40,620 nt of DNA from Chitinispirillales bacterium (GTDB lineage Bacteria; Fibrobacterota; Chitinivibrionia; Chitinivibrionales; Chitinispirillaceae). The translations under genes and the position numbers were made by a program. A model generated the notes under the pieces. It was not told where the DNA came from. It did no database searches and worked only from the letters and a program-made list of their open reading frames with translations. The stretch is taken from the NCBI GenBank assembly GCA_031281225.1, contig JAITFQ010000012.1, forward strand, positions 1 to 40,620, written 5' to 3'. Positions 1-40,620 of this stretch are shown here, in pieces (position 1 is the stretch's first letter; every line of letters begins with the position of its first letter).

Positions 1-300
1 AATGCAGGTGTAAGCCGCGAAGACGCTATCAAAAAAGCTGTACTGGACTGTATCAAACAAGACATATTAAAAGATTTTCTTGAAACATATAAATGGGAGA
101 TTATTGATATGTTAGTAGCTGAATGGGATTTTGACGTTGAAAAAGAAGTGGCGTGGGAGGAAGGGATGATAAAGGGGATGGAGAAAGGGATGGTGAAAGG
201 CAAGGTGGAGATTGCGAAGGCTATGAGGGCTAAGGGTATGGATGTGAACACCATTGCTGAGTTAACCAAGCTCACCGTCGACGACATCCTTCGGATGTAG
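1..300 (+). CDS. Rpn-family nuclease/transposase, C-terminal fragment (5' end outside window)
   Basis: The reading frame is open from base 1 and ends at a TAG at 298-300, so this is the last 99 codons of a longer gene. The first 35 residues (AVLDCIKQDILKDFL, then a stretch ending EIIDML) match the alpha-helical C-terminal part of Rpn/PD-(D/E)XK nuclease family putative transposases. A highly charged Gly/Met/Lys repeat (EEGMIKGMEKGMVKGK) follows, which is the usual low-complexity linker of that family. A short helical tail ending DDILRM closes the protein. The catalytic nuclease domain would lie upstream, outside the window. Whether the full gene is intact cannot be judged here. The family assignment rests on the tail alone. 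Confidence 0.7.
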   Translation, partial: NAGVSREDAIKKAVLDCIKQDILKDFLETYKWEIIDMLVAEWDFDVEKEVAWEEGMIKGMEKGMVKGKVEIAKAMRAKGMDVNTIAELTKLTVDDILRM

Positions 301-326
301 GGACGGAGTTATTGCAGATACGGAAA

Positions 327-353
327 ACCGAGTTGCCGGTGCGGCAACTCGGT
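327..353 (-). terminator. Hairpin between convergent genes, terminator-like for the minus-strand operon
   Basis: A perfect 12-bp inverted repeat (ACCGAGTTGCCG / CGGCAACTCGGT) has a 3-nt loop. Read on the minus strand it is followed by a short T run (complement of 324-327), downstream of the PTS IIA-like gene. On the plus strand no T run follows. It sits between two convergent genes and could act on both. Confidence 0.6.
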
Positions 354-457
354 GCCCTCAATTTCTCACACAATGCACGACCGCCAGCAAACGCTCGTAA
401 TGGGTTTCAACCGCGTGTTTTGCGGATAATTACTTGATGATTATTATCGGTCAACCC

Positions 458-940
458 CTATTGCCGCGGCGCACCGCCGTATCTGTTTTCTGCCCTTACA
501 AGTATGTCGAGGAACTGTTCCGGTGTGCCGGCCTGCGCGAGTTCGAGCCGGATCTCTTCGTGGGACATTATGCTCGACAGCCTCGACAGCGCCTGCGTGT
601 GGTCGGTCGATGTGTTCGCCGGCGAGATTAGCATGAATATCAGATTTACGGCGGCGCCGTCGAGCGCCTCAAACTCTATCCCGGCGGCCGACCGCGCCGC
701 CGCCATGTAGAGCCGGTCGACCCCCAAGAGGCGGGCGTGCGGGATGGCAATGCCGTAGCCGATTCCGGTCGACATCTGCATCTCCCGCTCAACGATCATA
801 TCCGCCACCTCGTCGGCGTTCGCGAGGCCGTTGACCCGGCACATAAAGCGGGCGATGTCGGATATCGCCTCAAACTTGTTTGTGCTTTTGAGGTCGATGA
901 TGATACCGTTTTTCTGAATTAAGTTCTGTATCTTTACCAT
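458..940 (-). CDS. PTS EIIA-2 (PtsN/fructose-type) domain protein
   Basis: This 160-residue single-domain protein resembles the IIA component of fructose/mannitol-type phosphotransferase systems and PtsN (EIIA-Ntr). The phosphoacceptor histidine is recognisable as His68 in GIAIPHAR. The preceding GIGYG and the N-terminal helix ending IARFMC fit the fold. No sugar permease (IIB/IIC) lies nearby, so a regulatory role like that of EIIA-Ntr is more likely than sugar uptake. That is inference. The gene starts 9 bases after the small membrane protein gene and is the last gene of the purF-like/carB operon. A hairpin follows about 100 bases downstream. Length is normal for a stand-alone IIA domain. 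Confidence 0.85.
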   Translation of the reverse strand: MVKIQNLIQKNGIIIDLKSTNKFEAISDIARFMCRVNGLANADEVADMIVEREMQMSTGIGYGIAIPHARLLGVDRLYMAAARSAAGIEFEALDGAAVNLIFMLISPANTSTDHTQALSRLSSIMSHEEIRLELAQAGTPEQFLDILVRAENRYGGAPRQ

Positions 941-949
941 ACGCCTCCA

Positions 950-1210
950 TCAATCCTTGTCGTCGTCGTTTCTCGACGACAGGGTGTGCCGCGTGCGGTT
1001 ACGCTGCGCCGCAAGCGCGATACGCCCTATAAAATAGATCGAAAAACCGGTTATCGCAAGCACGATGGACGCCTGCGGAAGCGGCGTAAATCTGTAACGC
1101 GGCAGCCCGCTGAAAACCATGTAACTGATAACGCCGGTAATAGCCGTGAGCATACCGCACAGCATGAACGTAAACCCGCGGTTAATAACGAAATTCATAA
1201 CTTTTTTCAT
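950..1210 (-). CDS. Small two-helix membrane protein, unknown function
   Basis: An 86-residue protein with two hydrophobic segments (roughly residues 9-35 and 45-65) and a charged C-terminal tail ending in four acidic/lysine residues. I chose the ATG at 1210 because GGAGG, inside the last codons of carB, sits about 9 bases upstream. A longer frame starting at 1231 would overlap carB and has no better ribosome site. It lies between carB and the PTS IIA-like gene and is almost certainly co-transcribed with them. I recognise no family. The short loop and basic N-terminus suggest an inner-membrane protein. Confidence 0.7.
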   Translation of the reverse strand: MKKVMNFVINRGFTFMLCGMLTAITGVISYMVFSGLPRYRFTPLPQASIVLAITGFSIYFIGRIALAAQRNRTRHTLSSRNDDDKD

Positions 1211-1214
1211 CAGA

Positions 1215-4200
1215 TTACCCCTCCTTTTCAATCATCGCGTGATACTCCTGCAATGAGTGCGTGACGCCCGTTTTGGTCTTCTTGTCCGCGATTCCGTTCA
1301 CCGCGGCGGCGGCGGCGGCGTGGGTGGTGATATACGGCAGCCTGTCCCGAATGGCGGCCTTGCGGATATAGGAGTCGTCGTGCTGGCTCTTCTTGCCGAC
1401 CGGCGTGTTTATTATTAGTTGAATCTCCTTATTCGCTATCAAGTCCAAAATATTCGGGTGGCTTTTTTCATGCAGTTTGTAGACCTGCTTGCTCTCGACG
1501 CCGTTCTCTTTGAGGAACTCGTGAGTGCCCTCGGTGGCAAAGATTCCAAAGCCCAAATCGGCGAACTTGCGCCCTATGTCGGCAACGATCCCGTCGGCCT
1601 TGGATACGCTTATCAGCACATTGCCGGACAGCGGCAGCATCTGGTTTGCGGCTTCCTCGGCCTTGAAGAACGCGAGGCCGTACTCCTCGGCCATGCCGAG
1701 CACCTCGCCGGTCGAGCGCATTTCGGGGCCTAAAACAGGGTCGACCTCCGGGAACATCGAGAACGGGAAAACGGACTCCTTTACGCCGTAGTGCGTGATT
1801 TTTTTCCTGCGCAAATTGAGCTCGGCAATCGTTTTGCCCATCATCACCTCGGTGGCGTTGCGCGCCATCGCTATGTTGCAAACTTTTGACACTAATGGAA
1901 CGGTGCGCGACGCGCGGGGGTTGGCTTCGATGACGTAGACCTTGCCGCCGGCAATCGCGTACTGCATGTTCATAAGCCCGACGACGCCAAGCTCCGCGGC
2001 TATCTTGCTCGTATAGGAATAGATAGTTTCGATATGCTCCGCGGGTATGCTGACGGGCGGGATAACGCACGCTGAGTCGCCGGAGTGGACGCCGGCCTGC
2101 TCGATGTGCTCCATGATCGCCGGGACGAAAACGTCTTTGCCGTCGCTGAGCGCGTCGGCCTCGGCTTCAATGGCGTTATCGAGAAACTTGTCTACGAGAA
2201 TCGGCCTTTCGGGGGTGACGTCCACCGCGAGGCTCATGTAGATTCTCAGCGTTTCGTCGTCGTGGACGACCTCCATCCCCCGCCCGCCCAATACGTATGA
2301 GGGGCGCACCATTACCGGATACCCGATTTTCTTCGCCAGCGCCAGCGCCTCGTCAACCGTCACCGCCATCCCCGACGGCGGCATGGGGATTTTTAATTTT
2401 TCCATCATGGTATTAAAGCGCTCTCTGTCCTCGGCGAGGTCGATGACGTCGGGTGTAGTGCCAAGTATTTTGACGCCGGCTTCCGCGAGCTGGCTTGCGA
2501 GGTTGAGCGGCGTCTGCCCGCCGAACTGCACGATGACGCCTTCGGGTTTTTCCATTTCGTAAATGCTCAACACGTTCTCTACCGTCAGCGGTTCAAAATA
2601 AAGCCTGTCGGATGTGTCGTAGTCGGTCGACACGGTTTCGGGGTTGCAGTTGACCATCACTGTATCGATCCCCATATCGCGCAGCGCGAACGCAGCGTGT
2701 ACGCAGCAGTAGTCAAACTCGATCCCCTGTCCGATGCGGTTGGGCCCGCCGCCTAAAATCATCACCTTGCGCCTGTCGTGCTTTATGTCGAGTTTGCCTG
2801 TGCTGTTAAACGTGGAGTAGTAGTAGAACTCGTTGTCAACGCCGCTCACCGGCACGGCTTCCCACCCCTCGGTGAGGTTCATGGCGAGGCGCTGTTTTCT
2901 GACGTCTGCTTCCTTCCCGTCAATCAGCATGGCGAGGTAGCGGTCGGCGAATCCCCACTTTTTAGCCTTTTCCAAAACGTCGCCGGGCAGCTTTTTACCC
3001 TTGTATTTGCCGATGATCTCCTCCTCAAAATCCACGAGGTCTTTCATCTCGCGCAGGTAATACTCCTTAATCTTCGTAATCTCGTGGACTTTGGCGATAT
3101 CCGCGCCTTTTCTGAACGCCTCGTACATTATAAACTGGCGCTCGCTCGTAAGCCCTTTCATCATGTCGAGCAGCTCTGGCAGCGGCTTTGAATTAAAATC
3201 TTTCGCGAAGCCCAGCCCAAACCGCCCGATTTCGAGCGAACGGATCGCTTTCTGAAACGCTTCCTTGTAGGTCTTGCCAATGCTCATCACTTCGCCCACG
3301 GCTTTCATCTGCGTCCCGAGCTTATCCTGCGAGCCCTTGAACTTTTCAAACGCCCACCGCGCGAATTTTACAACGACGTAATCCCCCGACGGCTTGTACT
3401 TGTCGAGCGTCCCGTCTTTCCAGTAGGGTATCTCGCTAAGCGTGACCCCCGTAGCGAGTTTTGCCGACACAAGCGCTATCGGCAGCCCCGTCGCCTTGGA
3501 CGCCAGCGCCGACGACCGCGACGTGCGCGGGTTAATCTCGATAATCACGATACGGTCGGATTTCGGATCGTACGCCATCTGCACGTTCGTCCCGCCGATT
3601 ATCCCTACCGTGCCGATTATCCTGTGCGCGTGCTCTTGCAGCCTGTCGAGCAGTTTTTGCGGGGCGGTGAGCATCGGGACGACGCAGAAAGCGTCGCCGG
3701 TGTGTATGCCCACGGGGTCGACGTTTTCGATGTAGCAAACGGAGATCATCTTACCCGTTTCGTCCCGCACGATTTCAAGTTCGAGCTCTTCCCAGCCGAG
3801 TATGGATTCCTCAATCAGTACCTGATTGATAAGGCTTGCCGCGAGCCCTCTGCTCGCCACGGTTCTCAGCTCCTCCACATTATACACAAGCCCGCCGCCC
3901 GCGCCGCCCATCGTGTACGCCGGGCGGACGACCACGGGGTAGCCCAATTCCGAAGCGGTTTTTTCCGCGTCCTCCACCGTATAAACTGCCTCGCTTCTGG
4001 GCACGTCGATACCGATTTCCTTCATCAGCTCCTTGAAAATTATCCTGTCTTCACCCTTTTCAATCGCGTCGATGTCGACGCCTATCAGCTTCACGCCGTA
4101 CTTTTCAAGCACGCCCTGCTTGGCGAGTTTGATTGAGAGGTTTAGCCCGTTCTGCCCGCCGAGGTTGGGCAAAAGCGCGCACGGGCGCTCCTTTTCGATT

Positions 4201-4430
4201 ATGCGGGTGAGGGTCGGGACGTTGAGCGGTTCTATATAGGTGATGTCGGCGATCCCCGGGTCTGTCATTATCGTGGCTGGGTTTGAGTTTACGAGCACGA
4301 CCTGATACCCAAGGCTGCGCAGGGCTTTGCATGCCTGCGTGCCGGAGTAGTCGAAGTCGCAGGCCTGCCCGATTATTATGGGGCCCGACCCGACAATCAT
4401 TATTTTGCGGATATCATCGCGTTTTGGCAT
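1215..4430 (-). CDS. carB: Carbamoyl-phosphate synthase large subunit
   Basis: At 1071 residues this matches the usual CarB length (E. coli is 1073). It makes carbamoyl phosphate from bicarbonate, ATP and ammonia delivered by CarA, feeding pyrimidine and arginine synthesis. Both ATP-grasp halves are present: the N-terminal half starts KIMIVGSGPIIIGQACDFDY and the second half repeats the pattern as KVMILGGGPNRIGQGIEFDY. An allosteric MGS-like domain occupies roughly the last 135 residues (GIFATEGTHEFL). No carA is seen in the window, so the small subunit must be encoded elsewhere. The gene follows the purF-like gene by 56 bases and overlaps the ribosome site of the next gene, consistent with one operon. 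AAAGGA lies about 10 bases before the ATG. Confidence 0.98.
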   Translation of the reverse strand: MPKRDDIRKIMIVGSGPIIIGQACDFDYSGTQACKALRSLGYQVVLVNSNPATIMTDPGIADITYIEPLNVPTLTRIIEKERPCALLPNLGGQNGLNLSIKLAKQGVLEKYGVKLIGVDIDAIEKGEDRIIFKELMKEIGIDVPRSEAVYTVEDAEKTASELGYPVVVRPAYTMGGAGGGLVYNVEELRTVASRGLAASLINQVLIEESILGWEELELEIVRDETGKMISVCYIENVDPVGIHTGDAFCVVPMLTAPQKLLDRLQEHAHRIIGTVGIIGGTNVQMAYDPKSDRIVIIEINPRTSRSSALASKATGLPIALVSAKLATGVTLSEIPYWKDGTLDKYKPSGDYVVVKFARWAFEKFKGSQDKLGTQMKAVGEVMSIGKTYKEAFQKAIRSLEIGRFGLGFAKDFNSKPLPELLDMMKGLTSERQFIMYEAFRKGADIAKVHEITKIKEYYLREMKDLVDFEEEIIGKYKGKKLPGDVLEKAKKWGFADRYLAMLIDGKEADVRKQRLAMNLTEGWEAVPVSGVDNEFYYYSTFNSTGKLDIKHDRRKVMILGGGPNRIGQGIEFDYCCVHAAFALRDMGIDTVMVNCNPETVSTDYDTSDRLYFEPLTVENVLSIYEMEKPEGVIVQFGGQTPLNLASQLAEAGVKILGTTPDVIDLAEDRERFNTMMEKLKIPMPPSGMAVTVDEALALAKKIGYPVMVRPSYVLGGRGMEVVHDDETLRIYMSLAVDVTPERPILVDKFLDNAIEAEADALSDGKDVFVPAIMEHIEQAGVHSGDSACVIPPVSIPAEHIETIYSYTSKIAAELGVVGLMNMQYAIAGGKVYVIEANPRASRTVPLVSKVCNIAMARNATEVMMGKTIAELNLRRKKITHYGVKESVFPFSMFPEVDPVLGPEMRSTGEVLGMAEEYGLAFFKAEEAANQMLPLSGNVLISVSKADGIVADIGRKFADLGFGIFATEGTHEFLKENGVESKQVYKLHEKSHPNILDLIANKEIQLIINTPVGKKSQHDDSYIRKAAIRDRLPYITTHAAAAAAVNGIADKKTKTGVTHSLQEYHAMIEKEG

Positions 4431-4486
4431 CTTTTACTGATCCTTTCGTGTTTGTTTATTTTATTTAAGTATAAGTTATTTACAAT

Positions 4487-5899
4487 TCAACACCCCGGGC
4501 ACCCTGTCCAGCAGTAGGTGCACAGTTTTTCTTTCGGAACCCCGATAGAGTCTACCATGTCGTCCAAACGCTGAAACGCCAGCGTCGTCAGCCCCACCTT
4601 TGAGCGCAGATGTTCGATTAGCGCGGCGTGCCTGTCGGACTGTTCGTTGATATAATCCTCAATATTGTATTTTTTCTTTTTCTCAATCGCCGCGATCGCC
4701 TTTCGCGTAGCCAGATCGTTCTCTGTCCTTGAACGCGAATGGTTCAGATAGTTGCAACCGAAAAACAGCGGCGGGCAGGCGAGGCGCATGTGTATCTCTT
4801 TTGCCCCGTAGGCGTAAATTCTTTGCAGGGTGTCCCTAAGCTGCGTCCCGCGCACAATTGAGTCGTCGCAAAAAAGTATCCGCTTGCCCTGCGTCAGCCG
4901 TTTTACGGGGATGAGCTTCATCTTCGCCACGAGCTCCCGCGTGGCCTTGTTCGACGGCAAAAACGACCTTGCCCACGTCGGCGTATATTTTACAAACGGG
5001 CGGCTGTACGGGATCCGCTTCTTCTGCGAGTACCCGAGCGCGTGCGCCACGCCGGAATCGGGAATTCCCGCGGCGAAGTCGACCTCCACGTTGTCCCTTA
5101 TGGCGAGCCTCGCGCCGCTGCGGTAGCGGGAGTGCTCCACGTTTATCCCCTCGTAGTGCGACGCCGGGAACCCGTAGTATATCCACAGAAACGAGCAAAT
5201 CTGCATACGGTCGCCCGGCGGCACCCGCTGCTCTATCCCGTCTCGCGTGATAAAGACGACCTCGCCGGGGCCGAGCTCCTTTTCCATCTCGTATTCGAGA
5301 TTGTAAAACGCGCACGTCTCCATCGTCACCGCGTAGCCGCGCGGCCCCTTGCCGATGATGACGGGCGTCCTCCCAAGTTTGTCCCTCACCGCGTAAATCC
5401 CTTTCGGGGTAAGGATAAGCATGGACATCGACCCCTCTATCTGCGCCTGCGCGTTTTGGATTCCGGCCTCAAAGCTCTCCTCCTGATTGATGAGCGTCGC
5501 CGTCAGTTCGGTCGGGTTCAGCCCTTCGCCGCTCATTTCGGAGAAATGTGTCGTCAGCTTGCGGAACGCCCTTTTCGCGAGGCTGCCCGCGTTGGTTATC
5601 GCGCCGACCGTCACTATGGCGTAGGTGCCAAGGTGCGATCCGATGATAAGCGGCTGGTCTTCGTAGTCGCTTATCACCCCAAGCCCCGCCTTGCCCGCGA
5701 GTTTTTCTAGTTCGGCGTCGAATTTGCCCCTGAACTGCGAGTTTGAGATGTCGTGTATAGCCCTCGAAAACCGCTTTCCGTTCACGGTAACAAGCCCGCC
5801 GCGGCGCGTGCCGAGGTGGCAATGGTAGTCTGTCCCGTAAAACAGATGCGTCGTGCACAACTCATTGCTGTCGGAGATCACCCCAAAAAAACCGCCCAT
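4487..5899 (-). CDS. Amidophosphoribosyltransferase-like protein lacking the N-terminal catalytic Cys
   Basis: A 470-residue protein with the PurF architecture: N-terminal Ntn-type glutaminase-like domain, then a phosphoribosyltransferase domain. The PRPP-binding loop is intact (CDDSIVRGT, residues 344-352). Four cysteines (235, 382, 460, 463) sit where Bacillus-type PurF binds a 4Fe-4S cluster. The odd point is the N-terminus. Classical PurF begins Met-Cys-Gly, and the Cys becomes the glutamine-hydrolysing nucleophile. Here the start is MGGFFGV, so Gly takes that place. A second start that would restore the Cys is not seen. From memory, similar MGGFFG-type paralogues occur in Bacteroidales. 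It may use free ammonia, take part in a different reaction, or be regulatory. It is first in an operon with carB. GGAG precedes the ATG. Confidence 0.85.
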   Translation of the reverse strand: MGGFFGVISDSNELCTTHLFYGTDYHCHLGTRRGGLVTVNGKRFSRAIHDISNSQFRGKFDAELEKLAGKAGLGVISDYEDQPLIIGSHLGTYAIVTVGAITNAGSLAKRAFRKLTTHFSEMSGEGLNPTELTATLINQEESFEAGIQNAQAQIEGSMSMLILTPKGIYAVRDKLGRTPVIIGKGPRGYAVTMETCAFYNLEYEMEKELGPGEVVFITRDGIEQRVPPGDRMQICSFLWIYYGFPASHYEGINVEHSRYRSGARLAIRDNVEVDFAAGIPDSGVAHALGYSQKKRIPYSRPFVKYTPTWARSFLPSNKATRELVAKMKLIPVKRLTQGKRILFCDDSIVRGTQLRDTLQRIYAYGAKEIHMRLACPPLFFGCNYLNHSRSRTENDLATRKAIAAIEKKKKYNIEDYINEQSDRHAALIEHLRSKVGLTTLAFQRLDDMVDSIGVPKEKLCTYCWTGCPGC

Positions 5900-5961
5900 T
5901 CCGCTCCGCTCCCTTTATTCATGTATTATTGTGTTAATATCAAACAAAGCCCAAACATTCG

Positions 5962-5977
5962 GGCGGGCAGACCCGCC
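5962..5977 (-). other. Hairpin in the purF-like gene leader
   Basis: A perfect 6-bp stem (GGCGGG / CCCGCC, loop of 4) lies between the leader terminator and the start of the purF-like gene. It could be part of the same leader RNA structure. Confidence 0.4.
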
Positions 5978-5984
5978 GCCCCCC

Positions 5985-6013
5985 AAAAAAAAAGCGGCGT
6001 ATACATCCGCCGC
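5985..6013 (-). terminator. Intrinsic terminator in the leader of the purF-like/carB operon
   Basis: On the minus strand GCGGCG, an 8-base loop and CGCCGC are followed by nine T. This is a textbook factor-independent terminator. It lies about 86 bases before the purF-like ATG and no gene is visible upstream on this strand. It therefore either attenuates the operon or ends an unrecognised short RNA. Confidence 0.7.
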
Positions 6014-6085
6014 GCGTTTATTACCATTGATAAATAAAGACTTCGAGCCGTCAAACCATGGAGCCGGCCCTCCCCCCGCCGCAGT

Positions 6086-6113
6086 AAGATAGTAGTTCTT
6101 TATCATAATGCAA
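6086..6113 (-). promoter_or_regulatory. Possible promoter for the purF-like/carB operon
   Basis: On the minus strand TTGCAT and TATCTT are separated by 16 bases. Transcription from here would pass through the leader terminator at 6013-5985 before reaching the gene. The boxes are plausible but not strong. Confidence 0.35.
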
Positions 6114-6155
6114 TATCTTCTAAATAGGATAGTTAACTATTTTTATACCGGATTA

Positions 6156-6328
6156 AAGATAATTTATGGGAGGAGGCGGTGTCAATAAAAAATTTTATTT
6201 GGAGTATACGATGTATTTCACGCATTTAGAAAAATTAACATTGTCGGCTTTGGCTTACGTCGAGATAAACAAGCTGCCGGCACAATTAAAATTTTTTATT
6301 TGACACTGCTTCCGCCATAAATTATCTT
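6156..6328. repeat. 173-bp element with about 40-bp imperfect inverted ends (MITE-like)
   Basis: The left end AAGATAATTTATGG is repeated exactly in inverted form at the right end (6315-6328). Similarity continues inward with a few mismatches through GTGTCAATAAAAAATTTT-type sequence, giving arms of about 40 bp. The centre (6202-6305) occurs again in inverted orientation at 13961-14064, with about 14 mismatches in 104 aligned bases. No clear target-site duplication was found. The structure fits a small non-autonomous mobile element. Confidence 0.7.
6211..6303 (+). CDS. Possible 30-residue ORF inside the inverted-end element
   Basis: An ATG preceded by GGAG at 6 bases opens a 30-codon frame beginning MYFTHLEKLTLSALAY and ending with TGA. 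The second copy of the element encodes a related 33-residue peptide beginning MYFTYLE. About eight of thirty residues differ for about 14 base changes, so codon conservation is not obvious. It may be a genuine small protein or simply sequence carried by the element. Confidence 0.25.
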   Translation: MYFTHLEKLTLSALAYVEINKLPAQLKFFI

Positions 6329-6488
6329 ATCATTGGCAGGGGATGTGTCGGCCGGTCAGGTGAATGAGCTTGGTTACGCGCCCCCTTGTCTTACTCTCGA
6401 AGTTGTTTTTCGCAGTTCTGTTTTTCCAACATCTCTATTCTCTCGAACCAATAAAAAACCCTCGTAACCGTGGGTGAAAGGTTTGCCT

Positions 6489-8033
6489 ATGCTTGCCAAG
6501 CTGCGCTCTATGGCCGTCTTGGGTATCGACGCTTTTGAGGTCGCCATTGAGGCCGATATTTGTGAAATGATGCCGGGTTTTACCATTGTCGGGCTGCCCG
6601 ACGGGGCTGTGCGGGAGTCGCGGGAGCGGGTGCTCTCGGCGGTGAAAAACTGCGGGTTTGAGTTCCCCGCCCGCAAAATTACGATTAACATGGCGCCGGC
6701 AGACGTCAAAAAGGAGGGGTCGGCGTTTGACCTGCCCATCGCGCTGGGGCTCCTCGTGGCCTCGCAGCAGTTGACGATTGATTCGCCAAGCGACTACATC
6801 ATAACGGGCGAGCTGTCGTTAGACGGCACGGTTAAGCGCGTCAAGGGGATGCTCTCCATGGCGGTGACGGCGCGGGAGATGGGGGTCAAGGGGATGATCG
6901 TCCCCAAGGGCAACGCGCGGGAAGCGGCGGTCGCGGAGGGGGTGGCGATCTATCCGGTCGGGACGCTCAATGAGGCCGTGGATTTTTTAGAAGGCACGAG
7001 AACGATCACGCCGTATGTCACCGATTTGAAAGAGCTGTTCAACCGTTCGCGGACGTACAGCGTGGATTTCATGGACGTGAAAGGTCAGGAGCACATCAAG
7101 CGCGCGCTTTTGGTCGCGGCGGCGGGCGGGCATAATATATTGATGGTCGGGCCGCCGGGATCGGGCAAAACGATGCTCGCGCGGCGGCTGCCGACGATTT
7201 TGCCCGACCTGAGCCTCGACGAGGCGCTCGAAACGACGAAAATCCACTCGGTCGCCGGCACGCTCGACCCGTCTATCCCGCTCTTGGCTGTGCGCCCCTA
7301 CCGGTCGCCGCACCATACGGTGAGCGACGCGGGGCTTATCGGCGGCGGCTCGTACCCGCGGCCGGGCGAGGTTAGCTTGAGCCACCACGGCGTGCTGTTT
7401 CTCGACGAGCTGCCGGAGTTCAACAAAAACGTCCTCGAAAACCTGCGGCAGCCGCTTGAGGATGGCCGGGTGACGATCTCCCGCGCCGCAATGTCGCTCT
7501 CCTACCCTGCCCGTTTCATGCTCGCCGCCGCGCTCAATCCGTGCCCGTGCGGGTTCCATACGGATCCTCGCCACCAGTGTACCTGCAGGGAGGAGCAGAT
7601 CAGAAAATACATGGCCAAAATCTCCGGCCCGCTGTTTGACCGGATAGACATTCACACCGAAGTCCCCGCCTTGACCTACGAGGAGTTGACCCAAAAGCAG
7701 CCTGGCCGCGACTCCGCGGCGATGCGCGGGGAAGTGATAGCCGCCCGTGCTATCCAGACCGAGCGCTTCCGCCCGTACAAAAACATTTTTTGCAATGCCC
7801 ACATGGAATCCCGCCACATCAGAAAATACTGCGAGCTAGACAGCACGAGCAAGGAGCTGCTGCGGATGGCGATAGAAAAATTGGGACTGTCGGCGCGTGC
7901 CTACGACCGGATATTGAAAGTAGCGCGGACAGCCGCGGATTTGGAACAGTCAGGCGGCATCAAAGCCGCGCACATATCCGAAGCAATCCAGTACAGGAGC
8001 ATGGACAGGAAGCTATGGGCTGGCGGGGGGTAG
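6489..8033 (+). CDS. comM: YifB/ComM family Mg-chelatase-like AAA+ ATPase
   Basis: A 514-residue protein of the YifB/ComM family. ComM is a hexameric helicase that helps branch migration of incoming DNA during natural transformation; YifB homologues are widespread in non-competent bacteria. The N-terminal Lon-like fold (LAKLRSMAVLGIDAF) comes first. An AAA+ core follows with Walker A GPPGSGKT at about residues 221-228 and FLDELPEF as Walker B. A cysteine-rich NPCPCGFH segment precedes the C-terminal helical domain. I chose the ATG at 6489 because GAAAGG lies 7 bases upstream; a GTG at 6474 would add five residues and lacks that spacing. It stands alone on the plus strand. Whether it serves transformation here is unknown. 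Confidence 0.93.
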   Translation: MLAKLRSMAVLGIDAFEVAIEADICEMMPGFTIVGLPDGAVRESRERVLSAVKNCGFEFPARKITINMAPADVKKEGSAFDLPIALGLLVASQQLTIDSPSDYIITGELSLDGTVKRVKGMLSMAVTAREMGVKGMIVPKGNAREAAVAEGVAIYPVGTLNEAVDFLEGTRTITPYVTDLKELFNRSRTYSVDFMDVKGQEHIKRALLVAAAGGHNILMVGPPGSGKTMLARRLPTILPDLSLDEALETTKIHSVAGTLDPSIPLLAVRPYRSPHHTVSDAGLIGGGSYPRPGEVSLSHHGVLFLDELPEFNKNVLENLRQPLEDGRVTISRAAMSLSYPARFMLAAALNPCPCGFHTDPRHQCTCREEQIRKYMAKISGPLFDRIDIHTEVPALTYEELTQKQPGRDSAAMRGEVIAARAIQTERFRPYKNIFCNAHMESRHIRKYCELDSTSKELLRMAIEKLGLSARAYDRILKVARTAADLEQSGGIKAAHISEAIQYRSMDRKLWAGGG

Positions 8034-8051
8034 GGTGGCGCGATATATCTT

Positions 8052-8081
8052 TTGCCTTATGCCGTGGCAATAACGTATATT
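8052..8081 (+). promoter_or_regulatory. Putative promoter for the 1100-residue outer-membrane protein gene
   Basis: TTGCCT and TATATT are separated by 18 bases. The context AACGTATATT also occurs at the promoter called before rex. It lies about 220 bases before the ATG at 8299. The remaining bases of this gap hold one short palindrome (CTCGGCGCCGAG near 8223) and nothing else I can identify. Confidence 0.45.
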
Positions 8082-8298
8082 CATGCTTGGCTTCATTCAG
8101 AAAGCGTAGATTGCTATGGGATGGTATTGAAAAAATATCAGGAATGAGGGCGATGAGCCAAAGACGGTAAACAGCCATGTCGCGAGCAACGTTGAAGACT
8201 TGGCCCTTGTCAGCGGCACGGCCTCGGCGCCGAGTATAAAAATCAACTAAAACTGGCGGCAAAAGCCTTGAAGTAACAAAATTTTCTTTAGGACTAGT

Positions 8299-11200
8299 AT
8301 GAATCGCTGGTCATGTTGTCGTCGGTTATTGGTGAATATCAAATATCGGGCCGCGCACAGCTTCCGTGCCATACCAGTGATATTACTGATATTAACAGCG
8401 GCCTCGCAGGCAAACGACAGCATCCCTGCCCCCGACGTTTTCTATTTGCACCCCAAGCGATCCGTCAAGTCGATCGATTCCCTTGTCGCGCCGTCGGCCG
8501 CGGATTCTCTTAGGGGTGGGATGGTGATATCAAGCGACGACGATTACGGCAACCTGTTTATCTCCGGCTACAAGTCTTTCGGCGTTTCCGTTGGCGAACT
8601 TGGGGAAATCAATTTGGAGCAGGGGCTCGAGGCGGTGATCGAGGGGGAGGTGAGGCCGGGGACGATGCTGCGGGCGCAGTTGAGCGATCAGGGGTCGTCA
8701 CTCGACGGGTCTACGCGGGAAATTAGCGAGTTTGATATGATGTTTATCAGTTTGACAAACAAAAATTTCGCCGTTACCGCGGGGGATATGTTTACGGTTT
8801 GGCCGGCGGGGGGGATACTCTCGGGGCAGAAAAAAGTTGTGGGGATATCCGCGGCGGTAACGCCCGGGCCGGCGGCGGTTCACGCGTTCGGATCGTTTTC
8901 GGGGGGGAACAGTACGGTGCAGACCGTCAGGGGGCGGGAGGGGGTGCAGGGGCCGTATTACTTGACGGGAAGGGGCGAGGCAAGCATCATCACACCGGTC
9001 GACGGGACGGTGAAGGTACGGGTGAACGGGGATAATCTCAGCGAGGGGGCCGATGCGGATTTTGTCATCGACTACGACATCGGGGCGGTGACGTTTAACC
9101 CGCGCGTGCTTATCAGCGGGGATGATTTTATAAGGATTGAATACGAGTACAAGGCGTTTGACTACCGCAGAACATTCGCCGGCGGCGGCGCGTCATATCA
9201 CACGCGGGACAGCGTGTTCTCCATACATGGAATTTTGTGGAGTGAAAGCGACGACAAGGATCATCCCATTGAGATGCAGTTAGGCAGCCGCGAGCGGGAA
9301 ATATTGAGAAACAGCGGAAACAATCCCGCATACGCCGCGTCAACGGCAAGGCCGGTCCACCCGCTCGACGTCGCGCGGATGAGCGTTTTTCATCCACTGT
9401 ATAAAAAAGTATTTGACACGTTCACGCAAGATACAATCCTCGTCCATACCCCTTACGACCCGTTAAGGCCGGAGGACACGCGAGGTTTTTACACCGCGCA
9501 CTTCACCCCGATACAAACAGGGTCAGCCGGCGCGGACTACGTCGTTGACAACACCGCCCAGCACAGCCGGTTCGTTTACAAATACGCCGGCCCCGGCCTC
9601 GGCGACCACACGGCGCTCGCGCCCATCACCGCCCCCATGAGGGAAACTGCCGGAGAGATCGAGGCGCGGCTGCGGTTACCTTTTGTAAACGCGTCGCTTA
9701 ACATAGCGGGAAAGGAATCTAACCGTAATTTATTCTCAACGCTCGACGGCAACGACCTGTCATCGGCGGTAATTTTCAAACTCAGCGCGGGGGAGCGGCG
9801 GTTTGACAGGCGGTCGATTTGGGCGGACGCCGATTACCGCTACCGTTCTCAAAAGTTTACAAATGAGATTTTTTCGGCGAGCGAAAGAAACGAGGCGTGG
9901 GGGGCGGACGACATCGCCGATGGGGCGGGCGAGCATCAGTTTCAGGCGTGGAAATCGACGGTCGGCGGGACGGTGGCGCGGGGTGCGGCGGTTAGCGCGG
10001 GGGTTGGGCAGACGTTTATCGATTCGCTTGCGGAAACGGAAAAGATAAACGCGGATATACAGTTGCGGTTTCTTGGGGACAGGGCTGCAGCGGACGCCGG
10101 CGCGGTGTTTTTCAGGCACCATCTTTCCGACATCAATACGAGCCAGCGAAAATACGCGACGTTTACGGCAAGGCCGTCGCAGTTTTGGGAAACGACGCTC
10201 GGTTACAGGGACGAGTGGCGCGTTGACACCGCGGGTCAGGGCGGCGGGCATCTGGCGGGGACAGTTGAAGCCGCCTATCTGCCGGCGAATCTGCGGCAGA
10301 GTTTCAGCGCTATGCGGTACCAAAGCGGCGAGAGTTTTTTAGGGTCGATCGACACGGGCTACGCCCTTACATGGAACCAATCCGCCGCGTTCTCGCCGCT
10401 TAAAATATGGCGGTTGACGGGGGACAGCAGGTGGCGGTACGTAAAAATCAATGAACAGAGCAGCGCGTCAACTTTTTTGATGTCGGCGATAAGCGATATC
10501 GAACCGACGGCAAGCGGCTTTTCTTCGCGTCAGGAATATCGCGTCAACCGCGAGCTCGCTTCGCGGTTTGAGCAAAAAAAGTTTTTTGTGGGAAGAGGTT
10601 TGGGCACGCACGCTTTTGACTCGACAGCCGGAGAATTTCGCCCCGCCGTTCACGGCGACCATATCATACAGGAAGTGCAAATTTACGACAACACCTCGTC
10701 GGCGACAGTCCGCAAGACGATGTTGGGCGGCGACTGGTACTTCCGTCCGACAAGGGAGATCAGCGGAATTTTGGGGGACTTGGCGTGGAGCGGCGTACTG
10801 TCGCTTGAAGAACATATCGATTCGCGGGACGGCAGGATGATTTCTTATATCCCCGGGATACTGTCATTCTTCCCGCGCGATGTTGAGATTGACAGCGACG
10901 CCTCGGAAACGCCCAACGGTGGGTATCCAAACTACTCCGACCTGTCATACCGCCAAGACATCGACTACCAGATTCAGGGCAGCCCCTGGAGATCAAGGCT
11001 ATACCTTATGCCGGGATTACGGATTATCCGCGGATACAGGGAGCCGACTTTTGAAACAGGCTTATTGATAGAGAGAAGAAAAAACTCGATACTGCTAAGC
11101 ACCGAGCCGCGCTACTTTTCCGTTACTAAAGAATTTATATCAACCTCGCGAAACAGCCCGCAAAATAATTTTGCCGTCAGCGATGCCAGCGTCGAGTTGG

Positions 11201-11601
11201 TACAGAGTGTCGGGCACAATCAGAAATTTGAGCTTTACATACGGGAGCGGATCGGCAGGATTTTTGACGGCTCCTCAGCCCGTATCCACCCTGTGCCGGC
11301 CGATAGCGGCGTCTACCTGCAAATCCGCCCCGGCATAATCCACCGCCCGGTACGCGGCGGCATAGCCGAATTGTCATACACGTTTTCACATGTGCCGTAT
11401 AGCGGCGAGATTGATCACCGTATGGCCGGCGGGCATTCGGGCGGGACAAGCCACATCATCACGTTTCACAGCAACATAAACGCGGGAAAATATTTTAACT
11501 TTTCCGGAATGTACCGCGGGGAAGCGGCGCGCCGAATCGGTGACGACGCCTACGCGCCGATGACGCATGTGTTTTCATTGCAGGTTAAAGCGTTTTTGTG
11601 A
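8299..11601 (+). CDS. Large outer-membrane beta-barrel-like protein, function unknown
   Basis: An 1100-residue protein with a basic N-terminus and a hydrophobic segment (IPVILLILTAA) followed by a likely signal peptidase site after ASQA near residue 39. The body alternates short hydrophobic/aromatic and polar stretches typical of beta strands. It contains the pattern of an extended bait-like repeat (VKVRVNGDNLSEGADADF then DYDIGAVTFNPRVL, about residues 237-275). That pattern is common in large surface or outer-membrane proteins of Fibrobacterota, Ignavibacteria and relatives. The last strand ends VFSLQVKAFL. AGGA lies 5 bases before the ATG. It appears to be monocistronic. It could be a porin, an exporter or a scaffold; the sequence does not say. 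Frame and length are intact. Confidence 0.75.
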   Translation: MNRWSCCRRLLVNIKYRAAHSFRAIPVILLILTAASQANDSIPAPDVFYLHPKRSVKSIDSLVAPSAADSLRGGMVISSDDDYGNLFISGYKSFGVSVGELGEINLEQGLEAVIEGEVRPGTMLRAQLSDQGSSLDGSTREISEFDMMFISLTNKNFAVTAGDMFTVWPAGGILSGQKKVVGISAAVTPGPAAVHAFGSFSGGNSTVQTVRGREGVQGPYYLTGRGEASIITPVDGTVKVRVNGDNLSEGADADFVIDYDIGAVTFNPRVLISGDDFIRIEYEYKAFDYRRTFAGGGASYHTRDSVFSIHGILWSESDDKDHPIEMQLGSREREILRNSGNNPAYAASTARPVHPLDVARMSVFHPLYKKVFDTFTQDTILVHTPYDPLRPEDTRGFYTAHFTPIQTGSAGADYVVDNTAQHSRFVYKYAGPGLGDHTALAPITAPMRETAGEIEARLRLPFVNASLNIAGKESNRNLFSTLDGNDLSSAVIFKLSAGERRFDRRSIWADADYRYRSQKFTNEIFSASERNEAWGADDIADGAGEHQFQAWKSTVGGTVARGAAVSAGVGQTFIDSLAETEKINADIQLRFLGDRAAADAGAVFFRHHLSDINTSQRKYATFTARPSQFWETTLGYRDEWRVDTAGQGGGHLAGTVEAAYLPANLRQSFSAMRYQSGESFLGSIDTGYALTWNQSAAFSPLKIWRLTGDSRWRYVKINEQSSASTFLMSAISDIEPTASGFSSRQEYRVNRELASRFEQKKFFVGRGLGTHAFDSTAGEFRPAVHGDHIIQEVQIYDNTSSATVRKTMLGGDWYFRPTREISGILGDLAWSGVLSLEEHIDSRDGRMISYIPGILSFFPRDVEIDSDASETPNGGYPNYSDLSYRQDIDYQIQGSPWRSRLYLMPGLRIIRGYREPTFETGLLIERRKNSILLSTEPRYFSVTKEFISTSRNSPQNNFAVSDASVELVQSVGHNQKFELYIRERIGRIFDGSSARIHPVPADSGVYLQIRPGIIHRPVRGGIAELSYTFSHVPYSGEIDHRMAGGHSGGTSHIITFHSNINAGKYFNFSGMYRGEAARRIGDDAYAPMTHVFSLQVKAFL

Positions 11602-11619
11602 CTCAATATTTATACTAGA

Positions 11620-11738
11620 CAGCAGAATTTGCCAAACTGCGCAAGGAAAACAAGGCACTCAAGGAGGCGAACGAGATGTTAAAAAAGCGACGCTCATCTT
11701 CGCAAACGAAAGACCTCGAAGAAATTTTGCCGAAATAA
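11620..11738 (+). pseudogene. IS3-family transposase OrfA remnant
   Basis: The frame ending with TAA at 11736-11738 encodes AEFAKLRKENKALKEANEML, the leucine-zipper end of IS3-type OrfA. At an A6G run (11681-11687) the expected continuation KKATLIFANERP moves to the -1 frame. Either this is the usual slippery site of IS3 elements or an indel. No helix-turn-helix part, no OrfB and no terminal repeats remain. The bases from 11739 to 11960 are T-rich and hold no further gene I can support. Confidence 0.7.
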
Positions 11739-11960
11739 TATTTTTTATTTTTTTTTGCCATTCTCGCCATGCCGGAAATTATATTTGTTATCAAGAAGAG
11801 GCATGGGAGTTGCTAATGGCGGTTTTCTATCCGCCACATTTGGGGCAGGGGTCAGTACTGCGCATTGCCCTATAACCTGCCCTAGACGTCGTATACCTAG
11901 AACGTTAGGCGAAAATTTTAGCCTGAGATATATTACGAATACTATGTTTTGGAGGTTTTT

Positions 11961-12647
11961 TTGAGGTTATCAATAGAGAGTTTTTCAGAGAAATTTAGAA
12001 AAATCAAAGAAATGGGGTTTGTTCCTTCTCAAAGAAAGGGGCCAACAGGCATTGGTTATACCCTTGAGACCCTATTAGGCATTGATGAAAATAATGATGC
12101 TTCACCAGATATTGTGGGGGCTGAATTAAAGGCTCATAGGGCAAATAGTAAAAATTTAATAACACTTTTTACATTTAATAATAAAGCATGGAAAATACCG
12201 CCATTAGAAGCTGTAAAACGTTACGGAAGTCTTGATAGAGATGGTCGGCAAGGGCTTTATTATACAATGTCGTTAAAACCAAATAGCGCGGGACTTTTTC
12301 TTGATGTTCAAAAAGACACTATTGCGGTACGGCATATTTCTGGTACTGTTGTTGTTGAATGGATATTGGAATTATTAGCCAAAAGATTTATACAAAAAAT
12401 CCCTTCATTAATATTTGTAACTGCATTTACAGAATTACGTGATGGTATAGAATATTTTCATTTTCAAAGAGCGCAACTTATGAAAGATACAACATCAGAA
12501 TTATTATGCAATCAATTTAAATCAGAAAATATCTTGGTAGATTTACGTTTACATGATAAAGGGACAATGGCAAGAAATCATGGAACTGGTTTTAGAACTT
12601 ATGAAAATCGCTTACCACAGTTATTTAGATTGGTTTTGGATATATGA
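11961..12647 (+). CDS. MvaI/BcnI-type type II restriction endonuclease
   Basis: A 228-residue protein of the MvaI/BcnI restriction endonuclease family. These enzymes act as monomers and cut CCWGG or CCSGG sites. The N-terminal block GFVPSQRKGPTGIGYTLE and the following LLGIDEN match the family. The catalytic pattern D-x4-E-x-K is visible in SPDIVGAELK (Asp50, Glu55, Lys57). I chose the TTG at 11961 because GGAGG sits 5 bases upstream and the family N-terminus fits; a TTG at 11949 lacks a site. The stop overlaps the methyltransferase ATG by 4 bases. Base composition is clearly more AT-rich than neighbouring genes, which suggests transfer. The target sequence is inferred only from the family. 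Confidence 0.88.
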   Translation: MRLSIESFSEKFRKIKEMGFVPSQRKGPTGIGYTLETLLGIDENNDASPDIVGAELKAHRANSKNLITLFTFNNKAWKIPPLEAVKRYGSLDRDGRQGLYYTMSLKPNSAGLFLDVQKDTIAVRHISGTVVVEWILELLAKRFIQKIPSLIFVTAFTELRDGIEYFHFQRAQLMKDTTSELLCNQFKSENILVDLRLHDKGTMARNHGTGFRTYENRLPQLFRLVLDI

Positions 12648-13489
12648 GCAAGTATAATGTTGTACGTAACACAAAATATGATTATACAGGGCAATCATAT
12701 TCGTCTATTTATCCCAATTTACATCGTTACCCAGCAACAATGATACCTCAAATTGGTATAGATATTTTAAAAGAATTTAATATTTCGTCAGGGAGTATGC
12801 TTGATCCATATTGCGGTTCTGGAACAAGTTTTATATGCGGTTTAGAATGTGGGATTAAAAAAATGTCAGGTTTTGACATTAACCCATTGGCTGTTTTAAT
12901 TGCTAAAGCGAAATTTACAAAAATAAATATAAAAGAAATTGAAAATGAATATCAAAAACTTAGAAATAATGTGTTTGATATAATGAAGAATGAAAAAATT
13001 TTAAAAAAAATAATTATACCAAAAATCACAAATATATATTTTTGGTTTTCTGAAACAGTAGTTAAAAACCTTTCTGTTATTAAATACTGTATAGATGAAT
13101 TAGAAAACGAAAAAATAAAAAATATGTTTCTTGTTCCATTTTCTGAAACTGTTAGAGAGTGTTCATATACACGAAATAATGAATTTAAATTATATCGCAT
13201 GAAACCAGAAGAAATACACAATTTTAATCCAGATGTGTTAAGTTTCTATTTTAAAAAGTTAAACGACGCAATACAATGTTATAAATTATATTATTCACCA
13301 AAATTATTAAATGATACATCTGTTAAAATACACTCAAAACCTTTTCAAAAAGATAAAAATGGTTATGATTTAGTTTTGACAAGCCCTCCTTACGGAGATA
13401 GCAGAACAACCGTTGCTTACGGTCAATTTTCAACATTATCTAATGAGTGGTTAGGGATAAATAATGCTCGTAAAATAGATAGTATGTGA
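12644..13489 (+). CDS. DNA methyltransferase, N-terminal part, ended by an in-frame TGA
   Basis: This 281-residue product carries the cofactor and catalytic motifs of an amino-methyltransferase, probably the partner of the upstream endonuclease. A motif X-like region (HRYPATMIPQ) comes first. Motif I is DPYCGSGT (residues 54-61), and motif IV is TSPPYGDS with SPPY at 247-250, typical of N4-cytosine enzymes. The frame stops at TGA 13487-13489, directly after KIDSM. The next codon is ATG in the same frame, and it continues into sequence that belongs to the same protein family. A single base change (for example TTA to TGA) would explain this. The ATG overlaps the endonuclease stop (ATGA), so translation is coupled. 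AT-rich like its partner. Confidence 0.85.
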   Translation: MSKYNVVRNTKYDYTGQSYSSIYPNLHRYPATMIPQIGIDILKEFNISSGSMLDPYCGSGTSFICGLECGIKKMSGFDINPLAVLIAKAKFTKINIKEIENEYQKLRNNVFDIMKNEKILKKIIIPKITNIYFWFSETVVKNLSVIKYCIDELENEKIKNMFLVPFSETVRECSYTRNNEFKLYRMKPEEIHNFNPDVLSFYFKKLNDAIQCYKLYYSPKLLNDTSVKIHSKPFQKDKNGYDLVLTSPPYGDSRTTVAYGQFSTLSNEWLGINNARKIDSM

Positions 13490-13891
13490 ATGGGTGGTGG
13501 CCGTGTATCAGAAATAATGAAAGATAACTGTGTTAAAGAATCTATAAAAATGATAGAAAACGAAGATAAAAAACGAGCTTTAGAAGTATCGTCATTTTAT
13601 TATGATTTGCAAAAATCAATAAATAATGTTGCGAAATGTATAAATAAAGATGGTACGGTAATATATATTGTGGGAAATAGAACTGTAAAAAATATACCTT
13701 TGCCTACAGATCAATTTATCGCAGAAATATTTGAGAAAAATGGTTTCAAACATTTGGTTACTTATAAACGTGCATTAAGTAATAAAGCAATGCCTAGCAG
13801 AAATTCACCTACTAACATTGCAGGAAAAACCGTGAATACAATGTTATATGAATATATAGTTGTATGTAAAAATGTAGATACACGCAAATAA
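13490..13891 (+). CDS. DNA methyltransferase, C-terminal part, in frame after the TGA
   Basis: A 133-codon frame that begins with ATG immediately after the TGA of the preceding part, with no frame change. It encodes MGGGRVSEIM, then VIYIVGNRTVKNIPLPT and NSPTNIAGKTVNTMLYEY. These look like the C-terminal half of the same methyltransferase rather than a separate protein. It lacks any SAM-binding or catalytic motif of its own. Translation could restart at TGAATG and give two subunits, or the UGA could be read through at low level, or the gene could be dead. The rest of the frame is free of other damage, which suggests a recent or tolerated change. Confidence 0.75.
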   Translation: MGGGRVSEIMKDNCVKESIKMIENEDKKRALEVSSFYYDLQKSINNVAKCINKDGTVIYIVGNRTVKNIPLPTDQFIAEIFEKNGFKHLVTYKRALSNKAMPSRNSPTNIAGKTVNTMLYEYIVVCKNVDTRK

Positions 13892-13925
13892 AAATTTTTA
13901 GGACACACGAGTAGACGGCGTTGAC

Positions 13926-13944
13926 ATACATCGTATACTCACAA
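13926..13944 (-). repeat. 19-bp repeat, partial extra copy of the element motif
   Basis: ATACATCGTATACTCACAA is identical to 14050-14068, 124 bases away in the same orientation. That second site is the edge of the element core at 13961-14064. This indicates an adjacent, mostly deleted copy. Confidence 0.65.
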
Positions 13945-13960
13945 CAAAACAGTCTAAGAC

Positions 13961-14064
13961 TGGCAAATAAAAGTTTTTAACTGTGACGGCAACTTGTTTA
14001 TCTCGGCGTAAGCCGAGGCCGACAATGCTGGATTTTCTAAATACGTGAAATACATCGTATACTC
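13961..14064 (-). repeat. Second copy of the core of the 6.2-kb inverted-end element
   Basis: Inverted relative to 6202-6305, with about 14 mismatches over 104 bases. The long inverted ends of the first copy are not recognisable here. It includes the short palindrome CTCGGCGTAAGCCGAG and would encode a 33-residue peptide on the minus strand beginning MYFTYLE. It lies between the restriction-modification island and argS. Confidence 0.75.
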
Positions 14065-14150
14065 ACAATAAAAAATTTTGATTTCAAAACGTCCATGATA
14101 TATATTTAATGCGGGAAAATTGTTTTTCAAATAACGGAGTATCATTAATT

Positions 14151-15866
14151 ATGGCTGACCATAAAATTTTAATCGTACAGGCGCTTGCCGGTGGTTTGAA
14201 AGAGCATCTGCCGCCGGAAGATATCGAAAAAAACGTCGAAATCCCCCCGTCCGACAACTTGGGGGACTACGCCTTTCCGTGTTTCAGCCTGTCCAAAATA
14301 CTGCGGAAGAATCCGGCGCAGATTGCCGCGGAGCTAAAAGAGGAAATCTGCCGGCACGGCGGGTTCGACGCCGCCGGTATACGGGTGGAGACGGCGGGCG
14401 GGTATTTGAATTTTTTTGTTGACAAGAAGCAACTGGCGGAATCCGTTTTGAAATTGGCGGCTGACGAAAATTTCGGCAGGGGCAATATCCAAAGCCGCGT
14501 AGTGGTCGAATTCGCGTCGCCGAATACCAACAAACCGCTGCACCTCGGGCATCTGCGCAATATGTCTATCGGAGACAGTATATCGCGCATCCTCTCTTTT
14601 TGTGGATGCGAGGTTTTTAAGGCAAGCATCAACAACGACCGCGGCGTACATATATGCAAGTCGATGCTCGCGTACGACAGGTGCGGCGGCGGTGCGGCGC
14701 CGGAGAGCGCGGGGATTAAGCCGGATCATTTTGTGGGCGATTACTATGTGATGTTCAACAGCAAGTCCGCAGAGGACGAAAGCTGGAATGACGACGCACA
14801 AAAAATGCTGAAAGATTGGGAGGACGGCGACCCGAAAACGCTTGACCTTTGGAAGAAGATGAACGGGTGGGCGCTCCACGGGTTTCGGGAAACTTACAAA
14901 CTGTTTGGAATATCGTTTGACAAAGAGTATTACGAGAGCGACATTTATAAGGACGGCAAGGATATTGTGCTGGACGGGCTTGACAAGGGGATTTTTTACA
15001 GGCGGGAGGACGGGGCGGCCGTCGTTGACTTGGAGGAGGAGAAGTTAGGCAGCAAGGTATTGCTGCGCCCCGACGGTACGAGCGTCTACATCGTTCAAGA
15101 TTTGTATCTTGCGCTGCTCAAGGACAAGGAGTTCAAGTACGACAGGTCTTTTTACGTCGTCGGCAACGAGCAGGACTATCACTTTGCCGTATTGATCGCA
15201 ATCTTCAAAAAGCTCGGTTACGACATCGCCGAAAAAATGAAACACCTCTCTTACGGGATGGTTGAACTGCCCGAAGGCAAGATGAAATCGCGGGAAGGCA
15301 CGGTGGTAGATGCCGACGACCTCATCCGGGAGACGAAGGAACTCGCGAAACAGGAAGTGGTCGAGAGGTATCAGTTGTCGGAAAGCGAGGCGGAGGACAG
15401 AAGTTTGAAAATTGCCCTGGCGGCGATCAAGTATCAGCTGCTAAAAGTTGATATTGCTAAAAACATGGTCTTTGACCCGAAGAAAGCGATCAGTTTTGAG
15501 GGCGACACCGGCCCTTATCTATTATACAGCTACGCCCGCGCGTCGTCCATAATCCGTAAGGCCGGCGGCGCCCAGCGGGAAATTGCCGTTCCGGGCAATC
15601 TCGAACCGTCCGAAATCAAATTGATAAAAAAAATCGCCTTTTTCAAGGAAGCGGTGGAATACGCGCACGAGCGCCTGTCGCCGTCGGTCATAGCCAATTA
15701 CGCCTTCGACCTCGCGCAAATTTTCAACGAATTCTACCACGCGCACCAGGTCATCGGGAGCGGGGGGGACGTTGAAGGCTTCCGGGTTAATCTGGTGGCG
15801 TCGTTCAGGTCAACTGTAAAAAAATGTTTGACATTGTTAGGGATTGAGGAGATTGAGGAGATGTGA
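14151..15866 (+). CDS. argS: Arginine-tRNA ligase
   Basis: A 571-residue class I aminoacyl-tRNA synthetase that charges tRNA-Arg. The N-terminal Add1-type domain (DNLGDYAFPCFSLSK) is present. The HIGH-type motif follows as NTNKPLHLGHLRN, and the KMSKS-loop equivalent is GKMKSREGT. The C-terminal part has the DALR anticodon-binding pattern (GPYLLYSYARASSI). I chose the ATG at 14151 because CGGAG lies about 11 bases upstream and the product MADHKILIVQ begins as usual; an ATG at 14109 would add 14 residues that overlap the repeat region. Length is normal. It returns to the GC-richer composition of the chromosome after the AT-rich island. Confidence 0.97.
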   Translation: MADHKILIVQALAGGLKEHLPPEDIEKNVEIPPSDNLGDYAFPCFSLSKILRKNPAQIAAELKEEICRHGGFDAAGIRVETAGGYLNFFVDKKQLAESVLKLAADENFGRGNIQSRVVVEFASPNTNKPLHLGHLRNMSIGDSISRILSFCGCEVFKASINNDRGVHICKSMLAYDRCGGGAAPESAGIKPDHFVGDYYVMFNSKSAEDESWNDDAQKMLKDWEDGDPKTLDLWKKMNGWALHGFRETYKLFGISFDKEYYESDIYKDGKDIVLDGLDKGIFYRREDGAAVVDLEEEKLGSKVLLRPDGTSVYIVQDLYLALLKDKEFKYDRSFYVVGNEQDYHFAVLIAIFKKLGYDIAEKMKHLSYGMVELPEGKMKSREGTVVDADDLIRETKELAKQEVVERYQLSESEAEDRSLKIALAAIKYQLLKVDIAKNMVFDPKKAISFEGDTGPYLLYSYARASSIIRKAGGAQREIAVPGNLEPSEIKLIKKIAFFKEAVEYAHERLSPSVIANYAFDLAQIFNEFYHAHQVIGSGGDVEGFRVNLVASFRSTVKKCLTLLGIEEIEEM

Positions 15867-15903
15867 ACTGAAGACTGCCAGTATTGTTTGGGAATAAGAT
15901 GTT

Positions 15904-16173
15904 CTACATGGTTCGGTAAATATTTTTTCTGTTCCCTGTTTCCAGCGCAAGAACAATCAATTTCTCATCCTGAATTTCACAAATAATTCTATAGTTTCCC
16001 GTTCTATAACGCCACTGTCCCTTGCGATTTCCTTTTAATTCTTTCCCAATAACGCGTGGATTGTCTGTACCGTCAATATTATGGTGCAGGTATTTAAGAA
16101 TTTGCTTTGCGGCATTTTCCCCTAATTTTTCCAACTGTTTTTCAAATTTTTTTGTCCATTCGATCCGATACAT
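15904..16173 (-). CDS. RelE/ParE-superfamily toxin
   Basis: An 89-residue basic protein of the RelE type, an mRNA-cleaving or gyrase-inhibiting toxin fold. The N-terminal IEWTKKFEKQLEKL, the central ELKGNRKGQWRYRTGNYRI and the terminal EIQDEKLIVLALETGNRKNI match RelE/YafQ-type toxins. The start ATG at 16173 shares its A with the stop TGA of the antitoxin gene (TGATG), so the pair is translationally coupled. A TTG one codon earlier is less likely. RelE-type ribosome-dependent cleavage is more probable than ParE, but the target cannot be read from sequence. It is convergent with argS. Confidence 0.85.
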   Translation of the reverse strand: MYRIEWTKKFEKQLEKLGENAAKQILKYLHHNIDGTDNPRVIGKELKGNRKGQWRYRTGNYRIICEIQDEKLIVLALETGNRKNIYRTM

Positions 16174-16451
16174 CAAATAACTCCGTATTTTTTGTACAAG
16201 TCTTCAATCGGATAACTCTTGTACCCATCTTTTACATACTCTTCGTATGCCTTATCGGCGATTTTTGCATCGTAAGCATCCTCATGTTCTTCGTCGCAGT
16301 TGTTTTCATATCCAATCGTAAATGGATTTTTTTTTTGCCGGAGCGATTGCACAATAAACATATTTATTGCGGTTTCCAAATCCAAGCCAAGATCGGAAAA
16401 AAATGTCTCTGCCTGTTTTTCCAAATGTTTATCAATATTTATTGTCAGCAT
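16173..16451 (-). CDS. RelB/DinJ-family antitoxin
   Basis: A 92-residue protein with the ribbon-helix-helix N-terminus of RelB/DinJ (LTINIDKHLEKQAETFF, then LGLDLETAINMFIVQSL). The C-terminal half is acidic and probably disordered, the part that usually wraps the toxin. It is the first gene of the pair and its stop overlaps the toxin start by one base. RelB proteins normally repress their own promoter, and a good -10 box lies about 70 bases upstream. Confidence 0.87.
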   Translation of the reverse strand: MLTINIDKHLEKQAETFFSDLGLDLETAINMFIVQSLRQKKNPFTIGYENNCDEEHEDAYDAKIADKAYEEYVKDGYKSYPIEDLYKKYGVI

Positions 16452-16521
16452 ATTTTCTCCGTAATTTTACATGTTTTTACGACAATCAGCCATAAAACGA
16501 CTACCCACAGCTACAATATAC

Positions 16522-16527
16522 ATTATA
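16522..16527 (-). promoter_or_regulatory. -10 box of the relBE-type operon
   Basis: A perfect TATAAT on the minus strand lies 70 bases before the antitoxin ATG. It is embedded in the AT-rich partial palindrome TACAATATACATTATA (16512-16527), which could be an operator for the antitoxin. No convincing -35 box at the ideal distance. Confidence 0.45.
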
Positions 16528-16615
16528 GCGTTTTACGAATGCAAGTAATGTTTATAAAACTTTGGGATTAAATATACCACTTTCACCCGTATTTTTCAAC
16601 CCCCCGCCACATTTA

Positions 16616-17968
16616 TCAAAACCCATACTCCTCCCGATTCTCCGAAACTATTATCATCGCGATTACCTGCGGGATGTATTCGTTTGTTTCTTCGGCAAGC
16701 CAGCCGTTTCGGTATATGTACCAGAAATCGCGGTTTCTCATTGGGTCGTCTATCCGTTTAAGGGCGTTGATTATTCGCTGTTCGCCGGCGTTGTAGGCGG
16801 CCATGCAAAGCATTACGGAGCTTTTGGGGCCGAAAATCGCTATCAGGTGCTTAAAGTACGCGGCGGCGGCGCGGGTTGATTTTACCGGGTCTGTCCGCTC
16901 ATCAACGTGCGCGGTGACTTCGAGGCCGTATCTGCGGGCGGTGTGGGGCATGAACTGCCACAGGCCCACGGCGCCGGCATGGGAGACGGCGCGGGGGTCA
17001 AAGCCGCTTTCGAGCATGGAGATGTACGCAAGCTCGGGCGGCAGGTTGTTCTCCGCGAGGACGCGGCGGATCATCGGGAAATACTCCTCGCCGCGCCGCA
17101 GATACGAGGCGATAGTGCGGCGCCTGCCGCCCATGTAAAGGCCAAGATAGTGATCCACGCGCTCCACCATCTCCGGCGGGAGGCGGTAGTCGCCGGTCTC
17201 GCCGAATCGGGCAAGGACTGCGTGGATACGGTCGGAGGTTTTTTTTGAGTTTGGGGCTTCGCCGCGGGGGCTGACGGTTGTGGCGGGGTTAACGCCGGTA
17301 CCAGTATCTGCGCCTGCCGGTGTTAGCGGCGGCGAGCCGTCGTCGCGCAGCATGAAAAAATCCTGTTTGCCGGATGGAGTTTTTTGTTTGCCGGGCGATG
17401 ATTTTTGCTTATCGGCAGACGCGCTTTGCGGGGTTGATTCCCCGCGGCCGCGGAGGGCAAGCGGGGTCAATAAGCCCAGGGCTAAGAGTGCGGCGATTAT
17501 GGCAACCACAACAAAAGCGCGGTTACGCGGTGATTTTTGATTGCTTGGGGGACGATTTTCATAAACAGGATTTTCTTCCGCTTGAAACGGCATTACATCC
17601 AAATCATCTAACTCCGAATCCTCCTGACAATCATCAGTATCAATATCAAAACCTGCCCCTTCACTTGCTCCGCCGCCGCTAACCCTGAACCTCGGCCCGC
17701 TCCGCCCGAACCGCACTTCGTCCCCCTCCTCCAACACGCACTCGTTCACCTGCCGGCCGTTGACAAACGTGCCGTTTGTGCTCTGCATGTCCTGCAACAG
17801 AAGCCGCCGCGGGTCGGCGTAGACCACCGCGTGGATCGCCGATACACACCTGTCGTCGGCAGGCAGCGCAATCGTGTTCTTCGGGCTTCTGCCAATGCTG
17901 ACAGTCCCCTCGGGCAGCCGGAAGCGCCCGCCGTTTTGAATGTCCAACCGTTCAAAATAAAATTCCAT
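16616..17968 (-). CDS. FHA domain-transmembrane-lytic transglycosylase fusion
   Basis: A 450-residue protein of three parts. Residues 1-98 form an FHA phosphothreonine-binding domain, with GRS at 26-28, Ser43/His46 and TNG at 64-66 (in QSTNGTFVNG). After an acidic linker comes one membrane helix at about 151-172, preceded by RNR, so the FHA part should stay in the cytoplasm. A low-complexity Lys/Ser/Pro linker leads to an MltD/Slt-type transglycosylase domain (about 265-440). Its catalytic Glu320 lies in MLESGFDP, followed by GLWQFMPHTARRYG and AYNAGEQRI. The enzyme would cleave peptidoglycan in the periplasm while its tail reads Ser/Thr-kinase signalling inside. FHA and SLT fusions are not common. 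The stop TAA lies close to unrelated AT-rich sequence. No kinase gene is adjacent. Confidence 0.9.
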   Translation of the reverse strand: MEFYFERLDIQNGGRFRLPEGTVSIGRSPKNTIALPADDRCVSAIHAVVYADPRRLLLQDMQSTNGTFVNGRQVNECVLEEGDEVRFGRSGPRFRVSGGGASEGAGFDIDTDDCQEDSELDDLDVMPFQAEENPVYENRPPSNQKSPRNRAFVVVAIIAALLALGLLTPLALRGRGESTPQSASADKQKSSPGKQKTPSGKQDFFMLRDDGSPPLTPAGADTGTGVNPATTVSPRGEAPNSKKTSDRIHAVLARFGETGDYRLPPEMVERVDHYLGLYMGGRRRTIASYLRRGEEYFPMIRRVLAENNLPPELAYISMLESGFDPRAVSHAGAVGLWQFMPHTARRYGLEVTAHVDERTDPVKSTRAAAAYFKHLIAIFGPKSSVMLCMAAYNAGEQRIINALKRIDDPMRNRDFWYIYRNGWLAEETNEYIPQVIAMIIVSENREEYGF

Positions 17969-18026
17969 AACACGTTCTCCTGATAATTATTTATGCCCCA
18001 TGGGGCGTTTTTTGTTTCGATTTTGA

Positions 18027-18157
18027 AAAAAAGACGATACTGCCGAGAGAGCGGGCAATTCAGCGAAGAATCCAAAAAAGACGATACAGCAGAGAGGGCG
18101 GGCAGGGGCGAACGGTGTTCGCCCGCTATGCCGGGCAATGCGAGAAACAATGCCCGG
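18027..18157. repeat. Structured intergenic stretch: two 31-bp direct repeats and two hairpins
   Basis: The units 18027-18057 and 18074-18104 match at 28 of 31 positions (AAAAAAGACGATAC is identical), with a period of 47. Next to them are a perfect 8-bp hairpin (GGGCGAAC / GTTCGCCC, 18106-18124) and a perfect 7-bp hairpin (CCGGGCA / TGCCCGG, 18131-18157) that begins directly after the mlaE-like stop. No T run follows on the minus strand. Confidence 0.6.
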
Positions 18158-18964
18158 TTACAACAGCACGTTAACCAAAATCAAATTGCTGACTAACACC
18201 ATAACCATAGCCGCGACCACGGCTTTTTTCGTGTACGCGCCGACGCCTACGGCGCCGCCTTTGGCGTAGAAACCGTAGTAGCAGCCGGCAAGGGATATCA
18301 CCATCCCAAAAACAAACGACTTAACAATGCAAATGACCAGGTCTTGCGTTTTGAAGAGCAGCCTGACCCCCTTGTAAAACGCCGCGAAACTCAAACCGAG
18401 CGCCACCTCGGCAATAATCTGCGCGCTGACTATCGCTAAAGCGACGGCGAAAATCGTGAGGACGGGCACCATAATACAGGAAGCGACGAGGCGCGGGGTC
18501 AGCAGATACGTATACGGATCAAGCGACAGGCACACCATGGCGTCTACCTGCTCGGTGACCTTCATCGTGCCGAGCTCCGCGGCAAGTTTTGCGCCTACAC
18601 GGCCGGTGATTACGAGCGCGGTCAGTACGGGGCCAAGCTCCGTAAGCACAGCCTTGCCCACTCCGGCCCCAAGATACGTGAGCGGTATGGCATCGCCAAA
18701 TATGTACTGAACCTGCCACGCGCTGACGGCGCCGACAAAAACTGAGGTCAAAAGTACGATGGGGATAGACTGAACGCCCAAAATAAACATCTGCTCGGTA
18801 ATCAAATACGGACGGCGCGCGGAAGACGGCAAAACCTTGAGCATTTTTAGATAAAAAGTGAAAATAGACCCTACAAGCTCTATGGATTCCCGGGCGGATG
18901 AACCGAGGGAGATGGCTAAGCGGTCGAGAGGGTTGAGCTTGGGGGCGGATTTTGCAGTATTCAT
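18158..18964 (-). CDS. mlaE: MlaE-family ABC transporter permease
   Basis: A 268-residue membrane protein of the MlaE/YrbE permease family. These permeases move phospholipids between the inner membrane and MCE proteins. The family core is clear: GTMKVTEQVDAMVCLSLDP, preceded by ELGPVLTALVITGRVGAKLA. There are about five membrane helices. An interface helix with YLITEQMFILGVQSIPIVLL fits the N-terminal part. I use the ATG at 18964; an in-frame ATG six bases upstream and a TTG at 18988 are alternatives, and none has a strong ribosome site. The ATPase (MlaF) and the MCE protein (MlaD) that should work with it are not in the window. It is the last gene of a four-gene operon. Confidence 0.88.
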   Translation of the reverse strand: MNTAKSAPKLNPLDRLAISLGSSARESIELVGSIFTFYLKMLKVLPSSARRPYLITEQMFILGVQSIPIVLLTSVFVGAVSAWQVQYIFGDAIPLTYLGAGVGKAVLTELGPVLTALVITGRVGAKLAAELGTMKVTEQVDAMVCLSLDPYTYLLTPRLVASCIMVPVLTIFAVALAIVSAQIIAEVALGLSFAAFYKGVRLLFKTQDLVICIVKSFVFGMVISLAGCYYGFYAKGGAVGVGAYTKKAVVAAMVMVLVSNLILVNVLL

Positions 18965-18993
18965 GCCCATAAATATAATATTTGGCAAGGTTT

Positions 18994-19857
18994 TTATTGT
19001 GATTTATTTTTATTTTTACCCTTGACCGCCCTGTACAGGCGCAGGTATGGGAAAGTCGCCAATACCGCTAATGTATTCCACAGTAATACGGATAACGAGG
19101 TACGCATTGATATTTCCGAATCAATTTCTAAACATTTTTCGGTGAACACCGGCTCCATGCGCATATCGACAAAACTGTTTTGCAGGCCCAGGGCGGAGTG
19201 GGCGGCTGTGAAGTAGCCGTAGAGCTTGCCTAAGGAGGCGGGGTCGTTGTAGCCCGTTCTGACGTGCAGTTTGAGGGTATCAAAATATATCAGCTTGAAA
19301 AAGCGGCGCGGGAGGCGGAAGAGCCATTTTGACGCCTTTTTTCGCAACGGTTCATCACTTACGAGTTTGTAGGCAGTGTGGCTTTTTATAGCGTTGACAA
19401 GTTTTTTGACCCTTGCCGCAATAGACGGTTTTTTTTTGGGTTTTTCTGCGGGCTTGGTATCGTTGTCGTTGATATTCTGGTCGGTAGCGCCCTCATTGCC
19501 AACGTATTTCGGATTGACGTCACTGGGAGGTTTTATGTTGACTTCGTTGACAGTAACGTGTTCGGTATCGGCGCTGTCAACAGGTTTTTTATTGACGCTG
19601 TCCGCCGGTTCAGTTTTTTTTTCTTTTTTGACCCGCTTTTTCAGCGTAAACCCGAAAAGCACGGCGCGGAGACGCTCGTCTTTGGACGAGTATTCACATC
19701 TAAAAACTATTGGATGTACGTACGAACCCACAAACTCATATTCAATGTCGTCGGGTTTATGGAAAGACAACCTGCCTTTAAAACGCAGCGGGGACGCGAT
19801 TATAATAAGGAACAGGGTCAACGCTATTAGCAGTATCCACAGAAAAACGGTTAGCAT
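18994..19857 (-). CDS. DUF2953-type membrane-anchored protein
   Basis: A 287-residue protein with one N-terminal membrane helix (about 3-24) ending ASPLRF. A short beta-rich segment follows, then a long Lys/Pro/Asp-rich linker (about 75-150), and a C-terminal domain with TGYNDPASLGKLYGYFTA. This layout resembles DUF2953 proteins such as Bacillus YtfI. Family function is unknown. The start overlaps the stop of the cyclo-ligase gene by 7 bases. The C-terminus is basic (KGKNKNKSQ). The next gene, mlaE, begins 29 bases downstream. Confidence 0.65.
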   Translation of the reverse strand: MLTVFLWILLIALTLFLIIIASPLRFKGRLSFHKPDDIEYEFVGSYVHPIVFRCEYSSKDERLRAVLFGFTLKKRVKKEKKTEPADSVNKKPVDSADTEHVTVNEVNIKPPSDVNPKYVGNEGATDQNINDNDTKPAEKPKKKPSIAARVKKLVNAIKSHTAYKLVSDEPLRKKASKWLFRLPRRFFKLIYFDTLKLHVRTGYNDPASLGKLYGYFTAAHSALGLQNSFVDMRMEPVFTEKCLEIDSEISMRTSLSVLLWNTLAVLATFPYLRLYRAVKGKNKNKSQ

Positions 19858-20444
19858 AGATCACCTCCGGCGCCGTAAAAAATCCTGTTTTCGGTGACCA
19901 CCGCGTCCATAACCACGTCGTGATCCTCGCGCGGCAGCGGGGTTTTGCATATCTGGCAATCGAAGGCGCAGCCGATTATAAACGCTTTTCCCTTGATCTG
20001 CCGCAAAAACCTGTCATAATACCCACCCCCGCGCCCAAGCCTCCCGCCGGCCTCGTCAAAGGCCGCACCGGGGCACACAACCGCGTCGAGCTGATTCACG
20101 AAAACATTATCTTTCAGGCCGTCTGCCGGTTCCATAATGCCAAACGCCCCGCTTGTTAAATCATCGCTTATGGACGACACCCGCCCGATTCCAAGCCCCC
20201 CGTCCGCCCGGCAATACGGAAACGCGGCTCCGCGGCCGGAACCGATTATCAAACTCGCCAACAGGCCGATGTCAACCTCGGAACCTGTTTTATGGTAGAC
20301 CATAATCAGGCCGGAATTTGAGATACGGGGCAGTGAGAAAATTTTTTGGGCGATGCGTGCGCTGAACTCGGCCGCGTCGTCGGCAGAAAGGTTTTTTCTG
20401 GCAGATATAAAATGTTTGCGCAGATTTTGTTTTGTGCCGTCCAT
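19851..20444 (-). CDS. 5-formyltetrahydrofolate cyclo-ligase
   Basis: A 197-residue enzyme that converts 5-formyl-THF to 5,10-methenyl-THF using ATP. The substrate and ATP-binding signature is present as FDEAGGRLGRGGGYYDRFL. The N-terminal KQNLRKHFISARKNLS is the basic helix typical of the family. I chose the ATG at 20444 because the frame upstream overlaps the preceding gene and has no family similarity. This ATG shares a base with the upstream stop (TGATG), so the two genes are coupled. Length is normal. I see no functional reason for its neighbours beyond shared transcription. Confidence 0.93.
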   Translation of the reverse strand: MDGTKQNLRKHFISARKNLSADDAAEFSARIAQKIFSLPRISNSGLIMVYHKTGSEVDIGLLASLIIGSGRGAAFPYCRADGGLGIGRVSSISDDLTSGAFGIMEPADGLKDNVFVNQLDAVVCPGAAFDEAGGRLGRGGGYYDRFLRQIKGKAFIIGCAFDCQICKTPLPREDHDVVMDAVVTENRIFYGAGGDLC

Positions 20445-21052
20445 CACGAGGCTGGCTGGGTTTCGGTATCCGTCTTCGCGGGCTCGTTGACCACTATCTG
20501 TTCGCTTGTCAACTCCAATTTGCCGAGGCTTGCCGTTATGGCTTCCAGCCCCGGGTCTTTCACGCCGGCGTCCTGCATCGCCTTTACGCTTTTTTTGACG
20601 TCGAGCATGGTATCGCGGAGCATCGTCCCCAGGTCGTTGCACTTTTGGGCGAGTTCCTTCATTTCTTCACGCTCGCGGAATTTCAGAACCGCGGTCATTT
20701 TGCCGCTCAAAAGCAGCGTTACCCACTGCTCAATCTTGTACACCGGCACGGCATATTTGCGGGACGCGTACAGCCCTATCCCAAATGCGGCCAAAATCCC
20801 CACGATGGAACTTATGACCAAAGTCGGCAAAATAAGGTTTATGATATGCTCTTTATGAAGGTTGTTGTTGTTCTGGTTCCATATATATATGGCGATCGTA
20901 TGGTACTTGAGCCAGTAGACTAAAAGAAGCGAGGCGGACGAGATTATGGCCGACAGAACCGCGACCGTCATAACCTTTATGATGAGGCCGACCTGAAGCG
21001 ACTTTTTGACGAAAAAATTACCTACCGGCTTACGGACAAACCTGTTGGCCAT
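20444..21052 (-). CDS. Two-helix membrane protein with HAMP-like domain
   Basis: A 202-residue protein with a basic N-terminus and two membrane helices (about 22-46 and 69-95) enclosing a short Asn-rich loop. A HAMP-like linker follows (RKYAVPVYKIEQWVTLL, then FREREEMKELAQKCNDL). A coiled-coil or helical tail ends in a Thr/Glu-rich stretch. No kinase, methyl-accepting or cyclase domain follows, so it cannot signal by itself in the usual way. A HAMP-only protein may act as a structural adaptor. It is first in the operon with the cyclo-ligase, DUF2953 and mlaE genes, downstream of a plausible promoter. Confidence 0.65.
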   Translation of the reverse strand: MANRFVRKPVGNFFVKKSLQVGLIIKVMTVAVLSAIISSASLLLVYWLKYHTIAIYIWNQNNNNLHKEHIINLILPTLVISSIVGILAAFGIGLYASRKYAVPVYKIEQWVTLLLSGKMTAVLKFREREEMKELAQKCNDLGTMLRDTMLDVKKSVKAMQDAGVKDPGLEAITASLGKLELTSEQIVVNEPAKTDTETQPAS

Positions 21053-21135
21053 AACGCAACCTTCTTTGCGAAAAATGTGTCAGGCGCGAGCGGGGCGCAG
21101 ATAATGCCAGCCACCTCATCTCCGCACGTTTTGTA

Positions 21136-21165
21136 AATATAATTCACGTCCGCAAATAAAATCAA
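21136..21165 (-). promoter_or_regulatory. Putative promoter of the HAMP protein/mlaE operon
   Basis: On the minus strand TTGATT and TATATT are separated by 18 bases. It lies about 85 bases before the ATG at 21052. The -35 part overlaps the last codons of the MnmD-like gene. Confidence 0.45.
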
Positions 21166-21866
21166 CTATTTCCGAGAAATACACCTTTTAGCGCTTCCTT
21201 CTTGCCGCCGTATCCGGGGACTCTTTGGACGCAAAACCCCGCCGCTATTAAATTTCTCCTCACATACCCCGCGGCCGTGAACGTCGTCACGGTGGCCCCC
21301 GCGGCCGATTTGGCCCCTATCGCCGACAGAAGCTCCGCGCGCCACATCTCGGGGTTTTTGCTCGGAGCGTGCCCGTCGAGAAACCACGCGTCGCAATAAT
21401 CGTCAAGCGTTACAGCCATATCAAGCGCCTCACCGATGAACAAACGCAGGTTGATGACCCCGAAATCCCCGCTCAAAACTGCGCGATGCCAGCCCGGAAC
21501 GGACGTGTCGATCCGTGAGTAGGCGTCCGTCAAATTTTCGATATGGCGCGGCCGGCAGTCAAGCCCGCCGAGGAGAAGCCGCATCTTTTCGATAGAAACC
21601 GGATACAGCTCCACCGAACAGTAATCAACCTCCGCGCCCGCGACGCCGCCCGCCTCGAGCGAATCCATGAGCGCGACGAGCAAACGCCCCGCGCCGAAAC
21701 CGGTCTCGCCAATCCTGAATTTCCCCCCGGCGGCGGCAGCGGCGGCAAGCCGGTCAATAACACAGGCGCCTTCAATATGAAGCTGTTTAGCCTCCTGAAT
21801 GGCGTTGACGACATCGAAATAGCGGTCGTCGTAGCGGTCGTTAAGAAGATGTTTCGGTGTATCCAT
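21162..21866 (-). CDS. MnmD/MnmC-N-like SAM-dependent tRNA methyltransferase
   Basis: A 234-residue protein matching the methyltransferase domain of MnmC (DUF752), as in stand-alone MnmD. That enzyme completes 5-methylaminomethyl-2-thiouridine at the wobble base of some tRNAs. The SAM motif is GETGFGAGRLL. The signature DAWFLDGHAPSKNPEMW carries His where most homologues have Phe. The C-terminal TFTAAGYVRRNLIAAGF and GYGGKKE complete the match. The FAD oxidase half of MnmC is absent, as in MnmD. I use the ATG at 21866; a TTG at 21905 would add a hydrophobic stretch without support. No clear ribosome site precedes the ATG. Confidence 0.85.
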   Translation of the reverse strand: MDTPKHLLNDRYDDRYFDVVNAIQEAKQLHIEGACVIDRLAAAAAAGGKFRIGETGFGAGRLLVALMDSLEAGGVAGAEVDYCSVELYPVSIEKMRLLLGGLDCRPRHIENLTDAYSRIDTSVPGWHRAVLSGDFGVINLRLFIGEALDMAVTLDDYCDAWFLDGHAPSKNPEMWRAELLSAIGAKSAAGATVTTFTAAGYVRRNLIAAGFCVQRVPGYGGKKEALKGVFLGNS

Positions 21867-21959
21867 AACTGCAATAATATAAATAAAAAAGGGCGAGGAA
21901 TGCAACCCCCGCCCGCACCGCGATTACAAAATTATAGCCATTTCACTTAAAAACAGTCT

Positions 21960-21990
21960 GCCTGTGAGGTTGTCTTCGACAAACTCAGGC
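21960..21990 (-). terminator. Terminator-like hairpin with T run (minus strand)
   Basis: Imperfect stem GCCTGTGAGGTTGTC / GACAAACTCAGGC with a 3-nt loop. Read on the minus strand it is followed by AGACTGTTTTT. It lies just after the broken gene at 22009-22245 and may have been that gene's terminator. Confidence 0.6.
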
Positions 21991-22008
21991 AACGGCCCTC
22001 TGGCTACA

Positions 22009-22245
22009 CTATCTTACACCCACTATCACCGACACCCGCTCCCTGTTCCCGCTGGCCGTGGTGACGGCGCCCCGCAGGAGGTACGTGCCCTCGGCTACCG
22101 GCCTGCCCCGCAAATCCGTCAAGTCCCACGAGCCGACCACGCGCGCAGCGGAATTGCCGGCGGTGTCGTCGCTTATGGGTATCCTCTTGACAAAATTACC
22201 CGAAGCGTCATAAATTGCCAGCGAGCCGCATGAAAGTTTTGGCTT
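22009..22245 (-). pseudogene. Orphan C-terminal sorting/FlgD-like domain remnant
   Basis: An open frame of 78 codons with no start, bounded upstream by TGA (22246-22248) and ending with TAG (22009-22011). It reads GSLAIYDASGNFVKRIPI, then GSWDLTDLRGRPVAEGTYLL, ending NRERVSVIVGVR. This is the FlgD-like/secretion-tail Ig fold found at the C-terminus of large secreted proteins of Fibrobacterota-type bacteria. The bulk of that protein is gone. Upstream of the stop are a perfect 7-bp hairpin (22230-22249) and about 180 bases with no recognisable gene. A retained terminator follows on the other side. Confidence 0.65.
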
Positions 22246-22434
22246 TCATTTCCTGCCCCCCTTCGTTTAAAGGTTTTTTGTGAAAATATTTGATTTTGAC
22301 CGCCATAGACAGTTAGACCGCGGTACATGCCCCAATGTTATAGTTTTTGTGAAAAATAAAAAAACAGGTATGGCATAATGTATATTAGCGTTATTGTTAA
22401 ACAAAACAGTCGACAGCATTTTCAAAGGAAAATC

Positions 22435-22704
22435 ATGCGCGCCATTGTCTCCGTAATCGGCAAGGACAGAATGGGCATCATCGCCAAGGTGTCGGGGCTG
22501 CTCTACTCCATTGACATCAATGTGCTGGACCTCAGCCAGTCGGTCTTGCAGGACTATTTCCACATGATCATGCTGGTTGACATAAGCAAGTGCGGACGGA
22601 AATTCTCAGACATCGCAAGCTCGCTCGCCACGCTCGGGGAGGAGATCGGCATGTCGATAAAAATCCAGCACGAAGACATTTTTAACGCGATGCACAAAAT
22701 TTGA
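22435..22704 (+). CDS. ACT-domain protein, UPF0237 family
   Basis: An 89-residue ACT domain protein of the UPF0237 group, related to the regulatory domain of GcvR. The pattern [20 protein letters not shown], then [17 protein letters not shown], is typical. ACT domains bind amino acids or small ligands; the ligand here is unknown. AAGGAAAA precedes the ATG at 22435 by a few bases; an ATG at 22378 would add 19 residues without family similarity. The next gene, UPF0210, starts 2 bases after the stop. The two families are often neighbours, so they probably act together. Confidence 0.9.
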
Positions 22705-22706
22705 CC

Positions 22707-24062
22707 ATGATAGACAGAAACGCTATTTTAGAAACAAACGAGATGATCGAAAAGGATCACTTCGACGTCCGGACAATCACGATGGGCGTTAGCCTTTTCG
22801 ATTGCATCACCGGCGACGGCGAGAAAACCGCCGAAAAAGTTTACGCCAAAATCACGGAAGCGGCAAAAAACCTCGTCTCCGTAGGGTGTGAGATTGAGAG
22901 CGAATACGGCATCCCCATCGTCAACAAACGTATTTCGATAACGCCCGCCAGCTTGTTGGGGCGAACCGAGTCGGACTTTCTCCTTATCGCCGACGCCCTC
23001 GACAGGGCCGCGGCGGCGTGCGGTGTCAACTTTATCGGCGGCTACACGGCGCTGGTGCACAAAGGGATCACGGCGAGCGAGCACGCGTTTTTGGAAACAA
23101 TCCCCGAAGCCCTGTCAAAAACTGAACGCCTGTGCTCGTCCGTAAACGTCGCCACCACCCGCGCCGGTATCAACATGGACGCCGTCAAGCGGATGGGCGG
23201 CATCATCAAACAAACCGCGGAGCTGACCAAGGGCAACAACGCGATAGGCTGCGCCAAGCTCGTGGTTTTCGCGAACGCCGTTGAGGACAACCCGTTCATG
23301 GCCGGCGCGTTCAACGGCGTCGGCGAGGGCGACAGGGTGATAAGCGTGGGCGTCAGCGGCCCCGGCGCGGTGAGAAGCGCACTAACTAAGTGCGGGGCGG
23401 ACGCCGACTTCGGAGAGCTTGCCCTGTGCATCAAAAAGACGGCGTTCAAAATCACGCGGGTCGGGCAGCTTGTAGCGCGTGAAGCCGCTAAGCGCTTGGA
23501 CGCGAACTTGGGGATTATCGACCTGTCGCTCGCCCCCACCCCCGCCGTCGGCGACAGCGTCGCGCATATATTGGAAGAGATGGGGCTTGAAAGCGTAGGG
23601 GCGCACGGGTCAACTGCCGCACTCGCGCTGCTCAACGACGCGGTCAAAAAGGGCGGCCTCATGGCCGGGATGTACGTAGGCGGCCTGAGCGGCGCGTTTA
23701 TCCCCGTGAGCGAAGACGCCGGCATGATAGACGCTGTGAACAGGGGCGCGCTGACCCTGGAAAAATTAGAAGCGATGACGTCCGTTTGCAGCGTAGGCTT
23801 AGATATGATAGCCGTCCCCGGCGACACGCCCGAAGAGACGCTTTGCGGCATAATCGCCGACGAGTGCGCCATCGGTACGATAAACAACAAGACCACCGCG
23901 GTGCGGATAATCCCCGTTCCCGGCAAGGGCGTGGGCGAGAGCGTGGCGTTTGGGGGGCTGCTCGGAACCGCGCCGATAATGGCAGTCAACAAATTTTCCC
24001 CGGCGGTTTTTGTCAACAGGGGCGGGCGGGTGCCGGCGCCGCTTATTAGTAACAGGAATTGA
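22707..24062 (+). CDS. UPF0210 (PFL-like/DUF711) family protein
   Basis: A 451-residue protein of the UPF0210 family, whose fold is distantly related to pyruvate formate-lyase-type proteins. The start [20 protein letters not shown] is characteristic. So are the internal [28 protein letters not shown] and the C-terminal [19 protein letters not shown]. Its biochemical role is not established. It lacks the radical Gly motif of true formate lyases. It starts 2 bases after the ACT-domain gene and no other ATG fits the frame better. Length is normal for the family. Confidence 0.92.
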
Positions 24063-24106
24063 CGGGCAGTATTTTTACCTGATTTACCACAACGAGGCGC
24101 CTTCGC

Positions 24107-24589
24107 TCATGGCTCAAAAAATGGCACGCCGCCGGGCATATCTTTCCAGTAGCTTATTCTCCAGTCGGGTTCTCTCGAAATATGAAAATCCGCGAATCCC
24201 GTGCGTGTTTCCCCACCACGGAGGTAGACGGTGTACGGCACGTCTTCGATAATCTGCCGGTTGCCCTCAAACCTTCTTTCGCCCCTTTCGGTCTGCCACT
24301 CGACAAACTGCGCCTGTGTGCGCAGGCGGTTGAGCATGTGAATAACCTCATTTCTGCCCTCTATCAGGCGGAACATAGTGAGGTTTTCAAATCTTACGTT
24401 GCTTGTAAAGTAGTCCACGTAGTCCATAGTGAGGGCCGACTCGCGGACGACGCCTAAAATGTCGCCGATGTTAAGCGGGTCTTCCGTCACGGGGCCGGCA
24501 AACGGCACCTCGGGGTCTTTCAGGTCGAATATTCCGCAACCGTGTAAAAGACATATCAGGGCTGACAGGGAAACGAATTTTTTTATCAT
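24107..24589 (-). CDS. Lipoprotein of unknown function
   Basis: A 160-residue protein starting MIKKFVSLSALICLLHGC. It has a lipoprotein signal and lipobox LLHGC, so residue Cys18 should be lipidated. The mature part is largely polar with the patterned C-terminal segment FADFHISREPDWRISYWKD. This might belong to an NTF2-like or similar small alpha/beta fold, but that is a weak guess. AAAGG lies 9 bases before the ATG at 24589; the longer upstream frame has no support and overlaps the barrel gene. It follows the beta-barrel gene by 76 bases and probably works with it in the outer membrane. Confidence 0.7.
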   Translation of the reverse strand: MIKKFVSLSALICLLHGCGIFDLKDPEVPFAGPVTEDPLNIGDILGVVRESALTMDYVDYFTSNVRFENLTMFRLIEGRNEVIHMLNRLRTQAQFVEWQTERGERRFEGNRQIIEDVPYTVYLRGGETRTGFADFHISREPDWRISYWKDMPGGVPFFEP

Positions 24590-24665
24590 AACAGTATACC
24601 TTTGCGAATGTGGGCGAACACTGTCCGTCCCTGCCTTATTAATATATATTATTGACGTTACGCAA

Positions 24666-26684
24666 TCAAAACCAGCATTCTGCCCGCAATCTAAAATCCC
24701 AATACCCCAGCGCGCTGTTGCCGAGCACAAATGTGTGGCTCAGGTGCGCCAAAACTTCGGCGCGGCCGCCTAAGCGCAGCATCGCGTTGACGTAAGGTTT
24801 GACTGAATGGCCATCTTCGTTGCTTACAATATAATTCCCGCTCTCGTAATGCCGGTCGCGCGCGCTCGTAATTGTGCTGCCCGCCTCGAGGATGACGTTG
24901 CCGGAACCCGGTCTGATTTGGGCGGCCATGTCGAACACGTGGTAAACGGATTTGCTCGTTATGGCGTAGTAATCTACCCGTATGGCGCTGTCCGCCGCTA
25001 AATTTTCCTCCATGTACTCCCTGCCGTACCAAAAACCGTAGTCGGAAAGTTTTACGCTCCATTCGCCGCTCAGCCCGACAAGCGGGGCCGCCTGCCAAAT
25101 GGCCGACAGGAGCGAGCTGACGGCGCGGGAGTAGCGCGGCCGCTGCAGCGCTTTCTGGTGAAACGCCGGAAAATGGAACGAGCCTTTTCTAGCCTCAGCC
25201 GAGACCGCTTCCGTGATTAACAGGTTGTTTAACGCAGCCCACTCCAACAGAAACCCAACCCTTTGGGTGTTGTCGGTGCGGTTGCTGCTGCTCTTGGCCT
25301 GTTTTAAAAATACCAGATCATAATCAATAAGCTCCCCAAAAATTTCAGCCTTGAACGTGCTGTCATTTTTATATTCCAAAGAGAGCCTGTGCTGCACGGT
25401 GCGGCGGTCGCTGTCGTCCTTGTTCGTCACGGTGTCCCGCATGTTGATATAGAAATTCGGATACTCGGTGAGCGACCTTGAGGCGCCGAAATCATATCTT
25501 GCCGTGAGCGACAGCGGCAGTTTCAGCGCAATCTGATGGGTTGTGCGCGGGTCGAACGCCGTATGGTCCCACAGGTTTATTTCGAGACTGTCGATGTTTT
25601 CCGGCGTCGCCACAATCGCCATTGTTTTTCCGAACAGCTTGTCGTGATCGCGCCACTCAAAACTCAGCGTGCCGCTGTAATAGAGCCCCATGGCTGAGTC
25701 GGTAGAGAACGCGGCGGAGAGCGTTTGGCGGACGGTTCTTTCGTCGCGCTTGCGGTCGTCGTTCAGAAACGCGAGCGCGTTTTCCGAGACGCTGTAGTAG
25801 GCGGACGGGAAAAATATTGACCTTTGCGCTGCCTTGTAGCCCACGGTGGCGGTAACGTCGCGCTCCACGCGCCACGGCGTCTCCGTGAATAACGCAACCC
25901 TGCTGTCAGCGGTCTCTTCCAAATACCCCTCCCGGCCGTTAAAGAAAGACGCTCCCCCATAAACGAACACGCTGTCCCGCTCGCCAAATTGAAAAGCGCC
26001 GAGCGCGTAACTCGTGAGCGATGTCATACCGGAATTTTCAATCCGCCGCCCTATGCCGTCGGCGTAAAAGTAAACGGGCGCGAAAGAAAGCGGTTCGTCC
26101 CACGACCCTACCCTGAACGCGCCGTACGCGCCGACGCTGCTGCGGTAATCGCCGGTCTTGAAGAACGCGTCCGCGGAGAGCGAGTCCACCCTGCGCCCGG
26201 AAATCCCCGCCCGCAAATGGACGGGAACGCCCATTACGCCGAATCCCGCCGTAGGCCCGATGTCGAGGGTGGCAAGCGCGTTTCTGCCCCCGCGGTCGCT
26301 TGAATACTGGGCGACCGGCGTCCAGTCGAGCCCCGGAGTGATCCACGTATAATTTTCCAGCCCGTACTCAAACGCCCCCGAAGCGTTCATGTAATGCCGC
26401 ATATTCCCAAGCCTGTCGCGGCGCAATTCGTACCACAGGCCCTGATGAACGGAAACGGGGCCGGCGTTTTGGTAATAGACCATATTATTGATGCTCGTAA
26501 GCGATCGGTCGAACAAAGTCTGGTCGAAAGAGAAATTGAACACGGCGGGATTGCGCTCCTCTTCCTCGTAATATTCATCCTCTCCCGCGTCCCGATGGTA
26601 TATTAATTCATCCGGCAAATGCCGCGCGCTGACGGTTGAAACGGCCATGGTGAAAATTATCAATATAAAAAACAATCTCATCAC
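24666..26684 (-). CDS. Outer-membrane beta-barrel protein, unknown function
   Basis: A 672-residue protein with a signal peptide (about residues 1-20, ending VSA). An acidic N-terminal stretch follows, then amphipathic strands rich in Tyr, Trp and Phe at alternating spacing. It ends DFRLRAECWF with a C-terminal Phe, the usual mark of BAM-inserted barrels. I recognise no catalytic motif. Its ATG overlaps the ksgA stop by 4 bases (ATGA), so its expression is coupled to the rRNA methyltransferase. The lipoprotein downstream may be its partner. Estimated strand number is high (over 20), so it could be a large porin or transport barrel. Confidence 0.75.
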   Translation of the reverse strand: MMRLFFILIIFTMAVSTVSARHLPDELIYHRDAGEDEYYEEEERNPAVFNFSFDQTLFDRSLTSINNMVYYQNAGPVSVHQGLWYELRRDRLGNMRHYMNASGAFEYGLENYTWITPGLDWTPVAQYSSDRGGRNALATLDIGPTAGFGVMGVPVHLRAGISGRRVDSLSADAFFKTGDYRSSVGAYGAFRVGSWDEPLSFAPVYFYADGIGRRIENSGMTSLTSYALGAFQFGERDSVFVYGGASFFNGREGYLEETADSRVALFTETPWRVERDVTATVGYKAAQRSIFFPSAYYSVSENALAFLNDDRKRDERTVRQTLSAAFSTDSAMGLYYSGTLSFEWRDHDKLFGKTMAIVATPENIDSLEINLWDHTAFDPRTTHQIALKLPLSLTARYDFGASRSLTEYPNFYINMRDTVTNKDDSDRRTVQHRLSLEYKNDSTFKAEIFGELIDYDLVFLKQAKSSSNRTDNTQRVGFLLEWAALNNLLITEAVSAEARKGSFHFPAFHQKALQRPRYSRAVSSLLSAIWQAAPLVGLSGEWSVKLSDYGFWYGREYMEENLAADSAIRVDYYAITSKSVYHVFDMAAQIRPGSGNVILEAGSTITSARDRHYESGNYIVSNEDGHSVKPYVNAMLRLGGRAEVLAHLSHTFVLGNSALGYWDFRLRAECWF

Positions 26685-27466
26685 ATTTTCACCCGCCGAT
26701 AAAGTTCCAGCCAGCCGTCTGCCCTCAGTTCCTCAGGCCGCGCCGCCGCGTCCATCCCTATCCCCAAAAGCGCGGCGCGATAAAACTCCTTGTCCTGCCC
26801 AAATTTCAAGGCGAGCGTCTTGGCAAGCTGCTTCCTTCTCATCGAAAACCCGCCGTCGACAAACGCAAAAAAATCCTCCCACTGCCCGCGCTCTAATTTT
26901 TCCTCAACATTTTTATCAACAATAATTTGAAACACCGACGAGTCCACATTAGGCCGTGGAAAAAACGCCCCCGGCGGCACGTGGAACAGAAGCCTCGGCG
27001 TCCCGAAGAATCCGCAGAATATCGACAAAAAACCGTTCTGCCGCCCGCCCGGCCCCGCGGTTATCCGCACCGCGACCTCCTTTTGCACCATGAACGTGCA
27101 GGAGAGTACCCGCGGCGCGTACAAAAGTGTTTTTTTTATTATCAGCGCACCGATATTATACGGCAGATTCCCCGCGACATGCAGCGGAAAGCCGGCCTTC
27201 GCGAAATCGAATGTCATTACGTCTTCGTTGTGGATAACATAATCCCCCGTTCCCATTTTTTCCCTCAACACACCGACGGCGTCCCTGTCCACCTCAACTA
27301 AATGCATTTCTGGAAACCTCTCGACCAAATGAACGCTGAGCGCCCCGCGTCCCGGCCCGATCTCGAGCACTCGCTCATCGCCGGACGCGGGCACGGCGGC
27401 GGCGATTCTTTTCGCGGTTGCGGGGGCGGTGAGGAAGTGCTGGCCAAGATATTTTTTCGGACCCAT
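26681..27466 (-). CDS. rsmA: 16S rRNA adenine dimethyltransferase
   Basis: A 261-residue RsmA/KsgA enzyme that dimethylates two adjacent adenosines near the 3' end of 16S rRNA during 30S maturation. The start MGPKKYLGQHFL is the standard family N-terminus. The SAM site is EIGPGRGALSVHL and the catalytic motif is NLPYNIG. The C-terminal part has FFPRPNVDSSV and SMRRKQLAK as expected. I use the ATG at 27466; an ATG at 27505 would add 13 residues not found in the family. The ribosome site is weak. It heads the operon with the outer-membrane barrel and the lipoprotein. Confidence 0.96.
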   Translation of the reverse strand: MGPKKYLGQHFLTAPATAKRIAAAVPASGDERVLEIGPGRGALSVHLVERFPEMHLVEVDRDAVGVLREKMGTGDYVIHNEDVMTFDFAKAGFPLHVAGNLPYNIGALIIKKTLLYAPRVLSCTFMVQKEVAVRITAGPGGRQNGFLSIFCGFFGTPRLLFHVPPGAFFPRPNVDSSVFQIIVDKNVEEKLERGQWEDFFAFVDGGFSMRRKQLAKTLALKFGQDKEFYRAALLGIGMDAAARPEELRADGWLELYRRVKM

Positions 27467-27482
27467 TAGAACAAAATAAATA

Positions 27483-27512
27483 TTGCGTTGCGCACATGGC
27501 ATCATATATATT
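27483..27512 (+). promoter_or_regulatory. Putative promoter of the tatA-tatC-ATPase operon
   Basis: TTGCGT and TATATT are separated by 18 bases. The boxes equal those before rex. A perfect 6-bp hairpin (GTGGGG / CCCCAC, 27521-27537) follows in the leader before the tatA ATG at 27576. Confidence 0.5.
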
Positions 27513-27575
27513 TATTTGTCGTGGGGCTGTTCCCCACCACCAGCTACAATTAAAAACGAATTGAGGGGCGGCGAT

Positions 27576-27791
27576 ATGATGGGTATAGGCGCGAAGGAAC
27601 TGCTGTTGATATTGCTTATTACCCTGGTACTGTTTGGGGCCAAGAGGGTTCCTGAGCTTGCCAAGGGGCTGGGGAGCGGGTTGAGGGAATTTAAGAAAGC
27701 CGCGAAGGAAGTTGACCTCGACAGCACCGCTGCTGCGTCTAAGAGCGAACCGTCCGCTACCGAGGGCCCGTCGTCAAGTGAGCGCTCGTGA
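27576..27791 (+). CDS. tatA: Twin-arginine translocase subunit TatA
   Basis: A 71-residue protein with one N-terminal membrane helix ([13 protein letters not shown]) directly followed by the TatA hinge [21 protein letters not shown]. The acidic, Ser-rich tail is disordered. TatA multimers form the variable pore for folded Tat substrates, often redox enzymes. GAGGGG lies 7 bases before the ATG at 27576; a second ATG three bases later is possible. No separate TatB is seen, so this protein may serve both roles as in many minimal systems. Confidence 0.93.
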
Positions 27792-28605
27792 GAATAGTAG
27801 CGGCAACGCTGTTAATGACACTCCCATAAGCGCTGATAACAACAGCGCTATCAGTAACGGCTCCGCCGATGCCGGCAGCAGGGGCCGCGATAAAAAAATG
27901 TCCCTCGTAGACCACCTTGAAGAGGTGCGGTGGGTGGTAATCCGCTCCGGTTGCGCCGTGATTGTCTGTGCGATTCCATGCGGGATATTTTGGAGGCGCA
28001 TATTTAACCTTGTCGCGATCTGGCCGCTCAGGATGAGCGACCCCGCACCGCAAATCATCTACACCTCGCCTATTGAGGCGGTAACGCTCAGCATCAAAAT
28101 CGCCCTGACCGGCGGCGTACTTTTGGCCTCGCCTCTCATATTTCAGCAATTTTGGAGTTTCATATCACCCGGCCTCTACAAAAAAGAGCGCGCCGTGATT
28201 CTGCCCGCCGCGTTCGCCTCGACAATCTGTTTTTTGGCCGGCGTCACCTTTTGCTATTTCATGCTCCCCATGCTACTGAAATTTTTAACCGACTTCGCGG
28301 CAGGGCAAATTGACCCGCTTTTCAAGGTTGACGAATATTTTGGCTTCCTTATCAAAATAAGCCTTGCGTTCGGCCTCGCTTTTCAGTTGCCGGTAGTCGT
28401 ATTTATTTTGTCGATGATGGGGGCAATCAACCACCGTTTCATGATCCGCCATGTACGCCACGCAATCGTGGGGATATTCATCATCGCCGCAATCCTCACC
28501 CCGCCCGATGTCCTGTCACAGATGCTTTTAGCGTTACCGCTTTTGGCGCTCTACGGATTGAGCACTTTGATTGCGTTGCTGGTGGGGCGGAAGGCAAAAA
28601 AATGA
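27778..28605 (+). CDS. tatC: Twin-arginine translocase subunit TatC
   Basis: A 275-residue TatC, the six-helix receptor that binds the twin-arginine signal. The pattern [11 protein letters not shown] marks the usual N-terminus. The periplasmic and membrane features follow as [15 protein letters not shown] and [18 protein letters not shown] chose the GTG at 27778, which overlaps the end of tatA; the shorter ATG at 27898 has no ribosome site, and a TTG at 27712 also lacks one. The extra 40 residues before MSLVDHL are polar and may be disordered. Its stop overlaps the start of the ATPase gene by 4 bases. Confidence 0.92.
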
Positions 28606-31220
28606 ACGGAGAACGTATGAACGAATTTATGACCAACAGGGCGGATCTCGCCCGTGAATTCGGCGTTGACCCCAACACCGGGCTGACAGATGAGAAGGTA
28701 CGGGAAAACGCCGAAAAGTACGGATATAACACCTTGCCGCGCGCGAAACCGGAATCGCTGTTAAAACGTATAAAAACCGCGGCGGCCGAACCTATGCTGC
28801 TTTTGCTGATGGCGGCGGCTTTGGCCGCGCTGTTTGTCAATATCGCCAGCGTGGCCACGGGCGGCGAAGCCGACGTGTTAAAAGTCGTCGGGATTTTCGC
28901 GGCTATCGCGCTGTCTGTGGCAATCACCGTAGTCATGGAGGGAAAGAGCGCCAAGGCGTTTGAGGCGCTTAGCAGGATCAACGAGGATATAGTGGTAAAA
29001 ACGCTGCGCAGCGGCGTGCCGGTAACGCTCAATCAGCGCGATATTGTGGCGGGCGATATTTTGATACTCGCGACCGGCGACAAAATTCCGGCGGACGGGC
29101 GGCTGATCGAGAGTACGGAGATGTCGGCCGACGAATCATCATTGACCGGCGAGAGCGTCCCCGTCAAGAAAAACGCCGAGTTTGTACCGGACGACGAAAA
29201 AATCCCCCTTGCCGAACGGCGCAACATGCTGTACTCGGGCACATATATAACAAGCGGTTTCGGCAAGCTCTTAGTGACCGCGGTCGGCGGCAATACCGAA
29301 TTCGGCAAGATCGCGCGCGAGCTTACCGGCACGCAAAAAACCACAACGCCATTGCAGGAACGGCTCGGCCGCTTAGGCAAACAGATCACCATCGTCGGCA
29401 TAATCGCGGCGGCGGCGCTTTTTGTATCGCAGCTCGCTTACATCAACTACGGCGGCGGCACGGTGTTCAAGGAGGTGATGGACGCATTCCTTTTGAGCAT
29501 CGTCCTGATCGTCGCCTGCGTGCCGGAAGGCCTGCCCACGATTGTCGCTATCTCGCTGTCGCTAAACATTATAAAATTGTCGAAAGAAAACGCGCTTGTC
29601 AAAAAGATAATCGCGTCTGAAACGGTGGGGTGCATAAATGTAATCTGCTCCGACAAAACCGGCACGCTGACCGAGAATAAAATGACCGTCAACGGAACGC
29701 TCACCGATGAATCAATACTAATGAATATATGCGTCAACAGCACCGCGGAACTTGGCGAGAATAAATTTTTTATCGGTAACCCTACGGAGTGCGCTTTATT
29801 AATAGCGGCTGAAAAATCCGATTGGGACTATCGTCAAAAACGGCAAAAAACAGATGTCGCGCATGTGTTCCCGTTTTCGTCCGAAAAGAAAAACATGACG
29901 ACCGTTATACATGACGGCAGCGGTTTTACCGCGTACAGTAAAGGCAGCCCCGAAAAGATTTTTCAACTCTGTGGGATGGACGGCGCACAGCGTGCGGATG
30001 TCGAAAAGCAGATGATCGCCTGGCAGGAAAAAGCCTGCCGCATAATCGCGTTTGCCCACCGCCGGTTTGACGAATGCCCCGCGCATGACGAAAGTATTGT
30101 AGACAGCGAAATGACGTTTGACGGCTTTGCCGCAATCTCCGACCCTTTGCGCTCCGACGTTTTTGACGCCGTGAGCCAGTGCCGGTCAGCGGGCGTTGAT
30201 TTGAAAATATTGACGGGCGACAACATCGTCACCGCAACCGCGATCGCTAATGAACTCGGCGTGCTCGATGGCAACAACACCGCGGTCGAGGCGCGGGATA
30301 TTGAATCATTGTCCGACGGCGAGCTGTCGGCGCAATTAGCAAAAATCACCGTCATCGCCCGCAGCACGCCCGCTGTAAAGATGCGCGTCGTCAACCTGCT
30401 GAAAGCCGCCGGCAATGTGGTCGCCGTCACCGGCGACGGCATAAACGACGCGCCGGCGCTCAAAAACGCGGACGTCGGAATCGCTATGGGGATATCCGGC
30501 ACGGAGGTTTCCAAAGAGGCGAGCGACATAGTTTTGCTAAACGATTCATTCGCGACAATCGTCAACGCCGTTCGCTGGGGCCGCGGGATTTACGAAAATT
30601 TCAAGCGTTTCATCTGCTTCCAGCTGACGGTAAACGCCGCCGCCGTGGTTACGGTGCTTGTTTCCACCACCGTCCTCGGCCTCAAAGCGCCGTTGTCCGC
30701 GCTGCACCTGCTTTGGATCAACATTATCATGGACGGCCCCCCGGCGCTCACGCTCGGCCTCGAGCCGATCCACAGTGACCTCATGAAACGCCCGCCCGTC
30801 AAACGCAGCGAAAACATACTCTCACGCCCGCTGTTAATACGCGTCGGGCTGACCGGCCTTTACATATCGGCAGTATCGCTATCGCAGCATTACTACAATT
30901 TTCTCAACGTACACGACGAGTACATGGCAACGGTCAACTTTACCCTGTTCGCCCTGTTCGCGCTTTTCAACGCGTTCAACTGCCGCGAACTTTATACTGT
31001 CACGATCGTCAAAAACTTTCTTAAAAACAGGCTGATGCTCGCGGTCACCGGCGCAACCATCGTACTGCAAGTTTTAATAATCCAGTACGCCGGAGCGGTT
31101 TTCGGCACAGTCCCGCTGCCGCTTGACCTCTGGGTAAAACTCTTCGCCGTCGCAGCAAGCGTCATCGCGCTGTCGGAGGTTGTCAAGCTGGCGTTGCGGG
31201 TTGGGGGGAAGCATCAATGA
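28602..31220 (+). CDS. P-type Ca2+-transporting ATPase (P2-type)
   Basis: An 872-residue P-type ATPase. The phosphorylated Asp351 lies in CSDKTGTLT, and TGES is present in the actuator domain. The hinge is GDGINDAPALKNADVG. Membrane helix 4 has PEGLPT, and helix 6 has NIIMDGPPALTLG with the Asn/Asp pair that binds calcium in SERCA/PMCA-type pumps. These suggest Ca2+ export from the cytoplasm, but Mn2+ or Na+/K+ cannot be excluded. It is translated from an ATG overlapping the tatC stop, with AAGG 7 bases upstream; an ATG at 28617 with its own GGAG is an alternative. Length and order of domains are normal. Confidence 0.9.
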   Translation: MNGERMNEFMTNRADLAREFGVDPNTGLTDEKVRENAEKYGYNTLPRAKPESLLKRIKTAAAEPMLLLLMAAALAALFVNIASVATGGEADVLKVVGIFAAIALSVAITVVMEGKSAKAFEALSRINEDIVVKTLRSGVPVTLNQRDIVAGDILILATGDKIPADGRLIESTEMSADESSLTGESVPVKKNAEFVPDDEKIPLAERRNMLYSGTYITSGFGKLLVTAVGGNTEFGKIARELTGTQKTTTPLQERLGRLGKQITIVGIIAAAALFVSQLAYINYGGGTVFKEVMDAFLLSIVLIVACVPEGLPTIVAISLSLNIIKLSKENALVKKIIASETVGCINVICSDKTGTLTENKMTVNGTLTDESILMNICVNSTAELGENKFFIGNPTECALLIAAEKSDWDYRQKRQKTDVAHVFPFSSEKKNMTTVIHDGSGFTAYSKGSPEKIFQLCGMDGAQRADVEKQMIAWQEKACRIIAFAHRRFDECPAHDESIVDSEMTFDGFAAISDPLRSDVFDAVSQCRSAGVDLKILTGDNIVTATAIANELGVLDGNNTAVEARDIESLSDGELSAQLAKITVIARSTPAVKMRVVNLLKAAGNVVAVTGDGINDAPALKNADVGIAMGISGTEVSKEASDIVLLNDSFATIVNAVRWGRGIYENFKRFICFQLTVNAAAVVTVLVSTTVLGLKAPLSALHLLWINIIMDGPPALTLGLEPIHSDLMKRPPVKRSENILSRPLLIRVGLTGLYISAVSLSQHYYNFLNVHDEYMATVNFTLFALFALFNAFNCRELYTVTIVKNFLKNRLMLAVTGATIVLQVLIIQYAGAVFGTVPLPLDLWVKLFAVAASVIALSEVVKLALRVGGKHQ

Positions 31221-31271
31221 CCCCTGCCGCGTTTAGATAGCCCATCAAGGGCATGAGCGCGGGCGCAACAT

Positions 31272-32720
31272 TTAATCGGTGTACACCACCCCCTTGTTAA
31301 CCGTAAACAACTCCCCCCTCCCCGGGTAGTGCACGTTCTTATACCCCTTGCTCCGCAGCGCGTCCTTGAAAGATGCCGCCTGGTCGGCTTCGCCGTGGTA
31401 CAAAAAGACGTTTTTTAACCTGTCGGGGGGGTTCAGGCCGACGTAGTTCAACAGGTCCCGCCTGTCGGCGTGGGCGCTAAAAGAATCTGTTACCTTTACT
31501 TTGCAGCGCACCTGATGTTCTTCCCCGAAAATTTTTACCACCTTATCGCCCTCCACGAGCTTGCGCGCCAGCGTGTCTTTCGCGGCGTAGCCTACAAACA
31601 GCACCATCGCTTTCGGGTTGTGCAGATTATTCCTCAAATGGTGCAGGATCCTCCCCCCTTCCGCCATTCCGGAGCCGGAGATTATAACGTGCGGGAACGT
31701 CTGCCCGTTGAGCCTTTTCGACTCGTCCACATCCTGTATGTACGTCAGCCGCGAGAACATGAACGGGTCTTCGCTGCCGTCGAGAAACTCGCGTTTTGTT
31801 TCCCTGTCGAGATAGTGCAGGTACGTTCTGAACACATCCGTCGCGGCGCACGCCAGCGGGCTGTCGACGTATATGGGTATTTCGGGCAGCCGGTTGTGCT
31901 TAAAGAGTTTGTGCAGCAGGTACACGAGCATCTGCGTGCGCCCCACGGCAAACGCCGGGATTATCACTTTTCCGCCAGACGCCGCAGTGTCGCGTATCGC
32001 CGACGCTATCTCCTCCCCTATGTCCTCGTAGCTGCCGTGGTGGCGGTTTCCGTAGGTACATTCCATTATGAGGGCATCGAGGTCGCGCAGCACGTTCGGA
32101 TCGTTTGTGAGGGGCATGTTCGGCCTCCCGATATCGCCCGTGAATCCGAGCCGGAAGACTCCGCCCCCTGTCCCGGCCCCGTCTATTTCGAGGTGCAGCC
32201 CCGCCGATCCGAGTATGTGCCCCGCGTCGCGGAACATCGCCTCTACGCCGGGGGCTATGGTGAACGCGCGGTCGAACTCGATACCTACAAACTGCTCTAT
32301 GGCGCGCTCGACGTCGCCTATCGTGTAGAGCGGCGGCACTTCGGGCAGGCGCTGGCGCCGTCTGATAAGGTTCACCCACTCAAGGTCTTTTTCCTGCAGA
32401 TAGGCGGAATCGCGCAACATTATCTTGCACAGGTCAATAGTAGCCGGCGTGGCGAATATCGACCCTTTGAACCCCTGTTTCACGAGGTTGGGGATGTTGC
32501 CGCTATGGTCGATATGGGCGTGGCTGAGGATCAGGACATCTATTTCAGCCGGATTGAACAGAAAATTCAGGTTTCGTTCGTAGGTTTCCTGCCGCTTGCC
32601 CTGAAACAGCCCGCACTCGAGCAGGATTTTCTTTCCGTTGGCGGTAATCAGCACCTGCGACCCGGTGACGGTTTGAGCCGCGCCGCAGAATTGGATAGTC
32701 ATGTTTGTACCGGCGGTCAT
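31272..32720 (-). CDS. Beta-CASP metallo-beta-lactamase RNA-processing protein
   Basis: A 482-residue protein of the metallo-beta-lactamase/beta-CASP family (COG1236, related to CPSF73 and archaeal/bacterial RNA exonucleases). The zinc motif HAHIDH lies at residues 67-72. Other metal ligands are in GHILGSAGLHLEI and LIMECTYGNR, and the beta-CASP markers are GSGMAEGGRILHHL and SFSAHADR. It is probably a 5'-3' exo- or endoribonuclease. AGGAG sits 5 bases before the ATG at 32720; the longer frame upstream runs into a repeat. It is a single gene, with the GtrII-like gene upstream on the same strand. Confidence 0.88.
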   Translation of the reverse strand: MTAGTNMTIQFCGAAQTVTGSQVLITANGKKILLECGLFQGKRQETYERNLNFLFNPAEIDVLILSHAHIDHSGNIPNLVKQGFKGSIFATPATIDLCKIMLRDSAYLQEKDLEWVNLIRRRQRLPEVPPLYTIGDVERAIEQFVGIEFDRAFTIAPGVEAMFRDAGHILGSAGLHLEIDGAGTGGGVFRLGFTGDIGRPNMPLTNDPNVLRDLDALIMECTYGNRHHGSYEDIGEEIASAIRDTAASGGKVIIPAFAVGRTQMLVYLLHKLFKHNRLPEIPIYVDSPLACAATDVFRTYLHYLDRETKREFLDGSEDPFMFSRLTYIQDVDESKRLNGQTFPHVIISGSGMAEGGRILHHLRNNLHNPKAMVLFVGYAAKDTLARKLVEGDKVVKIFGEEHQVRCKVKVTDSFSAHADRRDLLNYVGLNPPDRLKNVFLYHGEADQAASFKDALRSKGYKNVHYPGRGELFTVNKGVVYTD

Positions 32721-32796
32721 GGCGGCTCCTTTTGGGGTTTTAGTTGAGTACAGAAAATTTGCCCCCCTACTATTATTATAACGGTATTGCGGATGA

Positions 32797-32839
32797 AAAG
32801 TCAAATTCAAAACATATTTTAAGGGTGGAGGTCTCCCCC
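32797..32839 (-). repeat. 43-bp dispersed repeat, copy 1 (overlaps end of the GtrII-like gene)
   Basis: Matches 36783-36825 in inverted orientation with 2 mismatches in 43 bases. Its coding half provides the last codons of the GtrII-like gene (GGDLHP and TAA). Confidence 0.8.
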
Positions 32840-34618
32840 CTGACACCCCGTGTCGCACCCGCCGGTAATATGAGCCGGATTAAATATCGCGCCTGTGCCG
32901 TTCGGCGGTGATCCGATTAAAAGCAATTTTTGAAGTTCGGGGTCGGTATCTACATCTCTGTCGTACATTCGGTTTGAGATTTTTATTACAATCATATCTT
33001 CCATCGCCCTCACGTACCCATGATTGGGGTAGGCCGGCATTGATGCCGCTTCCGCTTGCGCTCTGACTAATTGCGCCGGATTCGGTTCATCAAAGTGCAT
33101 TCCCAAGATACTCATAGTGCTTAGCACTAATCCGGTTGTGTGGAGGGCCCAGCTCCTACTGTCGCTGTGTTCGAAGATGGAGTGGCCTATCACCTGCCCC
33201 TTTGTGTGGTTCCGGAAATTTTGGGTGCCATCGTATCTGCCGACAAACGCAACGGGGAGGTTTTTGCCCTCGGGCATGGTTTGGCGGATTATGCCGCCGA
33301 GTTCATACGCAAGGCGGGTATCTTCGCTGAATCTCACGTGATCGGAGTAAAACAGTCTTGCAGAAAGGCCGGCCTGATAGAGCGAAAGCAGTATGGCGGC
33401 CGTTGTCACTATTGCGGCAAATCTCTTTTTGCTCGCTCGGGCAACGAAGAAAAACATGAACGCTGTGGCGAACGGCAACGCGTATAATGCCCTGACCGGC
33501 GGAATATTTCCACCCAAAAACGCCAACACCATAATGCTAAGCGGAATGCCAACGCCAGCGAGCACATATAAAAGCCGGCGTTTGGGCAAAAAGTTTTCTC
33601 GCGCGATAATGTTCAACTTGATAAGGAACACAATCACAATCGGGAACAGGAGTATGTTTCCGGCGGTTCTTCCGGCGTTTATGAGCATCTCAATCCGGCG
33701 CTGGCTCGGTTGCGAATAGTTCATCATCATCTGTATAACAATCTCTTGCGCCTGCTGAATATGCCCCACGGTTATGAGGTAGCAGAAAAGTAGCAATTGC
33801 AGGGCAATCTCGCTAAGAGGCTTGCTGCCCCAGTGATTCATGTTGTCCATGTATTCCAAGAGTTCAATTTGAAACAGGGCAGGGATCACGGCTCTAGCGA
33901 GGAAGAAGTAGATTATTGTAGAAACTGCAAGGGAGGTGGCAAGTTGCAGGCAGAGCTTGCGATAAACGCGCGGCTCGCAGTCGGAGCGTTCGCGCCAGAG
34001 CAGAAAACAAGCGCACACTCCGCCCAAAAAAAGCGGTATAATCGCTTGGTATACGGAGATCATGAACGCAAATAGAATAACCGCGCCCGCTACCTTGCCC
34101 TTCCTGCCCTCCAAAAATCCCTTGAACAAAAAGTGTATGACATACGGACACATGGCGATAATCAGCGCGTTCTCCGTAGCTTGAAACACAAAATAAAACT
34201 GCTCTGCCCATACTGGCATGGTCATGAAAACAAGCGCGAACGGGATTAACTTGTTGTTGCGTCCGGTATTTTTGTCGAAAAGCGCGATGACGTAGCACCA
34301 CGAGAGCGTGAAAAACCATATTAAGCAGAATGCCGTGAAAAAAGCTGTAAGCGGATTGAATCCTTCCTGCCACCGCAGAAACCACATCAGCACGATCCCG
34401 AACCGTCCGACAGCAATCTGAACGATAGAAAAAGCTTTGTTTTGCGCCATGAACCAGTTGGTATCTACGCCGAAGTTATAGCAAATCAATTTGATACCAT
34501 AGGTAAAGAACAACGCAATGGTTACGGCGGCCACAAGTGGGGCGTTACTCCGGCAGAAAGCGAAAAAGCCAGCCACGCTTGCGCTTTCCATTTGTTTAAG
34601 TTCGTTTGTTTTTGTCAT
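32819..34618 (-). CDS. GtrII-like polytopic glycosyltransferase
   Basis: A 599-residue polytopic membrane protein with about 11-13 hydrophobic segments and a large soluble C-terminal part after about residue 420. The segment NFGVDTNWFMAQNKAF and the loop MPVWAEQFYFVFQATENALI resemble the glucosyltransferase domain of GtrII-type proteins, which transfer a sugar from a lipid carrier to O-antigen or other glycans. Three of the last six codons and the stop lie in a dispersed repeat, so the C-terminus (GCDTGCQGGDLHP) may be borrowed sequence. I chose the ATG at 34618 because the longer frame has no membrane topology reason and no ribosome site. It is divergent from the GtrB-like gene. Confidence 0.7.
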   Translation of the reverse strand: MTKTNELKQMESASVAGFFAFCRSNAPLVAAVTIALFFTYGIKLICYNFGVDTNWFMAQNKAFSIVQIAVGRFGIVLMWFLRWQEGFNPLTAFFTAFCLIWFFTLSWCYVIALFDKNTGRNNKLIPFALVFMTMPVWAEQFYFVFQATENALIIAMCPYVIHFLFKGFLEGRKGKVAGAVILFAFMISVYQAIIPLFLGGVCACFLLWRERSDCEPRVYRKLCLQLATSLAVSTIIYFFLARAVIPALFQIELLEYMDNMNHWGSKPLSEIALQLLLFCYLITVGHIQQAQEIVIQMMMNYSQPSQRRIEMLINAGRTAGNILLFPIVIVFLIKLNIIARENFLPKRRLLYVLAGVGIPLSIMVLAFLGGNIPPVRALYALPFATAFMFFFVARASKKRFAAIVTTAAILLSLYQAGLSARLFYSDHVRFSEDTRLAYELGGIIRQTMPEGKNLPVAFVGRYDGTQNFRNHTKGQVIGHSIFEHSDSRSWALHTTGLVLSTMSILGMHFDEPNPAQLVRAQAEAASMPAYPNHGYVRAMEDMIVIKISNRMYDRDVDTDPELQKLLLIGSPPNGTGAIFNPAHITGGCDTGCQGGDLHP

Positions 34619-34807
34619 AGTTAAAGATATGCTTATTTTGTAAAAATGTTCAAAAGCTTTCTTGGCAGACTTTAAAAAAAATAAATCATGGTACAGTTCC
34701 GTTGCTTTAAAAAGTTTTTTAACAAATTCCAAAATCCCTTGCTTCCGCAGAATAATTTTTTTGTTATACTTCCCAAGATGCTCGGATATTATATTTATAG
34801 GGATACC

Positions 34808-35758
34808 ATGAAAACAGACACAAAAAAGATATATCTGTCGTTCGTAGTACCTTGTTTCAACGAAGAGGCAAATATTCCCGCGCTTTTTAGAGAGATCGTC
34901 AGGTTGCTTGATGTGTGTGGTGGTGATGGCGGCGGCGGCGGGGAGGTTATTTTTGTTGATGATGGTTCAAAGGACGGCACGTTGGGCGTTTTGCGTACGG
35001 TTGCCGATGGGGATAGCCGCGTTCGCTACATCTCCTTTTCACGCAATTTTGGCAAAGAGGCCGCCATGCTTGCCGGATTACAGGCGGCTCAGGGTAAGTT
35101 CGTTGTGATGCTCGATGCCGACATGCAGCACCCGCCAACCATGATTCCGCAAATGCTTGAGGAAATCACAAGCGGGGAGTACGATTGCGTTATTGCCAAG
35201 CGGAGCCGGAGAGGCGATCCGTTTTTTCGGACGCTTTTGTCCAACTGCTTCTACAGGCTCACATCAATGCTTGTTGATGTCGAAATGATAGACGGCGCTG
35301 GCGATTTTCGGCTTATGACGGCTTCATACGTTGAGGCGATTCTGAAACTGGATGAACGAAACCGTTTTTCAAAAGGGATCTATCCGTGGATTGGGTTCAA
35401 AACAAAGTGCGTAGAGTATGAAAACGTTGGGCGGGCGGCCGGTAAAACGAAGTGGTCTATTTTCAAACTTTTCCGCTACTCCATGAACGGCATAATCGGC
35501 TTTTCCACGAAAATGCTCTCGCTCATATCACTTTTGGGGATAATGTCGTTTGCAACGTCTATAGTGCTGTTCGTTTTGCTCATTTTGCGTAAGATATACG
35601 GCAACGTAGGGGTGGATGGGTGGACGACCATTGTTTGCCTCATCGTGTTTTTTAGTGGGCTGATTCTGCTCGCGATTGGTATTACTGGTCAGTATATAGA
35701 AAAAATGTACACGGAAATAAAACGCCGCCCTCACTTTATCGTTCGGGAGTCGAGATGA
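34808..35758 (+). CDS. GtrB/DPM1-like family 2 glycosyltransferase
   Basis: A 316-residue glycosyltransferase of family GT2. The N-terminal domain has SFVVPCFNEEANIPALF, VDDGSKDGT and the metal-binding DADMQHPP. Two C-terminal membrane helices follow (LISLLGIMSFATSIVLFVLL and a second ending AIGITGQYIEKMY). This is the architecture of GtrB and ArnC-like enzymes that load a sugar onto undecaprenyl phosphate. A Gly/Asp run (GGDGGGGG) is inserted before the first strand motif. AGGG lies a few bases before the ATG at 34808. It faces the GtrII-like gene across a divergent region of 189 bases, which suggests that it supplies the lipid-linked sugar. No GtrA-type flippase is visible. Confidence 0.9.
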   Translation: MKTDTKKIYLSFVVPCFNEEANIPALFREIVRLLDVCGGDGGGGGEVIFVDDGSKDGTLGVLRTVADGDSRVRYISFSRNFGKEAAMLAGLQAAQGKFVVMLDADMQHPPTMIPQMLEEITSGEYDCVIAKRSRRGDPFFRTLLSNCFYRLTSMLVDVEMIDGAGDFRLMTASYVEAILKLDERNRFSKGIYPWIGFKTKCVEYENVGRAAGKTKWSIFKLFRYSMNGIIGFSTKMLSLISLLGIMSFATSIVLFVLLILRKIYGNVGVDGWTTIVCLIVFFSGLILLAIGITGQYIEKMYTEIKRRPHFIVRESR

Positions 35759-35833
35759 CAAAATTACAGATGCCTTTACTTTTATGACCTGCATATTCTC
35801 GGTCCCGCTATATGGCGCCTGGTGCTTATAGCA

Positions 35834-35851
35834 CTGTGATATTTTTCACAG
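35834..35851. promoter_or_regulatory. Rex operator-like palindrome, distal site
   Basis: CTGTGATATTTTTCACAG has perfect 6-bp arms with 6 bases between. It closely matches the Rex consensus TTGTGA-N6-TCACAA. It lies 133 bases before the rex ATG. Confidence 0.65.
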
Positions 35852-35907
35852 AAACATGCTGCGAAAATACCCTCAAAATAACTATTTCAAAAAAGTAAAA
35901 ATTTTCC

Positions 35908-35936
35908 TTGCGTCTCGCGTGCGCATAACGTATATT
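35908..35936 (+). promoter_or_regulatory. Putative rex promoter
   Basis: TTGCGT and TATATT with an ideal spacing of 17. Transcription would start near 35943, inside the proximal Rex-like site. Confidence 0.6.
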
Positions 35937-35939
35937 TAG

Positions 35940-35957
35940 TTGTGACATTTTTCACGG
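35940..35957. promoter_or_regulatory. Rex operator-like palindrome, proximal site
   Basis: TTGTGACATTTTTCACGG lies directly after the -10 box and over the expected transcription start. The left arm is a perfect Rex half-site; the right arm differs in the last two positions. Binding here would block rex transcription. Confidence 0.65.
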
Positions 35958-35966
35958 AAGGTGTTT

Positions 35967-36599
35967 ATGGACGAAAGAAAATCTATCCCCGTTCCTGCCG
36001 CCGCGAGGCTGTGCGCCGTTTACAGGCTACTGTGCGATCTCTCCGCGCAGGGGGTGAATTTTGTTTCGTCCGGCGACCTCGGCGAGGCGCTCGGTATCGG
36101 GGCGCACAACATACGCAAGGACATTAGCCACATCTCCGGCGGCGGGAGCGGCAGGAGCGGCTACGATACCGCGCGGCTGAAAAAACAGATCGCGGAGCAT
36201 TTCGGCCTTGAAAACGAATACCGCGCCTGCGTAACCGGCCTCGGCCGCCTCGGTCAAGCGCTCGTCCGCGACGGCCAGCACATTTTTAAGGAATTAAAAA
36301 TCGTAGCCGCCTTCGATTCCGACCTGAACAGGGTGGAAACAATAGACGTAGGCGTCCCCGTCCACCCGACATACGAGATAACCGAAACCGTAAAACGCCT
36401 GAACATAGACACCGCCATCCTAACCGTCCCCGACCCCACCGCCCAAGAATGCGCCGAGCGCCTGATAACCGGCGGCATAAAGGGAATAATGAATTTCACC
36501 GCCACCCACCTAAAAGTCAAGGGGGGCGTTACAGTCAGAAACATTGATTTGGCGGGAGAATTTAAAATTTTATCAGCATTGATGTTTTTGGGGGGATGA
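35967..36599 (+). CDS. rex: Redox-sensing transcriptional repressor Rex
   Basis: A 210-residue Rex, a dimer that senses the NADH/NAD+ ratio and represses fermentation and respiration genes when NADH is low. An N-terminal winged helix (residues 1-80; VSSGDLGEALGIGAHNIRKD) is followed by a Rossmann domain with GLGRLG at 91-96. The C-terminus has NIDLAGEFKILSALMF as in other Rex proteins. The ATG at 35967 has GGAAGG 5 bases upstream and overlaps the end of the proximal operator region. A GTG at 35961 is a weaker alternative. Two Rex-like palindromes upstream indicate self-repression. No NADH-linked target gene is adjacent. Confidence 0.95.
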   Translation: MDERKSIPVPAAARLCAVYRLLCDLSAQGVNFVSSGDLGEALGIGAHNIRKDISHISGGGSGRSGYDTARLKKQIAEHFGLENEYRACVTGLGRLGQALVRDGQHIFKELKIVAAFDSDLNRVETIDVGVPVHPTYEITETVKRLNIDTAILTVPDPTAQECAERLITGGIKGIMNFTATHLKVKGGVTVRNIDLAGEFKILSALMFLGG

Positions 36600-36623
36600 T
36601 GAAACCACCCCGCCCTGCGGGCA

Positions 36624-36639
36624 CCCCTCCAAGGAGGGG
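36624..36639 (+). terminator. Hairpin after rex (no T run)
   Basis: CCCCTCC and GGAGGGG form a perfect 7-bp stem with a 2-base loop, 25 bases after the rex stop. It resembles a REP-like hairpin and may stop or stabilise the transcript. Confidence 0.4.
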
Positions 36640-36734
36640 AATTAAAGACCCGCTACCGGGACATTTGTGATACTTGCATATGCAAAGCGAACGGGGCGTT
36701 GCGGGGTGCTCCCCGCAGAGGGGGTAGCGGAAAA

Positions 36735-36772
36735 CAAAATATATTGAATGTCTTTTTGTTCAATATATTTTG
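36735..36772. repeat. Perfect 14-bp AT-rich inverted repeat
   Basis: CAAAATATATTGAA and TTCAATATATTTTG are separated by 10 bases. It lies in the 302-base gap between rex and serC, between GC-rich hairpins (GCGGGG / CCCCGC near 36700; CCGCTACC near 36652 pairing with GGTAGCGG near 36724) and the dispersed repeat. No gene was seen in this gap. Confidence 0.7.
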
Positions 36773-36782
36773 GTTGGAGCGA

Positions 36783-36825
36783 GGGGGAGACTTCCCCCCT
36801 TAAAATATGTTTTGAATTTGACTTT
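36783..36825 (+). repeat. 43-bp dispersed repeat, copy 2
   Basis: Identical to 32797-32839 (inverted) except at two positions. The first half forms a short G-rich/C-rich hairpin; the second half runs TTAAAATATGTTTTGAATT. It merges with the hexamer tract. Confidence 0.8.
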
Positions 36826-36858
36826 GACTTTGACTTTGATTTTGATTTTGATTTTTAT
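36811..36858 (+). repeat. Hexanucleotide tandem tract
   Basis: Eight units: TTTGAA, three TTTGAC, three TTTGAT and TTTTAT. Tracts like this can vary in length by slippage. It lies about 45 bases before the serC start, in the likely leader. Confidence 0.8.
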
Positions 36859-36901
36859 AAACAACCACCAAAACACCAATTAATAAGGAGGCTTAATTAG
36901 T

Positions 36902-37990
36902 ATGCCCAGAGTCTACAACTTTTCCGCCGGCCCGTCCATGCTGCCGGAAGAAGTCCTCAAAACCGCCGCGTCAGAGATGCTCGACTACCAAAACACCGGA
37001 ACGTCGGTGATGGAAATGAGCCACCGCTCAAACGCGTTCATCGCAATCGCGAAAGACGCCGAGACGCTTTTGCGCGAGCTCATGGAAATTCCGGAAAACT
37101 ACAAGGTGCTCTTCCTGCAAGGCGGAGCGTCGACGCAGTTTGCCATGGTGCCGCTCAACCTCATGGGGCGCAAGGAGGGCAAAAAGGCCGACTTCGTCAA
37201 TACGGGCATGTGGTCGAAAAAGGCTATCGGCGAGGCCAAAAAGTTCGGGACGGTAAAGGTTGTCGCGACGTCCGAGGACAAGAATTTTAACTATATCCCA
37301 ACGCTGACAAAGGATATGTTCGACCCGCAGGCGTCATACGCGCACATCACGACCAACAACACGATTTTTGGCACGCGCTACCGTGAGCTGCCCGATACGG
37401 GCGATGTGCCGCTCGTTGCCGACATGTCGTCAAACATCCTTTCCGAGCGGTACGATGTGAGCAAGTTCGGCGTCATTTACGCCGGGGCTCAGAAGAACAT
37501 CGGCCCGGCGGGCGTGACGATTGTTATCATCCGCGAGGACCTGCTCGGCGGCGAGCTCGACATAACCCCCACGATGCTCGGGTACAAGGTGCACGTGGAG
37601 AATGAGTCTATGTACAACACCCCGCCCTGTTATCCGCTGTATGTGGCGAAGTTGGTTTTTGACTGGCTGAAAGCGAAGGGCGGCGTTGCGGCTATGCAGA
37701 AAGTGAACGAGGAAAAGGCGGCGATGCTTTATGAATTTTTGGACGGCTCGAAAATTTTTAAGGGCACGGTCGAAAAGGAGTACCGCTCGCTGATGAACGT
37801 CCCGTTTGTTCTTCCGTCTGACGATCTGAACGGCGCGTTTGTCAAGCAGGCCACGGCGGCGGGGCTGATTAACCTGAAAGGGCACCGTTCTGTGGGCGGG
37901 ATGCGGGCGAGCATTTACAACGCCATGCCGGTTGAGGGGGTCAGGGCGCTTGTTGAGTTTATGAAAGAATTTGAGTCGAAGAACAGTTAG
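36902..37990 (+). CDS. serC: Phosphoserine aminotransferase
   Basis: A 362-residue PLP enzyme that makes phosphoserine from 3-phosphohydroxypyruvate and glutamate. The start RVYNFSAGPSMLPEEVL is the family signature. The PLP-binding Lys198 lies in YAGAQKNIGPAG. It also has MEMSHRS (about 37-43) and the final GGMRASIYNAM. AAGGAGG lies 10 bases before the ATG. serA follows at 41 bases, so the two first steps of serine synthesis are in one operon. A possible slippage tract and a dispersed repeat lie in its leader. Confidence 0.97.
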   Translation: MPRVYNFSAGPSMLPEEVLKTAASEMLDYQNTGTSVMEMSHRSNAFIAIAKDAETLLRELMEIPENYKVLFLQGGASTQFAMVPLNLMGRKEGKKADFVNTGMWSKKAIGEAKKFGTVKVVATSEDKNFNYIPTLTKDMFDPQASYAHITTNNTIFGTRYRELPDTGDVPLVADMSSNILSERYDVSKFGVIYAGAQKNIGPAGVTIVIIREDLLGGELDITPTMLGYKVHVENESMYNTPPCYPLYVAKLVFDWLKAKGGVAAMQKVNEEKAAMLYEFLDGSKIFKGTVEKEYRSLMNVPFVLPSDDLNGAFVKQATAAGLINLKGHRSVGGMRASIYNAMPVEGVRALVEFMKEFESKNS

Positions 37991-38031
37991 TAACATCACA
38001 ACCAAAAAATTATATGAAAGGGATAAATACT

Positions 38032-39201
38032 ATGTACAAAATTCAGACCTTGAACAAAATCAGTACGCACGGCCTCGAGCTTTTTCCGCGCGACCGTTAT
38101 GAGATCGCTTCGGAGATCGTCAATCCCGATGCCGTAGTCGTGAGAAGTTTCAGTATGATCGATATGGATATTCCCCAGTCGGTGATGGCTGTCGCGCGCG
38201 CGGGGGCGGGGGTGAATAATATTCCCGTCGACAAGTGCACCGAGCGCGGGATAGTGGTTTTTAACACGCCGGGCGCCAACGCCAACGGTGTTAAGGAGCT
38301 TGTTCTCGCGGGGCTTTTCATGTCTTCGCGGCGGCTTGTCCCGGGGCTTATGTGGGCGAAGGGGCTGATTGGCAAGGGCGACGAGGTTCCGCGCCTTGTC
38401 GAGAAGGGGAAGAGCGATTTTGCCGGGCCGGAGATTAAGGGTAAGCGCCTCGGCGTTATCGGGCTTGGCTCGATTGGCGTGATGGTGGCAAACGACGCGG
38501 TTGAGCTTGGGATGAAGGTGTCGGGTTACGACCCGTTCATGTCCGTCGAGACCGCGTGGAAGATGTCGCGCGGCGTCAAGTGGGCCAAGGGCGTCGAGAA
38601 CCTGCTCGCGGAGAGCGACTACATCACCCTGCACGTGCCGCTTACCGACAAGACCAAGGGGATGATAAACAAGGAGCGTTTCGCCATAATGAAAAAAGGC
38701 ACCCGCATCCTGAACTTCGCCCGCGGCGGGCTTGTGAACAACAGCGATCTGATAGAGGCGCTTGCGGACGGGACGGTTGGCGCGTACGTCACCGACTTCC
38801 CCGACGAAAATCTTTTGAAGCAGGAGAACGTGATCGCGTTTCCGCATCTTGGGGCGTCTACCCCCGAGGCGGAGGACAACTGCGCGGTGATGGCGGTGAA
38901 CCAGACAAAAGATTTTCTCGAACTCGGGAACATCAAGAACTCGGTAAACTTCCCCGACTGCGAGCTTCACTTCAACGGGCAGACGCGCATAGTGATAGCC
39001 AACAAAAACATCCCGAACATGGTCGGCCAGGTCACGGGCGTTTTGGCGGCGGACTCGATAAATATCTCCAACCTGCTCAACAAGAACAAGGGGGAGCTCG
39101 CGTACAATATCATAGACGTCGACGGCGAACTCGCGGAGTCTGCGGTCGACAAGATACGCGCTATCAACGGGGTGATTATGGTGAGGGTTATTCGGAGGTA
39201 A
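38032..39201 (+). CDS. serA: D-3-phosphoglycerate dehydrogenase
   Basis: A 389-residue NAD-dependent enzyme that starts serine synthesis from 3-phosphoglycerate. The nucleotide-binding motif GLGSIG lies at residues 144-149. The catalytic Arg231 is in ARGG, and His272 in PHLGAST. The C-terminal 75 residues form an ACT domain, probably for serine feedback, with NISNLLNKNKGELAYNIIDV. The intervening domain of long SerA types is absent. I chose the ATG at 38032 because AAAGGGA lies 8 bases upstream; an ATG at 38014 is weaker. A long minus-strand frame opposite this gene is a shadow. Confidence 0.97.
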   Translation: MYKIQTLNKISTHGLELFPRDRYEIASEIVNPDAVVVRSFSMIDMDIPQSVMAVARAGAGVNNIPVDKCTERGIVVFNTPGANANGVKELVLAGLFMSSRRLVPGLMWAKGLIGKGDEVPRLVEKGKSDFAGPEIKGKRLGVIGLGSIGVMVANDAVELGMKVSGYDPFMSVETAWKMSRGVKWAKGVENLLAESDYITLHVPLTDKTKGMINKERFAIMKKGTRILNFARGGLVNNSDLIEALADGTVGAYVTDFPDENLLKQENVIAFPHLGASTPEAEDNCAVMAVNQTKDFLELGNIKNSVNFPDCELHFNGQTRIVIANKNIPNMVGQVTGVLAADSINISNLLNKNKGELAYNIIDVDGELAESAVDKIRAINGVIMVRVIRR

Positions 39202-39217
39202 ACGGGCGGCCACTTGG

Positions 39218-39240
39218 TGCGGGCGGCAGTTCAGCCCGCA
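39218..39240. terminator. Hairpin between convergent serA and recD2-type genes
   Basis: TGCGGGC and GCCCGCA form a perfect 7-bp stem with a 9-base loop. It overlaps the stop of the helicase gene. No T run on either strand. Confidence 0.4.
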
Positions 39241-40620
39241 ACCAACCCCCGCAGCCGCGAATTCCTCGTCAGCGCCTTGTCGTTTTTCACGGCCGTGGAG
39301 AGTGCCCAGCGGGTGCCTACGAATACGCATAGGTCTCTAGCTCTCGTCAACCCCGTGTAGATCAGGTTTCTTTGGAGCATGATAAAATGCTGGGTTGATA
39401 TTGGGATGATTACCGCCCTGAATTCCGAGCCTTGGCTTTTGTGTATGCTTATGCAGTAGGCGGGGATGATTTGGTCGAGGTCGCGCTCTTCATATACTAT
39501 CGGCGTCTTGTCGAAGGTGATTGCCACCTTATCATTAGCTATCGCGGTGATGAAGCCTATGTCGCCGTTGAAGACCCCCATGTCGTAATTGTTTTTGGTT
39601 TGGATCACCCTGTCGCCAAGAACAAAAGTATGTTGTGAGGTAGTGACTTTGGGGCCATTTTTGTTAAGCGTGCGTTGTAAGGCGGCATTCAGGTTTATGG
39701 TGCCGAGCGTCCCCTTGTGCATTGGTGATAATACTTGAATGTCGAGCATTGGGTTAAATCCGTACCGTGCCGGTAATCTTCTACTGACCAAGTCTACAAT
39801 TGTATCGAGGCACTTTTGCGGCTCCTCTTCGGTGATGAGGAAGCAGTTGTCGGCGGCGGCGTTTTCAAATGTCGGTATGTCTCCTCCGATGATTTCGTGG
39901 GCGGCAGTGACGATGCGGCTTCGCGCCGATTGCCGGAAAATGCGTGTGAGCTGGATATGCGGGATTAGCGGGCAGGAGATCAGGTCGGAGAGAACGCTGC
40001 CGGGGCCTACCGAGGGCAGTTGATTAAAATCGCCGACGAAAATCAGAACTGTATCGCGTCTTACGGCCGAGAGGAAACTTTTCATCAGGAGGATGTCGAT
40101 CATTGAAACTTCGTCGAGTATTATTACATCGGCGTCTATCGGGTTTTCCGCGCATTTCATAAACTGAAAGCCGCTGCCGCCGCCGGGTTTGAATTCGAGC
40201 AAGCGGTGGATTGTGCGGGCGGCGTTGCCCGAAATTGAGCCCATGCGGGCGGCGGCTCTGCCGGTGGGGGCGGCGAGCTGGATTTTTTTGTTGAGCTGGT
40301 TGAAGAACGCCACGATGACCTGCAGGACGGTGGTCTTGCCGGTGCCGGGGCCGCCGGTCAGGATAAAAATTTTGTTTTTAGCGGCGCGGCGGACGGCTTC
40401 AAGCTGCTCGGGGGCGCCGCTCCATCCGGTTTTTTGCTGATAGTAGGCGATGAACTCGTTTATTTCCTTGTCATTGGCAATATCTTTTTGATGGCTGCTG
40501 TCCCCGATTCTCGTTGACAAAAAATGTGCGACATCTTTTTCCGCGCGGTACAGGTAGGGGAGGTAGACGCAATCATCCTCGCGGATAAAAATTTCCTGAT
40601 TTGCGCAGTGGTCAAGCGTG
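39231..40620 (-). CDS. RecD2-type ATP-dependent DNA helicase (5' end outside window)
   Basis: The frame is open to the last base of the window (462 codons visible), so the N-terminal part is missing. The visible part begins in the RecD2 linker region (DCVYLPYLYRAEKDVAHFL). Walker A is GGPGTGKTT and motif II is IILDEVSMID. The C-terminal motifs are YCISIHKSQGSEF and YTGLTRARDLCVFVG. Stand-alone RecD2 helicases move 5' to 3' and act outside the RecBCD complex. Full-length members have about 700 or more residues; the missing part would include the OB-like and HhH domains. Confidence 0.92.
   Translation of the reverse strand, partial: TLDHCANQEIFIREDDCVYLPYLYRAEKDVAHFLSTRIGDSSHQKDIANDKEINEFIAYYQQKTGWSGAPEQLEAVRRAAKNKIFILTGGPGTGKTTVLQVIVAFFNQLNKKIQLAAPTGRAAARMGSISGNAARTIHRLLEFKPGGGSGFQFMKCAENPIDADVIILDEVSMIDILLMKSFLSAVRRDTVLIFVGDFNQLPSVGPGSVLSDLISCPLIPHIQLTRIFRQSARSRIVTAAHEIIGGDIPTFENAAADNCFLITEEEPQKCLDTIVDLVSRRLPARYGFNPMLDIQVLSPMHKGTLGTINLNAALQRTLNKNGPKVTTSQHTFVLGDRVIQTKNNYDMGVFNGDIGFITAIANDKVAITFDKTPIVYEERDLDQIIPAYCISIHKSQGSEFRAVIIPISTQHFIMLQRNLIYTGLTRARDLCVFVGTRWALSTAVKNDKALTRNSRLRGLVAG

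Follow-up and report, generated by a model that had tools for sequence, protein, structure and literature searches.

An MvaI/BcnI-type restriction-modification operon with one in-frame TGA in its methyltransferase gene

Restriction-modification systems with damaged or divided methylases

Ershova et al. (2012) described 74 full-length restriction endonucleases, 11 of them Type II, that have a corrupted methylase in their neighbourhood (PMC3488263). Some of these corrupted methylases are sequencing errors: two frameshifts in one Methanocaldococcus system were shown to be errors, an error is likely in another system, and resequencing of one Brucella genome showed 109 of its 138 apparently broken genes to be intact (PMC3488263). 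How a cell survives with a broken methylase has been asked for dozens of catalogued systems. The operon described here is of the same kind. As in class ii of that survey, it has a full-length endonuclease, a methylase with a premature stop within 4 kb and complete orthologous systems elsewhere (PMC3488263), with the reservation that the genome carries four other methylases. Its methylase is broken by a difference of one base and is otherwise conserved perfectly. If the stop is real and fixed, it would provide a clean natural test of survival with a nuclease that has lost the protecting methylase to a break.

Two other groups of described systems are close. The nuclease, R, belongs with those of the MvaI (CCWGG) and BcnI (CCSGG) systems, since it falls in family PF15515, keeps the catalytic D, E and K and has a methylase gene next to it; this likeness rests on R and on gene adjacency, with CCWGG/CCSGG as a putative site. 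An intact adjacent cognate methylase would be expected of this type, whereas the methylase here, M, bears a stop and lacks a single open frame. The second group comprises M.AquI and M.EcoHK31I, which are likewise encoded in two pieces (PMC3404938). Those are two-polypeptide C5-methylases, and an M.AquI-type split would be conserved among relatives; the break in M, in contrast, lies one base from an inherited codon, and every homologue read there has leucine and no stop.

The operon and its two genes

The window, by which we mean the whole stretch of 40,620 nucleotides that was analysed, is one contig of a draft metagenome-assembled genome (MAG; 2.57 Mb, 163 contigs, 89% complete). It contains an operon of Type II restriction-modification type, AT-rich (27-33% GC) in a contig of 52.5% GC, with the following features.

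11951-11955, plus strand: GGAGG, likely ribosome-binding site of R as read from the sequence, 5 nt upstream of the TTG start
11961-12647, plus strand: R, MvaI/BcnI-family Type II restriction endonuclease, 228 aa, D50-x4-E55-x-K57 (PF15515 at 2.4e-40, R.MvaI at 1.1e-17, alignment)
12644-12647, plus strand: ATGA overlap of the R stop and the M start, suggesting translational coupling
12644-13489, plus strand: part of M before the stop, 281 aa, with motif I and motif IV TSPPY (PDLC03322 positions 21-300, 4.2e-70)
13487-13489, plus strand: in-frame TGA, a leucine codon in homologues (TTA in the nearest), from frame reading and homologue comparison
13490-13891, plus strand: part of M after the stop, 133 aa, starting at the conserved Met of LMGG (PDLC03322 positions 320-444, 3.5e-37)

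R, whose TTG start is at 11961 and whose end is at 12647, scored 139.4 bits in the PF15515 (MvaI_BcnI) profile search against a cut-off of 25, and it matches the R.MvaI structure 2oa9. Its DIVGAELK aligns to DFHDIEIK of MvaI, so that the catalytic D, E and K are retained, and D50, E55 and K57 are invariant across nine relatives in the R alignment. The R frame contains no stop or frameshift.

The M frame runs from the ATG at 12644 to the TAA at 13891 and is open except for the TGA at 13487-13489, the next codon being ATG. Read through the TGA, M matches the PADLOC profile MTase_II PDLC03322 over positions 21-444 of 446 (2e-109). Since the read-through protein and both of its halves match the same profile, the halves in neighbouring parts of it, the stretch 12644-13891 represents one methyltransferase. 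Motif I (LDPYCGSGTS) and motif IV lie in the N half; the break comes after motif IV and ahead of the C-terminal half. Homologous frames are co-linear across the stop position at 81-85% identity, which places the reading of M far beyond chance. The initial annotation had described a restriction-modification system with an intact D-x4-E-x-K endonuclease frame and a methyltransferase divided by one in-frame TGA with ATG next, and our results agree on each of these points; its coordinates, 12644-13891, cover the M frame and leave R outside.

Judged from the sequence, the operon is most likely an ordinary, horizontally acquired Type II system with one amino-methyltransferase gene overlapped by the nuclease gene. 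The nearest relatives are operons of termite-gut Treponema MAGs, whose full-length M and R are 81-85% and 86-90% identical to those of the window. Three of them (L002, L003 and L004) have the same gene order and ATGA overlap, but their M is an uninterrupted frame with leucine at codon 282, where the window has TGA. One congeneric genome (G003) carries a related pair (M 61%, R 72% identical). No restriction-modification system was found beside the congeners' argS or beside their upstream 1,100-aa gene, as far as the copies were retrieved. The flanking genes are present in congeners and were never found adjacent to each other, that is, no exact empty site was found in the genus. From these data we infer that the operon was acquired horizontally. 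Among viral contigs no relatives were found; phage and plasmid relatives are less than 60% identical and do not help in dating the TGA.

Full-length R is present in the window and in loci L002, L003, L004, L008, L009, L010, L083 and L085, and only the M of the window is broken, with the M of L008 and L009 running off the contig end. Locus L006 has a frameshifted M and no R found nearby, and in L091 both genes are decayed. The short frame at 11602-11739 (EFAKLRKENKALKEANEMLKK...), between the upstream gene and R, we take to resemble the end of an IS3-type transposase OrfA; it has no transposase match in Pfam and gives no more than a clue to the arrival of the operon.

Codon 282 and selection on the methylase

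Codon-by-codon comparison of homologues can tell whether a gene was split in evolution or broken by an accident at one base. All 17 loci that are readable at codon 282 (including one second record of overlapping type and some partial records) have leucine in an L-M-G-G motif and no stop, as has a gammaproteobacterial homologue at 45% identity. The leucine codon is TTA, one base from TGA, in the nearest relatives and CTG, CTT or CTC in some others. Across ten intact M homologues (41-81% identical) 123 columns are invariant, and the window deviates from them at codon 282 only. A stop flagged in relative L083 lies outside the aligned methylase, which reads through cleanly. Because the homologues read there have leucine and no stop, the split of M is not ancestral as far as these sequences go. 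No homologue split at codon 282 was seen among the loci read there, which excludes homologues that are always two proteins, one of two outcomes that the initial annotation had named as able to overturn its view.

The ATG after the TGA encodes the invariant Met of LMGG and is present, with no stop preceding it, in every homologue read there. An evolved restart codon at TGAATG was rejected for this reason; the apparent restart is an accident of inherited sequence, and two subunits by design, one of the options first proposed, find no support.

In order to look for decay after the stop, we counted changes in M that are private to the window relative to L002, L003 and L004. The part before the stop has 4 amino-acid and 15 silent changes, the part after it 2 and 9. 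For the latter part, pairwise dN between window and siblings is much like that among siblings. Full neutrality of the post-stop half over the whole window branch has P = 4e-5, and a simple model speaks, at 0.05, against a lack of constraint on more than about 0.2 of that branch. The model is crude and the counts are small, and the direction is nonetheless clear: the post-stop half gives no sign of relaxed selection or decay, and both halves of M are shown by their substitutions to be constrained. The TGA thus arose very recently, is an artefact or fails to inactivate M. R is likewise shown to be under constraint, with dN/dS of about 0.06-0.09 versus the siblings and 6 amino-acid and 13 silent private changes against the same three references. 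A dead methyltransferase with a live nuclease, as first considered, is thus not shown; perhaps no living cell carries a dead M, or M died only very recently.

Explanations for the stop

The weights that we express in words below are our judgement and were not computed. We consider it probable that the operon is an ordinary one and that its lone nonsense codon reflects a sequence error, a variant of a minority or a very recent mutation. In such an operon M would normally methylate the recognition site and thereby block R on the cell's own DNA; the TGA, one base from the TTA of relatives, would be a consensus error, a minority variant, or a mutation too recent for M to have decayed otherwise, and most cells in the living population would probably make full-length M. 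We infer that M is made and protective. The AT-rich, horizontally acquired insert, the draft 163-contig MAG and the published precedent of corrupted methylases (PMC3488263) support this reading. Of its two parts, an artefact (consensus error) or a minority variant in the metagenome assembly comes by itself close to an even chance. A mutation that is true and very recent, in a cell with a silent R or in a lineage bound to lose R, is a tentative and rather unlikely option. Speaking against an ordinary operon with an error or recent mutation as a whole, the larger window genes show no further evident stop or frameshift, so that the contig is not error-rich, and a true TGA with M working by read-through or as two pieces would give the same sequence picture.

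The ways out listed by the initial annotation, namely restart, read-through, a backup methylase and an inactive nuclease, were all reasonable, and each was weighed as a rival. We regard it as unlikely that a live nuclease is restrained by a methylase arising from leaky UGA read-through or from two self-assembling pieces, such that translation fidelity sets the protection. Taken by itself, read-through would require that a real TGA is decoded in a small share of cases by a near-cognate tRNA, usually that for Trp, and that the resulting full-length M suffices to protect the chromosome from an R of weak expression. Of the stop codons, UGA leaks most in E. coli: reporters give means between a fraction of a percent and several percent, with Trp the residue inserted most often (PMC11126739). 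The C half of M is also still constrained. However, Leu282 is invariant in relatives, so that Trp may not work there, no relative has a stop at this codon, and neither a tRNA with a UCA anticodon (among 34 tRNA hits) nor a tRNA-Sec above the cut-off was seen in the 89% complete MAG. On balance we hold read-through to be improbable. Selenocysteine, a suppressor tRNA and a code change have no support from the same tRNA results; the release factor 2 gene prfB is present in the genome and 17 of the 28 listed window genes terminate in TGA, in line with the earlier view that a code change is unlikely. No tRNA-Trp was recovered among the tRNA hits of this 89% complete MAG, which may thus have an unusual one.

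Termination followed by restart at the adjacent ATG could instead produce both pieces of M, which would then assemble into an active methylase. Coupling requires very short distances (PMC10666635), and no base lies between the stop and the ATG; some C5-methylases act as two polypeptides or complementing fragments (PMC3404938). Against this, the ATG codes for the Met inherited with the LMGG motif, no ribosome-binding site is evident upstream of it, no homologue is split at codon 282, the break lies between motif IV and the C-terminal half, and the precedents are C5 enzymes. An AlphaFold model of the intact methylase of L002 has a pLDDT of 42, too poor for judging the break site. Two-piece assembly seems to us quite improbable.

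Protection of R sites by another methylase of the genome is very unlikely. The candidates are one C5 enzyme and three of N4/N6 type, all with open frames. However, the assembly (89% complete) contains no second relative of M, and three of the four adjoin their own nucleases (the C5-methylase REase PDLC03508, two N4/N6-type enzymes nucleases of the MjaI and EcoO109I families) and the fourth PtuAB-like genes; no evidence of CCNGG-type specificity was seen among them. Locus L038 (G000 contig C82:13500-28500) is a defence island of the same genome with a C5 restriction-modification pair and an N4/N6 methylase beside PtuA- and PtuB-like genes. A lack of sites was rejected as an escape from R. The 370 kb sampled contain 262 CCWGG and 767 CCSGG, or by extrapolation roughly 1,800 and 5,300 genome-wide, so that an unopposed R of this specificity would meet many sites.

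An inactive R, which would make the loss of M costless, is the least probable explanation and highly unlikely: R has a few private changes, among them E52V between catalytic D50 and E55 and P179S where the other eight have Pro, but relatives carry E, D or A at position 52, and MvaI and BcnI have H or G there, so that V is probably tolerated, and the low dN/dS and uninterrupted frame of R speak against inactivity.

Site specificity and neighbouring elements

Site avoidance was rejected as a sign that the window R acts, because congeners that lack R avoid CCWGG to about the same degree. In samples of G000, G001, G003, G004 and G005, observed/expected ratios are 0.42-0.66 for CCWGG, 0.05-0.59 for CTAG and 0.22-0.75 for GGWCC, and this genus-wide avoidance holds with or without an MvaI-type nuclease.

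Two Treponema loci (L084:1175-2736 and L086:740-2736) have a related methylase with the same 4-base overlap but a nuclease of the BsaWI family (PF18643), apparently broken in L084. Joining of this methylase family to an unrelated nuclease through the same overlap suggests that the nuclease partner was swapped in these loci, and the putative CCWGG/CCSGG site of the window system is uncertain because related methylases pair with BsaWI-family nucleases too.

Between M and argS there are two 28-base direct copies, 93% identical, at 13922-13949 and 14046-14073 (ACATCGTATACTCACAA...). Further downstream, at 15904-16451 on the minus strand, lies a gene for a ParE-family toxin (PF05016, 5.4e-15); the gene ahead of it may encode a RelB-like antitoxin, to which it has a weak match.
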